Assembly: GCA_015487785.1 (NCBI GenBank)
Contig: WFPC01000058.1
Span: forward strand, 1-64,000
From: Gammaproteobacteria bacterium
Lineage (GTDB): Bacteria; Pseudomonadota; Gammaproteobacteria; S012-40
DNA: 64,000 bases
Direction: 5' to 3'
In this document: positions 1 through 64,000 of the stretch, in pieces
Position numbering within the stretch: position 1 is the first letter of the stretch
How the letters are laid out: each line of letters opens with the position of its first letter
Position numbers and translations under genes: made by a program
The notes under the pieces: model-generated
Told to the model about the DNA's origin: nothing
The model's input: only the letters and a program-made list of their open reading frames with translations
Database searches by the model: none

Positions 1-1
1 C

Positions 2-625
2 CAGCCCCACTCGCTCAAGATCGCCATATCCGACACCAATGACGAAATACTGGACAGCGGCCTGTTCGTGGCCAACCTCACCGGCTTGACCCTGGGCCCC
101 GGCACGGATCCAAGCGACCCCTTGATGCCCAACCCCAATGACGATCCCGCCGACGGCTTCGACTTCCTCATCGATGTGGGTGACCTGGGTGTGGGCATCG
201 ACCCCAGCATGCCCATTTTCATCGATCCCTATGTGGCCACGGGCTATGTCTATACCAGCTTCGGGCCCAATTTCGCCACCGTGCTGTTGCCCGAGATCGG
301 CGACAATCTGTATGACCTCTATGTCTGGGATGGCATGGATTATGTCTTCCTGGATGTCATCTCCGGCGGCGTCACCTATGACTTTCTCAGCAACTGGGAT
401 CCCCTAGGGGTAGGCCAATTCAAGATCGAAGGCATCGAAACCTCCGCCGGCCTCGACCCCAACGATCCCACGGCCTTCATCACCGGCCTGACCTTCGTCA
501 GCGGTGGCACCATCGCCGTCAACCAGAGCCCCATCCAGACCTATGTGCCGGCCCCGGGCAGCCTGGCGCTGCTGGGTCTGGGTCTGCTGGGCCTCGCCGG
601 CATGCGCAAGCGCAAGCCGGCCTGA
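2..625 (+). CDS. PEP-CTERM sorting-domain protein, 5' end outside window
   Basis: The reading frame is open from the first bases, so the window holds only the C-terminal part. The GTG at 68 is internal, because the codons before it encode a plausible continuation (KIAISDTNDEILDSGLF). This segment resembles the end of choice-of-anchor modules common in PEP-CTERM proteins. The last 26 residues form a PEP-CTERM signal: a P-A-P-G-S motif, a Leu/Gly-rich hydrophobic helix and a basic tail (RKRKPA). Family knowledge: such tails are recognised by exosortase, the protein is exported and the tail is cleaved, often together with exopolysaccharide export. The body is acidic and rich in Asp, Gly and Pro. 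The ligand or role cannot be read from the sequence. No exosortase gene is in this window. Confidence 0.85.
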   Translation, partial: QPHSLKIAISDTNDEILDSGLFVANLTGLTLGPGTDPSDPLMPNPNDDPADGFDFLIDVGDLGVGIDPSMPIFIDPYVATGYVYTSFGPNFATVLLPEIGDNLYDLYVWDGMDYVFLDVISGGVTYDFLSNWDPLGVGQFKIEGIETSAGLDPNDPTAFITGLTFVSGGTIAVNQSPIQTYVPAPGSLALLGLGLLGLAGMRKRKPA

Positions 626-634
626 GCAAAACCC

Positions 635-671
635 GCGCCCGGCCGCGTAGGACCGGGCGCTTTCCTTTTCC
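635..671 (+). terminator. Rho-independent terminator after PEP-CTERM gene
   Basis: An 8-bp GC stem (GCGCCCGG at 635-642 with CCGGGCGC at 653-660) has a 10-nt loop and is followed by TTTCCTTTTCC. It lies 10 nt past the PEP-CTERM stop codon. Confidence 0.7.
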
Positions 672-758
672 CTCCACTGTTCTGCCCGATTCGGCTTTGT
701 GCCCGCGCGCAGGCTATGGCATGATTCAGCCCAAAGTCATCTTTCACGAGGCCAGCTC

Positions 759-1352
759 ATGCGTTTTATCGCCGTTGCACTCATCCTGTTCGGCTCCACC
801 CTGCCCGCCCTGGCCGCCGACAGCCAGGGCCGCTTTGCGGTGCGCAATGCCGGCATGATGAGTTGCGCCGACTTTGTGAAGGAAAAAGTGCCTCAAACCC
901 CCAAACTGGGCCAGTACCTGGGCTGGCTGGACGGCTACCTCTCGGCGGTGAACCAGTACACCCCGCAAACCTACGACGTGATCCCCTGGGGCAACACCCT
1001 GTTCCTCGCCACCCTGCTGGAGAGCTATTGCAAGAAACACCCGGAGGAACGCTTCTACCTGGCGGTGAACAAGCTGGCCGCCTCCATGTTGCCCCAGCGC
1101 CTCAGCGAGGCCTCGGAACTGATCGCCGCCGAAAACAAGGGTAAAAAAACCTTCATCTATCAGGCCACCCTTGCCCGGGTGCAGGCCCATCTCCAGGACA
1201 AAGGCTATTACAAGGGCAAGCCCGATGGCCAATGGGGCGACAAGACCCGCCAGGCACTGGAAACCTACCAGAAAGAGCACAAGCTCACCGTCACCGGCCT
1301 ACCCGACCAGCTCACCCTGTACCTGATCTTCAAGGAACTGGCGGGCAAATGA
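759..1352 (+). CDS. Exported peptidoglycan-binding-domain protein
   Basis: This 197-residue protein has a Sec signal peptide (hydrophobic residues 3-18, cleavage near ALA-AD). The N-terminal half contains a SCADF...WLDGYLSAVN segment that resembles small HdeA/Rap1a-like periplasmic domains; that assignment is tentative. The C-terminal ~55 residues match a PG_binding_1 domain (LQDKGYYKGKPDGQWGDKT, then RQALETYQKEHKLTVTG). It probably sits in the periplasm and touches peptidoglycan; no catalytic residues are visible. I chose ATG 759, which has CACGAGG upstream and begins right at the signal peptide; an in-frame upstream extension lacks export features. It has no obvious operon partner. Confidence 0.8.
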   Translation: MRFIAVALILFGSTLPALAADSQGRFAVRNAGMMSCADFVKEKVPQTPKLGQYLGWLDGYLSAVNQYTPQTYDVIPWGNTLFLATLLESYCKKHPEERFYLAVNKLAASMLPQRLSEASELIAAENKGKKTFIYQATLARVQAHLQDKGYYKGKPDGQWGDKTRQALETYQKEHKLTVTGLPDQLTLYLIFKELAGK

Positions 1353-1526
1353 CCCCTACACAATAGCCCCGCCCTTCCGGACACTCGCGACGACACGGAA
1401 ACTTGCAGCCTGCCGATATACGCCGCCAAAACCTCAATTAATATTGGGTTAAGCTGAAATGGATAGCCTGTGCCTCATTCGGGTAACCAGCAGACCCGGA
1501 TTCCAGGCCATACAGGAGTATCACGG

Positions 1527-2588
1527 ATGGTTAAACGGATCTTTCTGCTCGCCGGCATCGGCCTTCCTGCCATCACGCTGGCCGCGCCTCCCACCAATTT
1601 CGGCGGCTTCGGTTATCAGACCAGCGCAGGTGTCACCACCATCACCGACAGCACAGGCACGGCCAATGTCACCGACATCTGCTCCCAGGCCGGCTTCAGT
1701 TGCAACAACGCCCCCATCACCGGTAACGGCTTTCTGCAACTCGAAATCACCGACAGCAGCGGCAAAAGCTATTTCCAGACCATCATCGCCGATCCCAGCC
1801 AGGGGGGCTTCGTGAGTGAAACCTTCACCACCACGGGCAACGCCGGCAATGGTGGTGCCGCCATCCGGCAAAGCATCGACAGCACTGCCAGCACCTCCGG
1901 CATGGCCAGCATGGATACCCTGCTCACCGGCAGCTTTCTTGGCAATGGCGAGAAAAAGGCCGATTTCAGCCAAAGCATCTGGAATCAGGGCTCGAGTTAT
2001 TCCAGCAGCGATTTCCAGAGCGACTTTCGCGTTGCCATGGGCAACAATGCCCAGGGTGACATGATCATGGACGTTTCCATCGCCCAGCGCCTGGGCGACG
2101 CCGCCGGCGTCAGCGGTTCGGGCTTCAGCGACAGCTTCGCCTTCGATCAGCAAAGCAATGAAACCAGCGGCACATTGATCGGCTCGCGCCTGAACCTGGA
2201 CTCCGGCATCGCCCTCAACAGTGCCACGTCCACCAACGATGCCACCTTCGGCTACAGCGCCCGTCGCGGCAGCTTCACCGCGCTGGACAATACCAGCTAC
2301 GGCAACACCAGCGGTGGCCTGGCCATGAACGACGGCACCCATTTCGGCTGGGCCGGGGGTGACAACATCGCCCGGGTTCTCATCGGCCAAAAGCTCACAG
2401 GCGTGGGCAATTTTGCTTCGGTACGCTTCGAGGGCGACAAGGCCGGCGGCGCCTTCACCAACAGCTCCGGCATCGTCATCAAGGACGGCAGTGGCAACCC
2501 GGTGACCACCCGCTCCCTGGCCGACCTGGCCACCAGTGATGCCACCACCCTGTTCAGCTTCGACGCGGGGACGCTCGCCCCTTTCTGA
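1527..2588 (+). CDS. Secreted protein of unknown function, tandem paralog 1 of 4
   Basis: I do not recognise this 353-residue family. ATG 1527 has AGGAG 9 nt upstream and starts a clear signal peptide (VKRIFLLAGIGLPAITLA). The mature protein is rich in Gly, Ser, Thr, Asn and Asp and has no transmembrane segment. Conserved landmarks in all four copies are a Cys pair about 7 residues apart (DICSQAGFSC) followed by IT(G/D)-x-x-FLQ; a YFQTII-D-P motif; SGFSD(S/T)FxFD; a DNIARVLIGQ-type motif; and a C-terminal DATTLFSF...PF. Ending in a terminal Phe is compatible with an outer-membrane beta-signal, but also with a soluble secreted beta protein. Its closest relative here is paralog 2, just downstream. 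Function, ligand and location beyond export are unknown. Confidence 0.85.
   Translation: MVKRIFLLAGIGLPAITLAAPPTNFGGFGYQTSAGVTTITDSTGTANVTDICSQAGFSCNNAPITGNGFLQLEITDSSGKSYFQTIIADPSQGGFVSETFTTTGNAGNGGAAIRQSIDSTASTSGMASMDTLLTGSFLGNGEKKADFSQSIWNQGSSYSSSDFQSDFRVAMGNNAQGDMIMDVSIAQRLGDAAGVSGSGFSDSFAFDQQSNETSGTLIGSRLNLDSGIALNSATSTNDATFGYSARRGSFTALDNTSYGNTSGGLAMNDGTHFGWAGGDNIARVLIGQKLTGVGNFASVRFEGDKAGGAFTNSSGIVIKDGSGNPVTTRSLADLATSDATTLFSFDAGTLAPF
1656..1711 (+). repeat. Direct repeat block A (second copy 2870-2925)
   Basis: These 56 bases are identical to 2870-2925 in the next paralog. They encode the Cys-pair region, and synonymous sites are identical too, which indicates recent duplication or gene conversion. 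Confidence 0.85.
2084..2153 (+). repeat. Direct repeat block B (second copy 3298-3367)
   Basis: This 70-nt block matches 3298-3367 with a single mismatch and encodes the QRLGDAAGVSGSGFSDSF region of paralogs 1 and 2. The flanking codons diverge strongly. Confidence 0.85.
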
Positions 2589-2734
2589 CACGATGAAGGC
2601 TGCAGCAAACTGAGCGCACTATTATGGCAATATAAATATTGAAATAAACCCGGAGAGAAAGCTACCATAACCCCACCGACAAGAGGTCGGGCGTAGTTCG
2701 CAAGGCGACCCCGGGAATACAGGACGTATCAGGG

Positions 2735-3826
2735 ATGAAAACAGCAAGATGTTCATTCATGCTCGGTGTGTGGCTTGGCAGCGCCACAGTGCTCGCCGGA
2801 CCTCCGGCCAATTTCGGTGGTTTTGGTTATCAAACCCTCGATGGTTTCACCACCATCACCGACAGCGCGGGCACGGCCAATGTCACCGACATCTGCTCCC
2901 AGGCCGGCTTCAGTTGCAACAACGCGCCCATCACCGGCAACGGCTTTCTGCAACTCGAGATCAGCGACAGCAACGGCAACCGCTTTTTCCAGACCATCAT
3001 CGCCGACCCCGCCCAGGGCGGCTTCGTCAGTGAAACCTTCATCGCACCAGACAGCCAGGGCAACACGGGCGCCGCCATTCAGCAACGCCTGGGGGATCCC
3101 AGCGGCACGTCCGGCCTGGCCACCACCGACACCTTGCTCATCGGCACCTTCCTGCAAGCAGGAGACAAGCCCCTGGAACTCCGTCAGACCCTCTGGAACG
3201 AAAACAGCACCTACACCGCCAGCGATTTCCAGGCCGACTTCTGGCTCACCATGAGCGTGGATGCCACGGGTGACAGCATTCGCGACCTCTCCCAGAGCCA
3301 GCGCCTGGGCGACGCCGCCGGTGTCAGCGGTTCGGGCTTCAGCGACAGCTTCGCCTTCGATCAGCAAGTCAACATCAGCCAGGACCTCATCGTCGGCTCC
3401 CGCATCGACATCGATTCCAGCCTGGACATCAACGAACGAGGCAATCTGTCCGACAGCACCTTCAGCTACAGCAGACGCCGCGGCACCTTCACCTCGCTGG
3501 CAAACATCACCTACGGCAATACCAGCGGCGGTGTGAGCATGAACGACGGCATCGACTTCGACTGGGCGGGCGGCGACACCATCGCCCAGACCCTGATCAG
3601 CCAGACCATAACCCACGGCAACATGGCGAGCCCCATGGCGTTAACCGCCGCCGCGCAATTCTCCGGCGACAGACCCGGCGGCGCCTTCACCATCGGCAGC
3701 ACAGGCGCCGTTCTCAAACACATCAATGGCGCCCCCATGATCACTCACAGGGTCGACTCCCAGTCCACCAGCGACCCCACGCTGCTGTTCAGCTTCGATG
3801 CCGGGGTAGTCGACCCCTTCATATAA
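2735..3826 (+). CDS. Secreted protein of unknown function, tandem paralog 2 of 4
   Basis: This is a 363-residue paralog of the gene at 1527. It has a signal peptide (KTARCSFMLGVWLGSATVLA) followed by PPANFGGFGYQT. Over the first 80 mature residues I count 69 identities with paralog 1; further on, identity falls outside islands such as QRLGDAAGVSGSGFSDSF. It keeps the Cys pair (CSQAGFSC), FFQTII-D-P, DWAGGDTIAQTLISQ and a C-terminal LLFSFDAG...PFI. The leader before ATG 2735 resembles that of paralog 1 (ACAGGA, GTATCA, then GGGATG), so the duplication included the 5' untranslated end. No terminator separates it from paralog 1, so both could share a transcript. Function unknown. Confidence 0.85.
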   Translation: MKTARCSFMLGVWLGSATVLAGPPANFGGFGYQTLDGFTTITDSAGTANVTDICSQAGFSCNNAPITGNGFLQLEISDSNGNRFFQTIIADPAQGGFVSETFIAPDSQGNTGAAIQQRLGDPSGTSGLATTDTLLIGTFLQAGDKPLELRQTLWNENSTYTASDFQADFWLTMSVDATGDSIRDLSQSQRLGDAAGVSGSGFSDSFAFDQQVNISQDLIVGSRIDIDSSLDINERGNLSDSTFSYSRRRGTFTSLANITYGNTSGGVSMNDGIDFDWAGGDTIAQTLISQTITHGNMASPMALTAAAQFSGDRPGGAFTIGSTGAVLKHINGAPMITHRVDSQSTSDPTLLFSFDAGVVDPFI

Positions 3827-3978
3827 ACGCAAACAAACAGGAGGAATTAATCGTTATTTAAGACAGGCAGCACATAGTAGAATGCAGGATCGCGTGGCCA
3901 GGGATGTGACGCCGCGCCCTGCCCCAGGCAGGCGACCAGGATGTCACACCCGTGGCCAACGGACTCCGGCAACGGTCG

Positions 3979-4006
3979 ACCCGTTCACAAGGCCTTGTTA
4001 ACGGGT
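3979..4006 (+). promoter_or_regulatory. Long hairpin in leader of paralog 3
   Basis: ACCCGTT (3979-3985) pairs with AACGGGT (4000-4006), and the loop is itself a palindrome (ACAAGGCCTTGT, 3987-3998). It lies 75 nt before the paralog 3 start. A regulatory RNA structure is possible but untested. Confidence 0.4.
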
Positions 4007-4081
4007 TGGAATATTGATACCGTAAACCGGCACGGAAAACGATCTTCCGGCCGATTTACCACATCAAAAGGAGACACAGGG

Positions 4082-5170
4082 ATGAGAGTAAGGAAACTAC
4101 TACTCGCCAGCGCCGTGGCCAGCGCCATGGCCACCCCCGCCGCCTTCGCGGCCCCCCCCAGCAGCACCCTCGGGTTTGGCTACACCCCACCGCCTGGCAG
4201 TGACCCCATGAGCACTGCCGACTCAAAGTATTGCTCGGATGCGGCTTACACCTGTAGTACACAACCCATCACCGACACGGGTTTCCTGCAGGTGCAAATC
4301 ACCGAGATAGCCACTGGGAAAACCTATTTCCAGACCATCATCGACGACCCCACCAGCAGCTTTCAAACGGTGTCCTTCGTCACCACAGGCTCCACCAATG
4401 GCGGGGTGGCCGCCCAGCAGAGCCTCAATGAAGGCGGACTGTCGGACACCACCACCATCTACACCGGTAGTTTCCGGGATACCGCCAAGGCCACTGAAAG
4501 CGATGTTGCCATAGATCAGAGTGTGAGCAGCACGGCAGCAGGACAATTCACCGCCGACTTTGGTTTCACCAAAAACCAGGGCAATTCCGGAAACAATGTA
4601 ATCAGCCTGGATCAGGTGGTACTGGAAGAATTCACCGACGGCCATACTGGCACCCACAGCTATACCGGTGGCGGCACGGTGTATGAATTCGCCGACAGGT
4701 TTGCCCTCACCCAGACCCAGGACGGTGCCGGCAACATCCTCGGCGGCACCATCGACATCGACTCCGGCGTGCGCCTGAACGATGTTGCCGCCCATACGGG
4801 AACCACCGTCAGCAGCGGTGGCGTGGCGGTGGATGCCAGTAACACGCCCACCTCGGCCGATGCCTTGTTCGTGTTCAACAAGCGCTCGGGCAGCGAAATA
4901 GCCGCGGCCAACGTGGGCAACGCCACCCTGGGAGGCACCACGGTGGACTGGGTTGTGGGTGACACCATATCCCAGACCCTGATTGAACAGACGGTGACCG
5001 ATGCCGGCGATTTTGCCTTCGCCAGCGTAAGCGACCTGGTGGACACCGGCGCAGCCGGCGACAACGACGCGGTGGAAACCGGCAGCAACTTCTCCTTGTC
5101 GACCTCCGATGCCACGAGCCTGTTCACCATCAACGTCAGCGGCGGCGCAGCAGCAGATCCATTCCTGTAA
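4082..5170 (+). CDS. Secreted protein of unknown function, tandem paralog 3 of 4
   Basis: This 362-residue protein is the most divergent member of the array. ATG 4082 has AAGGAG about 9 nt upstream and begins a signal peptide (RVRKLLLASAVASAMATPAAFA); the in-frame extension to 3941 lacks export features. Family landmarks remain: Cys pair CSDAAYTC, ITDTGFLQVQITE, YFQTIIDDP, VDWVVGDTISQTLIEQ and a C-terminal DATSLFTI...DPFL. The SGFSDSF motif is replaced (YEFADRFALTQ). There are no transmembrane segments after the signal. A strong terminator follows, closing this half of the array. Export is secure; the role is unknown. Confidence 0.85.
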   Translation: MRVRKLLLASAVASAMATPAAFAAPPSSTLGFGYTPPPGSDPMSTADSKYCSDAAYTCSTQPITDTGFLQVQITEIATGKTYFQTIIDDPTSSFQTVSFVTTGSTNGGVAAQQSLNEGGLSDTTTIYTGSFRDTAKATESDVAIDQSVSSTAAGQFTADFGFTKNQGNSGNNVISLDQVVLEEFTDGHTGTHSYTGGGTVYEFADRFALTQTQDGAGNILGGTIDIDSGVRLNDVAAHTGTTVSSGGVAVDASNTPTSADALFVFNKRSGSEIAAANVGNATLGGTTVDWVVGDTISQTLIEQTVTDAGDFAFASVSDLVDTGAAGDNDAVETGSNFSLSTSDATSLFTINVSGGAAADPFL

Positions 5171-5195
5171 AACAAACAGTGACAACAACAGCTTG

Positions 5196-5219
5196 AACCG
5201 CCCTTCGGGGCGGTTTTTT
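5196..5219 (+). terminator. Rho-independent terminator after paralog 3
   Basis: An 8-bp stem, AACCGCCC/GGGCGGTT, with a TTCG tetraloop is followed directly by a T6 run. Confidence 0.9.
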
Positions 5220-5284
5220 CTGCCCGCGAAACCATTGCCACGCCTTGCCCGGCAGCGGATTCTTTCCTTGGAGCCGAAGCTTGG

Positions 5285-5290
5285 TATACT
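5285..5290 (+). promoter_or_regulatory. Probable -10 element of tRNA-Leu
   Basis: TATACT lies 13 nt before the tRNA 5' end and is followed by a GC-rich discriminator (GCCCCTGCCCCC), as is common for stable-RNA promoters. The -35 region near 5262 is weak. Confidence 0.5.
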
Positions 5291-5302
5291 GCCCCTGCCC
5301 CC

Positions 5303-5389
5303 GCCCGGGTGGCGAAACAGGTAGACGCAAGGGACTTAAAATCCCTCGGGAGCAATCCCGTGCCGGTTCGACTCCGGCCCCGGGCACCA
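5303..5389 (+). tRNA. tRNA-Leu (anticodon UAA)
   Basis: An 87-nt class II tRNA. The acceptor stem GCCCGGG pairs with CCCGGGC; discriminator A and an encoded CCA (5387-5389) follow. The anticodon stem-loop is GGGA-CTTAAAA-TCCC with anticodon TAA at its centre. A long variable arm (CGGGAGCAATCCCG) is typical of tRNA-Leu, and the T arm contains GGTTCGACTCC. It reads Leu UUA/UUG codons. It stands alone between paralogs 3 and 4 of the secreted-protein array. Confidence 0.97.
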
Positions 5390-5687
5390 TCCAACAGAAA
5401 CGAGCCTGCATGAACAGGCAAAAAACGGGGCCTTTTGCGGCTGCAGAGAAAGGGCGTCGCCCGCCGGGCGAGTCCGGCATCCAATACAAACACCGCGCAG
5501 CGGCACAAAACCTTTAGACACCACAGCAGCCGCAACTTCTCGAAAATACCCGGAACATTTCCCCCTCAAACATCACGAAAACAACCCTCTAACCTGTATC
5601 CCACACCAATCTTTTAATCCCCGTTTAAGCTAATCCATCTAGACTAGACTCCGAGATTGCAAAAGGTCCCCAAGGAACGGCCGAAAC
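5390..5687 (+). other. Intergenic stretch without a recognisable gene
   Basis: No coding signal is convincing here. A small inverted repeat (GCCTG...CAGGC, near 5406-5421) is followed by A6, so it would act as a terminator only for antisense reading. I found no duplicated 3' end of the tRNA, so there is no visible attachment site. The stretch becomes AT-rich towards 5640. Confidence 0.5.
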
Positions 5688-5894
5688 GCTTAATGTCTTC
5701 TTAAGCAAAGCTAAGGTACAAAGGACACCGACACCGTGGTTTCGTGGTATGAAACCAGGCTTGAGGCCAGAAACCGGATGCAATCCGGGAATGGTTCAGG
5801 TTCTACGCAAGACTAGCTAATACCTTGGTATGGTAAATTCTTGCCGCGAACTTGGAATCTTGCTAAGGTGCGACAGCGTCGGAGTTATTCCGAC
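5688..5894 (+). promoter_or_regulatory. Structured leader RNA candidate of paralog 4
   Basis: At least five inverted repeats stand in series before the gene at 5922: GCTTAA/TTAAGC (5688-5706), TGGTTTC/GAAACCA (5737-5757), CCGGAT/ATCCGG (5774-5788), GCAAGA/TCTTGC (5807-5844, with TACC/GGTA inside) and GTCGGA/TCCGAC (5878-5894, followed by CGTTTT). AAGGTA at 5712 could also pair with TACCTT at 5821, offering an alternative fold. I could not match it to the c-di-GMP-I consensus or another riboswitch I know. Leader status is inference. Confidence 0.4.
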
Positions 5895-5921
5895 CGTTTT
5901 AATCATTTAGGGGGAACTCGG

Positions 5922-6986
5922 ATGAAATTCAAAAAATCCTTACTTACCTTGGGACTGGCGTCCGCCATGGCGGCTCCGGCTGCCTTTGCCGGCGCGCCTG
6001 TTGCCTTCGGTGGTTACACCAATAGCGGTGGCACCATCACCAGCAACCTCTGTGCTGCTGGCAGCGGCTTCACCTGTAGCTCTCAGCCCATCTCCGACAC
6101 GAACTTCCTGCAAGTGCAGGCGACGCGTGACTCTGATGGCAAGACCTTTTTCCAAACCATCATCGACGAGCCTAATGCGATGATGGGTGACTTTTCCAGT
6201 GAATCCTTCACCACCACCGGATCCAGCAATGGCGGTGTGGCATCCAAGCAAACCATTGGCACCACGACGGACACCACAGGCATGGCGTCTGTAGGCACCA
6301 TCCTGACCGGTGGCTTCCGGGCCACGAATGAGAAGAAGACCGACATCACCCAGAATGTATGGAATTCCGGTGGAACTTATGCCGCCAGCGACTTCCAGGC
6401 GGATTTCAGCGTTGCCATGGGCATGAGCGGTGGCCAGATGATCATGGACGTGTCCATCGATCAGAGACTGGGTGAAGCTGCGGGTACCGGTGGTGCCGGC
6501 TCAGGCTTCAGCGACACCTTCGGCTTCGATTCTCAGATGAACGAGACTAGCGGCTCTATGGTCGGCAAGCGAATCGATATCGACACCGGCGTTCAGCTCA
6601 ATGATACTGGCACTACCAATGACCAAACCTTTGCCTTCAGCTCGCGCATGGGTAACTTCACCGACCTGTCTGGCAATAGCTGGGGTGTGACGGTGGACAA
6701 CTCGGTAACCGGCCTGGAAGACATGGGTGCTGCGGTAACCGTGGACTGGGTCGCGGCTGACAGTGTTGCCGGGACTCCCGCTGATACTGTTGCCCAGGTC
6801 CTGATTGGCCAAGACGTGACCGGTGCCGGCCAGTTCGCCTTTGCCCGCATGAACGACTTGACCGATGTGGACGGCACGGGCCCCGACGGGACGGAAGGTG
6901 GCGAGATCTCCTCTCTCACCACCAACGATGCCACCACACTATTCAGCTTCACCGACACGACCAGCCCGGGCTACAATCCCTTCTAA
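5922..6986 (+). CDS. Secreted protein of unknown function, tandem paralog 4 of 4
   Basis: This is a 354-residue secreted paralog with a textbook signal peptide (KFKKSLLTLGLASAMAAPAAFA). ATG 5922 follows AGGGGGAACTCGG, a good ribosome binding site. It keeps the Cys pair (CAAGSGFTC, one residue longer), FLQVQATRDSDGKTFFQTIIDEP, SGFSDTFGFD, a PADTVAQVLIGQDVT motif and the C-terminal NDATTLFSF...NPF. Its middle part resembles paralog 1 (KKTDITQNVWNSGGTYAASDFQADF). It is separated from the other three by tRNA-Leu and a ~280-nt hairpin-rich leader, so it is probably transcribed independently. A perfect terminator follows. Function unknown. Confidence 0.85.
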   Translation: MKFKKSLLTLGLASAMAAPAAFAGAPVAFGGYTNSGGTITSNLCAAGSGFTCSSQPISDTNFLQVQATRDSDGKTFFQTIIDEPNAMMGDFSSESFTTTGSSNGGVASKQTIGTTTDTTGMASVGTILTGGFRATNEKKTDITQNVWNSGGTYAASDFQADFSVAMGMSGGQMIMDVSIDQRLGEAAGTGGAGSGFSDTFGFDSQMNETSGSMVGKRIDIDTGVQLNDTGTTNDQTFAFSSRMGNFTDLSGNSWGVTVDNSVTGLEDMGAAVTVDWVAADSVAGTPADTVAQVLIGQDVTGAGQFAFARMNDLTDVDGTGPDGTEGGEISSLTTNDATTLFSFTDTTSPGYNPF

Positions 6987-7023
6987 GCTCATGTTGGCCG
7001 GTGAAAACCGGTGGCCAAGAACC

Positions 7024-7056
7024 AGAAACCGCCCGCAAGGGCGGTTTCTTTATTTC
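7024..7056 (+). terminator. Rho-independent terminator after paralog 4
   Basis: An 11-bp perfect stem (AGAAACCGCCC/GGGCGGTTTCT) with a GCAA tetraloop is followed by TTATTTC. Confidence 0.9.
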
Positions 7057-7062
7057 AACCAA

Positions 7063-7182
7063 AGGGGTCAGAGTAAGTTGTTCTTTCTAAGCTCCCGATA
7101 TCTCGCAGATCTCCGGTCCCCTCCCCGCTGCAAGGGAGAAACCCGACGCTCAGTCCGCCTTTCTATCCATCGCTTGACCCCT
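7063..7182. repeat. 120-bp segment bounded by an inverted AGGGGTCA repeat
   Basis: AGGGGTCA at 7063-7070 is matched by TGACCCCT at 7175-7182. The AAGGGGTCAGAG sequence resembles text I associate with gammaproteobacterial REP/RAYT-type elements, so this may be a small non-autonomous element or remnant. No transposase is present and no target duplication was found. The stretch 7183-7290 holds nothing recognisable. Confidence 0.3.
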
Positions 7183-7290
7183 CCTCACCAAAAATCCACC
7201 CTTTATTGACTGCACCCCGAATCTCCTTGACTCTCTGCTCGGCCATCGCTGATAGGACCTAATGATTTTGGCCTATCCACGCTCAATGCA

Positions 7291-7344
7291 CAGGGGGTGA
7301 ACGACCAGGCCAAAACATGATAGCTAAGCTTTTGTGGCCCCCTG
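7291..7344 (+). promoter_or_regulatory. Long-range hairpin in leader of small-protein gene
   Basis: CAGGGGG (7291-7297) is complementary to CCCCCTG (7338-7344). An alternative inner pairing of GGCCAAAA (7308-7315) with TTTT...GGCC (7330-7339) competes for two of the same bases. It lies 39 nt before the start at 7383. Confidence 0.35.
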
Positions 7345-7382
7345 CCGATAAAACATGAGCAATAATGCGAAGGAGGTAAAAT

Positions 7383-7577
7383 ATGTCTCTGTCTTCTATT
7401 GCGGTATCTTCGTCATCTATCGCGCAATTGAGCCAAAGCCCCGCGCCCAGACCGGCCGAAAAGGTGGAAGGCAACAAGCCCGATGGTGATGGAGATCGAG
7501 ACGACCAGGTGAGTCCGGCTACTGCACCGGCAACACCCACGGGCAATCTCGGCCGCAACATCGATGTGATGGCTTGA
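7383..7577 (+). CDS. Small acidic Ser/Asp-rich protein, 64 aa
   Basis: ATG 7383 is preceded by a perfect AAGGAGG with 6-nt spacing, strong evidence that this short frame is translated. The protein has a Ser-rich N-terminus (SLSSIAVSSSSIAQLSQ), a Pro/Ala/Asp-rich middle with a GDGDRDD stretch, and a C-terminus ending GNLGRNIDVMA. There is no signal peptide or transmembrane segment. The layout resembles small orphan proteins of beta- and gammaproteobacteria that share a Ser-rich start, an Asp-Gly centre and a short hydrophobic tail, but that likeness is from memory. It is predicted disordered; the Asp cluster could bind a divalent cation. Function unknown. Confidence 0.65.
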   Translation: MSLSSIAVSSSSIAQLSQSPAPRPAEKVEGNKPDGDGDRDDQVSPATAPATPTGNLGRNIDVMA

Positions 7578-7678
7578 GCCATCGTTTCATTTCGTGCAGA
7601 AACGGGGGCACCCTCCCGTTTCTTGCATGGAATGGATTCACTCCCCCTCGAATTGCCGGCAGGCGGTGCCATTGAACG

Positions 7679-7870
7679 CTACGGCAAGCCCGCGTGCTCC
7701 GGGCTTCGACAGGAGCCACCCGGGTCAATGTCGGCCAGCAGCTCATCGACCACCGTTTTCACACCTTGCCAGAAGGCAAGGGAAACATCACCGGTCTCTT
7801 CGTAGAGCCCGCATTCCTCAATTGCCATGGTGGCTAACCGGCTCAACTCATGGAGTCGTACACAGTCCAT
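7679..7870 (-). CDS. Possible small protein, 63 aa
   Basis: This is a short minus-strand frame with an AGGA element 6-7 nt before its ATG. The predicted product (MDCVRLHELSRLATMAIEEC, then a helix-like SLAFWQGVKTVVDELLADID) has the composition of a real, mainly helical cytosolic protein, whereas competing frames are Arg/Ser-rich. Its C-terminus (GGSCRSPEHAGLP) is less protein-like. No family is recognised, and there is no operon partner. It is offered because nothing else explains 7578-8121; it may be spurious. Confidence 0.4.
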   Translation of the reverse strand: MDCVRLHELSRLATMAIEECGLYEETGDVSLAFWQGVKTVVDELLADIDPGGSCRSPEHAGLP

Positions 7871-8121
7871 TTGAGATCCTCATCGCAGCATAATCACTCT
7901 CACTATAGAACCCATTTCTTACATCTCGATGACAATGCATATCGGTATTGCCGGCACCTGAGTTCTTGACCGGAATACTTCTACGCCTCGCTTCTTTCCG
8001 ATAGGAAAGACTTCCTCCCCGCTCTCGAGTAGTCGTATGATGAGAAGGGAAAAGGCGATTGGCGCAGGCAAACGGTGCTTCGGCCTCCAAGACGAACGAA
8101 ACAAAGCAAGGGGGGAATACA

Positions 8122-8328
8122 ATGTATCTGAAACACAGAAGCAGTGGCGACCTGGTGGAAGTCCTGGATGTGACAGAGCTGGTGGATCCCTGCAAGGACA
8201 GCTTGACGGGACGTTTTCATCGTGGCGAGGAGCTGCAGGAGCCGGAGTGTTTCACCAAGGCTGAATTGCTGTTTCCTTCCGGCGAAAACCTGCCCCGTTG
8301 TTGGCTGGATCCCGACTACAAACGCTGA
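8122..8328 (+). CDS. Conserved small protein, 68 aa
   Basis: ATG 8122 follows AAGGGGGGAATACA, a strong ribosome binding site; the longer frame from 8059 adds only unstructured residues. The product begins [23 protein letters not shown] and ends [20 protein letters not shown]. It has two Cys, no signal and no membrane segment. I have the impression of similar ~70-residue orphan proteins (pattern YLKH..GDLVEVL...FPSGE.LPRCW) in sulfur-oxidising gammaproteobacteria, sometimes with unreliable database names; this is recollection, not a search. Its last 13 bases overlap the ispF 3' end on the other strand, so the two genes converge without an intergenic terminator. Confidence 0.7.
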
Positions 8329-8789
8329 ATGAGCACCACGGCCTGGCTGGCAATGCCTTCCTCGCGGCCGCAGAAGCCCAGCCGCTCGGTGGTGGTGGCC
8401 TTGATGTTGACGTATCCCGGCGTCATGCCGAGATCACTGGCGATGTTGTCGCGCATGGTCTCGATGAAGGGCGCCAGGCGCGGCCGCTGGGCGATGACGG
8501 TAGCGTCGAGGTTGACCACCTGGTAGCCATGGCGGGCGACCAGGGCCGTCACTTCGCGCAACAGCAGGCGGCTGTCGATGCCGGCATAGCGGGGATCGGT
8601 GTCGGGGAAATGCCGGCCGATGTCACCCAGCGCCGCCGCGCCCAGCAGAGCATCGCAAATGGCATGCAGCAGGACATCGGCATCGGAGTGACCGGCCAGG
8701 CCACGCTCATGGGGAATGCGCACCCCGCCGAGAATCAGGGGGCGGCCATCGGCGAAAGCATGCACGTCGTAACCCTGTCCGATGCGCAT
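8316..8789 (-). CDS. ispF: 2-C-methyl-D-erythritol 2,4-cyclodiphosphate synthase
   Basis: IspF converts CDP-ME 2-phosphate to the cyclodiphosphate in the MEP isoprenoid pathway (cytosolic, homotrimeric, Zn-dependent). The N-terminal [11 protein letters not shown] supplies the metal-binding Asp and His, [18 protein letters not shown] carries the third His, and [19 protein letters not shown] is the C-terminal signature. I place the start at ATG 8789 because it gives the canonical MRIG start and forms a TGATG junction with the ispD stop; an in-frame ATG at 8795 is the alternative. Length is 157 residues, normal for the family. It is the last gene of the pyrG operon and adjoins ispD as in many proteobacteria. 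Confidence 0.95.
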
Positions 8790-9484
8790 CAACATGTTTC
8801 TCTATGTTGCAGATAGGTTTCGGCCAGGCGCAAGTCGTCCGGCCGGGTGATCTTGATGTTGTCGGCCCGCCCCTCGATCATGCGGGGTCGGTGACCGGCC
8901 ATCTCCATGGCCGAGGCTTCGTCGGTGATGCGCTGCGGCTCGACCACCGCCCTCGCCAGGACTTCACTGAGCTGGCCCAAGCGAAACATCTGCGGGGTCA
9001 GCGCCCGCCACAGGCCCGCACGGTCGACGGTTTTCAGGATCCGGCCATGGGCATCGCAGCGTTTGAGGGTGTCGCTCACCGGAACGCCCAGCAGTCCGCC
9101 ACAGTCCTCCGCACCGATGCCATCGATCAGGCGGTCGATGTCGCCGTGGTGCAAGCAGGGCCGGGCGGCATCGTGCACCAGCACCCAGTCCCGCGCGGCG
9201 GCCTGCCGCTGCAGACACCGCAGCCCCCCCAGTACCGAGTGACAGCGCTCGGCGCCGCCATCGGCCCGTTGCAGGCGGGAATCACTCAAACCCAGGGCAT
9301 CCCAATAGGGGTCGTCGGCAGCCAGTACCACCACCACGCCTTCGATGCGGGAATGACTCAGCAGGCACGCCAGGGTGTGCTCCAACACGGTCCTCCCCGC
9401 CAGTTTCAGGTATTGCTTGGGCCGGTCGGCCCCCATGCGCCGACCCACGCCCGCGGCGGGCACCACCGCCCAATAACGGCTCAT
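8789..9484 (-). CDS. ispD: 2-C-methyl-D-erythritol 4-phosphate cytidylyltransferase
   Basis: IspD joins CTP and MEP to form CDP-ME, two steps before IspF. The nucleotide-binding loop [17 protein letters not shown] is at residues 9-25, [10 protein letters not shown] is the central Asp signature, and [13 protein letters not shown] plus [10 protein letters not shown] are family motifs. Length is 231 residues, as expected. The start is ATG 9484, which overlaps the ftsB stop codon by 4 nt (ATGA), so translation is probably coupled. A longer upstream frame would run through ftsB and is not credible. Confidence 0.95.
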
Positions 9485-9753
9485 TGTTCGATGACCTGGT
9501 AGAACACTTCGCCCTGCTTGATCATACCCAGCTCGCTGCGGGCACGTTCCTCGATGGCTTGCCCCCCACGTTTGAGATCGGCCACCTCGGCGGCCAGCAC
9601 ACGATTGTCCTCGACCATGGCTTCGTTGCCTTGGCGCATGGCTTCGATTTCCCGCTGCAACGCCCAAACCCGGGGCAAGCTGCCCTCCCCCAGCCACAGG
9701 CTGTATTGCAAGCCCAGCAGGATGATGGTCAACAGGATCAGGACGCTCCTCAT
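9481..9753 (-). CDS. ftsB: Cell division protein FtsB
   Basis: FtsB is a single-pass inner-membrane divisome protein that pairs with FtsL and FtsQ. The 90-residue product has a short N-terminal membrane helix (residues 3-19, SVLILLTIILLGLQYSLW), then a periplasmic coiled coil (VWALQREIEAMRQGNEAMVE...) and the terminal region ARSELGMIKQGEVFYQVIE, which matches the FtsB/DivIC family. ATG 9753 is the right start; the in-frame extension towards eno is unrelated sequence. It lies between eno and ispD, as in many gammaproteobacteria. Confidence 0.92.
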   Translation of the reverse strand: MRSVLILLTIILLGLQYSLWLGEGSLPRVWALQREIEAMRQGNEAMVEDNRVLAAEVADLKRGGQAIEERARSELGMIKQGEVFYQVIEQ

Positions 9754-9769
9754 GCCCTGAGTATAGGCC

Positions 9770-13758
<3,989 letters not shown>

Positions 13759-13768
13759 CTAGCCTTTC

Positions 13769-13861
13769 ATGGTTCACAGCCCGGCCCTGGCCGGATCGAA
13801 CGAGCACAGCAGGCGGCCCGGTATTGGCCGCCTTTTGGTTTTTTGGAAGCGATGCGAATGA
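13769..13861 (+). CDS. Putative argD leader peptide, 30 aa
   Basis: A short frame starts ATG 13769, just after the predicted transcription start, and its TGA overlaps the argD ATG (ATGA at 13858-13861). It encodes MVHSPALAGSNEHSRRPGIG followed by [10 protein letters not shown]. Four of its 30 codons are Arg, including an adjacent AGG CGG pair that precedes a terminator-like hairpin. This layout is compatible with Arg-dependent attenuation or with translational coupling to argD. No ribosome binding site is visible, so initiation would be leaderless or weak. It may be only a chance frame. Confidence 0.35.
   Translation: MVHSPALAGSNEHSRRPGIGRLLVFWKRCE
13781..13846 (+). terminator. Tandem hairpins with U-tract in argD leader (possible attenuator)
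   Basis: The first hairpin is CCGGCC-CT-GGCCGG (13781-13794). The second is GGCGGCC (13812-13818) with GGCCGCC (13826-13832), followed by TTTTGGTTTTTT. It ends 12 nt before the argD start, overlaps its GGAAG ribosome binding site region, and lies between the promoter and the gene. Confidence 0.5.
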
Positions 13862-15045
13862 CGGACTCTCTGATGGCGACCTACGCCCGCCTGCCCGTCG
13901 CCTTCAGCCACGGGCACGGTGCCTGGCTGTGGGACGAGGAGGGCAAACAATATCTCGATGCTCTCAGCGGTATCGCCGTATGCAACCTGGGCCACGCCCA
14001 TCCGGCGCTGGCCGAGGCGCTCTGCGAGCAGGCCGGTGCGCTGCTGCACACCTCCAACCTCTACCACATCCCCCTGCAGGAACGGCTGGGTCGACAACTC
14101 TGCCAGCTCAGTGGCATGCAGCGTGTCTTCTTCAGCAATTCCGGCGCCGAGGCCAACGAAGCAGCCATCAAGCTGGCACGCCTGTACGGCCACCGCCGCG
14201 GCATCGACACCCCCTTGATCCTGGTCACCGAAAACAGCTTCCACGGCCGCACCCTGGCGACCCTCTCGGCCACCGGCAACCGCAGGATACAGGCCGGCTT
14301 CGAACCGTTGCTGCCGGGCTTCGTGCGGGTCCCTTTCGACGATCTCGAGGCCGTCCGACAGGTAGCCGTGAACGAACCGCGCATCGTCGCCGTGCTGGTG
14401 GAACCCATCCAGGGCGAAGGTGGCGTGAACATCCCCACCGACGATTACCTGCCGGGCCTGCGTGAACTGTGTGACCAACACGGCTGGCTGCTGATGCTGG
14501 ACGAGATCCAGACCGGTATCGGCCGTACCGGTCGCTGGTTCGCCTTTCAGCACCACGATATCCAACCAGATGTATTGACCCTGGCCAAGGCCCTGGGCAA
14601 CGGCGTGCCCATTGGTGCCTGCCTGGCTCGGGGCGAGGCTGCCGAGGTTCTCCAGCCCGGCAGCCACGGCTCCACCTACGGCGGCAACCCGTTGGCCTGC
14701 CGCGCAGCCCTAACCGTGCTGGAACAACTGGGCCTGAACGACCTGGTGAGCCGGGCCGAAAGCCTGGGCCGACACCTGCGGGCAGGTTTCGAGCATGCCT
14801 TGAAAAATGTGAACGGCGTGGTCCAATTGCGCCAGCGCGGGCTGATGCTGGGCATCGAGCTGGAACGTCCCTGCGCGGCACTGGTGAGCCGTGCCCTGGA
14901 AAAGGGACTCTTGATCAACGTCACCGCCGAACGCGTGATCCGCCTGTTGCCGCCACTGGTCATGGACGAACAACAGGCCGACCTCCTGGTCAATACCCTG
15001 GCCCCTCTGATCCGCGATTTTCTCAGCGACGAGGCTACACCGTGA
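13858..15045 (+). CDS. argD: Acetylornithine aminotransferase
   Basis: A class III PLP-dependent aminotransferase acting on N-acetylornithine in arginine synthesis; in many bacteria it also serves succinyl-diaminopimelate in lysine synthesis. Motifs are [14 protein letters not shown], the PLP-phosphate loop [18 protein letters not shown], the Asp motif [15 protein letters not shown], and [15 protein letters not shown] with the PLP lysine. I chose ATG 13858 because GGAAG lies 8 nt upstream; in-frame ATG 13852 and TTG 13843 are too close to it. Length is 395 residues, normal. argF follows with a GTGA overlap, forming an arginine operon. Confidence 0.93.
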
Positions 15046-15955
15046 ACACGAGACATTTCCTGACCCTGAGAGACCTCTCCCCCGAGGAACTCGACTACCT
15101 CATTCAGCGCGCCATCACCCTCAAGCAAATGCAGCAACGGGGCGAGATCTACCAGCCCCTGAAAAACAGGGTACTGGGCATGGTGTTCGAGAAGTCCTCC
15201 ACCCGCACCCGGGTCTCCTTCGAGACCGGCATGGTGCATTTCGGTGGCCATGCCATCTTTCTCTCTCCGCGCGACACCCAACTCGGTCGCGGCGAGCCCA
15301 TCGAGGACTCGGCACGGGTACTCTCCAGCATGGTGGACATCATCATGATCCGCACCTACGAGCACAGCAAGCTGGAACGCTTCGCCGCCTACTCCAGGGT
15401 GCCGGTGATCAACGCGCTCACAGACCAGTTCCACCCCTGCCAGCTACTGGCCGATGTGCAGACTTTCGTGGAACAACGCGGCAGCATTCGCGGACGCACC
15501 GTGGCCTGGATCGGCGACGGCAACAACATGTGCCATTCCTATATCAACGCTGCCGAACAATTCGGCTTCCGCCTGCACATCGCCGCCCCCGAGGGCTTTG
15601 GCCCCGACCCGGCGCTGGTGGCCCGCGGAGGGGATATCCATTTGTTCGCTCATCCTGCCGAGGCGGTGACAAACGCCGACCTGGTAGTGACCGATGTGTG
15701 GGCCAGCATGGGCCAGGAGGACGAACAGGCCGAACGTGAACGGGCCTTCCGCGACTACCAGGTGACCCCCGAGCTGATGGCCCAGGCAAAGGATGATGCC
15801 CTGTTCATGCACTGCCTGCCCGCCCACCGGGGCGAGGAAGTGGCCGCCGAGGTCATCGACGGCCCGCAGAGCGTGGTGTGGCAGGAAGCCGAGAATCGTC
15901 TGCATTCCCAGAAGGCCCTGCTGGAGTTCCTCTTGCTGGGGCGGCGAGACCGACC

Positions 15956-15959
<4 letters not shown>
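15042..15959 (+). CDS. argF: Ornithine carbamoyltransferase
   Basis: OTCase makes citrulline from ornithine and carbamoyl phosphate. The carbamoyl-phosphate motif S-T-R-T-R is at residues 53-57 ([12 protein letters not shown]), the HPCQ motif follows in [12 protein letters not shown], and the ornithine-binding Cys lies in [11 protein letters not shown] near the C-terminus. The product has 305 residues. Translation starts at GTG 15042, overlapping the argD stop (GTGA). The acquisition order argD-argF suggests a dedicated arginine transcript regulated from the argD leader. Confidence 0.95.
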
Positions 15960-17008
<1,049 letters not shown>

Positions 17009-17022
17009 GGAAAGCGCCAATG

Positions 17023-17061
17023 GCAAAAACGAAGAACCCCGGCACAAGGCCGGGGTTCTCC
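17023..17061 (-). terminator. Terminator of the c4-type cytochrome gene
   Basis: A 10-bp stem, GAACCCCGGC (17036-17045)/GCCGGGGTTC (17051-17060), has an ACAAG loop. Read on the minus strand it is followed by TTCGTTTTTG. It probably also separates the convergent ABC ATPase gene. Confidence 0.75.
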
Positions 17062-17096
17062 GAGCGGATTCCGGCGGGTAAGACCGCCGAAACATC

Positions 17097-17729
17097 TTAC
17101 AGGCTGGACAAATACTCGGTAACCGCATCGATCTCGGCATCGGACATCCGCTTGGCGATATCGCCCATCATGCCCGCCGGATCGTTCTTGCGATCGCCGG
17201 AACGGAAGTTCTGCAACTGCGCCACCAGGTAGTCCTTGTTCTGACCGCCGATCACAGGGAAAACCTGGTTGCTGGGCGACTTGCCACGCCCCTTCACACC
17301 ATGGCAGTTGATGCAACCATACAGGCCGGTGCGGGGATTACCCTTCTCGAAGATCTCCTTGCCCTTCTTGATCAGTTTCTCGTCACTGCCAGGAATCATC
17401 GCCTTCATGGGCTTCTGGCTGGAGAAATAGGCCGCGATGTCGTAGAGATCCTCCTTGCTGGCAATCGACAAGGCCATGGGGCTCATGGTGTCGTTGTAGC
17501 GAAGATTCTTCTGGAAATCGGTTACCTGCTTGACGATATAACCCGGCTTCTGACTGGCCAGGTTGGGGAAATTAGGCGCAATGGCCTGACCCTGTTCGCC
17601 ATGGCATCCATGACACAGCGCGGATTTCTCGAAACCCGCCTCGGGATCCCCTCCTGCCTGCACCCCTCCTGCTGCCGACAACAATGCCATCACAGCCACT
17701 GTAGAAAAAATTTTTCTTATCATATTCAA
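17097..17729 (-). CDS. Dihaem cytochrome c, c4 family
   Basis: A periplasmic electron carrier of 210 residues with a signal peptide (IRKIFSTVAVMALLSAAGGVQA) and two homologous cytochrome domains. Haem motifs are CHGCH (residues 39-43) and CINCH (139-143). Met ligands are likely in NDTMSPMAL and in DPAGMMGDIA. Domain spacing and length fit cytochrome c4, which usually passes electrons to terminal oxidases or denitrification enzymes. The gene is monocistronic: a terminator follows it and a ~170-nt gap precedes it. Which partner it serves here is unknown; the other cytochromes at 56-62 kb are candidates. Confidence 0.9.
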   Translation of the reverse strand: MNMIRKIFSTVAVMALLSAAGGVQAGGDPEAGFEKSALCHGCHGEQGQAIAPNFPNLASQKPGYIVKQVTDFQKNLRYNDTMSPMALSIASKEDLYDIAAYFSSQKPMKAMIPGSDEKLIKKGKEIFEKGNPRTGLYGCINCHGVKGRGKSPSNQVFPVIGGQNKDYLVAQLQNFRSGDRKNDPAGMMGDIAKRMSDAEIDAVTEYLSSL

Positions 17730-17900
17730 GTCCTTACGGTCTCATCCCAATACCAAAGCCAGCCTTTCGGCCTGCCCGTGACAGAATCTCGAACTTGGTA
17801 TTTTAATAATGTTGAGAGGGAAGTAAAGGTTTGTGCGGCATTTCGCGGCAATTCCGCCGCACCCATGCCCCGGACCACGCGCAGACCACCTGCCTTGTCA

Positions 17901-18998
17901 TCAAACTGTTTCCCGCCCACCGAAATGCCCCCGCCAGGCCTTGCGTGCCAGATGGGGCAACAACAGGTGCAGGGGCATGCGCAGGGCATGCGAGCGCACA
18001 TAGAGCAGCCAGCGCGCCAGGCCGCTGAAGGCATCGCGGCAACTGGCATGGTCCGGCTGCAGCGCGCGGTCGAAACAGGCCTGCATGAAATCACGCCCGG
18101 GCCAGGCCGGCGCCTGGACGGCCAACGCCTGCAACCAGGCTTCGGGCAGCGGAGTGCGCAAGAAGCGATGACAATTCCACGCAGCATAATAAAGCGGCCG
18201 TCCCAGACCAAGCTGCTCCGCACGCTGGGCCAGGGTCGGGAGAAAATCCCCATCGCTGCCGAAATGGCGCAACAAGGCATCCAGATCCACCAGGTCGCGC
18301 AAACCATGTTCCAGTTCGCCATCGAAGAACAGGTGGGTGGCACTGTGCAACACCATGTCCGCGGGAGCCAGAATCGCAAGACGCCCGTCACCGCCACCGT
18401 CCACGGGCCGTGCCGCCTCCAGCAGCAGACGGGCATCGGGGGTCACCACCGCGGTAGAAGGCAGGATATTGTGATGCACATCCAAGGAGCTGTGCCGGCG
18501 GGTATGGTGCATGGGCGGCAGCTCATGCATCCATTGCCGATAATAGCGCTGGTCGTAGGCATCCAGCTTGGAAAAGGCCCAACCCTTGCTCAGCAACACG
18601 GCCTCGACACGCTCCAGGCGCTCCCGCGGCACCAGGATGTCCACGTCGGAGAACAGGCGCCCCACCGCCGGCGGCAGGTCCGCCATCACATAGGCCGCTC
18701 CCTTGAGCAACACGATGGGACAATCCAGTTCCGTCAGCTCCTCGCGCAGGCAGCGCACGTCCCAACGCACGATTTCCCGGTGCCGCGCGGCCAGGCGCCG
18801 GGCCGAGGCCAGATGCAGGGCCGGCCGCCGGGGCACCGTCTCCAGCACGCCCGCCATCGCCAAACGCTCGGCCAGGGTACCCAGCAGATCGGCGCGCCGG
18901 GCCTGGCGCAACAACAGGTCCCAGCGCGCCAGATCGTAATCACGGCAGCGGGCGGGCTCCACCAGGCTCGTCGCCAGCAGGCTACGCAGCCGTTTCAT
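17901..18998 (-). CDS. Nucleotidyltransferase family protein (NTP_transf_5 type)
   Basis: A 365-residue cytosolic protein with a nucleotidyltransferase-like core: LLKG at residues 97-100 and the metal-binding pair in FSDVDILV (D118, D120), followed by long helical regions rich in Leu and Arg. It resembles the uncharacterised NTP_transf_5 family often found beside HprK-related kinases in exopolysaccharide/exosortase loci and beside kinases in some lasso-peptide clusters. ATG 18998 overlaps the kinase stop codon (ATGA), so it is coupled to that gene. The substrate is unknown; a phosphorylated protein or peptide is one possibility. Confidence 0.8.
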   Translation of the reverse strand: MKRLRSLLATSLVEPARCRDYDLARWDLLLRQARRADLLGTLAERLAMAGVLETVPRRPALHLASARRLAARHREIVRWDVRCLREELTELDCPIVLLKGAAYVMADLPPAVGRLFSDVDILVPRERLERVEAVLLSKGWAFSKLDAYDQRYYRQWMHELPPMHHTRRHSSLDVHHNILPSTAVVTPDARLLLEAARPVDGGGDGRLAILAPADMVLHSATHLFFDGELEHGLRDLVDLDALLRHFGSDGDFLPTLAQRAEQLGLGRPLYYAAWNCHRFLRTPLPEAWLQALAVQAPAWPGRDFMQACFDRALQPDHASCRDAFSGLARWLLYVRSHALRMPLHLLLPHLARKAWRGHFGGRETV

Positions 18999-19909
18999 GG
19001 AGACCCCTGCGCCAGATTCTCGAAGAAACCCATCGCCTCCTCCAGGCGGCTGTAGTGCAGGCGGTAACAGGCGCTGGCATCCACCAACTGGGCCAAAGCC
19101 TGGAAACCTGCCTCGCCGAGAATGTGATAATTGAAGGTCTGCGCCGCCAATTCCATCAGCATGCGCGCCCGCCCCAGGGGCTGGACCTCCAGCCCGGCAC
19201 CGGCCTCGTAACGTGGCAGGAGCAACCATGCTGCCCGGCCCGGCTCACCGGCCCGGGCCACACTGTCGTCCGGTGCCCGCACATGGGCCACGGTTCCCTT
19301 GTGGGTATCGGCACTCACCGGGCCGAACACCGCCGCTGGCGCGAAGCGGCGGATCAGGTCGATGGAAGCATTTTTCAGGCTTACCGGCCGCGGCAAGGGC
19401 ATGATCTCGCCCGAGGACAGGGAAACCAAGGCCATTTCATCGGAGAACAGACGCCAGCCCCGGTGGATCAATGCCGCGCACAGGGTGCTCTTGCCCGCTC
19501 CCGGCGCCCCGGCAAGTATGGCCACGCGGCCTGCCCGCTCCACCACCGCCGCATGGATGATGGCGTATTCGTGGGCATGGGTGGCCACGCACCAGTTGAG
19601 CGACCACTCGAAAAAGGGAAAGGCCTGCACCAGCGGCAGGGGCTTGAAAGGGCTGTAGCCGTCATTGCTGAAGATCACCTGCGGCCGGTAGAAGCGGCGC
19701 AGGCCACCGGCTGGAAACAGGCTCATGTGGATGTCGGCAAACACCGGCGGGATCTCCACCGGGTAACGGCCATACAATCGGCCCAAGCCCTCGGCCACGC
19801 TGGGAATGGGACTGTGCAAACGCACGATGAAGGGGCCAATGCGCAAGCCAAGACCGGTTTCGGCCAAAGCGCGGCGCAGGCGGGCGGGATCGAGGTCAGC
19901 GATGATCAC
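18995..19909 (-). CDS. HprK-related kinase (HPr-rel-A system)
   Basis: A 304-residue protein with a C-terminal HPr-kinase-like fold: P-loop GAPGAGKST at residues 134-142, then WRLFSDEMALV with an acidic pair (D157, E158) and SLKNASID. The N-terminal ~120 residues are family-specific. It lacks the full HPr(Ser) kinase/phosphorylase architecture and no HPr gene is nearby, so the target is not ordinary PTS control. The start is GTG 19909, which overlaps the end of the PqqD-like gene by 14 nt. In family terms this matches HprK-related kinase A. Related kinases phosphorylate lasso-peptide C-termini in Paenibacillus; a peptide or protein substrate is inferred here. Confidence 0.82.
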   Translation of the reverse strand: MIIADLDPARLRRALAETGLGLRIGPFIVRLHSPIPSVAEGLGRLYGRYPVEIPPVFADIHMSLFPAGGLRRFYRPQVIFSNDGYSPFKPLPLVQAFPFFEWSLNWCVATHAHEYAIIHAAVVERAGRVAILAGAPGAGKSTLCAALIHRGWRLFSDEMALVSLSSGEIMPLPRPVSLKNASIDLIRRFAPAAVFGPVSADTHKGTVAHVRAPDDSVARAGEPGRAAWLLLPRYEAGAGLEVQPLGRARMLMELAAQTFNYHILGEAGFQALAQLVDASACYRLHYSRLEEAMGFFENLAQGSP

Positions 19910-20207
19910 CGGGCAAGCATACGACGATTCCCAGTCTTTGCAAACCGACCAGCCGCTCGCCGGTGATCTGTTCCAGTTCCTCCTGGCTGCCGGCGCCCAG
20001 AACCTCGCCCACATGGGCCGCCAGCCCGGCCAGGCTCATGGCACCCTGCTCCAGGGCCTGCAGGATCAGGGCCGATACCTCGTCCACCAAGTGAGTGGCC
20101 CCGCTGGGCCGGTGATAGACCACCGCCTCGTCATCCCACTGACGCAGACGCAGGGAATCAGCCTCCTCCAGGGCCCACAGCACGGCTGAAGGAGGCGGAG
20201 AGGCCAT
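19896..20207 (-). CDS. PqqD-like protein of the HPr-rel-A system
   Basis: A 103-residue protein whose core (VVYHRPSGATHLVDEVSALILQAL, then helices ending ITGERLVGLQRLGIV) has the winged-helix PqqD/RiPP-recognition-element pattern: beta hairpin, conserved DE, then helices. PqqD-type domains bind leader regions of modified peptides and hand them to enzymes. It sits 20 nt after the SPGYWK protein gene and overlaps the kinase gene, so it may present that protein or an unseen peptide to the kinase. Start ATG 20207 has GGAGGCGGAGAGG upstream. Confidence 0.8.
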   Translation of the reverse strand: MASPPPSAVLWALEEADSLRLRQWDDEAVVYHRPSGATHLVDEVSALILQALEQGAMSLAGLAAHVGEVLGAGSQEELEQITGERLVGLQRLGIVVCLPGDHR

Positions 20208-20227
20208 GGCGCCAGGAAACTCAGATA

Positions 20228-20821
20228 TCAGATGAAAGTAGTGGCAAACAGATCGACGGCTTCCTGCGGGGTCAGCGTCAGCCCGATGCCGTTGAGGTAA
20301 TAGGTAGCACCCGATTCCACAGCCATATACAGATCGACGACCTGGGTGGTGCTGAAATAATAGCCTGGCGCCACAATACCGCCGTTTTCCGACTCATGGG
20401 CATTCAGGTAGGCCGCCACCGCATGGCGGGCGAGCTGGCGCTCGACTTCCGGCAACCCGCAATAGGCATCATAGGGAGGAGAACCGCCTCCGGCACAAGC
20501 GCCCTCGGCCAGCTCGATCACTTGCAAAAACGTCAGACTGCCAAATTTGCTGGAACCGAAAATGCTCTGGAAGGTCACCGCAGCAGGATCCAGCAGGCCA
20601 GTGTGCGTCTTCCAATACCCCGGACTGCGGCCATAGACCATGGTGCAACTCGTGGAATGTGCGGAAACATTGCCGGATAGATCGCCGGAGAGGGTGCAGT
20701 TGCCAGCGGCAAACACTTGGCGGCCGGGAATACTCATCAAGACAGGCGCAGCCAGCGCGGCCTTGGCCAGGCGCCGCCGGGAAGCATCCATACCATGTTT
20801 CTTAGGCTCGTCTCGATTCAT
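20228..20821 (-). CDS. Tat-exported SPGYWK-motif protein, candidate HPr-rel-A substrate
   Basis: A 197-residue protein with a twin-arginine signal: a charged N-region with S-R-R-R-L-A-K (residues 14-20), the hydrophobic stretch AALAAPVLMSIPG, and likely cleavage at VFA-AG. The mature part has four Cys (42, 59, 109, 121) and the motif RSPGYWKTH (65-73), which recurs in surface proteins of exosortase-type bacteria. The remainder is probably helical (LTFLQVIELAEG, LARHAVAAYLNAHESE) and ends VDLFATTFI. It is the first gene of a four-gene operon with PqqD-like, HprK-like and nucleotidyltransferase genes, hence the suspicion that it is their target. No enzyme motif is visible. Confidence 0.75.
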   Translation of the reverse strand: MNRDEPKKHGMDASRRRLAKAALAAPVLMSIPGRQVFAAGNCTLSGDLSGNVSAHSTSCTMVYGRSPGYWKTHTGLLDPAAVTFQSIFGSSKFGSLTFLQVIELAEGACAGGGSPPYDAYCGLPEVERQLARHAVAAYLNAHESENGGIVAPGYYFSTTQVVDLYMAVESGATYYLNGIGLTLTPQEAVDLFATTFI

Positions 20822-20876
20822 GGGCCTCTACATCCTCCTGATACGGGAATCGGACCACGCCTGCCCCCCTCTCTTT

Positions 20877-20927
20877 GTTGCCGGCAACCGGCATCGGGAA
20901 ACAAGCATGACTTCGTCATGGATTATA
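20877..20927 (-). promoter_or_regulatory. Promoter and palindromes before the HPr-rel-A operon
   Basis: On the minus strand a perfect TATAAT lies at 20927-20922, with TTGTGT 19 nt upstream. Immediately downstream is the inverted repeat CATGAC-TTC-GTCATG (20906-20920), at or around the expected transcription start. The 12-bp palindrome GTTGCCGGCAAC (20877-20888) follows in the leader. Operator or RNA hairpin roles are possible. The rest of 20822-21094 shows no gene. Confidence 0.5.
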
Positions 20928-21094
20928 GCAAAATACACACCAAAAAACACAAGGCATTGTTTTTTATGAATTTATTCCAGGAAAAACCTTCGCGGACTCA
21001 ATTCAATACAAGCTTGTGTAAAAAATGTCGACAAACCCATACCCTGGAGCCAGCGGATTTTACAACCGATCTGGAACAAGAGCCCTTGCGGTGG

Positions 21095-24000
21095 CTATGC
21101 CGGTCTCGTGTCAGTGGCCCACCGCCCGGCCGCCGCCAGCGCCACCAAGGCCAACAGGTAGAACAAGAAAATAAACCGCGGTGCATCCAGCAGGCTGCTA
21201 AAGAGCCCCGTCACCAGGAACCCCGTCAGGCCCGCCAGCAAGCCCAGCGCCAGCACATGGTCAGCATGTAGCAGCAGGGCACCCACCCTGCCCAGCAACA
21301 GCAGGAACAACAACAGGCCAAACAGGCCCTGTTCGAACAACAGGTGCAGGAACAAGTTTTCCATGTGCCAGGGCCAATAGGTGTCACTGGTGAACAACCA
21401 GTGGTCACCACCCTGCCAGAAAGCACCGTTTTGCACCCCTTGGTTGCCGGCGCCATCCGTCAGGGCAATGCGGTCCACCTCCACCACGCTGCCCGCTCCC
21501 AGGTTGGCCAGAGACAGCACCAGAGGTGGTCGCGGCCAGCCTGCCTCGTCCGCGAACCAGCGTCCCTCGGCCTCCACCTCACGCCACTGGCCCTGCCCCA
21601 CCGCCAGACGGTGGCTACGACAACGCAGGGAATACAACACGTTTTTCTCGCACAGGAACACACTCAGCACCGCCTCGCCCCCGAAGCCCCGCAAACGGGC
21701 CACGATTCGGTAGTCCCGCCCGGCGGGGCGCGCAATACGCTGGTCCAGGTAGATGGAGGGGGAACCGGATCCCAGGCGCAGCACCACCCGATCGTCCTGC
21801 ATCACATAACGGTAGGTGCCCGGCATGTTTTCAGCACCACCGGCCTGCAGATAGTTGCGCGGAAAACTGCCCAGTCCCATACCGAAGGCCAGGGCTTCTG
21901 GCTGCATCATGTCCAGGGACTGACGCCAGTGCGCGAGCCGCGCCGCCATGTCCTGCGGCACGCTACCAAGACGCGCCTGGGCAAAACTGCCGCTGAGCAC
22001 GGGATAGGCCACCATTCCTCCCAGCAGAACCACTGCCGGCACGGCCCAGCGCAGCGTACCCACGCCGAAGCGCCGACCGCCCATCGATCCAAACAACAGC
22101 AGTAGCGCCAGGGCGAAACCCAGGTAGCCTCCTCGTGAAAAGGTCACCAACAAGCCATAGATCCCCAGCACGAGAACCAGCAGGCCCAGCACACGCCGCC
22201 AGGTGGCTCGCTCGTGAATCAGCCAGGCCACCAGCAGGGGCAAGGCCAGGGCGAGCACGGCTTCCACATACCCACTGCCGGCATGCATTTCCAGCAAGCC
22301 CCCATCCACCCGAAACGGCGTATTGAAGTCCAGCAGACCCACGAAGGCCAGGCGCTCCCACAGAATCTTGACGCTCAGGCCCAGCAGACCCAGCAGGATG
22401 CCCGTGATCAACCGGCGCATCACCGGCTCCCCCCGTTCCCGGTCCAGGTGCAGAAAGGGCAGCAGTAGTGTCAATGCCACCACCGGCTTGAGCAGGCGCA
22501 GACCGTTATAGGGGCTGTAATAATCGTAGAAGGTATTGATGTCAGGCAAACGCCAGGGCAGCAAGCCGATGACGGCGCTGACCCCATAACTGGCCAGCAG
22601 CAGAAACCACAAGCGGTAAGTGCGCCAGACTCGTCGCGCCAAACCCGCCGGCCAGGACACACGTCCGTAGAGCAGGGCCAGGCTCACCAACAGGAACAGG
22701 TCGAAGGCATCCAGGTATACCCGTCCCGACCAGGGTGCCAGATTCAACACCGGCAACAGGGCCGGCAACACCAATAACCACAGGCCGGGCCGGCACCACA
22801 GCAAGACAGCATAGGCCAGCAGCCCCAGCAGCAGGGGGCCGCGTGCCACGGGAAAATCCAGCCAGGCATACAGCGCCAGCACACCCCAACCCAGGGCCAG
22901 AAAGCGAGCCAGGCGAGGGGGCCGCGCCGTCACCGTGCCGGCAGCGGCAACAGGCGCGGGCGCGACCGGCTCCGCCGGCATTTCGCCCGAGCCGCCGCCT
23001 TCCAGGCGCCGCCAAGCCCAGTCCAGCCCGGCCATCACCAGCATGGCCGCGGCTGCGGCGATCAACACATCGGTATAGTCCGGATGCTTGCCCGGCGCCC
23101 ACAACTTGCCGGTTTCCATCACCAGGGCCAGGCCGGCAGCCATGATGCCGGCCTGCAGCACTTGTGACATCCCCGGCGATATTTGCCAACCCCGCCGCCA
23201 CAGCCAATACCCTGCTCCCACAGGGGCATAGAGTGCCAGATGATTGAGCACACTGCGCAAGGCCACCGGCTCGGAGGTGAAGTAATGATAGAAAAACGGC
23301 ATGAGGCGTACCTGGCGCCACTTCTCCAGCAGCTCCGCCGGCGCCAGGGACTGGGCCTGGAACCAGTGATTCAGATAGGCCAGCACCAACAGATACAGCG
23401 GCAGAACCGCCAGCAAGAACGACCGCGCCAGCGGGACCAGACGCCGCAGCCGCAACAGCTCCTCGCGGCGCAAAAAAGCCGCACCGAGAAAAAAGCCCAG
23501 GCCTCGCATCAGCACCGAGACCCCCTGTGCCACACCGGAGGCGAGCATGAGTTGTAGGGTTTCCAGCAGCGCGCCCAGCAGCAGGCCATAGACCAGCCAT
23601 TGCCAGGGTCCCGGCGCAATTTCATGCCGACGCAGCCAGCCGGCGGCCAGCACGCCCAGCGGCATGGCAGCCAGGATCTCCAGCCCCAACGAGGCCAGGC
23701 AATAGGCCGGGTTGTCGCAAGGGGTGAGCAACAGGGCCACGCTGTCGCCGGAAAGCTTCCAGCGCAGCTCCTCCAGCGAAATCAGGAAATCGAAGGGAAA
23801 CAGCGTCATGAAGGCATAGGCCAGGGCATAGAGCCCCAGGGCGGCCCACAGGGCCGTCGCCCCGCGCAACCTGACCCGGTGCCACAAGCGAGCCAAGCGG
23901 TCACCGGCCCGGCGCCAGATCAGAGCCCCCAACACCGTGCCGATACTCTCGGCGATGAGGTCGTTGATGGACACCGTGCGCGGCGCGAAAAAGGTCTGCA

Positions 24001-24337
24001 GGAATTCCACCGCCAGCGCCAGCGCCAGACCAAAAGCGATCACCAATCCCATGACCAGGCCGGGCCGGCGGCCCAGGGGCGTCAGGGACAACCAGCGGGC
24101 GCCGAGAAAAGACAAGGGCACATAGAGGATGATGTTGGCAACCCAGTCGGCCCGGGATACCACCGAGAGATCCAGAAAACGAATGCCCAGAAAGGCCTGC
24201 CAGGCTTCCTCCAGGGAATCCAGGCGCAGCTCGAAGGGAATGAAACTGCCATACAGAATGACACCGATATAGGCGAGCCAGGCCAGGATGAGGCGGTTGC
24301 GCGCCATATTGAGTCGCGGATAGGGCGAAGCAGCCAT
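21095..24337 (-). CDS. Triple-VanZ / O-antigen-ligase-like fusion membrane protein
   Basis: A 1080-residue polytopic membrane protein. Residues ~18-145, ~165-290 and ~305-440 are three VanZ-like modules (YGSFIPFEL...VANIILYVPL; LFPFDFLISLEE...LGLEILAAMPLG; NHLALYAPVGAGYW...METGKLWAPGKHPDYTD). A Pro/Ala linker follows, then a Wzy/WaaL-like ligase region (~480-790) with the hallmark TFSRGGYLGF near 732-741. A soluble, probably beta-sandwich insert (~800-945) precedes the last membrane helices. The ligase region suggests polymerisation or transfer of a polysaccharide; the VanZ modules have no settled role. ATG 24337 overlaps the upstream stop codon by one base (TGATG). It likely works in an exopolysaccharide pathway with the beta-helix protein. 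Confidence 0.8.
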   Translation of the reverse strand: MAASPYPRLNMARNRLILAWLAYIGVILYGSFIPFELRLDSLEEAWQAFLGIRFLDLSVVSRADWVANIILYVPLSFLGARWLSLTPLGRRPGLVMGLVIAFGLALALAVEFLQTFFAPRTVSINDLIAESIGTVLGALIWRRAGDRLARLWHRVRLRGATALWAALGLYALAYAFMTLFPFDFLISLEELRWKLSGDSVALLLTPCDNPAYCLASLGLEILAAMPLGVLAAGWLRRHEIAPGPWQWLVYGLLLGALLETLQLMLASGVAQGVSVLMRGLGFFLGAAFLRREELLRLRRLVPLARSFLLAVLPLYLLVLAYLNHWFQAQSLAPAELLEKWRQVRLMPFFYHYFTSEPVALRSVLNHLALYAPVGAGYWLWRRGWQISPGMSQVLQAGIMAAGLALVMETGKLWAPGKHPDYTDVLIAAAAAMLVMAGLDWAWRRLEGGGSGEMPAEPVAPAPVAAAGTVTARPPRLARFLALGWGVLALYAWLDFPVARGPLLLGLLAYAVLLWCRPGLWLLVLPALLPVLNLAPWSGRVYLDAFDLFLLVSLALLYGRVSWPAGLARRVWRTYRLWFLLLASYGVSAVIGLLPWRLPDINTFYDYYSPYNGLRLLKPVVALTLLLPFLHLDRERGEPVMRRLITGILLGLLGLSVKILWERLAFVGLLDFNTPFRVDGGLLEMHAGSGYVEAVLALALPLLVAWLIHERATWRRVLGLLVLVLGIYGLLVTFSRGGYLGFALALLLLFGSMGGRRFGVGTLRWAVPAVVLLGGMVAYPVLSGSFAQARLGSVPQDMAARLAHWRQSLDMMQPEALAFGMGLGSFPRNYLQAGGAENMPGTYRYVMQDDRVVLRLGSGSPSIYLDQRIARPAGRDYRIVARLRGFGGEAVLSVFLCEKNVLYSLRCRSHRLAVGQGQWREVEAEGRWFADEAGWPRPPLVLSLANLGAGSVVEVDRIALTDGAGNQGVQNGAFWQGGDHWLFTSDTYWPWHMENLFLHLLFEQGLFGLLLFLLLLGRVGALLLHADHVLALGLLAGLTGFLVTGLFSSLLDAPRFIFLFYLLALVALAAAGRWATDTRPA

Positions 24338-25647
24338 CAGTTCGGCTTGGGTTCCAGCCGCGGTCGCCACAGTGGTCGGGCATCGCGACGATAGGCTCCG
24401 GGCTGGAACACGCCCCGCCACAAACCGTCGAAGTCGCGCTCGGCATCGAGGTAAGCGCGCCACCAGCGCGCAGCCGGAGGCGGCAACGCCAGTCTGCCCG
24501 GCAGGCCACTGAGATCCAGCCTGCCCAATGGCGCGAAGGGAGCCCGTAGATGGTGGCCGGCCTCCACATAGGCGTCCGTCACATTGGCCTCCTGTTCACC
24601 CCCCTGCAGGGGCCGGTCGGCAAACACGGCATTGCCCAACAGACGCTGGCGAAAGCCTGCTTGCTGTCCGGCTTGTCGCAACACCCGAATACCGTGTTTC
24701 GCCGCCACTATGGTGTTGAAGAACACGTCTACCCGGCGGGGAATGTCGTTGTGCGGTTGGATATGCACCGCGCTACCGTGGTAATTGATGAACAGGTTGT
24801 TGTACAAGGCGATATTCCCTTCTCCCTGAAACAGGGCCTCGTCGGGGTTCTGGTAGAAGAAATTACCGTAGATCTGGTAATAGTCCTCGGCGCCGGCGCC
24901 CGACGGCGGCCAGTGCCCCACCAGCACATTGGGCCGTGCCAGCTCCACCCGGCCATTGCCCCGTGCCTTGCTGAATACGTTGTGGCGAATGACGGTGGTC
25001 TGGCGCGGCCGTCGCAGCTCGGCGATGGCGGGACGCCCGCGCTGATGCTTGATCTGCAGATTATACCCCAGGGTCTCGCTGACCAAGTTGTATTCGATCA
25101 GGCCGGCCACGAAGGGATCACCGCCATCGGAATCCCCCAGATAGATGCCGGTGCCGGCACGCCGGATGACATTGCCACGGATCACCCAGCCCCAGCTGGG
25201 ACACTTGGTGGAAATGGCCACGATCTGCTGATTGTGGTCGTGATTGCGGATCAGCAAACCTTCCAGGGTGATGTGGTGGGTCCAGCGGGCATGGCCCTCG
25301 GCCTTGACGCCGTTGACCGGCAAACCGCGCCCCTCCAGCACCAGGTTGCGGATGACCACATGGGCGGCATCCACCAGACTCACGGTATTGTGTCCCGGCC
25401 GGGCCAGAAACACGGGCGGCGCGTCGGGATCGGCGCCGCGTATCACGATGGGCGCGCCCTCGCGCCCCTGCAAGCGGTGAATGGGCAAGCCACGGCGGTA
25501 CACACCCGCGCGCAGCACCAGCTCGTCGCCGGGCTGCAGGCGGGGTAACAGGGCGCGGTAGTCCCCTGGCCCGACGTGATAGACCGCGGCCAGGGCCGGC
25601 TCGCAGGCCAGCAAGGCCAACAGCGCCAGACCACGCCACCGGTTCAT
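24337..25647 (-). CDS. Exported parallel beta-helix (pectate-lyase-like) protein
   Basis: A 436-residue protein with a signal peptide (RGLALLALLACEPALA) and a right-handed beta-helix pattern: repeated short turns such as APIVIRGADP, HVVIRNLVLEG, HHITLEGLLIRN, WVIRGNVIRR and ALYNNLFINYHGSAVHIQ. GDYRALLPRLQPGDELVLRAG at the N-terminus matches the capping region of DUF1565/pectate-lyase-like proteins. It may bind, cleave or epimerise an exported polysaccharide; a catalytic set cannot be assigned. It lies between tilS (4-nt overlap) and the VanZ/ligase fusion, tying the surface locus to the core operon. Confidence 0.8.
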   Translation of the reverse strand: MNRWRGLALLALLACEPALAAVYHVGPGDYRALLPRLQPGDELVLRAGVYRRGLPIHRLQGREGAPIVIRGADPDAPPVFLARPGHNTVSLVDAAHVVIRNLVLEGRGLPVNGVKAEGHARWTHHITLEGLLIRNHDHNQQIVAISTKCPSWGWVIRGNVIRRAGTGIYLGDSDGGDPFVAGLIEYNLVSETLGYNLQIKHQRGRPAIAELRRPRQTTVIRHNVFSKARGNGRVELARPNVLVGHWPPSGAGAEDYYQIYGNFFYQNPDEALFQGEGNIALYNNLFINYHGSAVHIQPHNDIPRRVDVFFNTIVAAKHGIRVLRQAGQQAGFRQRLLGNAVFADRPLQGGEQEANVTDAYVEAGHHLRAPFAPLGRLDLSGLPGRLALPPPAARWWRAYLDAERDFDGLWRGVFQPGAYRRDARPLWRPRLEPKPN

Positions 25648-26963
25648 TCGAGCCTCAACTCCACGCCGGCCTGATGCTCCCCATGCACGGCGAAGGGTTC
25701 ACACACCCAGTGACCAATCACCGCCGCCAACTGGTCGTCGATGAACAACAGGGGAATGCGCCAACGCTGCCAGGGCGGCACGCCGGCGTCCTGTAGCAGT
25801 TTTTTCAGCGCCCGCCGATGCCCCTGCCCCCGGATCCGGCATCGCTCGCCACCGCGGCGAAAACGTATCTGCAGGCATCCCTCCAGGGTATCGCTACGCA
25901 GGCCGCGACCGCGCACCGGATGGGCTTCGAGGCGGCCCAGACCCGGCAACACCAGCGGCGTGCGCCCGTCCCACTCCAGCACCCCGCACAGGGGCCGGGT
26001 CTCGGCACGAGACAGCAGGTGCAAAGCATCCCGGTAACGCCACACCACCCACTCGCCCCAACCCACTTGGGGGGTGGCATCCTGCGCCGCCGCGGCGATC
26101 TGCTCCAGTTGGGCCATTTGCGCCGCCGAGGGCAGGCTGGCGCCCTGGCATCGCAACCAGTGGAACAGGACGTTGCGCCGGCGCGCCGGCGGCAGGGCCC
26201 GCAACCGGGCCAGGGGCAGCACATCCCCCTGCGCCGGCCCCAGATCCTGCTGCGCCAACTGTTCATTGAGCGCCGCGGCCTCGGCACAGGCGCGGGCGGA
26301 GCGAACCAGGGTCTTGTTCAGACCGGGCCAGTGCTGGCGCAGCAGAGGCATGACCTGGTGACGCAGAAAATTGCGCTCGAAGGCGTGCTCGCGGTTGCTG
26401 GGATCCTCCACCCAGACCAAGCTGTGCTGGCGGGCATAGGCCTCCAGCTCAGCGCGATCGTATTCCAGCAGGGGGCGCAGCAACAGGCCCGCCCCCAGCC
26501 GCCGCGACGGCGGCATGGCGGCCAGGCCACGGGGTCCGGCACCTCGCAGCAACTGCAGCAACAGGGTTTCGGCCTGATCGTCGCGGTGATGAGCCGTGAG
26601 CAGGGCCTCGTTCGTCTGCAGCAGCTCCGCCAACGCCTGGTAACGCGCGTGGCGGGCGGTGGCCTCGGGACTCTCGCCCGCTCGCGCCCTGGCATCCACC
26701 CGCAACAGGCTCAGCTCCACCCCCAGCCCGGCGCAGAACCGCCGACAGTGTTCGGCCCAGGCTTCGGCCTCGGCCTGCAGACCATGGTTCACGTGCACCG
26801 CCCGCAAGGGGGGCAGGCCATCGTGCCAGGCGCAAGTCAGGGCATGCAACAGAACACTGGAGTCCAGGCCGCCGCTGAGGGCGACTCGGTAGGCCGTGGG
26901 CGACGCAGACCCGGCGGACAGCCCAAGCAGGGAGGCGAGCAGGCGGGGCGGGGAAAGAGCCAC
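25644..26963 (-). CDS. tilS: tRNA(Ile)-lysidine synthase
   Basis: TilS attaches lysine to C34 of tRNA-Ile(CAU), changing its decoding to AUA. The N-type ATP pyrophosphatase loop SGGLDSSVLLH lies at residues 30-40, and ALLTAHHRDDQAETLLLQLLRG carries the catalytic Asp/His segment. The C-terminal TilS domains follow (GERCRIRGQGHRRALKKLLQD). The 439-residue length fits the proteobacterial three-domain form. Translation starts at GTG 26963, 12 nt after accA. The accA-tilS pairing is conserved in gammaproteobacteria. Confidence 0.95.
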   Translation of the reverse strand: MALSPPRLLASLLGLSAGSASPTAYRVALSGGLDSSVLLHALTCAWHDGLPPLRAVHVNHGLQAEAEAWAEHCRRFCAGLGVELSLLRVDARARAGESPEATARHARYQALAELLQTNEALLTAHHRDDQAETLLLQLLRGAGPRGLAAMPPSRRLGAGLLLRPLLEYDRAELEAYARQHSLVWVEDPSNREHAFERNFLRHQVMPLLRQHWPGLNKTLVRSARACAEAAALNEQLAQQDLGPAQGDVLPLARLRALPPARRRNVLFHWLRCQGASLPSAAQMAQLEQIAAAAQDATPQVGWGEWVVWRYRDALHLLSRAETRPLCGVLEWDGRTPLVLPGLGRLEAHPVRGRGLRSDTLEGCLQIRFRRGGERCRIRGQGHRRALKKLLQDAGVPPWQRWRIPLLFIDDQLAAVIGHWVCEPFAVHGEHQAGVELRLE

Positions 26964-26975
26964 CGCGGGCGGCCC

Positions 26976-27932
26976 TCATGCCTTGAAGTTGCCGAAGCTC
27001 ATCAGGCGCTGGTAGCGTTTCTCCAGCAATTCTTCCCGGGACAGCGGATCCAGCTCGGCCAGACTTTCCACCAGAGCGGCCTGGATGCGAGCGGCCATGG
27101 CATCCACGTCACGATAGGCCGAGCCCAGGGGCTCCTCTATAATGCGGTCGATCAGGCCCAGTTCCTTCAGGCGGGTGGAAGTGATGCCCATGGCCTCGGC
27201 GGCCTCGGCGGCCTTTTCGGCGCTCTTCCACAGAATGGAGGCACAGCCTTCGGGGGAGATCACCGAATAGGTACTGTATTGCAGCATCATGATGCGGTCG
27301 CCCACGCCGATGGCCAGGGCGCCGCCGGAGCCGCCCTCACCGATCACGGTACACACGATGGGCGTCTTGAGCCGGGCCATCACCAGCAGATTGCGGGCGA
27401 TGGCCTCGCTCTGGTTACGTTCCTCGGCATCGATGCCGGGATAGGCGCCGGGAGTATCGATGAAGGTGAGCACCGGCAGCTTGAAACGTTCGGCCATCTC
27501 CATCAGGCGCAAGGCCTTGCGATAACCCTCGGGCCGGGGCATGCCAAAATTGCGCCGTACCTTCTCCTTGGTGTTGCGCCCCTTTTGCTGACCGATCACC
27601 ATTACCGGCCGGCCTTGCAGGCGCCCGATGCCACCGATGATGGCGGCATCGTCGGCAAAGTGGCGATCGCCGTGGAGTTCCTCGAAATCGGTGAAAATGC
27701 GCTCGATATAGTCCTGGGTATAGGGACGCAGGGGATGTCGCGCCAGTTGGGAGATCTGCCAGGGCTTGAGGTTGGAGAAGATCTGCCGTGTCAGCGCCTC
27801 GTTCTTGCTGACCAGGCGCTCGATTTCATCGGACAGGTTGAGATTCGAGTCGTTGCCCACATTGCGCAATTCCTCGATCTTGGCTTCCAGCTCGGCGATG
27901 GGTTGTTCGAAATCCAGGTAGTCTAAACTCAT
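26976..27932 (-). CDS. accA: Acetyl-CoA carboxylase carboxyltransferase subunit alpha
   Basis: AccA with AccD transfers carboxyl from biotin to acetyl-CoA, giving malonyl-CoA for fatty acid synthesis. The 318-residue product starts [20 protein letters not shown] and contains [48 protein letters not shown] and [17 protein letters not shown], the oxyanion-hole Gly-rich signature. ATG 27932 starts the canonical N-terminus. It lies 92 nt downstream of dnaE, the same neighbour as in E. coli. Confidence 0.98.
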
Positions 27933-28024
27933 GAATCAAGGCCGTCGGGTTGGGGATAAGGCACGCTATTATAACGTGAGTTTGCCAGTTTCGCTGCGGC
28001 TTCGCACAGGCGTTGCCACCGCTC

Positions 28025-31000
28025 TCAATACTCCACTTCCACCGCTTCGGCTCCCAGCAGGTTCTGCAACCGCCCCAGGCATTCGTCACTGGGCCGAATA
28101 CGCCAGGCTGCACCGAAACTGAGCCGGCCACGGGCATCCGGACGGCTGTAGAGTACCCGCACCGGGCAGGCACCCTCGCGATAGGCCCGCAACAGCTCGG
28201 CCAGCTCGTGCAGAGTGCCATTGCGCAGACGCTCCTGCTGCAAGCGCAGCAACACACCACGGGCGTGGCGCTCGCGAGCCTGTTCCATGTCCTGGATCTC
28301 CTGGGCTGTGAACTTGATGCCTCCGGAATAGTCGTCCACCCCCACTTCGCCACTGACCACCAGGACGCTGTCTTTCACCAGCAGCGTCCGGCATTGCTCG
28401 AACAGCTCGGAAAAAACCGCCACCTCCAGCCGGCCGCTGTGATCGTCCAGGGTGAGAAAGGCCATGTTGTCACCACGCTTGGTCTTCATGCTGCGGATAG
28501 CGGTGACCAAGCCCGCCACCCGCACGGTATTCTTGGCCGGCTTGAGAGCGGCGATGCGCTTGACGCCCATGTGGGCCAGTTCCGGCAGGTACTGGTCGAT
28601 GGGATGGCCGGTGAGATACAGGCCCAGGGATTCCTTTTCCGCCTCCAGGCGCTGGCGTTCGGTCCATTCGGGCACCTCGAGCAGGCGCTGCTCGTCGGCG
28701 CTGTGCTCACTGGCGGCGGCGAAACCGAACAGGTCGTTCTGTCCGGCACTGGCATCACGGATGACCTGCTCCGCCGCCTGCAGGGCCCGACCCAGGCTGG
28801 CCATGAGGCTGGCACGGCTGCCGAAGTCATCCAGCGCGCCGGACTTGATCAGGGTTTCCAGGCAGCGGCGGTTGACCCGCCGCAGATCGATGCGCCGGCA
28901 AAAATCGAACAGGTCGCGATAGGCACCCCCCCGCTCGCGTTCCTCGACGATGACCTGGATGGCAGCCTCCCCCACACCCTTGATAGCGCCCAGGCCATAG
29001 CGCACGGTGGCCTGGTCGGCCACGGTGAAGGCGTAGGCGCAGAGATTGACGTTGGGCGGCAGAACTTCGAGTTTCATCTGGCGGCATTCGTCGATGAGGT
29101 TGACCACCTTGTCGGTGTTGTCCATGTCGGCGGACATCACCGCGGCCATGAAGGCCGCCGGGTAATAGGCCTTGAGCCAGGCGGTCTGGTAGGACACCAG
29201 GGCATAGGCGGCGGAGTGGGACTTGTTGAAGCCGTAGCCGGCGAAAGTCTCCATGAGATCGAAGATATGATTGGCCAGCTTGGCATCGATGCCCCGCTCG
29301 GCCGCACCCTGGGTGAAGATGGCCCTCTGCTTGGCCATTTCCTCGGGTTTTTTCTTGCCCATGGCGCGGCGCAGCATGTCGGCGCCACCGAGCGTGTAGT
29401 TGGCCAACACCTGGGCGATCTGCATCACTTGTTCCTGATAGAGAATCACTCCGTAGGTGGGTTTGAGCACCGGCTCCAGGTCCGGATGGGGGTATTCCAC
29501 CCTGGCCCGGCCATGCTTGCGGTTGATGAAGTCGTCCACCATGCCGGAGCCCAGGGGACCGGGCCGGAACAAGGCCACCAGGGCGACGATGTCCTCGAAG
29601 GTGTCCGGCTGCAAGCGCTTGATGAGATCCTTCATGCCGCGGGATTCCAGTTGGAACACGGCAGTGGTCTGGCAGGCCTTGAGTAACTCGAAGGTCTTGG
29701 GGTCGTCGAGGGGAATGCGGGCGATATCGATCTGCTCGCCGGTGTGCGCGGCCACGTTCTTCACCGCCCAGTCGATGATGGTCAGGGTACGCAGGCCGAG
29801 AAAATCGAATTTGACCAGGCCCACCGCCTCCACGTCGTCCTTGTCGAACTGGGTCACCAGGCTGCCACCTCCTTCTTCGCAATACAGGGGGGTGAAGTCG
29901 GTGAGTTCGGTGGGAGCGATGACCACGCCGCCGGCATGCTTGCCGGCATTGCGGGTGATACCTTCCAGCGAGCGCGCCAGATCGATGATGGCCTGCACGT
30001 CTTCCTCGTTTTCGTAGCGCTCGCGCAGTTGGGGTTCCTGCTCCAGGGCCTTGTCCAGAGTGATACCCAACTCGAAGGGAATCAGTTTGGCCAGCTTGTC
30101 CACGAAACCGTAGGGATGCCCCAGCACCCGGCCCACGTCGCGCACCACCGCCTTGGCCGCCATGGTGCCATAGGTGATGATTTGGGAGACCTTCTCGCGA
30201 CCATAGCGACGCGCCACGTAGTCGATCACGCGGTCGCGGTTCTCCATGCAGAAGTCGATGTCGAAATCGGGCATGGAAACCCGCTCGGGATTGAGGAATC
30301 GTTCGAACAGCAGATCGTACTGGAGCGGGTCCAGATCGGTGATGGTGAGCGCATAGGCCACCAGCGAGCCGGCGCCCGAGCCCCGCCCAGGCCCCACCGG
30401 GATGCCCTGCTCCTTGGCCCACTGGATGAAGTCGGCCACAATGAGGAAATAACCGGGAAATCCCATGTCGATGATGACATCGAGTTCGGTCTCCAGGCGT
30501 TCGTCGTAGGGTTTGCGGCGCTGGGCGAAATCCGGCGCATTGCGGTCGAACAGGAAATCCAGCCGCTTTTCCAGTCCCTCGCGGGCCTGCTGGCGAAAGA
30601 ACTCCGCCATGCTCATGCCCTCGGGCACGGGGAAATCCGGCAGGTAGTTCTCCCCCAGGGAGATCTCGATGTTGCAGCGCTTGGCGATCTCCACGCTGTT
30701 TTCCAGCGCTTCCGGCAAATCGGCGAACAACTCGGCCATTTCCTCCGGGCTGCGCAGGTACTGCTGTTCCGAATAGCGCCGCGGCCGGCGGGGATCGTCC
30801 AGGGTACGCCCCTCGTTGATGCACACCCGGGCTTCGTGGGCCTCGAAATCCTCGCGGGCCAGAAAACGTACGTCGTTGCTGGCCACCACCGGCGCACCGG
30901 TAGCCAGGGCCAGCTCCACCGCGGCATGGAGATGATCCTCCTCGCCGGCGCGCCCGGTGCGGGTGAGTTCCAGGTAATAGTCGCCGTCGAACAAGGCCTG

Positions 31001-31468
31001 CCAGTGCTCCAGCCGCTGGCGGGCCTCACCGGCGCGCCCGTGCAGCAGGGCCTGGCCCACGTCGCCCTCCATACCGCCGGACAGGGCCAGCAAACCGCCA
31101 GTATGGCCTCTCAGCCAGTCGATGCGAACCCGCGCCACACCGCGTTGCTGGCCCTCGGTGTAGCTGCGCGAAACCAGCCGGGTGAGATTGCGATAACCCT
31201 CGTTGTCACGGCACAGCAACACCAGCCGGGTGGGCGCACTGTCGTCGTCTTCGCACACCCACAGATCCACGCCGATGATGGGCTTGATGCCGGCGGCCTG
31301 GGCGGCACGATAGAATTTGACCATGGCGAACAGATTGGACTGATCGGTGAGCGCCACCGCCGGCATGTTCGCCGCCGCCACTTGCTGCATCAGGGGTTTG
31401 ATGCGCACGATGCCATCGACCAGGGAATACTCGGTATGCACATGAAGGTGGACGAAATTCGCTGCCAT
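28025..31468 (-). CDS. dnaE: DNA polymerase III subunit alpha
   Basis: The 1147-residue catalytic subunit of the replicase. The PHP domain begins [15 protein letters not shown] (residues 5-19). The polymerase core has [16 protein letters not shown] and the catalytic Asp motif [13 protein letters not shown], followed by [21 protein letters not shown]. An OB-fold ([18 protein letters not shown]...FLTLDDHSG) precedes the C-terminal tau-binding region. Length and motif order match gammaproteobacterial DnaE1. It lies between rnhB and accA. Confidence 0.98.
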
Positions 31469-31524
31469 CGGGGAGGTATCGTGTGGCGTCTGAAACTACC
31501 GCAAGGATACTATCAAGCGGGCCA

Positions 31525-32142
31525 TTATTCATCTCCGTCGCCGGCACCGCCGGGCATCGTTTCCAGCAGGCGTTTCACCGGCCCGAAGCTGCGCCGGTGG
31601 ACGGGACTCGGCCCCCGCTCCCGCAGGGCCTGGATATGGGCGCGGGTGGGATAGCCCTTGTGCATGGCCAGGCCATAGCCGGGAAAACGGTCATCCAGTC
31701 GGCGCATTTCCCGGTCGCGATGCACCTTGGCCACGATGGAGGCGGCGGCGATGGCCGCCACCCGGCCGTCGCCCCCGACCACGGCCCGGACAGGGCAGGC
31801 CAGTTGCGGACAGTGCTTGCCATCCACCAGCACATACTCCGGCGGCGGCTGCAGGGCCGCCACCGCCCGCTGCATGGCCAGCAGGCTGGCCTGGAGGATG
31901 TTGAGACGGTCGATCTCGGCCACCTCGGCACGGCCCAGGGCCCAGGCCAGGGCGGACTGCTGGATCGCCTGGCAAAGCTGTTCGCGGCGGCACTCGCCGA
32001 GTTTCTTGGAATCGGCCAGGCCATCGATGGGACGACGCGGATCGAGAATCACCGCCGCCGCCACCACCGGCCCGGCCAGGGGGCCGCGGCCCGCCTCGTC
32101 CACCCCTGCCACGCGGTCGGGCGGCAACTCGAAGTCGTTCAT
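31525..32142 (-). CDS. rnhB: Ribonuclease HII
   Basis: RNase HII cuts RNA in RNA-DNA hybrids, including single misincorporated ribonucleotides. The 205-residue protein has [16 protein letters not shown] with the first acidic pair, [21 protein letters not shown] and [15 protein letters not shown] with the remaining acidic residues. The start is ATG 32142, overlapping the lpxB stop (ATGA); the longer frame runs inside lpxB and is not credible. The lpxB-rnhB-dnaE order is conserved. Confidence 0.96.
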
Positions 32143-33287
32143 GGCCCCCGCCCTATCAGGCCCAGTACCCGTTCCGCCGCGCGTCGGCTGGCGTCCTTGC
32201 GCAAGTCTCGATGGATGGCCCGGTAGTGCTCCAGGCGCTCTGCCTGCCCCACCCCGTCCAGGGCCTGCAACAAGGCCCGGCCGAGGTTTTCCGGCGTGGC
32301 GTCGCGCTGCAGCAATTCGGGCACCAAGGCCCGCCCCGCCAGCAGGTTGGGCAGGGAAACATGCTCCACTTTCACCAACTGCCGCATCAACCAGAAACTC
32401 AGTGGCGACAGGCGATAGCACACTACCATGGGCTTTTTCAGCAGCATGGCCTCCAGGGTAGCGGTTCCCGAGGCCAGCAACACCGCGTCGGCGGCACGCA
32501 TCAGCTCACGGGCATTGCCGTCGTACAGAGTCAGGGGCAGCGCATTCCCCTGCTCGGCGATCTGCCGCTCGAACAGGGCGCGCACCCCGGCACCGGCCAT
32601 GGGCGCGACGAAACCCAGTTGCGGGCGCTGCTGGAGACACCATTGCGCGACCTGCAACATCAGTGGCCCCAGCCGGCGCACTTCGTTCTCCCGACTTCCG
32701 GGCAACAGGGCGATCACCGGTGTATCCGGCAGTCCCAGGCGCTCCCGCGCCGGCCGGGGATCGGGCTGCAGGTCGATTTCGTCGGCCATGGGATGGCCCA
32801 CGCAGGCCACTGGTATACCATGGCGACGGTAGATTTCGGTCTCGAAGGGGAAAAGGGTCAACATCAGGTCCACGCTGCGGGCGATCTTGCGCACCCGGTA
32901 TTGACGCCAGGCCCATACCGAGGGACTGACATAATGCACCACCGGGATACCGGCCTCGCGCAGACGCTGTTCCAGGCCCAGGTTGAAATCGGGCGCGTCG
33001 ATGCCGATGAACACGTCCGGCGGCCGCCGGATGAAATACCCGGCCAGTTGCCGGCGCATGCCCAACAACTCGCGCAGCCGCCCCAGCACCTCGGTGAGAC
33101 CGGTGACCGCCAGCCGTTCCATGGGATAGAGGGTCTTGCAGTCTTCCGCCGCCATGCGCGGCCCACCGATGCCTTCGAATTCGATGTTGGGGTACAGTTC
33201 CAGCAGGGCCCGCATCAGCCCCGCGCCTAGCATGTCGCCGGAAGTCTCGCCAGCCACCAGGGCGATGCGCAGCTTGCGTTGCGCCAT
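32139..33287 (-). CDS. lpxB: Lipid-A-disaccharide synthase
   Basis: LpxB joins UDP-diacylglucosamine and lipid X to make the lipid A disaccharide at the inner membrane. The 382-residue GT19 glycosyltransferase starts [21 protein letters not shown] and contains [30 protein letters not shown] (UDP-binding) and [21 protein letters not shown]. Start ATG 33287 is 3 nt after the lpxA stop codon. It is the third lipid A gene of the lpxD-fabZ-lpxA-lpxB run. Confidence 0.97.
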
Positions 33288-33290
33288 GGC

Positions 33291-34061
33291 TCAGCGCACG
33301 ATGCCGCGGCTCACCCCTTCGAGGAAGGCGAGCATGGTGGCCACTTCGGTATGCTCGGCGGCCAGCGGCGCCAGGCGCTGCCGCGCCGCCTCCAGGGTAT
33401 TGCCCTCGCGGAAGATGATGCGATAGGCCTGCTTGAGGGCGCGCAGGGCTTCGGCGGAAAAACCACGCCGCTTCAGCCCTTCGCTGTTGAGGCCACGCGC
33501 CTCGGCCATGTGCCCGGCCACCATCAGGTAGGGCAGCACGTCCTTGGCAATGACGCTGTTCATACCACTGAAACTGTGCGCGCCGATGCGACAGAACTGG
33601 TGTACCAGGGTGAAGCCGCCCAGGATGGCGTAGTCGCCCACTTTTACGTGGCCCGCCAGTGAGGCGTTGTTGGCCAGGATGGTGTGATCGCCCACCACGC
33701 AGTCGTGGGCGATGTGCACATAGGCCATGATCCAGTTGTGATCGCCGATACGGGTGACGCCCCGGTCCTGCACCGTGCCACGATTGATGGTACAGAATTC
33801 ACGGATGACATTGCCCTCGCCGATCTCCAAGCGGGTGGTCTCGCCGGCGTATTTCTTGTCCTGGGGATCATCACCCAGGGAGGCAAATTGATAAACCGTG
33901 TTGTTGCGCCCCAGCCGGGTAGGCCCCTTGATCACCACGTGGGGCCCGATGCGGCAACCGTCACCAATCTCCACCTCGGCGCCGATCACGCTATAGGGGC
34001 CGATCTCCACTCCGTCCCCGAGCCGGGCTGCGGGATCGACGATGGCGCGCGGGTCGATCAT
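33291..34061 (-). CDS. lpxA: UDP-N-acetylglucosamine acyltransferase
   Basis: LpxA performs the first committed step of lipid A synthesis, 3-O-acylation of UDP-GlcNAc. The 256-residue product is a left-handed beta-helix of hexapeptide repeats (IGPYSVIGAEVEIGDGCRIG, then IGPHVVIKGP). It carries the catalytic His region AYVHIAHDCVVGDHTILANN and the C-terminal helical domain LKRRGFSAEALRALKQAYRI. ATG 34061 abuts the fabZ stop with no gap. Confidence 0.97.
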   Translation of the reverse strand: MIDPRAIVDPAARLGDGVEIGPYSVIGAEVEIGDGCRIGPHVVIKGPTRLGRNNTVYQFASLGDDPQDKKYAGETTRLEIGEGNVIREFCTINRGTVQDRGVTRIGDHNWIMAYVHIAHDCVVGDHTILANNASLAGHVKVGDYAILGGFTLVHQFCRIGAHSFSGMNSVIAKDVLPYLMVAGHMAEARGLNSEGLKRRGFSAEALRALKQAYRIIFREGNTLEAARQRLAPLAAEHTEVATMLAFLEGVSRGIVR

Positions 34062-34505
34062 TCAGGCGCCCCGTTCGGCGCACATCAGGTCGGCACTGGC
34101 CGCCAGTTGACCATCGACGGTGGCGGTGCCGGAGAATTTCCAGATACCACGCATGGACTTGTGAATCTCCACCTGCAACAGCAGTTGATCGCCGGGGTAA
34201 ACCGGCTGTTTGAAGCGGGCCTTGTCCACGCCCACCAGGTAGAACAGTTCGTCGTCGTCCGGCACCACACCCTGGGTCTCGAAGGCCAGCAGGCCGGTGG
34301 CCTGGGCCAGGGCCTCGATGATCAAGACCCCGGGCATCACCGGCTTGACCGGAAAATGGCCCATGAAATAGGGCTCGTTGTAGCTCACGTTCTTGATCGC
34401 GGTGAGCGACTTGCCCGGTTCCAGGGCAATCACCTTGTCCACCAGCAGGAACGGATAGCGATGCGGCAGGAGATTGCGGATATCGTTGATGTCTAGTGTT
34501 TTCAA
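34062..34505 (-). CDS. fabZ: 3-hydroxyacyl-ACP dehydratase
   Basis: FabZ dehydrates 3-hydroxyacyl-ACP in fatty acid elongation and competes with LpxA/LpxD for the same substrate. The 147-residue hotdog-fold protein starts [20 protein letters not shown] (the catalytic His lies in HRYPF) and has [19 protein letters not shown], where the catalytic Glu follows. The start codon is TTG at 34505, the only plausible initiator in frame, which may lower translation relative to its neighbours. It lies between lpxD and lpxA. Confidence 0.96.
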
Positions 34506-34508
34506 AAG

Positions 34509-35537
34509 CTAGTCCTTCTTGTTCTGCAGTGCGGCTTCTAATGCCTGGATGCGCGCCATCAGCTTGTCGAGCTGGCGGTAGCGCGCGATGTTCTTGCGCC
34601 AGCGCGCATTGGGCTCGGCCGGAATGCCGGAGGAGTACACGCCCGGCTCGCGCACCGACTTGGTCACCATGGCCTGACCGGTGAAGTGGCTGTCGTCGGC
34701 GATCTCGATATGTCCATTGACCGCCACCTGCCCCCCGAAGGTCGCCCGGCTGCCCACCCGGGTACTGCCGGCAAAGCCCGTCTGGGCGGCAACCGCGGTG
34801 TCTTCGCCGATGATACAGTTGTGCGCCACGTGAACCAAGTTGTCCAGGCGCACGCCGCGGCGAATCTCGGTATCGTCCAGTGCCCCCCGGTCGATGGTGG
34901 TGTTGGCGCCGATCTCCACGTCGTCGCCGATGATCACCCGGCCGAGCTGGGGAATCTTGACCCAGCGCCCGTCGTCGTTGGCATTGCCGAAGCCGTCGCT
35001 GCCAATCACCGCACCGGCGTGTATGATCACCCGCTGGCCGATGTGGCAATCGTGGTAGAGGGTGATATTGGCCAGCAAGCGGCTGTCGCGGCCGATGTGG
35101 CAATGGGCACCAATCACGCAACCTGGCCCCACGAACACTCCGGCCTGCAGCACCACGCCCGCCTCCACCACGCTGTTGGGTCCCACCCAGGCCGTGGCAT
35201 CGATGGTGGCCTGGTCGCTGACCACCGCGCTGGGATGAATACCGCCGGCATGGGGCGCTTGCTCGGTGAGCCAGGTGGCGATGCGTGCGTAGGCCAACAG
35301 GGGATCGCGCACCACCAGGGCAGCCACCGGACAGGCGGACAGATCTTCTTCACGCAGGATCACGGCTCCCGCCCGGGTGTCCTCGAGCTGGGACAGGTAT
35401 TTCTTGCTGGCGATGAAACAGATGTCTTGGGGACCGGCACGCTGCGGTGTGGCCACGCCGCTGATGCGGCGCTCACCCTCGCCGACAACCCGGCCACCGA
35501 CCCGCGCGGCCAGTTCGTTCAGTGTGTAGGCGCCCAC
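34509..35537 (-). CDS. lpxD: UDP-3-O-(3-hydroxyacyl)glucosamine N-acyltransferase
   Basis: LpxD adds the second 3-hydroxyacyl chain in lipid A synthesis. An N-terminal uridine-binding domain (YTLNELAARVGGRVVG...) is followed by a hexapeptide-repeat beta-helix (IDATAWVGPNSVVEAGVVLQ, IGAHCHIGRDSRLLANIT) with the catalytic His in NLVHVAHNCIIGED, and a C-terminal helix. I chose GTG 35537, with GGAGA about 8 nt upstream, giving 342 residues as usual; the longer frame runs into skp. Confidence 0.95.
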   Translation of the reverse strand: MGAYTLNELAARVGGRVVGEGERRISGVATPQRAGPQDICFIASKKYLSQLEDTRAGAVILREEDLSACPVAALVVRDPLLAYARIATWLTEQAPHAGGIHPSAVVSDQATIDATAWVGPNSVVEAGVVLQAGVFVGPGCVIGAHCHIGRDSRLLANITLYHDCHIGQRVIIHAGAVIGSDGFGNANDDGRWVKIPQLGRVIIGDDVEIGANTTIDRGALDDTEIRRGVRLDNLVHVAHNCIIGEDTAVAAQTGFAGSTRVGSRATFGGQVAVNGHIEIADDSHFTGQAMVTKSVREPGVYSSGIPAEPNARWRKNIARYRQLDKLMARIQALEAALQNKKD

Positions 35538-35559
35538 GCATGTCTCTCCGTGTCGCCGT

Positions 35560-36054
35560 TTATTTCTTGCGCAGGTGTTGCAACACCTGTTCGGTGACAT
35601 CCAGTGTGTCTTTCACGTAGACCACACCCTCGGCCAGCAGGACGTCGTACCCCTGTTGCTCGGCGAAACTCTGGATGCGGCTGACCAGTTCACGCTGGAG
35701 ATTACTCAGGACTTCGTTGCGCTTGAAGTTGAGATCGTCACCGAAGGCCTGTTGCTCGCGCTGGAATTCACGCTTCTTGGCCACGATGTCGCGTTCCAGG
35801 CGCTTGCGCTCGTTTTCGCTCATGATGGCGCTGTCGCGCGCCATGCGCTCTTCCAGGCGGTGGATATCCTGTTGCAGCTTGTGCAGTTTTTCCTCGCGCG
35901 GGGCGAACTCCTGCTGCAGCTCGTTGCGGGCGGCCTCGGCCTGGGGTGATTCTTCCAGGATACGCGGCACATTGACCACGCCGATCTTGAGGCCATCGGC
36001 CAGGATGGCCGCCGGGGCCATCAGTAGCATGCACAGCAACACGAGTCGTTTCAT
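35560..36054 (-). CDS. skp: Periplasmic chaperone Skp/OmpH
   Basis: Skp holds unfolded outer-membrane proteins in the periplasm on the way to BamA. The 164-residue product has a signal peptide (KRLVLLCMLLMAPAAILA), the body start LKIGVVNVPRILEESPQA, and a long charged alpha-helical region (residues ~45-125, coiled coil of the tentacles), ending VVYVKDTLDVTEQVLQHL. It lies 23 nt after bamA and upstream of lpxD, the conserved order. Confidence 0.95.
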   Translation of the reverse strand: MKRLVLLCMLLMAPAAILADGLKIGVVNVPRILEESPQAEAARNELQQEFAPREEKLHKLQQDIHRLEERMARDSAIMSENERKRLERDIVAKKREFQREQQAFGDDLNFKRNEVLSNLQRELVSRIQSFAEQQGYDVLLAEGVVYVKDTLDVTEQVLQHLRKK

Positions 36055-36077
36055 CTAGGTCTCCTTCAGATTGTGCC

Positions 36078-38369
36078 TCAGAACGGCGTGCCGATCGAGA
36101 ACTGGAAGCGCTGGGTGATGTCCTCGGGCTGCGAACGCAGCGGCAAGGCCCAACTGAAACGCAAAGCGCCCACCGGTGAAATCCAGATCAATGATACACC
36201 ATAGGATGCTCGCAGTTGACCCAGTTTGAAGGGCTGGTCGTTGCCGAACACGTTGCCCGCATCCACGAAGGCGCTCATACGCACCGATTTGCTGTCCAGC
36301 GCCATGGGCGGAGGAAAGACGAGTTCGGCGCTGCCGGTGAGCTTGCGTGCGCCCCCCAGGCGGTTGCCGGTGACCGGATCGCGCGGCCCCAGGCTGTAGT
36401 CACGGAAACCGCGCACGTTCTGCAGCACGCCACCGGCGAAATAGTTCTGGTAGAAGGGCAGCCCGCGGGTATCGCCATAGCCATCGCCATGACCGTAGAA
36501 CAGTTCACCGAAGGCCACCAGGTGCTTGATCAGGGGCAGATAAACCCGCTGACGCAGGCTGGCTTTGTAATAGGTGAGATCACCTCCTGGCAGGGCGATA
36601 TCGGCGTTGATACTGGTATAGATGCCGGACTCGGGGAACACGATGTTGTCGCGGCTGTCGTAGCTCCAGCCGGCAGTGATCGTATAGGTGCCGTAACGAT
36701 AGCCGTTGGCATCGGCAAAGTCCTTGTAGGTCTGCGGCGACCGACTGCTCAGGCGCAGATAGGTGTTGTCGTAGCCCAGGCCCAGACGCGCGGTGCGATA
36801 CTCGCTCAGGGGAATCCCCAGGTTGACGCTGGCACCATAGACGTCGGTGCTGTAGGCCGCCACGCTGGTGATGGCCGAGGCATTGGTCTCGCGCAGATAG
36901 ACCCGGAACCCCCGGCTGATACCGTCGATGGTGTAGTAGGGGTCGGTGAGACTGAAGCTGTAGATACGATTGAATTGGCTGTTGTTGACCTCGGCGCTGA
37001 CCTTGTTGCCGGTACCGAGAAAGTTGCTCTGGTTGATACTGGCGGCCACGATCATACCCGAGCCCTGGCCATAACCCAGCGAGGCACTGATGCTGCCGGA
37101 GGAACGCTCGGTGACCGAGAACACCACGTCCACCAAGTCCGGCCGGCCAGGCACCGAGGGCGTTTCGATGTTGACCTCGTCGAAATAGCCGGTGCGCTGC
37201 AGGCGCACCTTGGAACGGTTGAGCTTGCTGGTGGAGATCCAGCCGCCCTCGAGCTGGCGCATTTCCCGCCGCAGCACGTTGTCGTGGGTCTTGATATTGC
37301 CCACGAACTGCACCCGGCGTACGTAGACCCGCTTGCCGGGGTCCACGAAGAAAGTCAGTGAGACGGTCTTGTGCTCCTCGTCGATCTCGGGAATGGGGTT
37401 GACGTTGGCGAAGGCATAGCCTTCCTCGCCCAGGCGTTCGCTGATGCGAGTGCTGCTCTCGGTCACTTTCTGACGCGAGAACACGTCCCCCGGGTGCAGG
37501 TCGATCAGTTCACGCAGCTCGGCCTCGTCCACCACCAGGTTGCCGGACAGGGCGATCTTGTCCACCCGGTGCTCGCTGCCCTCGCTGACGTTGATGGTGA
37601 CGAAGACCTCACGCTTGTCCGGCGAAATGGTCACCTGGGTGGAATCAATGCTGAAATTGATGTAACCACGGTTCATGTAATAGGAGCGCAGGGTCTCCAG
37701 GTCGGCCGCCAGCTTGGGCTTGGAATACTGGCTATTGCTGGTGAACGTGTCCCATTGTTCGAAGGTCTCGGACTGGAACTCGGCCAGCAGGGTGGCATCG
37801 TCGAAGGCCTGGTTGCCGACGATGTTGATGCTGCGGATGCGCGCCACGTCGCCCTCCACGATGTCGATGTCGATGGCCACCCGGTTACGCGGGCGCGGTT
37901 CCACCTTGGAGGTGATCTCCACACCGTATTTGCCCTGGGCGAAATACTGCCGCTCCAGCTCCAGCTTGACCCGCTCCAGCAGGGAACGGTTGAACACCCG
38001 GCCCTCGGCAAAGCCGATCTTTTTCAGCGCGGCATCCAGTTCCTCGGAAGGAATCTCCTCATTGCCCTCGATGTCGATCTTGGCGATGGAGGGCCGCTCG
38101 CTGAGCACGATGAGAAGAACCCCGTCGTCCTCGCGCTCGAGCTTGATGTCGTTAAAGAAGCCGGTCTTGAACAAGGCACGGATGGCCGCGGCGGCGCGCT
38201 GGGGCGTAAGGGTGTCGCCCTCCTTCAGCGGCAGATAGTTGAATACCGTGGACTCGGCGATGCGCTCCAGGCCCTGCAGGCGGATCTGCTTGATCTCGAA
38301 CGGTGCGAAAGCCCATGCGGCCGGCAACCAGGCGAGCAGAATCAACAGGCACCATGTTCTCGTTTTCAT
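36078..38369 (-). CDS. bamA: Outer membrane protein assembly factor BamA
   Basis: BamA is the essential Omp85 insertase. The 763-residue product has a signal peptide (TRTWCLLILLAWLPAAWA), five POTRA domains (~residues 20-420, starting FEIKQIRLQGLERI), and a 16-strand barrel ending in FQFSIGTPF with the terminal Phe beta-signal. Barrel loop 6 has the VRGF motif (LQNVRGFRDYSLGPRD). Start ATG 38369 precedes the signal peptide; the 14-residue upstream extension is not conserved. It lies between rseP and skp. Confidence 0.97.
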   Translation of the reverse strand: MKTRTWCLLILLAWLPAAWAFAPFEIKQIRLQGLERIAESTVFNYLPLKEGDTLTPQRAAAAIRALFKTGFFNDIKLEREDDGVLLIVLSERPSIAKIDIEGNEEIPSEELDAALKKIGFAEGRVFNRSLLERVKLELERQYFAQGKYGVEITSKVEPRPRNRVAIDIDIVEGDVARIRSINIVGNQAFDDATLLAEFQSETFEQWDTFTSNSQYSKPKLAADLETLRSYYMNRGYINFSIDSTQVTISPDKREVFVTINVSEGSEHRVDKIALSGNLVVDEAELRELIDLHPGDVFSRQKVTESSTRISERLGEEGYAFANVNPIPEIDEEHKTVSLTFFVDPGKRVYVRRVQFVGNIKTHDNVLRREMRQLEGGWISTSKLNRSKVRLQRTGYFDEVNIETPSVPGRPDLVDVVFSVTERSSGSISASLGYGQGSGMIVAASINQSNFLGTGNKVSAEVNNSQFNRIYSFSLTDPYYTIDGISRGFRVYLRETNASAITSVAAYSTDVYGASVNLGIPLSEYRTARLGLGYDNTYLRLSSRSPQTYKDFADANGYRYGTYTITAGWSYDSRDNIVFPESGIYTSINADIALPGGDLTYYKASLRQRVYLPLIKHLVAFGELFYGHGDGYGDTRGLPFYQNYFAGGVLQNVRGFRDYSLGPRDPVTGNRLGGARKLTGSAELVFPPPMALDSKSVRMSAFVDAGNVFGNDQPFKLGQLRASYGVSLIWISPVGALRFSWALPLRSQPEDITQRFQFSIGTPF

Positions 38370-38403
38370 CAATGTACTGCGCTTCTGGACCGCTGTGGGA
38401 GAA

Positions 38404-39768
38404 TCAACCAAACAGGCGATGAATGTCGTTGTAAAAAGCCAGCAACATCAAGCCCGCCAGCAGAATGATGCCGATTTTCTGTCCCAGCAACTGGGTCTGC
38501 TCGGAAACCGGACTGCCCTTGAAAAATTCGACGACATAGTACATGAGATGGCCACCGTCTAAAACCGGTATCGGCAGCAAATTCAGCACGCCCAGACTGA
38601 TGCTGACGATGGCGAGAAAGGACAGAAACGGCACCAGGCCAATCTGTGCCGACTGGCCGGCATAGCTGGCGATGCTCAGCGGCCCGCTGATGTTCTCCAG
38701 CGAGGCCTGTCCCACCAGCATCTTCCAAAGCATCTGCAGGGTGAGAACAGACATGTCCCAGGTCTTGCCCATGGCCGCCGGAAGCGCCGCCAGGGGCGAA
38801 TACTGCTGGGTGGCCCGCAGGGCCTCCAGGGCCTGGCGTGGAATTCTCGGCGAGGCCCCGACCCGACCAATGGGCCCGGCACGGGTCTCCACTCGCGCGG
38901 GCGTAACGGTGATCTGCAGTCGCGCGCCATTCCGCTCCACCTCCAGTTCCATGGGCCGACCCGGCCGCGCACGCACCTTGGCCGCCCAATCCATCCAGTC
39001 GCTCACCGGCTCACCGTCCACGCTGAGCACCCGGTCACCCGGCTGCAGGCCGGCCTGCTCGGCGGCCCCACCGGGCTGCAGTTCGTCGATCACCGCCGGA
39101 ATCTGTGGCCGCAGGGGCGAGAACCCCAGCTCCTGCAGAAACTGTCGGCCAATGCTGTCGGCATGGATTTCACTCAGATCCAGCTCCAGGCGGCGTTTTT
39201 CGCCGGTTTCGGCGGCCACCTCGAGGCTTACCCGGCGCTGGTTCAGAGCGGCCTCGATCAAGGCCATGCGCGCCGCCTCCAGGGTCGGCGTGGCCTCGCC
39301 GTCCACCGCCAGGATCTGGTCACCCGCGCGCACCCCGGCCTGGGCGAAGGGCGAGTCCGGCTGTACCTCGCCCACCAGGGGCTTGATACCCGGCACGCCG
39401 AGCACGAAGATCAACCAATAGGCCAGGATGGCAAACAGGAAATTGAATACCGGCCCCGCCGCCACGATGGCGAAGCGGCTGCCCAGGGGTTGGCGGTTGA
39501 AGGCCCGGTGCAACTCCTCTGGCGGCACCGGCTCCTCACGCTCGTCCAGCATTTTCACATAACCGCCCAGGGGAATCATGGCGATCACGTATTCGGTCTG
39601 GTCGGGGCCGCGGCGACGCTGCCAGAGAGGCCGGCCAAAACCGATGGAAAAACGCAGCACCTTCACTCCCAGCTTGCGCGCCACCCAGTAGTGGCCGAAT
39701 TCGTGGATGGCGATCAGCAGCCCCAGGGCAACGATGAAGGAAACCAGCGCATAGGCAAAATTGTCCAT
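38404..39768 (-). CDS. rseP: Site-2 protease RseP
   Basis: RseP is an inner-membrane zinc protease that cleaves anti-sigma factor RseA in the sigmaE envelope stress response. The metal motif HEFGH is at residues 22-26 (H22, E23, H26) within the first membrane helix. Two PDZ domains follow (GEVQPDSPFAQAGVRAGDQI and DELQPGGAAEQAGLQPGDRV), and the third zinc ligand is near NLLPIPVLDGGHL. I chose ATG 39768, matching the MDF-type start of the family; the in-frame GTG 39777 overlaps the dxr stop and is the alternative. Confidence 0.95.
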   Translation of the reverse strand: MDNFAYALVSFIVALGLLIAIHEFGHYWVARKLGVKVLRFSIGFGRPLWQRRRGPDQTEYVIAMIPLGGYVKMLDEREEPVPPEELHRAFNRQPLGSRFAIVAAGPVFNFLFAILAYWLIFVLGVPGIKPLVGEVQPDSPFAQAGVRAGDQILAVDGEATPTLEAARMALIEAALNQRRVSLEVAAETGEKRRLELDLSEIHADSIGRQFLQELGFSPLRPQIPAVIDELQPGGAAEQAGLQPGDRVLSVDGEPVSDWMDWAAKVRARPGRPMELEVERNGARLQITVTPARVETRAGPIGRVGASPRIPRQALEALRATQQYSPLAALPAAMGKTWDMSVLTLQMLWKMLVGQASLENISGPLSIASYAGQSAQIGLVPFLSFLAIVSISLGVLNLLPIPVLDGGHLMYYVVEFFKGSPVSEQTQLLGQKIGIILLAGLMLLAFYNDIHRLFG

Positions 39769-39773
39769 CGCGT

Positions 39774-40955
39774 TCACCCCAGACCGGCAAGCTGTTGGCG
39801 GGCCTGACGCCGGGCCCGGTCATCACAGTCCAGCAATTGTTCGATACTCTCCACCTCTTCCCATGGCATGGCCTGCAGGGTCTGCTCGATCACCCGAGGG
39901 ATGTCGGTGAAACGGATCTTCTGTTCCAGGAAGGCCTCCACCGCTACCTCGTTGGCGGCATTGAGCACGGTGGAGCTGGTGCCACCGGCGCGCAAGGCCT
40001 CGAAGGCCAGGCGCAAACAGGGAAAGCGCGTGAGATCCGGCGCCTCGAAATCCAGCCGCCCCACCCGGCACAGGTCCAGGCGGCCCACACCGGAGGCCAT
40101 GCGCCGGGGCCAGGCCAGGGCATGGGCAATGGGCGTGCGCATGTCGGGATTACCCAGTTGCGCCAGCACCGAGCCATCCTCGTATTCCACCATGGAGTGG
40201 ATCACACTCTGGGGGTGCAACACCACCTCGATGCGTTCGGCCTCGGCGCCGAACAGCCAGTGGGCCTCGATCACCTCCAGGCCCTTGTTCATCATGGTGG
40301 CGGAATCCACCGAGATCTTGCGGCCCATGTCCCAGTTGGGGTGGGCACAGGCCTCGTCGGGCGTCACCCTGTGCAGGCGCTCCAGTGGAGCCCGGCGAAA
40401 CGGACCACCGGAAGCGGTCAGCAGGATGCGGCGTATGCCCTGGCCGTCCAATGTCTCCTCCAACCCAGGTGGTGGCATGCACTGGAAAATGGCATTGTGC
40501 TCGCTGTCGATGGGCAGCAGTTCGGCCCCATTGGCCCGCACCTCGTCCATGAACAGACGCCCCGACATCACCAATGCCTCCTTGTTGGCCAGCAGTACCC
40601 GCTTGCCCGCCCGCGCCGCCGCCAGGCTGGGACGCAGGCCAGCGGCGCCGACGATGGCGGCCATCACATAATCGGTCTCGGGCAAGGCGGCGATGGCCTC
40701 CAGATGTTCCATGCCGCACAAGACCTCGGTGTCGCAACCGCCCTCGCGCAGTTGTTCACGCAGTTGCGCGGCGGCGGCTTCATCCATCATCACCGCGTAG
40801 CGGGGGCGGCAGGCCAGGCACTGTTCACGCATGCGTGCCACCTGCCGGTTGGCGCTCAAGGCCACCACCCGATACTGCCCGGGATGGCGCGCCAACACGT
40901 CCAGGGTGCTCACACCGATGGAACCGGTGGAGCCCAGCACGGTGACCCCGATCAC
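39774..40955 (-). CDS. dxr: 1-deoxy-D-xylulose 5-phosphate reductoisomerase
   Basis: Dxr (IspC) makes MEP from DXP with NADPH, the first committed step of the MEP pathway also served here by ispD and ispF. It has the nucleotide motif [16 protein letters not shown] near the N-terminus, [13 protein letters not shown], the metal-binding [11 protein letters not shown], and LTASGGPFR. The 393-residue product starts at GTG 40955, overlapping the cdsA stop (GTGA); seven extra residues upstream are not conserved. It lies between cdsA and rseP as in other gammaproteobacteria. Confidence 0.96.
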
Positions 40956-41779
40956 CCCAGCACTCCCAGAGACCACAATCCCACGGTAAAGACGGGCGCG
41001 GCGGCGGTGAGGCTGTCGATGCGATCCAGCACGCCACCGTGACCGGGAAAGATAACACCGCTGTCCTTGACCTGGGCGCGGCGCTTGTACAGGCTTTCCA
41101 TCAGGTCACCCTCGATGGAGAACACCGTGGTGATCCAACACAGGACGAAGAAACCCCAGTAACGCCAGCCGTCCAGCTCCAGCAGCCGACCGCCCACCAG
41201 GGCCACCAGGCTCACCGCCAACAAGGCACCCATCACGCCCTCCCAGGTCTTCCCCGGGCTGACCAGCGGTGCCAGCTTGCGCTTGCCGAATTCACGCCCG
41301 GCGAAATAGGCGCCACTGTCGGCCGCCCAGATAAGCACCAATAGCAAAATCAGCAGGGCCGGCCCCCGCTCTGGCTGGCTGTGCAAAATCAACAGGGCGG
41401 CCCAGCTCGGCACCAGCACAACCACACCAACCAACAGGTTGCGGAACAAGGCCGCGCGCTCGACACCCAAAGCCCCCACATAGTCCACGATGGCGCGCCA
41501 GCCCCACAGCCACCACACCACCGCCACCAGCAACACGGGCAACATAGCCCAGGCCTGCTCCAGCAGGAAAAAGATATTGAACAGCAGCGAGGCCAGCAGA
41601 CCCACGTAGGCCAGGCGACGGCTCCAGTGTTCGAGGCCGATGAGCGCGCTCCATTCCCAGGCACCGATCAGCACGAACAGACCCAGGGCCAGACCCAACT
41701 GGGCGCTGGGCAACCACAGGATGCCCCCGATGACCAGGGGAATGAGGATCAGCGCGGTGATGATGCGCTGTCTAAGCAC
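40952..41779 (-). CDS. cdsA: Phosphatidate cytidylyltransferase
   Basis: CdsA makes CDP-diacylglycerol from phosphatidic acid and CTP at the inner membrane. The 275-residue product is a multi-helix membrane protein ([20 protein letters not shown] first) with the C-terminal signature [11 protein letters not shown]...[18 protein letters not shown]...[12 protein letters not shown], which carries the Mg/CTP site. The start is GTG 41779, overlapping the uppS end by 8 nt; the much longer frame runs through uppS and is not credible. Confidence 0.95.
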
Positions 41780-42545
41780 CGGCGACCCGCTCCACCTGCT
41801 CGCCGGTACGGCCGAAACGGCGCTGGCGGCCGGCGAAGGACCGCAGTGCGAGTTCGAATTGCTCACGATCGAAATCGGGCCATAGCACGTCGGTGAAATA
41901 GAGCTCGGTGTAAGCCAGTTGCCAGAGCAGGAAATTGCTGATGCGCTGCTCGCCACCGGTGCGAATGAACAGATCCGGCTCGGGCAGATCGGCCACCGCC
42001 AGGTGCTCGCCCAGGCGCCGTTCGTCGATCTGCTCCGGTTTCAGTTCGCCCCGCGCCACCTGCTCGGCCAATTGCCGCGCGGCCTGGGTCACATCCCAGC
42101 GGCCGCCGTAGTTGGCGGCGATCACCAGGGTGAGGCCGTCGTTGTCGCGGGTGAGATTCTCAGCGATGCGGATGCGTTCCTGCAGCTTTTCGGAGAAGGC
42201 CTCGCGCGCGCCCACCACTTTCAGACGCACATTGTTACGGTGCAGTTTCTTGACCTCTTTCTTGAGCACGGTGAGAAACAGCTCCATCAGCAGCCCCACT
42301 TCCTGTTGCGGCCGCTTCCAGTTCTCGCTGCTGAAGGCAAACAGGGTCAGCACCTCCACCCCGTGGTCGCCACAGGCGCTGACCACGCGGCGCACCGACT
42401 CCACCCCCGCCCGGTGGCCGGCGATGCGGGGCATGCCGCGCCGGCGGGCCCAGCGGCCATTGCCATCCATGATGATGGCCACGTGGCGGGGAATTCTGCC
42501 CTGGGCCAGAAGTTCGTTCAGTTCGGTGTCCCGGTATTGCGTCAT
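41772..42545 (-). CDS. uppS: Undecaprenyl diphosphate synthase
   Basis: UppS builds C55 undecaprenyl diphosphate, the lipid carrier for peptidoglycan and O-antigen. The 257-residue cis-prenyltransferase has [20 protein letters not shown] with the catalytic Asp, [24 protein letters not shown], and the C-terminal substrate motif [19 protein letters not shown]. It lies 25 nt after frr and overlaps cdsA by 8 nt. It links the MEP-pathway genes nearby to cell-wall synthesis. Confidence 0.97.
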
Positions 42546-42570
42546 AGCATCTTGTTCGCCACAGAAAAAG

Positions 42571-43128
42571 CTAGATTTCCAGCAATTCCTGTTCCTTTTT
42601 CTTCAACAGCGCATCGATCTCGGCAATGTATTTGTCGGTGAGCTTCTGGATCTGTTCGTGCGCCCGACGCTCGTCGTCCTCGGTGATTTCCTTTTCCTTG
42701 AGTAGGGTCTTGATGTCGCCCATGGCGTCACGGCGAATGTTGCGGATGGCCACCTTGCCCCCCTCGCCTTCGGCGCGCACCAGTTTGATGAGATCGCGCC
42801 GGCGCTCCTCGGTGAGCGGCGGCAGGGGCACCCGGATCACGTTGCCCGAAGTGGCCGGGTTGAGCCCCAGCTCGGAGGTCATGATGGCCTTTTCGATCAC
42901 CGGCACCATATTCTTTTCCCACGGCGTCACCGTGAGAGTGCGGGCATCGGCTACCGCCACGTTGGCCACCTGGCTCAGTGGCACCTCGCTGCCGTAGTAT
43001 TCCACCGTCACCGCATCCAGCAGGGAGGTGTGCGCCCGGCCGGTGCGGATCTTGTTGAGGTCGGACTTGAGCGCCTCGATGCTCTTGCGCATGCGGCTCT
43101 CGGCATCTTGCTTGATGTCTTCGATCAT
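42571..43128 (-). CDS. frr: Ribosome recycling factor
   Basis: RRF splits post-termination ribosomes with EF-G. The 185-residue product starts [20 protein letters not shown] and has [13 protein letters not shown], the [22 protein letters not shown] central domain and the terminal coiled-coil [24 protein letters not shown] 43128 overlaps the pyrH stop (ATGA). It keeps the conserved rpsB-tsf-pyrH-frr order. Confidence 0.98.
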
Positions 43129-43856
43129 GTATCTCTCTCCACCAGGGTTCCTTCGTCCTCTCCCATGACCACCCGCATCATGGCGCCGGGCTTGTTGATG
43201 TTGAACACGCGGATGGGCATGTTCTGGTCCCGACACAGGGCAATGGCGGCGGTGTCCATGACATTGAGCTTATCTTCGATCACCTGGTCGTAACTCAACC
43301 GCCGGTACAAGGTGGCCTCGGGATGGGTCACAGGATCGGCAGAATAGACCCCGTCGACCTTGGTCGCCTTCATGACGATCTGGGCACCGATTTCGATCCC
43401 TCGCAGGCTGGCGGCGGAGTCGGTGGTGAAAAAGGGGTTGCCGGTGCCGGCGGCGAAGATCACCACCCGCCCCTTTTCCAGGTGACGAATGGCGCGGCGG
43501 CGAATGTAGTCCTCGCAGATCTGGTTGATCTTCAGGGCCGACATCACCCGCGCATAGATTCCGCGTTTCTCCAGCGCATCCTGCATGGACAGGGCGTTGA
43601 TCACCGTTGCCAGCATGCCCATCTGGTCGCCGGTGACCCGGTCCATGCCGGCCGCCGCCAGCCCCGCGCCGCGGAAGATGTTACCCCCGCCGATGACCAC
43701 TCCCACCTGCACACCGGCGCGCACGATTTCGCAGATCTCGTCGGCCAGGCGCCGGGACACACTGGGGTCGATGCCGTAGTCGGCCTCGCCCATCAGGGCC
43801 TCGCCACTGAGCTTGAGCAGGATCCGGCTGTACTTGGGCTGGACTGTATCGCTCAC
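43125..43856 (-). CDS. pyrH: UMP kinase
   Basis: PyrH phosphorylates UMP to UDP; it is a hexameric amino-acid-kinase-fold enzyme controlled by GTP and UTP. The 243-residue protein has [13 protein letters not shown] at the N-terminus, [17 protein letters not shown] (phosphate binding), [20 protein letters not shown] and [15 protein letters not shown]. The start is GTG 43856, 6 nt before the tsf stop-side junction. It lies between tsf and frr as usual. Confidence 0.97.
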
Positions 43857-43862
43857 GGAGGC

Positions 43863-44747
43863 CTATTCCCCCCGCGCCTGGGCCATGACTTCCTCGACGA
43901 AGTTGTCCGCCTGCTTCTCGATGCCCTCACCCACTTCGTAACGATAGAATCCCGCCACCCGGGCCTTGTTGTTCTCCAGCAGCTTGGCCACGGTGATGTC
44001 CGGATCCTTGACGAAGGGCTGGCCCAGCAGGGTGACCTCGTTGAGGTACTTGCGCACCCGGCCTTCCACCATCTTGGCGACGATATCGTCGGGCTTACCG
44101 CTCTCGCGCGCCTGGGCCTCGAAGATTTCCCTCTCCTTGGCCAGGGTGTCGGCGGGCACCTCATCGGCACTGACACACAGCGGTCGGCTGGCGGCGATGT
44201 GCATGGCGATGTCACGTGCCAGGGCCTCGTCACCGCCTTCCAGGTCCACCACCACGCCGATGCGATCACCGTGCAGGTAGCTGCCCAGCACGCCACTGGT
44301 GGCGAAAGTGACGAAACGGCGAATGGTGATGTTTTCGCCGATCTTGGCGATCAGGGCGCGGCGGGCCTCATCCACCGTGGTGGCATCCCCCTCGCTCAGC
44401 GGCAATGCCGCCAGGGCCTCCAGGCCAGCGGGTTTGTCGGCAAAGATGCGCTGGCACACAGCGCGGGCGAAGTTCTTGAAATCGTCGCCCTTGGCCACGA
44501 AATCGGTCTCGGAATTGATCTCCACCATGGCGCCATTTTTCCTGGCATCGTCCAGTTCGATCATGATCACGCCTTCGGCGGCCACCCGTCCGGCTTTCTT
44601 GTCGGCCTTGGCCATGCCGCTCTTGCGCATGGCCTCGATGGCGGCTTCGATGTCGCCATTGGTTTCCACCAGGGCTTTCTTGCACTCCATCATGCCGGCG
44701 CCGGTTCGCTCACGAAGTTCTTTCACTTGGGCTGCTGTAATTGCCAT
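43863..44747 (-). CDS. tsf: Elongation factor Ts
   Basis: EF-Ts recycles EF-Tu by releasing GDP. The 294-residue product starts [20 protein letters not shown] with the signature [20 protein letters not shown], followed by the family region [18 protein letters not shown]. Start ATG 44747 gives the canonical N-terminus; the longer frame extends into the intergenic hairpin. It follows rpsB after a 121-nt gap that contains an attenuator-like hairpin, as in many bacteria. Confidence 0.98.
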
Positions 44748-44794
44748 GGTTGTTACCTCTGAAATTTGTTCCCTAAAACTGAATAATTCGAGAA

Positions 44795-44815
44795 AAAGGG
44801 GGCCATGCCCCCTTT
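44795..44815 (-). terminator. rpsB-tsf intergenic hairpin (partial terminator/attenuator)
   Basis: On the minus strand, AAAGGGGGC-ATG-GCCCCCTTT is followed by TTC, giving a 9-bp stem and a 5-T run. Position between rpsB and tsf matches the known partial terminator that sets S2 versus EF-Ts levels. Confidence 0.7.
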
Positions 44816-44868
44816 GTTCGTAATGCTGCGGTTTGCGTGGAACGCCGTCCGCGCAGCCGCCTGAGCCC

Positions 44869-45636
44869 TTATTCGCCGCCTTGCGCTGCCACAGGCTCCA
44901 CGGCCTCCTCAGCGACCTCGACGAACTCATCCTCCGCCGCCCCAGCCAGAGCCCGCGAGGCACGACCCTCGATGATGGCATCGGCCGCGGCGGACAGGTA
45001 CAGGCGAATGGCGCGGATGGCATCGTCGTTACCGGGGATCACATAGTCGATATTGCTGGGATTGGTGTTGGTATCCACCACGCCGACCACCGGAATACCC
45101 AGCTTGTTGGCCTCGGCCACAGCGATCTTCTCGTGGCCCACGTCGATCACGAACAGGGCATCGGGCATACCGTTCATGTCCTTGATGCCACCGATGCTGC
45201 GCTCCAGCTTTTCCATCTCACGCCGCAGCATGAGCACTTCCTTCTTGCTCAGGCGGTCGAAATGGCCGTCGCTGGACATGGCCTCGAGATCCTTCAAGCG
45301 CTTGATGGACTGCTTGACGGTCTTGAAGTTGGTCAACATGCCGCCCAGCCAGCGATGATTGACATAGGGCATACCGGCGCGCTCGGCTTCCTCGCGCACG
45401 GCTTCGTGAGCGGCCCGCTTGGTGCCCACGAACAGGATGGTGCCCTGCTTGGCCGCCACGCTGCCAAGGAAGTTCAGCGCTTCCTTGAACATCGGCAGGG
45501 TCTTTTCCAGGTTGATGATATGAATCTTGTTGCGTTCGCCGAAGATGTAGGGAGCCATCTTGGGATCCCAGAAACGGGTCTGGTGACCGAAATGCACACC
45601 GGCCTCCAGCATTTGACGCATGCTTATATTTGCCAT
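44869..45636 (-). CDS. rpsB: 30S ribosomal protein S2
   Basis: S2 is a late-assembling small-subunit protein. The 255-residue product starts [30 protein letters not shown] and has [36 protein letters not shown] and [23 protein letters not shown]. The C-terminus is acidic ([14 protein letters not shown]). The gene leads the rpsB-tsf-pyrH-frr operon. Its ~120-nt leader after the promoter at 45767-45796 is a candidate for S2 autoregulation. Confidence 0.98.
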
Positions 45637-45766
45637 TTTTTCCTCACTTTACAGGGTTTTGCCTCCACATACCCCATTCGCCAACCCACCGGAACCAGAA
45701 CCCGCGGGCACCCCGGCGAACGTGTCGGTATGTGTGTGTTTTTGGGTTTGCCAAACAAGGCCGTGA

Positions 45767-45796
45767 TTTATACCATAAAACGGCTTTCGACAACAA
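45767..45796 (-). promoter_or_regulatory. Promoter of the rpsB operon
   Basis: On the minus strand, TTGTTG (45796-45791) and TATAAA (45772-45767) are 18 nt apart, leaving a ~120-nt leader before rpsB. Confidence 0.55.
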
Positions 45797-45811
45797 TCGA
45801 CACATTGAGCT

Positions 45812-45840
45812 GCCCGGCTCCGGCGCCGGGCTTCGTTGTT
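45812..45840 (+). terminator. Terminator-like hairpin in the map leader
   Basis: GCCCGGC (45812-45818) and GCCGGGC (45825-45831) form a 7-bp stem followed by TTCGTTGTTTTC. It lies 26-54 nt before the map start, so it could attenuate map or shield it from read-through. Confidence 0.4.
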
Positions 45841-45865
45841 TTCATCCCCCGGAGCTGGACACGGC

Positions 45866-46633
45866 ATGACAGTACACATCAAGACAGCTGAAGAAATCGA
45901 GAAAATGCGCGTGGCCGGCCGCCTGGCGGCCGAGGTACTGGAAATGATCGCCGAACACGTGCGCCCGGGGGTGAGCACCAACGAGCTCGACGCCATTTGT
46001 CACGACTACATCGTCAACATCCAGCAAGCCATTCCCGCCCCGCTCAACTACCGAGGCTTTCCCAAATCCATATGCACCTCGGTCAACCACCAGGTGTGCC
46101 ACGGCATTCCCAGCGACAAGAAACTCAAGAACGGCGACATCATCAATATCGACATCACCGTGATCAAGGACGGCTATCACGGCGACACCAGCAAGATGTT
46201 CTGCATCGGCCAGCCCAGCGTGCTGGCCCAACGGGTGGTCCGCATCAGCCACGAATGCCTGTGGAAGGGCATCGAGCTGGCCCGCCCTGGTACCCGCCTG
46301 GGCGATATCGGCCACGCCATCCAGACTCACGCCGAGGCCAACAATTGCTCGGTGGTGCGCGAATACTGTGGCCATGGCATCGGCCGCCAGTTCCACGAAG
46401 ACCCGCAAGTGCTGCACTATGGCAAACCCGGCACCGGGCTGCTGCTGGAGCCCGGCATGACTTTCACCATCGAACCCATGATCAATGCCGGCAGGCGCCA
46501 GGTCAAGCTGCTCAAGGATGGCTGGACCGTGGTCACCAAGGACCATTCCCTGTCGGCCCAGTGGGAACACACCCTCCTGATCACCGACGACGGCTGCGAG
46601 GTGCTGACCCTGCGCAGCGAAGAGCGCGTCTGA
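45866..46633 (+). CDS. map: Methionine aminopeptidase, type I
   Basis: Map removes the initiator Met from nascent proteins. The 255-residue protein has TAEEIEKMRVAGRLAAEVLE, SVNHQVCHGIPSD (His), NIDITVIKDGYHGDTSKMF with the two metal-binding Asp, EYCGHGIGRQFHEDP (His) and MTFTIEPM (Glu), completing the dimetal site. The start is ATG 45866 with CGGAG upstream. It is divergent from rpsB, a conserved arrangement, and its TGA overlaps the glnD ATG (TGATG). Confidence 0.97.
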   Translation: MTVHIKTAEEIEKMRVAGRLAAEVLEMIAEHVRPGVSTNELDAICHDYIVNIQQAIPAPLNYRGFPKSICTSVNHQVCHGIPSDKKLKNGDIINIDITVIKDGYHGDTSKMFCIGQPSVLAQRVVRISHECLWKGIELARPGTRLGDIGHAIQTHAEANNCSVVREYCGHGIGRQFHEDPQVLHYGKPGTGLLLEPGMTFTIEPMINAGRRQVKLLKDGWTVVTKDHSLSAQWEHTLLITDDGCEVLTLRSEERV

Positions 46634-49341
46634 TGCCGCTGCACCATCCCGTTCTCTTCGACGCCCAGGCCTTCGAGCGCGCCCTGGCGCAGGTGGACGA
46701 CCCCATCCCGATCTACCGCCAGGCGATCAAGGAAGCCCAGGCGCGCCTTCAGGCCTACTTCGAGGACAAGGTCTCGGTGGTCACCCTGGTCGAGGCCCGC
46801 GCCCGTTTCGTCGACCAATTGCTGGGCCACGCCTGGCGGACCCACCTGGGCGCAGCGGCCGAACGACTGGCTCTGATCGCCGTGGGCGGTTATGGCCGCG
46901 GCGAACTGCATCCAGCCTCGGACATCGACATCCTCATCCTGCGCGACGACGGGGACACCGAACCGCGCGAAGCCCTGCAAGAGCTGCTCACCTTTCTATG
47001 GGACATCGGCCTGGATATCGGCCACAGCGTGCGCAGCCTCACCCAATGCGTGGAGGCCGCCGCCAACGACATCACCGTGGCCACTAACCTGATCGAGTCA
47101 CGCCTGCTGTGCGGCAACGAAGCCCTGTTCCAGCGCCTGTGCGAAACCACCGGCCCCGAACACATCTGGCCCAGCGATGCCTTTTTCGAGGCCAAGTGGA
47201 AGGAGCAGATCCAGCGCCATCAGAAATTCGACGACACCGGCTACAAGCTGGAGCCCAACATCAAGGAAGGCCCGGGCGGTCTGCGCGACATCCAGATGAT
47301 CGGCTGGGTCACCAAACGCCACTTCGGCACCAAAACCCTGCACGACCTGGTCAAGCAACAATTCCTCACCGAAGACGAATACCAGGCCCTGATGCGGGGC
47401 CAGGAATTCCTCTGGACCCTCCGCTTCGCCCTGCACATCCTCACCGGCCGCCACGAAGACCGCCTGCTGTTCGACCACCAGCGTGCACTGGCCAAGATGC
47501 TGGGCTTCGAGGACGAGACCGCTGAGCGCGATCGCCAGGCCACCGACCACTGGAGCCGCGCCGCCGACGGCCATCGCCTGGGGGTGGAGCTGTTCATGAA
47601 ACAGTATTACCGCACGGTGATGGAATTGCGCAGCCTCAACGAAATGCTGTTGCAACACTACCAAGAGGCCCTGCTGCATCACGACGACTCGGCCATTCCC
47701 GAGCCCATCAACCGCCGCTTTCAGAGCCGTCGGGGATTCATCGAGACCACCTCGCCCGAGGTGTTCAGCCACTACCCCTTCGCCCTGCTGGAAATCTTTC
47801 TCCTGCTGCAGCAACATCCCGAACTCAAGGGCATACGCGCCAGCACCATTCGCCAGATCCGCAAACATTGCCGCCTGATCGACGACAATTTCCGCGACGA
47901 CATCCGCGCCCGCAGCCTGTTCCTGGAAATCTTCCGCCACGGCCACGGCCTCACCAGTGCCCTGCGACGCATGAGCCGCTATGGCATCCTGGCCGCCTAC
48001 CTGCCCGAGTTCGCCAGAATCGTGGGCCAGATGCAATACGACCTGTTCCACATCTACACCGTGGACCAACACACCCTGTTCGTGGTGCGCAATCTGCGCC
48101 GCTTCAGCCTGACACAATACCAGGACGAGTTTCCCCTGTGCAGCCAGGTGTTCCACCAGATTCCCAAGCCGGAACTGCTCTACCTGGCGGGACTCTATCA
48201 CGACATCGCCAAGGGGCGTGGTGGCGACCATTCCCTGCTGGGTCGTGAAGACGCCCTGCGCTTCTGCCAGCGTCACGACCTCAGCCTCTACGACAGCCAA
48301 CTGGTGGCCTGGCTGGTGGAGCATCACCTGCTGATGTCGGCCACTGCCCAGCACAAGGACATCGACGACCCCGAGGTGATCAACCAGTTCGCCAGCGTGG
48401 TGGAAGACCCCAACCGCCTCAATTACCTCTACCTGCTCACCGTGGCCGACATGCGCGCCACCAACCCCAAGCTGTGGAACGGCTGGAAGGACTCCCTGCT
48501 CAGCAACCTCTACCGCCAGACCAAGCGCGCTCTGCTGCGCGGCCTGGACAACCCGGTCAACAAGCAGGAAAAAATCCAGGAAACCCAGGCCCTGGCGCGT
48601 CAACAACTGGAACAGCACCGGCTGGATCTGGACAAGGTGGAGCGTCTGTGGCAACAATTGGAAGATGATTATTTCCTGCGCAACAGCGTCAGCGACATCG
48701 TCTGGCACACCGAGGCCATCTGCCGGCACGACGAACGCCCCCTGGTGCTGGTGCGCAGCGATACCGACAGCGGCAGCAGCCAGGTTTTCGTGCACACCCG
48801 CGCCAGGCCGGGACTGTTTTCCAGCGTCACCGCCAGTCTCGACCGCCTGGGCCTGAGCATCGTCGAGGCTCGCATCAGCGCCAGCCAGGGCGGTTACACC
48901 ATGGACACCTACACCATCCTGGAATACGACGGCGGCCACATCGACGACCCCGGCCGCCTGCATGAAATCCGTCGACTGCTCGGCGACACCCTGCGCCAGG
49001 ACAGCCTGCCGGCCATGCGCCGCAGGCGGGACGCCAACCGCCAGGTGGAACATTTCTCCATCCCCACCACCCTGGACTTCAGCCAGGACGAAGCCAACCG
49101 CCACACCATCATGGAGATACAGACCACCGACCGCCCCGGGCTGCTGTCACGCATCGCCTATGTACTGATGGACTGCGGGATCTCGCTCAAAAACGCCAAG
49201 ATCTCCACCTTCGGCGCCCAGGTGGAAGACGTGTTCTTCATCACCGACCCCCAGGGCCAGCCCCTCAACGACCCGGCCCTGCTGGAGCGCCTGCGACGCG
49301 AGATCATCGCCGCCATAGAACCCGACCAGAGGCCGGCCTGA
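46633..49341 (+). CDS. glnD: Bifunctional uridylyltransferase/uridylyl-removing enzyme GlnD
   Basis: GlnD senses glutamine and adds or removes UMP on PII proteins, setting nitrogen assimilation. The 902-residue product has the nucleotidyltransferase motif GGYGRGELHPASDIDILIL (~residues 87-105), a helical linker, an HD domain with LYLAGLYHDIAKGRGGDHSLLG for UMP removal, and two C-terminal ACT domains (VFVHTRARPGLFSSVTASLD and IQTTDRPGLLSRIAYVL). ATG 46633 shares its A with the map TGA. map-glnD adjacency is conserved. Confidence 0.96.
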   Translation: MPLHHPVLFDAQAFERALAQVDDPIPIYRQAIKEAQARLQAYFEDKVSVVTLVEARARFVDQLLGHAWRTHLGAAAERLALIAVGGYGRGELHPASDIDILILRDDGDTEPREALQELLTFLWDIGLDIGHSVRSLTQCVEAAANDITVATNLIESRLLCGNEALFQRLCETTGPEHIWPSDAFFEAKWKEQIQRHQKFDDTGYKLEPNIKEGPGGLRDIQMIGWVTKRHFGTKTLHDLVKQQFLTEDEYQALMRGQEFLWTLRFALHILTGRHEDRLLFDHQRALAKMLGFEDETAERDRQATDHWSRAADGHRLGVELFMKQYYRTVMELRSLNEMLLQHYQEALLHHDDSAIPEPINRRFQSRRGFIETTSPEVFSHYPFALLEIFLLLQQHPELKGIRASTIRQIRKHCRLIDDNFRDDIRARSLFLEIFRHGHGLTSALRRMSRYGILAAYLPEFARIVGQMQYDLFHIYTVDQHTLFVVRNLRRFSLTQYQDEFPLCSQVFHQIPKPELLYLAGLYHDIAKGRGGDHSLLGREDALRFCQRHDLSLYDSQLVAWLVEHHLLMSATAQHKDIDDPEVINQFASVVEDPNRLNYLYLLTVADMRATNPKLWNGWKDSLLSNLYRQTKRALLRGLDNPVNKQEKIQETQALARQQLEQHRLDLDKVERLWQQLEDDYFLRNSVSDIVWHTEAICRHDERPLVLVRSDTDSGSSQVFVHTRARPGLFSSVTASLDRLGLSIVEARISASQGGYTMDTYTILEYDGGHIDDPGRLHEIRRLLGDTLRQDSLPAMRRRRDANRQVEHFSIPTTLDFSQDEANRHTIMEIQTTDRPGLLSRIAYVLMDCGISLKNAKISTFGAQVEDVFFITDPQGQPLNDPALLERLRREIIAAIEPDQRPA

Positions 49342-50177
49342 TGGCCGTCTACGCCATCGGCGACATCCAGGGCTGCCTGGCTCCCCTGCAGGCACTGCTG
49401 GACAGACTGGACTTCCGGCCCCACCGCGACCGCCTGTGGTTCACCGGCGACCTGGTCAACCGTGGCCCGCAGTCGGCCGCGGTGCTGCGCCTGGTGATGT
49501 CTCTCGGCGAGGCCGCCATCAGCGTGCTGGGCAATCACGACCTGCACCTGCTGGCAGTGGCCGAGGGTTTCGGTGCGGAGCTGGACAAGGACACCCTGGA
49601 CGACGTGCTCCACGCGCCCGACCGCGACACCCTGCTGCATTGGCTGCGTCACCGTCCCCTGCTGCACCACGATCCGGCGCTGGGCTACACACTCACCCAT
49701 GCCGGCCTGCCACCGCAATGGGACCTGGCCACCGCCCGCCGGTGCGCGACAGAAGTGGAAAACATGCTGCGCGGCGAGCACTATCGGGACTTCCTGCGCC
49801 AGATGTACGGCAACCAGCCGGATCGTTGGGATCCCGCCCTGCGCGGCATGGAACGCCTGCGCTTCATCACCAATGCCTTCACCCGGCTGCGCTACTGCGA
49901 TAGCCAGGGCCGCCTCGACCTGACCCACAAAGGCAAGCCCGGCACCCAGCCTGCGGGATTGATGCCCTGGTACCAGGTGCCCGGGCGCAAGAACCGCGAC
50001 TTGCGCATCCTGTTCGGTCACTGGTCCACCCTGGGGCTGAGCGACTACCCGGGGGTCTACGCCCTGGACACCGGCTGCCTGTGGGGCGGCAAACTCTCCG
50101 CCATGCGCCTGGACGGCCAGCAGGAAATCATCCAGGTCGACTGCCCCACCACCCGTCGCCCGGGCCAGGACGGATAA
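49341..50177 (+). CDS. apaH: Diadenosine tetraphosphatase (symmetrical)
   Basis: ApaH splits Ap4A into two ADP and can remove Np4 caps from RNA. The 278-residue calcineurin-like phosphoesterase has YAIGDIQGCLAPLQALLD (first Asp), FTGDLVNRGPQS, SVLGNHDLHLLA, TLTHAGLPPQW and FGHWSTLGLS, i.e. all metal-ligand blocks. ATG 49341 overlaps the glnD stop (TGATG), so translation is probably coupled. The family usually adjoins ksgA-apaG; here it sits with glnD. Confidence 0.96.
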   Translation: MAVYAIGDIQGCLAPLQALLDRLDFRPHRDRLWFTGDLVNRGPQSAAVLRLVMSLGEAAISVLGNHDLHLLAVAEGFGAELDKDTLDDVLHAPDRDTLLHWLRHRPLLHHDPALGYTLTHAGLPPQWDLATARRCATEVENMLRGEHYRDFLRQMYGNQPDRWDPALRGMERLRFITNAFTRLRYCDSQGRLDLTHKGKPGTQPAGLMPWYQVPGRKNRDLRILFGHWSTLGLSDYPGVYALDTGCLWGGKLSAMRLDGQQEIIQVDCPTTRRPGQDG

Positions 50178-50260
50178 CTCACCGCTGCGAAAAAATGCCG
50201 AAACCGGCTAGAACCGAACGCTCACAGTCCGCCCCGCCAAGACCCACAACTCCAAAGAAG

Positions 50261-50287
50261 GCCTCATACAACAAACAGTTGTGAGGC
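50261..50287. terminator. Hairpin between convergent apaH and thioredoxin genes
   Basis: GCCTC-AT-ACAAC (50261-50272) pairs with GTTGT-GAGGC (50278-50287) around an AAACA loop, with a 2-nt bulge. There is no strong T run on either side. It may end transcription from both directions. Confidence 0.35.
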
Positions 50288-50318
50288 ATCATGGCTCCCC
50301 TCTGGCGAAACATACCAG

Positions 50319-51344
50319 CTACTTCATCAGCTCGATCTTCACCCCCTGCTCACGCAGGGCATCGGCCCGCGCTTCGATAAAACGCTGAAAACTGGGCTCA
50401 CGGCGGTAGCCACCACTGGCCACATAGTCCAGTCCCGACTGGATATGAAAAGCCTTCAGATAGGCCTCCATGCGAAACACCTCCCGGCCATCCTCGATAA
50501 ACACGAACGAGGGCGCATAGGTGATATCCAGTGACCGCGCCCAGTCGCGCGCCGTGGTCTTGCGCCCGTCGGGCAAGGTCAGCGGCGTGTCCGCCCACAT
50601 ATCGAGCTGCACGACATCGAAACGTGCCAACAAGTTGCGCGTCAACGGCCGCTGCATGATATCGCCATGCAATTCATCGCAGGCCGGGCAATCGGCCTGC
50701 TCGAACAACACCAGCAGGGGCTTCCCGGAACCACGCCGCTCGAGGTCGAAGGGTGGCTCGAGAAACAGGGGATCCTCATGCAAGCGACCATGGGTGGGTG
50801 GCGGCTTGTTCTGGCGCCAATAGTCACGAAAACTCAAACGGTCTTCCAAGCGCGAGGCCACATACTCCAGCGCCATAAGAAACTTCTGCGGATGATAATA
50901 ACCGTTGACCCGCAAGGCCACCTCCCCCTGCTCATCGAGAAACACGATGGTGGGCGTGAACATCACCCGCAAGGCGCGGGCGAAGTCTTTTTCCTTCACC
51001 TCACGCCCTGCCATGTCCACCACCTCGCGATCACCCCACATATTGATGGCGATCACGTCGAAATTGGCCCGGGTCTTGTCGACGATGGCCTTCTGGGTGA
51101 AGTTGACCTGCAGCAGCTTTCCGCAATAGGGGCAACCGTCCTGGTAGAAATACAACATTACCCGCTTGCCGGCCGCCTGTGCCTCGGCCACATCCTCACG
51201 GATATCCAGGAAGGAATTCTTGAACCATTCCGGCTGCTCGTGAAAGCCCGGGTGCGTCAAGCCCTCCATGCGTTCGACCGCTCCCGCACCGCCCAGGCCT
51301 CCCAGCATCGACACCAGGACGCCAACAAAAATCCGCATCTGCAT
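50319..51344 (-). CDS. Exported tandem-thioredoxin protein
   Basis: A 341-residue protein with a signal peptide (MRIFVGVLVSMLGGLGGAGA) and two thioredoxin-fold modules. Module 1 has YFYQDGCPYCGKLL (C71, C74) and cis-Pro-type FTPTIVFLDEQG. Module 2 has VLFEQADCPACDELH (C219, C222) and YAPSFVFIEDG. It resembles periplasmic SoxW/thioredoxin-like reductants that take electrons from CcdA/DsbD and act on sulfur-oxidation proteins or haem lyase substrates; the exact partner is not visible. ATG 51344 has GGAG 6 nt upstream; the longer frame is unlikely. It is a single gene, convergent with apaH. Confidence 0.85.
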   Translation of the reverse strand: MQMRIFVGVLVSMLGGLGGAGAVERMEGLTHPGFHEQPEWFKNSFLDIREDVAEAQAAGKRVMLYFYQDGCPYCGKLLQVNFTQKAIVDKTRANFDVIAINMWGDREVVDMAGREVKEKDFARALRVMFTPTIVFLDEQGEVALRVNGYYHPQKFLMALEYVASRLEDRLSFRDYWRQNKPPPTHGRLHEDPLFLEPPFDLERRGSGKPLLVLFEQADCPACDELHGDIMQRPLTRNLLARFDVVQLDMWADTPLTLPDGRKTTARDWARSLDITYAPSFVFIEDGREVFRMEAYLKAFHIQSGLDYVASGGYRREPSFQRFIEARADALREQGVKIELMK

Positions 51345-51438
51345 GGCAAACTCCAGTCCAGCCCGGCCAATCGGGACGTTTAATGATACCTCGAGCCAAG
51401 ACGGGAATACACACGGAAAACACCGGCCATTGGGCAAC

Positions 51439-51479
51439 ATGACATTAATGGTGTGTTAAGCTATAGTGTGGAAACTATA
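51439..51479 (+). promoter_or_regulatory. Promoter and overlapping inverted repeat before the GGDEF gene
   Basis: ATGACA (51439-51444) and TATAGT (51462-51467) are 17 nt apart. The -10 is one arm of the inverted repeat TATAGT-GTGGAA-ACTATA (51462-51479), a possible operator. Confidence 0.55.
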
Positions 51480-51549
51480 AGCTGGACACAGGTAGGCACG
51501 GCATGCATCTTGCCTGAATATTCCGAGCACCATTTGCGAGTGAGACGCC

Positions 51550-52479
51550 ATGTCACTAGACGCTCATGCCCTCAACAAGGAACACGTAAAGAGCCTGGTT
51601 ATTCCCGATCAACTGGATGATCTCGGCAGCGGTGACAGCCTGGACGCCTCCCTGCGCCAGGCCCTGGCGGTACGCGTCTCCAAGAGTCTGCAAACCACGC
51701 TCGACGTGGAGCAACTCATCAAACTGTTCTCCCAGCAGATCAAGCCGGCCATCCCCCACGAAAAACTCAGTTACCGCAACGACGACGCCGCCCTGCAAGT
51801 GACTCATGGCCGTGGCGGGCGCTATACCCAATCCTACGAATTGGTGGTGCACGGAGAGAGACTGGGCACCATAGAAATCTCGCGCAAATGGGATTTCACC
51901 GCCGAAGAATCCAATATCTTCGAATACGCCCTGTGCAGCCTGGTCTATCCCCTGCGCAATTCCCTGCTCTACCGCCAGGCCCTGCTGGCTGCTCACAAAG
52001 ATGCGCTCACAGGCGTCTACAACCGCTCCACCCTGGAAGACACGCTCACCCGCGAGATCAAGCTGGCCCATCGCTACCAGCGGCCACTGGCCATGATCAT
52101 TCTCGACATCGACCATTTCAAGTCGGTCAATGACCAGCACGGCCACGCCACCGGCGACGAGGTCATCAAGACCATCGCCCGTTGCACCGGCAACTGTATT
52201 CGCAGCACCGACATCCTGTTCCGCTATGGTGGCGAGGAATTCGTCGCCCTGCTCAGCAATACTGACCTGAAAGGCGCCAGCCTACTGGCCGAGCGCATTC
52301 GCGAGGCCGTGGCCGGGAAAACCATCTGCTGTGGCGACACCGAACTGAACGTCACCGTGAGCCTGGGTGTGGCCGAACTGGCAGAGGGTGAAAAACAGGC
52401 GCAATTCTTTGCCCGCGCCGACCAGGCCCTCTACCAGGCTAAGAATGCCGGACGCAACAGGGTCTGTACGGCAGAATAA
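51550..52479 (+). CDS. Diguanylate cyclase with N-terminal GAF-like domain
   Basis: A 309-residue cytosolic protein. Residues ~38-145 look GAF-like (SKSLQTTLDVEQLIKLFSQQ...SYELVVHGERLGTIEI), with no membrane segment. Residues ~148-309 form a GGDEF domain: DALTGVYNR, FKSVNDQHGHATGDE, and the active site YGGEEF (GGEEF 227-231). An intact inhibitory site R-S-T-D (218-221) lies exactly five residues before it, so product inhibition by c-di-GMP is expected. It makes c-di-GMP from two GTP. The input signal is unknown. It is a stand-alone gene behind a strong promoter. Confidence 0.93.
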   Translation: MSLDAHALNKEHVKSLVIPDQLDDLGSGDSLDASLRQALAVRVSKSLQTTLDVEQLIKLFSQQIKPAIPHEKLSYRNDDAALQVTHGRGGRYTQSYELVVHGERLGTIEISRKWDFTAEESNIFEYALCSLVYPLRNSLLYRQALLAAHKDALTGVYNRSTLEDTLTREIKLAHRYQRPLAMIILDIDHFKSVNDQHGHATGDEVIKTIARCTGNCIRSTDILFRYGGEEFVALLSNTDLKGASLLAERIREAVAGKTICCGDTELNVTVSLGVAELAEGEKQAQFFARADQALYQAKNAGRNRVCTAE

Positions 52480-52613
52480 TTGCCTTCTGACAACTGCAAG
52501 CGCCCTATCCCGGCGTTGTCATTCTTGCCCATGGCGCCCCACCATGGCCGGCGAGTGACGCCTTGATCTGGAGGACGCTTGCAGCCCTGAACACAATCTG
52601 TATTGTTGCCGGG

Positions 52614-53279
52614 TTAATAAGACATACTGACCGCAGCACCCAGCACATTGGCCGGACCATTGCCAAAATAGACGCCCCATTGCCGTTGGCGGTAGAACAC
52701 GCCGATATGATAGGCAAACTCCACCTCGGTCTCATAAACCGCCTCATCCCGCCGTTCGGCAAGATCCCGCAAGGCACCCCGCACACCTGCTTGCGTCATG
52801 GCAATACCGGGACCTAGAAACAGGGATATGGCATCCGTGTAACGAACAATCACGCCCAGATACGCTGTCCATTCATTACGTTCGAAATGCGCCGAATCCA
52901 TCTTGTGCAAGGCCGTGTTGAAATAGGGCCTCCAGCGTCCCTGGCCGGTGAGAAAAAACTGGTAGTCGAGCAAACCGTGCACACCATTCTCCCGTGAACG
53001 CTCGACCAGGGGCAAGTCCATGGCCACCCTCGAATGACCCAACCCGGCGCTGAGCACATGGCGTCGCGCCACTACGCGACTGTAAACCAGGTTGGCCTCC
53101 CGATTGCTCGCCGAGCCATAACCGACACGTTCGAAATTTCCGCACAAACCATAATTCACCGAAAGCTCATTGCGCTCACCAGACAGTGGCGCCAGAGAAA
53201 TGGACCAACAGGATAAAGGCCACCAGCATAGCAGCGCACACCACAACCTGGACGTGGCCATGGCGAGCCCATACTTCAT
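52614..53279 (-). CDS. Predicted outer-membrane beta-barrel protein
   Basis: A 221-residue protein with a signal-like N-terminus (LWCALLCWWPLSCWSISLA) and alternating amphipathic strands: ELSVNYGLCG, ANLVYSRVVARRHVLSAGLGH, LLDYQFFLTGQGRWRPYFNTALH, EWTAYLGVIVRYT, FAYHIGVFYRQRQWGVYFGN. It ends in an aromatic residue (AVSMSY), as barrels do. An 8-stranded acyl-transferase-like or OmpA-like fold is possible, but no catalytic set is identified. ATG 53279 overlaps the SHOCT gene stop (ATGA). The operon pairing suggests a joint envelope role. Confidence 0.6.
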   Translation of the reverse strand: MKYGLAMATSRLWCALLCWWPLSCWSISLAPLSGERNELSVNYGLCGNFERVGYGSASNREANLVYSRVVARRHVLSAGLGHSRVAMDLPLVERSRENGVHGLLDYQFFLTGQGRWRPYFNTALHKMDSAHFERNEWTAYLGVIVRYTDAISLFLGPGIAMTQAGVRGALRDLAERRDEAVYETEVEFAYHIGVFYRQRQWGVYFGNGPANVLGAAVSMSY

Positions 53280-53506
53280 TGCTGGAGATCCCGCTTCATG
53301 CGCTCGAACTCCTCACGGTCGATCTCACCCCGGGCATAACGTTCCTTGAGAATATCCAAGGGCGTTTTTTGCCGCCCTCCACCTCCACCACCGACCAGGT
53401 TTCGCACCAAGGCATAGAGCCCATAGAGCACCAGGGCCCAGAACAATAACATGAAAATCCACCCAAAACCCATGCCCCAACCCATCTCTGTCATGTCATG
53501 CATCAT
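53276..53506 (-). CDS. Small SHOCT-domain membrane protein
   Basis: A 76-residue protein: a Met-rich N-terminus (MMHDMTEMGWGMGFG), one membrane helix (WIFMLLFWALVLYGLYALV), a Gly6 linker, and a C-terminal SHOCT domain (LDILKERYARGEIDREEFERM). SHOCT domains usually act as oligomerisation modules in small membrane proteins. The Met/His-rich N-terminus could touch metal. AGGAGGAGCAGG provides a strong ribosome binding site. It is the first gene of a pair with the barrel protein and is divergent from the ArsR-rhodanese gene. Confidence 0.85.
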   Translation of the reverse strand: MMHDMTEMGWGMGFGWIFMLLFWALVLYGLYALVRNLVGGGGGGRQKTPLDILKERYARGEIDREEFERMKRDLQQ

Positions 53507-53602
53507 CCTGCTCCTCCTTTATCCTCCATCACTCGAGCTGCGCGGCGACCGATCACTCAGGCACGCTCCTCGACCCTATAGTACACACCCCGGCGCGCAG
53601 GC

Positions 53603-53608
53603 TATAAT
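53603..53608 (+). promoter_or_regulatory. -10 element of the ArsR-rhodanese gene
   Basis: A perfect TATAAT follows a GC-rich spacer; AGTACA 17 nt upstream is a poor -35, so activation may be needed. ACACGCTTCGAGTGT (near 53670) contains an imperfect inverted repeat that could be an ArsR-type operator. Confidence 0.45.
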
Positions 53609-53729
53609 GCCTTCACATCAATAAATCATAGGCCGAGTCAGCCGTCGTGGCCGCTGTAGCGACTTCTACAACACGCTTCGAGTGTCCACACGGCGACCTC
53701 TCATATGTCAGGGACTTCAAGCACCCTCC

Positions 53730-54392
53730 ATGTCCAGTTCCAGCAGCTTCAAACAGCGCCTGTTCAAACAGTTTTCCCGTGTGGCAAAAGCCATGAGCAA
53801 CCCCAACAGACTGGAACTCCTGGAGTTCCTTGCCCAAACCGAACGCAATGTTGAAGAACTGGCCAGGCTTACCGGACTTTCCGTGGCCAACACCTCGCAA
53901 CACCTGCAGCAACTGCGGCAGGCCGGCTTGGTGGTATCCCGCAAACAAGGACTAAAGGTCTATTACAGTCTCAGCGGAGACGATATCGTTACACTGCTCC
54001 ACAGCCTGCGTCAGGTGGCCGAACGCCACCTGGCCGAAGTGGACAAGCTGGTGAACAGTTATCTCACAGTGAAGGATGCCCTGGAGCCCGTACCCCGCGA
54101 GGCCTTATTGCAGCGAGCCCGACAGGGCCTGGTAACGGTGGTGGACGTACGCCCGCCGGAGGAATTCCGCGCCGGCCACCTGCCCGGTGCCATCAGCATC
54201 CCCCTGGAACAACTGGAGAGCCGACTGGACCAACTGGATCCCAGCCAGGAAATCGTGGCCTATTGCCGCGGGCCACACTGTATCCTGGCCTTCGAAGCCG
54301 TGGCCCGATTGCGCAGCAAGGGCCTGCGCGCCCGCCGACTGCAGGATGGTTTTCCCGAATGGAAACAGGCCGGCCTACCGGTGGAAAAATAA
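53730..54392 (+). CDS. ArsR-family regulator fused to a rhodanese domain
   Basis: A 220-residue fusion. Residues ~12-100 are an ArsR winged helix (RVAKAMSNPNRLELLEFLAQ, then LSVANTSQHLQQLRQAGLV as recognition helix). Residues ~115-218 are a rhodanese domain (VTVVDVRPPEEFRAGHLPGA...) with active-site loop C179-R-G-P-H-C184. These are the only two Cys in the protein, so the ArsR metal site is absent and sensing probably uses sulfane sulfur on the rhodanese Cys. Such fusions are known near sulfur-oxidation genes. I chose ATG 53730; the GTG at 53682 gives an unstructured extension. Targets are unknown; the divergent SHOCT/barrel pair is one candidate. Confidence 0.9.
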   Translation: MSSSSSFKQRLFKQFSRVAKAMSNPNRLELLEFLAQTERNVEELARLTGLSVANTSQHLQQLRQAGLVVSRKQGLKVYYSLSGDDIVTLLHSLRQVAERHLAEVDKLVNSYLTVKDALEPVPREALLQRARQGLVTVVDVRPPEEFRAGHLPGAISIPLEQLESRLDQLDPSQEIVAYCRGPHCILAFEAVARLRSKGLRARRLQDGFPEWKQAGLPVEK

Positions 54393-54426
54393 CCGCGGTT
54401 TTCCGGAATCATGGCTATTGAACGCA

Positions 54427-54461
54427 CTGTTGCCGGCACAGCTAACCTGCGCCGGCAACAG
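54427..54461. terminator. Perfect 11-bp hairpin between convergent genes
   Basis: CTGTTGCCGGC (54427-54437) and GCCGGCAACAG (54451-54461) enclose a 13-nt loop, 34 nt after the ArsR-rhodanese stop. There is no T run, so it could be a Rho-associated end or an mRNA-stabilising hairpin. Confidence 0.45.
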
Positions 54462-54570
54462 CGATAGACAGAATCTTTCCGCCGAGCGGCGCACCCGACT
54501 ATTTGTCAGCCCGGCACCACAGCAGCGGCTGCGAATCTCTCCAACTCGTGGTCATTGAAATATCATCCCT

Positions 54571-55011
54571 TCAGGGTATGGTCAGCACCACGGTCACCGA
54601 GTCATCCGCCGCGCTGCCGTCCATATAGCCAATACCTCCCGGCGTGGAGGACACAAAGGCCTTCACCTCGGCATCGTTGGCCACCTGCTCGGGGGGCTTG
54701 CCCTTGCCGGAGAAAATCATCTTGGACCAGTAGGCCTTGAGTTTCTTGTCGTTCTTCTTCAACACCTTGGCATTGAAGACATCCCGAGCGGGACTACCCG
54801 GCGCCTGCTCCACCACCACGGCCTTGGGCCCTCCCGGCAAGGATTTCATCTTGCCCAGGAACAGTTTCTTCACATCGCCCTTGCTGAGAGAAGACACACC
54901 ACTACCCGGATTGACCACCACGACCACTTCGGCAAGCGCCACGCCACTGGCCAACATGGCAACCACCAGGGTGAAAAGCACACGACGTGTAAAGTATTTT
55001 GTTGTTCTCAT
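54571..55011 (-). CDS. Short PstS-like substrate-binding protein
   Basis: A 146-residue exported protein with a signal peptide (RRVLFTLVVAMLASGVALA). The body (EVVVVVNPGSGVSSLSKGDVKKLFLGK, FNAKVLKKNDKKLKAYWSKM, FVSSTPGGIGYMD) matches one lobe of the phosphate/molybdate-type PBP-like fold. It is about half the usual PstS length (270-340), and such short forms usually occur outside a Pst transporter. No PstCAB is near. It lies 15 nt after a porin gene, so it may deliver or sense an anion imported through it. The ligand is unknown. Confidence 0.8.
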   Translation of the reverse strand: MRTTKYFTRRVLFTLVVAMLASGVALAEVVVVVNPGSGVSSLSKGDVKKLFLGKMKSLPGGPKAVVVEQAPGSPARDVFNAKVLKKNDKKLKAYWSKMIFSGKGKPPEQVANDAEVKAFVSSTPGGIGYMDGSAADDSVTVVLTIP

Positions 55012-55026
55012 TCCAACGTCCTCTCC

Positions 55027-56118
55027 TTAGAATACAAGATCGGCACCCAGGCCTACCATGTTTACACTACTGGCCGGGCTTCCTTGCTGGAACAGGCCCA
55101 CGCCGGCATCGGTCTTGATCCGGGAAAACTCGGCCTTGAAGGCGATATTGCTCATGGCATCCCAGCGCAGCCCCACGGTGCTGGTGGTCTGCTTGTCCTC
55201 GCCCTCGCCCTGGTCCAGGCTCTGGTAGGTGAAGTGAGGAGTGAAATCGCCCAGGCGATAGCCCAGGGTTGCATACCAGTTGCTACCCTTCATGGCCTTC
55301 ATGTCACCCATGGTCACATGGCCTTTCTCGGCATAGAAGATCACATCGTTCCAGTCGGCCTTTACCCCCACCAGGGTGGCTCGGTGCTCGCTGCCTTCCA
55401 TCATCTTGGCCATATCGGCGTCTAGGCTGGCGTTATCCACCCCCATCATGGTGCCCTCATAGGTAGAGAACTGGAACTGCACCGTATCGCTCCAGTCAGC
55501 TCTCAGGGTGACGCCCAGGGTCTTGCGCACGCTAGCCCCTTCCAGGGCCACCTCGCCACCGAATACATCGGCACCCAGAGTCCAGTCACCCACCGACTGG
55601 TTCCACAATAGACTGCCCCCGGTATAGGCCTCGCGCACCAACTGCGGACCATTGGGCGGCCCCAGTTCGGAGTAGATCACCGCCGGTGCGCGCAACCACA
55701 GATAACTGTAGCCCACATCCACGTATTCATTGACCAGGCCCACGGGAAACTTGATCAGCCCGCCACGCAATTCCAGGTTGTCGTTGACGGCAAGACTTCC
55801 GAAGAACCAGTTCATGTGTACCGCATAGTCTTCTTCCTTGGCAGCAAGCACCTGGCCACTGAAACTCAGACGGTCATTGACAAAGGAACGGATATTGAGG
55901 GCATACCGGGTGCCGTTGAAACTGCCCTGCTTGTCGTAACCCACGTTCTCAGGACCATTGAAAGACTGGGCCTCGTCGGTGACGTGAAAATTGGCACTGG
56001 CAAACCCACCCAGTTCGACCCGGTCGGTCCAGTCCTCGGCCAGGGCCATGCTCGATGTCAGGGCCAACCCCATGGCCACAGGGATGGCCCGTTTCACATT
56101 GTTCGTGTTCGTTGTCAT
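55027..56118 (-). CDS. Porin-like outer-membrane protein
   Basis: A 363-residue protein with a signal peptide (AIPVAMGLALTSSMALAEDW) and many amphipathic beta strands (RVELGGFASANFHVTDEAQ, NWYATLGYRLGDFTPHFTYQ, STVGLRWDAMSNIAFKAEFS), ending GADLVF with a terminal Phe. This fits an alginate/phosphate-type or general trimeric porin. I chose ATG 56118 because AGGAG is about 8 nt upstream; GTG 56127 is the alternative. It heads a two-gene operon with the PstS-like protein, suggesting uptake of an anionic solute; substrate specificity cannot be read. Confidence 0.82.
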   Translation of the reverse strand: MTTNTNNVKRAIPVAMGLALTSSMALAEDWTDRVELGGFASANFHVTDEAQSFNGPENVGYDKQGSFNGTRYALNIRSFVNDRLSFSGQVLAAKEEDYAVHMNWFFGSLAVNDNLELRGGLIKFPVGLVNEYVDVGYSYLWLRAPAVIYSELGPPNGPQLVREAYTGGSLLWNQSVGDWTLGADVFGGEVALEGASVRKTLGVTLRADWSDTVQFQFSTYEGTMMGVDNASLDADMAKMMEGSEHRATLVGVKADWNDVIFYAEKGHVTMGDMKAMKGSNWYATLGYRLGDFTPHFTYQSLDQGEGEDKQTTSTVGLRWDAMSNIAFKAEFSRIKTDAGVGLFQQGSPASSVNMVGLGADLVF

Positions 56119-56319
56119 CAGCTCCACTCCTAACGTATCGATATCATTCGCCTTGTTTTGGTCCCCCGAATCCGCAGCAGATCCAGTGTCACCTCATAGG
56201 GTCTCTGCACGAGGACTTGCCTTCTTGCGACAACTGCGTTACATCTGTCTCAAATTTCTTTAAACCGTTTTAAAGCAAGCAAAAACCCTTCCGTTTTGCA
56301 AAGATGCCTCACCCGAAAA

Positions 56320-56354
56320 GACATTGCCCGGCTCAAGGCCGGGCAATGTCTTTT
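56320..56354. terminator. Bidirectional terminator after the Cyc2-like gene
   Basis: A 13-bp stem, GACATTGCCCGGC/GCCGGGCAATGTC (56320-56350), has a 5-nt loop. Minus-strand reading gives TTTTCGGG and plus-strand reading TTTTGC. Confidence 0.75.
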
Positions 56355-56376
56355 GCGGGGAATCAACGATCGGTTC

Positions 56377-57768
56377 TCAGAAACCAGCCATCAATTCGAT
56401 CACGGTGGCGGTCTCATCCAGGTCGCCACCAAAGCTGGCCAGCTTGAAACCCAACCGCTTGTTGGGCGCCAGCAGATAATCGGCTCCCACCTGGGTCAGG
56501 GTACCGTCGGTGGACGAGGAACTCAGGCCGCCACTCATGCCGCCCATACCCCCCATGCCACTCATGCCGGACATCTTCATGTCCATCCAGTAGGTGGCCG
56601 AGGTGTAACCGAAGTTGACCGACAGCTTGTGCATGACCTCGGCCTCCACCAGCACACCGAAGGCCTTGTTGTCGCCACCGGTGGAAAAGTTGTACCAGTT
56701 CAGCTTGTCGGCCGAGGAAGACTTGGGCGCCGTGGCATAACTGGCATAGATGCCCACCGGAATCTCTCCCACCTGACCCTGGGCCTGGAAGTCGAAGGCC
56801 GTGGCAACGGCATCATACTCGGTGGCCCCGATGCTCCAGCCACCGCGATAGAGCTGGGTACCCACACCCATGTCCCAGCCAGCCAGCATGGGCGTCCACA
56901 CCGCGCGGAGATAATGGGCAAAACCGGGATCGCTCACCGTGTCCATGGCCTGGGCACCGAAATAGGCGCTGTAGTAGACGTAGAAATCACTGTTCTGCAC
57001 GCTGGCACCCACGCCGGTGGCCTTGCCGGCCATGTTCATGATCATGCTCATGCCAGAACCGGCCATATTGTCCATGAAAGCGCTCATGAGCGTGGCGCCA
57101 TGTTCCATGTGCAAGCCGATGGCACCCATTGCATTGGCGCCGGTCACCGGCACGTTCATACCCATGGCACCGGTGGAAAGCAGCTCATACCCATAGGCGG
57201 GACCGGCCATGGCCGAGCTGTAGGCATTCAGGCCCACGTTGTAACCCATCAGGTCCTGCACATAGTTCCACTTGATGCTGCCCAATTGGGCGAGAGAGGG
57301 GCCACCTTCCGGGTGCACCTCGCCTTCCACCTCCTCGCCCGAGGCCGTTTCGCCGGCAACCTCGGCTTTCTCGAAGGGAATCTCCATCAGGAAACCGGAA
57401 TTGGCCGTGACCCGGCCGCCATAGTACAACGACAGCGAACGGGGAAAACCTATGGACTTGGCCTTCTTGTTGGTGTCCTCCAGGGACAGGGTGCCCACCA
57501 TGGCCGCGTTCAGCACGCTGGGCAGGGAAGCCCCATCGCCCTCCACCAGTTCCTGGGTGCCCACCATGGTGTAGCCCTGGGACTTGAACATGCGCCCAAA
57601 GCCATTGAGGGTGGGAAAATGTTGATAGTGGCACGCGGTACAGGGCTGCCCCACTTGCCGCGCAAAGGCGGGAACAGCCTGCGCCGATTCCATCGCCGCC
57701 GTGAACAAGACGGTGGAAACCGCCAGAAAAGAAAATGCCTTGATACTCAAAAGACGCATGATGCGCAT
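56377..57768 (-). CDS. Cyc2-like monohaem cytochrome-porin fusion
   Basis: A 463-residue exported protein. After the signal peptide comes AVPAFARQVGQPCTACHYQH with one haem motif C-T-A-C-H (43-47), then FPTLNGFGRMFKSQGYTMVG, the short cytochrome/plug pattern of Cyc2-type outer-membrane iron oxidases. The rest is a beta barrel (SLSLYYGGRVTANSGFLMEI, FYVYYSAYF, GVGTQLYRGGWSIGATEYDA) ending VIELMAGF. A Met/Gly-rich loop (~405-420, MSGMSGMGGMGGM) is unusual. Cyc2 homologues move electrons from Fe(II) outside the cell inward, but related fused porins have unknown donors. GGGAGG before ATG 57768 supports the start. It is monocistronic. Confidence 0.8.
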   Translation of the reverse strand: MRIMRLLSIKAFSFLAVSTVLFTAAMESAQAVPAFARQVGQPCTACHYQHFPTLNGFGRMFKSQGYTMVGTQELVEGDGASLPSVLNAAMVGTLSLEDTNKKAKSIGFPRSLSLYYGGRVTANSGFLMEIPFEKAEVAGETASGEEVEGEVHPEGGPSLAQLGSIKWNYVQDLMGYNVGLNAYSSAMAGPAYGYELLSTGAMGMNVPVTGANAMGAIGLHMEHGATLMSAFMDNMAGSGMSMIMNMAGKATGVGASVQNSDFYVYYSAYFGAQAMDTVSDPGFAHYLRAVWTPMLAGWDMGVGTQLYRGGWSIGATEYDAVATAFDFQAQGQVGEIPVGIYASYATAPKSSSADKLNWYNFSTGGDNKAFGVLVEAEVMHKLSVNFGYTSATYWMDMKMSGMSGMGGMGGMSGGLSSSSTDGTLTQVGADYLLAPNKRLGFKLASFGGDLDETATVIELMAGF

Positions 57769-58519
57769 AGATACCTCCCAGGATAACTCCTAAAATGTCA
57801 TGGCGAAAACTACCGCGGGCCATAATGCAAGATACTTGCCGACAGCCATGTCCTGCTCATCGGGATCGAGCGATCGTGCAAACGACCCACCCCGTGCCGA
57901 GCCACCCTCCTCTGGTAATGCGATATCTTTTCGATTGCGAATGCCTCCTGGCATCCATACCGCCACATATCGGTAGCTTCCAGAAAAGATTTAGTGCTTA
58001 TTTCGGCTGACACCCTGCCGGGCTCGGAAATCATCTACTGCGCGGTTGTGCTCCCTTAACGCTCACTACGATTACCCAAACCCGGCATACTTACGAGGAC
58101 CCGCTTAGTTTATAGACATTGGCGAGGCATTTTTCCAACCGGGATCACAAAAACAAAAAGTCCCTGTTCTACGGGAGCAATGGCGAGTTATTATCCCGGC
58201 AACAATATAGATTGCGTTTCGTCATATCGGACAAGGGGGAATTATCCGCCGCACCATGCCTCAGGCTTTCGGCTGGCATGGATACGCCCCTCCTTTTTTC
58301 ACCACCAAGCACGGCAGACAGACGTGGAAACAGCCGCACCTCTTGCCCGGGCACCTTGCGAGTTGGGCGTGTACCGCGATGGCCTGGCGCCCGCAGGCGC
58401 AGGCAGGCCTGCGCCAAGCGAGAGCCTGGAGGCCTGGAACGGACAATCCACCCCGAGCCTAAATGACAATCCGCTATCCGCTAACGACAGCGGCCAGCGG
58501 CATATCCCAGGTCATCGAA
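57769..58519. other. 750-bp stretch without a convincing gene
   Basis: All frames here give Arg/Pro- or Ser-rich products without initiation signals. One perfect inverted repeat is visible, GGCGCAGGC (58396-58404) and GCCTGCGCC (58407-58415), a 9-bp stem with a 2-nt loop and no T run. The left part must hold the Cyc2-like gene promoter. Base composition is less GC-rich near 58060-58220 than in neighbouring genes. It may contain a non-coding RNA or a decayed gene; I cannot show either. Confidence 0.5.
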
Positions 58520-59602
58520 TTATATTTCCGGCAAGGGTCCCCACAGGCTGAGCAGGAAGGCCTTGAGGTCGGCCTTCTCCCCGTCGCTCAGGTTCAATGG
58601 CCGGATCCGGGGATCCTGATTACGGGTGCCGTCGCCGCCACGGTTGTAGTGTTCGATGACTTCATCGAGCGTGGCGTAACGACCATCGTGCATGTACGGC
58701 GCAGTATCGGCGAGATTGCGCAGGGTGGGCGTCTTGAATTTCTTCCAGTCCTCCAGCTTGTGGGTCACCAGGTAACGGCCGGGGTCGTCGCTCATCTCTT
58801 GCCAGTTTTCCAGCCCCTTGCGCTTGGCATCGAATTGCAGGATATGCTGGAATTCCGGCTCATCGAAACGGGAGTTGCGCTTCAGCCCGATGTTGTGAAA
58901 ATCCGAGTCGGTGAAATTCGGCCCGTTGTGACAGGCTACGCAACCGGCCCGCCCGGTAAACAGTTGCATGCCACGTTGTGCCGAGGCCGACAAAGCCGAG
59001 CTATCGCCTTTCATGAAGCGGTCGAAATCGCTGTCCCCGGTAATCAGGGTATGACGCTGGAACACCGCGATGGCGCGGCCATAATCACGGGCATTGGGTT
59101 CAGTGCCATAGGCCTTTTCGAACAACTCGACGATTTTCGGATCCTGCTTGAAAATCGTCATCAGTTTGTCAATATTTTGACCTTTGTGCACCGGGTTCTT
59201 GGTGGAACCGACAGCCTGTTTTTCCAGGCTGGGCGCGCGCCCGTCCCAGATCAGTGCCTTGTTGTAACCCACATTGATCAGGGTAGGCGGATTACGGCGC
59301 TCCACGAAACCTTCGTTGGCGGGCGAGAATGGTGCCGGCACGGTCCAGCCCGATTGTGGCAGGTGACAGGTGGAACAGTTCATGTCACCGTTTTTCGAAA
59401 TACGATTGTCGAAAAACAGGGCCTTGCCCAGTGCCACCCGTTCCGGGGTATAGCGATTGTCGGGATTTTCGGGCACTGGGGGAAGAGGTCCGATACCGCC
59501 CGCGGCATATTGCGCTCGCGGGGATTGACTGGCACAACCCGGCAACAGCACGACAACACTCAGCAAACTCAACAACCAGACAACACGCTTTCCAGCTTGC
59601 AT
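58520..59602 (-). CDS. Dihaem cytochrome c peroxidase family lipoprotein
   Basis: A 360-residue protein with a lipobox (LLPGC, C23), so it is membrane-anchored in the periplasm. Haem motifs are CSTCH (76-80) and CVACH (221-225). It also has WDGRAPSLEKQA, FKTPTLRNLADTAPYMHDGR, where the second haem's distal/axial region lies, and the C-terminal LKAFLLSLWG. It belongs to the CcpA/MauG superfamily, reducing H2O2 with cytochrome electrons or oxidising a partner protein. GGGGGAATC precedes ATG. It may draw on the cytochromes encoded on either side. Confidence 0.9.
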   Translation of the reverse strand: MQAGKRVVWLLSLLSVVVLLPGCASQSPRAQYAAGGIGPLPPVPENPDNRYTPERVALGKALFFDNRISKNGDMNCSTCHLPQSGWTVPAPFSPANEGFVERRNPPTLINVGYNKALIWDGRAPSLEKQAVGSTKNPVHKGQNIDKLMTIFKQDPKIVELFEKAYGTEPNARDYGRAIAVFQRHTLITGDSDFDRFMKGDSSALSASAQRGMQLFTGRAGCVACHNGPNFTDSDFHNIGLKRNSRFDEPEFQHILQFDAKRKGLENWQEMSDDPGRYLVTHKLEDWKKFKTPTLRNLADTAPYMHDGRYATLDEVIEHYNRGGDGTRNQDPRIRPLNLSDGEKADLKAFLLSLWGPLPEI

Positions 59603-59710
59603 GATTCCCCCCTTTGACTATTCGACCTTGGTCGCCGCAATCATAATCCATCGGGAACGGGTGCTCAAAACAGAAACACCATCCCATAGGTGGGTGTCAG
59701 CAAACAGGTT

Positions 59711-60856
59711 TCAGAGCCAGCGCCGCGCCATCCAGCCCACCAGCTCCAGCACCCGTCGATACCAGCGCCGCTGGGCCCAGCGCGCGGCGACGATTTGTTT
59801 GGCCTCTCCGAGATCGGTGAGGAATTGCTGCTGCAGGGCTTCACACAATCTGTGATCGCGACTGACCAGGTTCAACTCGTAGTTCAGGAAAAAACTGCGA
59901 TAGTCGAGATTGGCCGTACCCAGACTGCTCCAGGAACCGTCGATCACCACTGTCTTGGCATGCAGCATGCGCGGCAGGTATTCGAAGATTTTCACCCCAC
60001 TGGCCAGAAGACTGGCATAGGCTGCCTGGGCCGCCCACTGGGTGATGGGCACATCGCTCTTGGCCGGCACCAGCAGGCGCACATCCACGCCCCGCTCGGC
60101 GGCGCGCTTGAGTGCCCGCTGGGTACGATTGTCAGGAACGAAGTAGGGCGTGGTCAGATAAAGCGTCTGTTTCGCGGCCTCGAACACATGGGTGTAGAGG
60201 CAATAGAACGAGCGCCGGCAATGACTGTTGTGATTGGGCACCAGCACGCTGCTGGCGTTGACCACCTTGAGTACCCAGCGCCGATCACCGGCCCAGAAAC
60301 GATCGAACAGAAAACTGGCCTGGCGGGCCAGGTGTCCGCGCATGCGCACGTGGGTATCGCGCCAGCGCTCCTCGCCAGAAAATTCCCGCGAGCTTTCCCG
60401 ATGGATGTTGAACCCGCCCAGATAGGCCTCGCTCTTGTCCACCACCAGCAACTTGCGATGGTTGCGACGGTTGTAGCGCCAGGGCTTGCGCCAGCTCCAG
60501 CGATGAAATCTGTGCACCTGTACATTGTGTAGCCGCAGAAAACGCTCCAGTTGCCGCGATCCCCAGTGCAGGGAGCCGGCGGCATCGATATGTAGGCGCA
60601 CCACGACACCCTCGGCACCCTTGGCCGCCAGGGCCTCGGCAAAGCGCCAGCCCACTTCATCGGCGGCGAAAATATAGCTTTCCATGTCCACGCTCTTCTG
60701 CGCCGCGGCAATAGCCGCGAGCATGTCGGCATAGAGTTCGTCACCCTCGATATAGAGTTTGAAATCGTCATGCCCGGCCACCAAGTGGGGAATACAACTG
60801 TAGTGTCCTCGTGGCGGCTTGCGTATGATGACCTTTTTCAGCCGTCCGAAGGACAC
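59711..60856 (-). CDS. Cardiolipin synthase (phospholipase D family, ClsB-like)
   Basis: A 381-residue PLD-superfamily enzyme with two HKD motifs: RRNHRKLLVVDKSEAYLGGFN and MLHAKTVVIDGSWSSLGTANLD. Length and the absence of N-terminal membrane helices fit ClsB rather than ClsA. It would make cardiolipin from phosphatidylglycerol, possibly with another phospholipid. Translation starts at GTG 60856, inside the last 19 nt of the membrane cytochrome gene, a tight overlap. This operon link to a cytochrome suggests a shared membrane function such as supporting respiratory complexes. Confidence 0.85.
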   Translation of the reverse strand: MSFGRLKKVIIRKPPRGHYSCIPHLVAGHDDFKLYIEGDELYADMLAAIAAAQKSVDMESYIFAADEVGWRFAEALAAKGAEGVVVRLHIDAAGSLHWGSRQLERFLRLHNVQVHRFHRWSWRKPWRYNRRNHRKLLVVDKSEAYLGGFNIHRESSREFSGEERWRDTHVRMRGHLARQASFLFDRFWAGDRRWVLKVVNASSVLVPNHNSHCRRSFYCLYTHVFEAAKQTLYLTTPYFVPDNRTQRALKRAAERGVDVRLLVPAKSDVPITQWAAQAAYASLLASGVKIFEYLPRMLHAKTVVIDGSWSSLGTANLDYRSFFLNYELNLVSRDHRLCEALQQQFLTDLGEAKQIVAARWAQRRWYRRVLELVGWMARRWL

Positions 60857-61572
60857 GCGGTACCTCCTGCTCTAGCGAACCACATCTGGTAGAGACTGAT
60901 GAGAATCTGCAAGCCCAGGCACACTCCCAGCACAGCTCCGGCGATGACCACGGTATAGGCGTAGACCGGATCCCATTTGGTCAGAAACCAGGCCAGTATA
61001 TCGGCAATGATGGCGGCATAGGGCAGTACGATGAGCAGCGACTTGACCGGCCCGCGCAAGCGGGCACGACGAAAGATCATGCCCACTCCCAGTAATACCA
61101 GGCCGACGCCAAACAAGTGAATATGGGAAATCTTCACCAGGGTCTGCAGGGAGGCGCCGGTATCGACATCGGCCACTTCGCGAATGCCGGCATAACGGGT
61201 GAGATCGGGCAGGCCGAGCCCCGACTGGGGACTGTGACAGGCGGCACAACGCTTTTTCATGATGGGCAATACGTCTTGCTCGAAGCCCTGTTCGGGTGCC
61301 CCTGACTTGAGCCAGGCAACCACGACGTTGCGCTCCTGCAAGGACAGGTAGGCGGACATGGAGCCGCGGATGGCGGCTTCCAGGCGACTGCCGCTGCGGT
61401 TGCCATAATAGTTCTCGGCGATGTCCTGCACCGACAGGCCCGGCTTGCCATCCACGCCTTGGTAGGTGGTGTAGAGATAACCCAGGGCCATCAAATAACC
61501 CAGCCCCATCAACAGCAGGAAACAACTGTAGAGCAAACGTTCGCTCAATTCACAATGGCAGAGTCGCCGCAT
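60838..61572 (-). CDS. Membrane-anchored monohaem cytochrome
   Basis: A 244-residue protein with four predicted membrane helices: ~13-35 (LLYSCFLLLMGLGYLMALGY), ~150-168 (HIHLFGVGLVLLGVGMIF), ~177-198 and ~205-232. A periplasmic domain between helices 1 and 2 carries one haem motif C-A-A-C-H (109-113) in VLPIMKKRCAACHSP. Two His at the edge of helix 2 (HIH) could be quinone or b-haem ligands, but that is guesswork. I do not recognise the family; a quinol-to-cytochrome link is one possibility. GGGAGG precedes ATG 61572. cls overlaps its 3' end. Confidence 0.75.
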   Translation of the reverse strand: MRRLCHCELSERLLYSCFLLLMGLGYLMALGYLYTTYQGVDGKPGLSVQDIAENYYGNRSGSRLEAAIRGSMSAYLSLQERNVVVAWLKSGAPEQGFEQDVLPIMKKRCAACHSPQSGLGLPDLTRYAGIREVADVDTGASLQTLVKISHIHLFGVGLVLLGVGMIFRRARLRGPVKSLLIVLPYAAIIADILAWFLTKWDPVYAYTVVIAGAVLGVCLGLQILISLYQMWFARAGGTACPSDG

Positions 61573-61596
61573 GGATCCCTCCCGGCCTTGGCTTCG

Positions 61597-62106
61597 TCAA
61601 TGCTTGTGCTCACCGTGTCCCCAGGACGTGGAAACCTCGAGGCTGGCGAGATTGTTTTCTTCCTCGAAATGTATCCAGGCCCGGCGCAGGCGTTCACTCC
61701 AGCCCTCTCCCAGATGGGCGCCGAAACGTGCGATACGTTCCTCTATCTGCTCCGCGGTGACCTGTAGCAGGTCATAGCTCACCTCGACGATATCCCGCTC
61801 CACGCGCACTCGCTTGATACCCATCATTTCCTGTAGATAGTCCACCAAGGCATCCACATCGTCGTCGGGCAGTGGCTGGCTCAACCTGATTCGGCGGCGC
61901 TTGATGACTTCCACTCCCTCCTGCTTGGGCGCTGGATGGCCAGGCAGGCCCACATAGAGGTGGGGATTGTCACAAAAGCGTCGCCGACACTGCTCGGAGC
62001 AGAAATGAAACGGGATATTCTGGTATTCGCACTGAAACGTATCCGATTCGACCAACATGCCACAGACCGGGTCACGCCATTCCGGATCGGCTGATCGACT
62101 TTGCAT
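61597..62106 (-). CDS. YHS/TRASH-type metal-binding protein with HMA-like domain and His tail
   Basis: A 169-residue cytosolic protein. Residues ~10-50 form a YHS/TRASH-like module (DPVCGMLV...FHFCSEQCRRRFCDNP) with Cys 15, 26, 36, 40 and 45. Residues ~65-150 look like an HMA-type beta-alpha fold (LPDDDVDALVDYLQEMMGIKRVRVERDIVEVSYD) without the CxxC motif. It ends in HGEHKH. These modules fit a copper or other soft-metal chaperone/sensor. AGGAGGTGAAC before ATG 62106 supports that start over a frame nine codons longer. It lies between the membrane cytochrome and the UbiB-like kinase. Confidence 0.75.
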   Translation of the reverse strand: MQSRSADPEWRDPVCGMLVESDTFQCEYQNIPFHFCSEQCRRRFCDNPHLYVGLPGHPAPKQEGVEVIKRRRIRLSQPLPDDDVDALVDYLQEMMGIKRVRVERDIVEVSYDLLQVTAEQIEERIARFGAHLGEGWSERLRRAWIHFEEENNLASLEVSTSWGHGEHKH

Positions 62107-62136
62107 GTTCACCTCCTCGCTCTCTGGATCCACAGA

Positions 62137-63732
62137 CTATACTTTTCCCGATGCGGCAATGCCGCGCAACAAACGAAAACTCACCCAAAGGGCCAGGCCA
62201 TAGCCGGTCACCGCCACCAACGGCATGCCCGCCAGTTGAGGTTGCAACCCGCTCTGTGCCAGCAAGGAAGATGCGATATAGAGCCCCAGGGCAACCAATG
62301 CCAGGGAAACCCGGTTGCTGCTTCGGTCTATGTGTTTCTCGAAGCTCACCAGACCATGGTGATGCAGGGGGATCTCGATGCCGCGCTGCCGCGCATTGCG
62401 CAGCCAACGTGCCATGGCATGGGGCAGGTCCTGCCCCAGCATGGCGGTTTCGAACTTGAGCCGGGCCAAACCCGCACCATGCCCTTGCGCCGCTAGGGTT
62501 TGCTTGAGATAGTCGGGTCCGTGTTGCTGGAGATACTCGATCAGGTTGAATTCGGGATCCAGCCGGCGCACCGTGGCCTCCACCAGGAACAGGGCCCGCA
62601 TCATCACCAGCAGATGGTGTGGCAGACGCAGGCGCAACCCCCAGCCCATGCGTACCGCGCCGATCATGGCCGTGGCGATGGACCAGTCCTTCAGTGGCAG
62701 GCCGGCAAAGGTCTGCATGAGTTCTTCCAGCCCTCGCGTGACTTCGGCACGGTCCACCTCACCGCCCAAGAGCCCCAGATCCAGGTAGGCATCCAGCAGC
62801 CAGTCACTGTCCTGGTTGATGAAAGCGAGGAAGAAACCGGCCAGATGCCGCCGGGTATTGGCATCGATGAGTCCAACCAGGCCGAAGTCATGGAAACAGA
62901 TCCGGCCGTCGTCCATGATGAAAAGATTGCCCGGATGCGGGTCGCCATGCACGCATCCCATCACGAACAACTGGTAGAGATAGGCATCGAAAAAATTGCG
63001 TGCCAGCTGTGGCCCGCGTTCGCGCAGCACTTCCGGCGTCATGGGCTGGCCATTACTCATCTCCTGCACCATTACCGACTCACTGCACAGGGCTTCGATG
63101 GCGGCGGGAATGTAGACCGTTCGGGAGCCCTCGAAGGCCGCTCGAAAACGTTGAATATTGCGCATCTCCTGGCGGAAATCCATTTCCTTTTCCAGGCTGT
63201 TGCCACTTTCCTGTACATTCTCCAGCAGATTGTAGTATTTCAGCCGTGGCACCAGGGCAAGCACAACGCGCAGCACCATCTTGAGCAGAAAGAGATCCTG
63301 GCGCACCTGCTCGCGCAGGTGGGGCCGGCGTACCTTGACGATCACCCGACGCCCATCGGGCAACACGGCCCGGTGCACCTGGGCAATGGAGGCGGCCGCC
63401 AGGGGCTGGTCATCGAATTCACGAAACAGTTGCGCTACCGGCTGGCCCAGGGCCTGTTCGATACTGTCTCTCACCTGCTGGCTGGGGAAGGGACGCACCT
63501 TGTCTTGCAAATCCTGCAGGGCTTCCACGTATTCCGGCGGCAACATGTCTTGGCGCAGGCTCAGGCCCTGGCCCAGCTTGACGAAGGTGGTACCCAGCGA
63601 CTCCAGCATACGGGCCAGGCGCTGTGCGGGGGGCATGGCAGGCTTGATCAGGTGTGCCCGCAGCACCCCCCACCAGAGGATGTACCCACCTATGGCCCAA
63701 GCTATCTGGAAAAAGCGCCGCAGCGTCTTCAT
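62137..63732 (-). CDS. ABC1/UbiB-family atypical kinase
   Basis: A 531-residue protein of the UbiB/ABC1/ADCK family. The KxGQ motif is in FVKLGQGLSLRQDMLP (N-terminal extension), the Ala-rich loop AAASIAQVHRA replaces the P-loop, VIVKVRRPHLREQV has the ATP-binding Lys, and MGCVHGDPHPGNLF plus ICFHDFGLVG are the catalytic and metal motifs. Two C-terminal membrane helices (VSLALVALGLYIASSLLA; GYGLALWVSFRLL) match UbiB. UbiB supports ubiquinone synthesis. No ubiE/ubiJ neighbours are present, so it may be a paralog; gene symbol withheld. AGAGGAGGTGGC supports the start. Confidence 0.88.
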   Translation of the reverse strand: MKTLRRFFQIAWAIGGYILWWGVLRAHLIKPAMPPAQRLARMLESLGTTFVKLGQGLSLRQDMLPPEYVEALQDLQDKVRPFPSQQVRDSIEQALGQPVAQLFREFDDQPLAAASIAQVHRAVLPDGRRVIVKVRRPHLREQVRQDLFLLKMVLRVVLALVPRLKYYNLLENVQESGNSLEKEMDFRQEMRNIQRFRAAFEGSRTVYIPAAIEALCSESVMVQEMSNGQPMTPEVLRERGPQLARNFFDAYLYQLFVMGCVHGDPHPGNLFIMDDGRICFHDFGLVGLIDANTRRHLAGFFLAFINQDSDWLLDAYLDLGLLGGEVDRAEVTRGLEELMQTFAGLPLKDWSIATAMIGAVRMGWGLRLRLPHHLLVMMRALFLVEATVRRLDPEFNLIEYLQQHGPDYLKQTLAAQGHGAGLARLKFETAMLGQDLPHAMARWLRNARQRGIEIPLHHHGLVSFEKHIDRSSNRVSLALVALGLYIASSLLAQSGLQPQLAGMPLVAVTGYGLALWVSFRLLRGIAASGKV

Positions 63733-63834
63733 GCCACCTCCTCTGACAAGCCTGTCGCAAACCCTCGATGAGGCGATCCCGGCCCATACGAACCCAAGGC
63801 GGCAGCAATCGCGAAAACTGGCATGATCTGCGGC

Positions 63835-63999
63835 TCAGTCGTTCTGTCCATCCACCAGCCTGGCCTCGCCCTGACACCAGATACAATCACAACCCGGATC
63901 GTGGCAGGCCAGATCCTTTCGATTGCTCCGGTAACGCGCCTGGGCCCAGGGCAGTAGCAAACGTTTGGTGCGACTCATGCCGTAATAGCGATAGAGAAA
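63835..63999 (-). CDS. Partial gene, Cys-rich C-terminus (5' end outside window)
   Basis: On the minus strand an open frame enters from the window edge and ends with TGA at 63835-63837. It encodes FLYRYYGMSRTKRLLLPWAQ, then ARYRSNRKDLACHDPGCDCI and a W-C-Q ending towards EARLVDGQND. The Cys spacing is C-x5-C-x-C-x2-C in CHDPGCDCIWC, suggesting a small metal-binding site. A start at the internal ATG (giving 47 residues) is equally possible. Family unknown. It lies upstream of the UbiB-like gene on the same strand, about 100 nt away. Confidence 0.5.
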   Translation of the reverse strand, partial: FLYRYYGMSRTKRLLLPWAQARYRSNRKDLACHDPGCDCIWCQGEARLVDGQND

Positions 64000-64000
64000 G

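Follow-up and report, generated by a model that had tools for sequence, protein, structure and literature searches.

Introduction

Kinases of the HprK type phosphorylate the C-terminal serine of lasso peptide precursors (PMC9266682). In the pseudomycoidin pathway PsmN, which is annotated as a nucleotidyltransferase, adds one or two hexoses to the phosphorylated serine (PMC9266682, PMC8498205), and prior nucleotidylation together with a host transferase is not excluded (PMC9266682). Lasso clusters of this kind combine B1, which is a RiPP recognition element (RRE), with an HprK-type kinase, a nucleotidyltransferase and sometimes a sulfotransferase (PMC8498205, PMC7533575); the last of these is a tailoring gene of lasso clusters as well (PMC8498205).

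The HPr-rel-A system of NCBIfam (TIGR04352, TIGR04353) consists of enzymes of related kinds, and in the literature searched we found no paper that mentions the system or its function or substrate. Here we consider a cassette of this type in a window of 64,000 nucleotides, i.e., positions 1 to 64,000 of contig WFPC01000058.1 of a gammaproteobacterium, which is the whole stretch of DNA that was analysed. The first-pass annotation had likened the cassette to the tailoring half of a RiPP pathway and had called its function undescribed; the latter agrees with the literature searched, while names for the system do exist in NCBIfam. We consider it rather likely that the cassette is a lasso-type tailoring trio, operating without protease or cyclase, and that, ahead of export, it modifies leader-tagged proteins by phosphorylation and probably by phosphoglycosylation.

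Results

Gene Arrangement of the Cassette

The cassette consists, just as the first-pass annotation had described it, of four minus-strand genes between positions 17901 and 20821, which overlap or nearly abut, and the assignments of the last three to TIGR04353, TIGR04352 and PF14907 all lie above the family cut-offs. The gene furthest upstream (20228..20821, minus strand) encodes a leader protein of 197 amino acids, predicted to be exported and here called the SPG protein, with SRRRLAKAALAAPVLMSIPGRQVFA in its N-terminus; it is the proposed substrate. After a gap of 20 nt it is followed by the gene for a PqqD-like protein, the candidate for leader binding (19896..20207, minus strand, TIGR04353), by that for the HprK-related kinase A (18995..19909, minus strand, TIGR04352) and by that for a nucleotidyltransferase of the NTP_transf_5 family (17901..18998, minus strand, PF14907). 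The kinase most likely starts with the GTG at 19909, which gives an overlap of 14 nt with the PqqD-like gene; the kinase searches and the residue numbers below run from 19888, not from 19909. The stop codon of the kinase and the start codon of the nucleotidyltransferase overlap by 4 nt in the form of ATGA. Upstream of the cassette lies a VanZ/O-antigen-ligase-like gene, and downstream a cytochrome c gene. This arrangement is not due to chance, because the trio of PqqD-like protein, kinase and nucleotidyltransferase recurs in 61 of the 399 Pseudomonadota genomes surveyed.

Immediately upstream of the SPG gene, a sigma-70 scan gave no promoter-like match. By eye, a TATAAT with a 19-nt spacer is seen upstream of the same gene; it is not counted as evidence.

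The Putative Recognition Protein and the Two Enzymes

The PqqD-like protein scores 63.3 bits against TIGR04353 (cut-off 35), and its AlphaFold2 model has a pLDDT of 88. When the PDB is searched by Foldseek with this model, TbiB1 and TfuB1 with their leader peptides come out on top, followed by PqqD and RRE domains from further RiPP enzymes, and when it is searched with a sequence profile, the same two lasso proteins are the sole matches, albeit weak ones (E 0.03 and 0.23). By its modelled fold, the protein is an RRE, and it would be expected to bind a peptide. Its earlier description as PqqD-like stands as far as the fold is concerned, which lies near lasso B1, but does not extend to the Pfam family PqqD (PF05402), where it stays below the gathering cut-off with 14.6 bits against 23.4.

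The kinase scores 378.9 bits against TIGR04352 (cut-off 200), and its relatives in the PDB are HPr kinase/phosphorylase. It keeps the HprK P-loop and the active-site His and Asp positions: the P-loop GxxGxGKST is invariant, with His112 before it and Asp150-Glu151 after it. Against the HPr kinase/phosphorylase family itself (TIGR00679, cut-off 240) it reaches 22.8 bits; a separate gene on contig 24 of the same genome is a better candidate for this role with 150 bits, yet also below the cut-off.

The nucleotidyltransferase scores 192.7 bits against PF14907 (cut-off 31.2) and has an intact motif of the pol-beta type, LLKG...GR..SDxDILV...LDVHH. Residues K99, G100, R114, D118, D120 and H175 are invariant and D173 is near-invariant, with the pol-beta-type acidic residues kept; a sequence search of the PDB with this enzyme gave no matches. 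At one locus (L061) kinase and nucleotidyltransferase are fused into a single protein, with TIGR04352 at residues 20-299 and PF14907 at residues 354-608, and in several genomes the gene of a TPR-sulfotransferase is inserted, as an option, between the two.

How far does this resemble a lasso pathway? The B1-type RRE is present, closest to TbiB1 and TfuB1 in both fold and sequence. The B2 leader protease (Transglut_core3) has no match in the window genome, which is about 95% complete, and no lasso cyclase is found near the cassette. The SPG protein, with 197 amino acids and a predicted folded domain, is not a short precursor. With a lasso B1-like RRE, a kinase that keeps the HprK active-site positions, no B2 protease and a constant exported protein upstream, the earlier comparison with the tailoring part of a RiPP pathway holds good. 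Asparagine-synthase-like genes that neighbour the cassette were considered as lasso cyclases and rejected, as they are XrtA amidotransferases: the one in the exosortase cluster of the window genome scores 1096 bits as amidotransferase and 238 bits as lasso cyclase, where the cut-off is 525.

A Leader Protein Accompanies the Kinase

The first-pass annotation had proposed a survey of genomes for the constant companions of the trio. In the 399 Pseudomonadota genomes, the trio was counted by a kinase above the cut-off of TIGR04352, which gives the 61 kinase genomes; an iterated kinase profile was excluded from all counts, as it had absorbed the nucleotidyltransferase via the L061 fusion. Neighbouring genes were clustered after a composition filter, since unfiltered ORFs gave mostly shadow frames. 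The trio with a leader protein upstream recurs across classes, and the constant companion is this upstream protein: the gene before the PqqD-like gene nearly always encodes a protein with an RR leader, the mature parts of which fall into three unrelated types. In type A, to which the SPG protein belongs, C-T-x-S-G..S-G-N-x-S comes right after the leader, usually together with SPGYW. Type B ends in S-C-W-x-S-F, and type C, the sphingomonad type, which occurs in one family, ends in T-C-[FY]-A-S-L. Common to all three are a twin-arginine (Tat-like) leader and a Cys-x-x-Ser. From this follows that SPGYWK, which had been taken as the hallmark of the system and which we rejected as its defining feature, characterises just one of the three types of substrate. 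Consistent company of another protein had been named as an observation that would speak against the SPG protein; the partners found are three leader-protein types, all with an RR leader, and type A includes the SPG protein.

The profile of type B matches 40 of the 399 genomes, ten of which were used to build it, and all 40 are among the 61 kinase genomes. That of type C, applied to 51 genomes, matches 11/11 kinase genomes and 0/40 others. The type A profile has seven strong matches in the 399 genomes, all of them at cassettes and all of them training sequences; its other matches are an orphan in the window genome itself and two weak ones in long proteins of genomes that lack the kinase. Taken together, a leader protein is recognised in 60 of the 61 kinase genomes, when L080, L082 and L083 are read by eye and G189 is left out. 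In a separate test by sequence pattern, a leader ORF occurs at the cassette in 52/66 loci as against 32/986 background ORFs. The genomes are phylogenetically clustered, and Fisher p-values (7e-40 for type B) overstate their independence and are not to be read literally.

As an out-of-sample set, 56 genomes related to that of the window were taken, and nine of them have a kinase above cut-off. A 48-residue leader profile, built beforehand, has matches at E<1e-7 in eight of the nine but in none of the remaining relatives, and seven of the eight are absent from its training set. The ninth (G422) has an RR protein resembling type B at its cassette. At each of the eight newly fetched loci, a gene for the leader protein immediately precedes the PqqD-like gene; in G405 there are two such proteins.

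Some copies of the leader protein are unlinked to the kinase: in one type C genome (G214) the distance is 160 kb on the same contig, and in two further genomes (G081 and G125) the copies lie on other contigs. Because of these, the association argues that function, and not only neighbourhood, keeps leader proteins and kinase together. By genomics, the leader proteins are thus well supported as substrates of the cassette.

Leader, Predicted Export and Candidate Acceptor Motif of the SPG Protein

The SPG protein has an RR leader at residues 14-39, a disordered segment C42-T-L-S45-G..S49-G-N-V-S and, after it, a helical SPGYWK domain. In the AlphaFold2 model residues 1-60 are disordered, and from about residue 61 onward the chain is folded. 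A Foldseek search with this model yielded no usable match (the best had E 2.2), family searches gave no match, and, as judged by NCBIfam, the protein lacks a C-terminal PEP-CTERM signal. Leader and Cys-x-x-Ser segment together (20651..20791, minus strand) match the leader profile A8 and are the proposed region of recognition and modification.

The leader carries a motif of the S-R-R-x-F-L-K type and an AxA site (SRRRLAK...QVFA), with Arg16 conserved in 25/25 and Arg15 in 22/25 sequences, and the genome encodes a TatC (237 bits). On the basis of RR motif, AxA site and TatC, the SPG protein is probably a Tat substrate, as had been claimed, although the Tat signal family TIGR01409 has no match to the leader at E<10.

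Within type A, Ser45 is conserved in 25/25, Ser49 in 24/25 and Cys42 in 24/25 sequences. A Cys-x-x-Ser occurs in 26/31 proteins of type A (27 with the start of the mature part corrected in L077), 28/28 of type B and 7/7 of type C, where shuffled sequences would give 11.4, 8.2 and 1.0; the proteins are kin within each type, and the weight of these counts lies in the agreement between types. No other spacing of Cys and Ser is frequent in all three. The motif is N-terminal in one type, C-terminal in the other two and absent from a few members, and therefore a single acceptor site is not assured. In the SPG protein the segment that carries it is predicted to be disordered, as may be the case at a kinase site.

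A Second Leader Protein in the Same Genome

The orphan, encoded on contig 20 of the window genome (L100:4905-5600), is a second leader protein; its gene adjoins that of a PEP-CTERM protein, with no kinase beside it. Its leader shares with that of the SPG protein an identical core of 14 residues, APVLMSIPGRQVFA. Over the whole 26-residue leader the two paralogues are 69% identical, as against 39% in their mature parts, while an orthologue in another genome has a mature identity of 40% and a leader identity of only 42%. The pair of leader proteins in G405 goes in the same direction as the pair in the window genome (leader 73%, mature part 55%). Leaders that are more alike than the mature parts, as seen in these two genomes, would be expected if both are read by a single recognition protein, and the sequences are suggestive of this; recent gene conversion could mimic such a pattern. 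The unlinked protein is probably a second substrate of the cassette.

Genomic Setting

Many of the gammaproteobacterial cassettes, and those of several other genomes, are embedded in XrtA/PEP-CTERM exopolysaccharide genes, i.e., TIGR03108 amidotransferase, the glycosyltransferases TIGR03087, TIGR03088 and TIGR04063, PrsT and PrsK. Exosortase is more common together with the kinase (32/61 kinase genomes, 48/338 others) and, within the window's class, none of the 13 kinase genomes is without it. In the window genome a complete XrtA cluster, with exosortase A, is located on a contig other than that of the cassette. In type C genomes the cassette is instead placed among housekeeping genes, with the leader protein still adjacent, and therefore the link to exosortase is frequent, not universal.

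Discussion

Computation shows which families the genes belong to, that the PqqD-like protein has an RRE fold, that leader proteins are associated with the cassette, that a paralogue exists and that the active-site motifs are intact. From these we infer leader binding, the order of steps, the acceptor residue, the added group, export by Tat and a role in exopolysaccharide or at the cell surface, in the following scheme. In the cytoplasm, the PqqD-like RRE would bind the SPG protein by its twin-arginine leader and present it to the kinase. The kinase would phosphorylate a serine, most likely Ser45 of the C-x-x-S just after the leader, and the NTP_transf_5 enzyme would then extend the phosphate with a second group. 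By precedent, a sugar or sugar phosphate is the likeliest such group, and a nucleotide is possible. Nucleotidylation, which had been the original proposal for the second step, is thus not the best guess by analogy, as PsmN, the closest characterised precedent, adds hexoses to phosphorylated serine (PMC9266682, PMC8498205). The modified protein would be exported, probably via Tat, and its leader cut at the AxA site by signal peptidase. If the leader is removed in this way, after export, the cassette can do without a leader protease or cyclase of its own, and the missing B2 protease fits with this.

Alternatively, the target of kinase and nucleotidyltransferase may be an exopolysaccharide precursor, either a glycan or a lipid, with the exported protein as an unmodified structural or receptor partner. 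The XrtA/PEP-CTERM genes around many of the cassettes and the excess of exosortase among kinase genomes, complete in the window's class, would both be expected from this, but an RRE has no obvious role on a glycan, the sphingomonad-type cassettes amid housekeeping genes keep their adjacent leader protein, and leader proteins accompany the kinase even when unlinked, which makes this alternative unlikely. Tat substrates commonly fold and gain cofactors in the cytoplasm with the aid of a leader-binding chaperone. The PqqD-like protein could accordingly be a Tat-proofreading chaperone, with kinase and nucleotidyltransferase building or loading a small phosphorylated cofactor and no side chain being modified, for which the predicted folded domain and the conserved Cys residues of the mature SPG protein speak. 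We regard this as quite improbable, since the three types have unrelated mature parts, a poor fit to one cofactor site, and the PqqD-like fold resembles RREs rather than known Tat chaperones.

A true lasso pathway, or another pathway to a cyclised RiPP, with genes for protease and cyclase scattered in the genome, would share with the cassette B1, the HprK-type kinase, the nucleotidyltransferase and sometimes the sulfotransferase (PMC8498205, PMC7533575). It is nevertheless very hard to reconcile with a genome, about 95% complete, in which Transglut_core3 has no match, an XrtA amidotransferase in the exosortase cluster that misses the lasso cyclase cut-off, and precursors of 130-300 amino acids with a folded domain. 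That the kinase acts on HPr or a sugar, and has nothing to do with the exported protein, can be motivated by its homology to HprK in the P-loop region; in view of its low TIGR00679 score, the better candidate on contig 24 and its close linkage with the genes for the RRE and the leader protein, this is hardly credible.

The proposal of phosphorylation and further tailoring before export can be taken further. In a bolder form, which we put forward tentatively and hold to be possible rather than probable, the export signal itself is the RiPP-type leader: a single trio would serve unrelated exported proteins that share only leader and C-x-x-S, and a phosphodiester-linked decoration would couple them to exopolysaccharide or the cell surface. 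In a more extreme version, the phosphorylated serine of the Cys-x-x-Ser would be eliminated and closed with its cysteine. The three leader-protein families and their co-occurrence with the kinase, unlinked copies included, identify the substrates and offer a candidate for the acceptor motif. If the proposal is true, leader recognition in the style of RiPPs reaches folded, exported proteins, and a link from protein phosphorylation or phosphoglycosylation to the world of exosortase and exopolysaccharide becomes testable.

Relation to Known Systems

The cassette is a member of the HPr-rel-A system, with both family cut-offs (TIGR04352, TIGR04353) exceeded and the nucleotidyltransferase adjacent. 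NCBIfam only names the enzymes; the substrate types, the co-occurrence with the kinase and the Cys-x-x-Ser are added by the present analysis. In the SynChlorMet cassette, the kinase-like protein ScmC has a weak similarity to our kinase in the P-loop region (28.7 bits), far below cut-off, and the gene content is different. With PqqD of PQQ biosynthesis the PqqD-like protein has the RRE fold in common (one of the highest-ranking Foldseek matches is PDB 5sxy), but both its sequence and its fold place it nearer to the lasso B1 proteins. The exosortase A/PEP-CTERM system is frequent genomic company, and the second leader gene lies beside the gene of a PEP-CTERM protein; the SPG protein, however, is without the PEP-CTERM signal, and in the window genome the cassette is off the exosortase contig.

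The closest likeness, as judged from their descriptions, is to the clusters of paeninodin (PadeK) and pseudomycoidin (PsmK/PsmN), in which an RRE (B1), an HprK-type kinase, a nucleotidyltransferase homologue and sometimes a sulfotransferase are guided by a leader, as here. In contrast to these phosphorylated and phosphoglycosylated lasso clusters, the cassette has no B2 protease or lasso cyclase, and its substrates would be long, folded proteins with an export leader, in Pseudomonadota and often in an exosortase/exopolysaccharide setting. The kind of system is thus already known, and what is new is the probable use of a lasso-type tailoring trio on proteins that are, as it appears, exported.

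The gene directly upstream of the cassette in the window (21095-24463) encodes a protein of 1122 aa that combines VanZ-like repeats with a domain resembling O-antigen ligase, and the cassette is followed by a diheme cytochrome c gene (17097-17729). The latter arrangement recurs in several other genomes of the window's family (loci L142:5307-6062, L145:6056-6697, L146:6290-6937 and L149:6017-6658), and is probably shared synteny. In several genomes a TPR-sulfotransferase gene sits between those of the kinase and the nucleotidyltransferase (e.g., locus L053:7289-9004), which suggests that the same cassette substrate is optionally sulfated too.

There is also a second variant, in which genes of HprK-like kinases directly adjoin those of short peptides (56-90 aa) with twin-arginine (RR) leaders (L137:1489-2654 and L129:409-3072, the latter with an NTP_transf_5 gene upstream). 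These kinases score 69 and 78 bits, respectively, against TIGR04352, i.e., under its cut-off. L122:1366-1593, L123:1402-1608 and L136:1354-1614 encode further short peptides whose leader is of this type (RRxFLKK..YxAPVI), with no kinase gene in the 3 kb of sequence covered at each.

The SPGYWK-type domain occurs outside the cassette system as well, since a TPGYWK domain is borne by a 750-aa secreted protein (L102:3842-6094) from a genome that has an exosortase and lacks the kinase.
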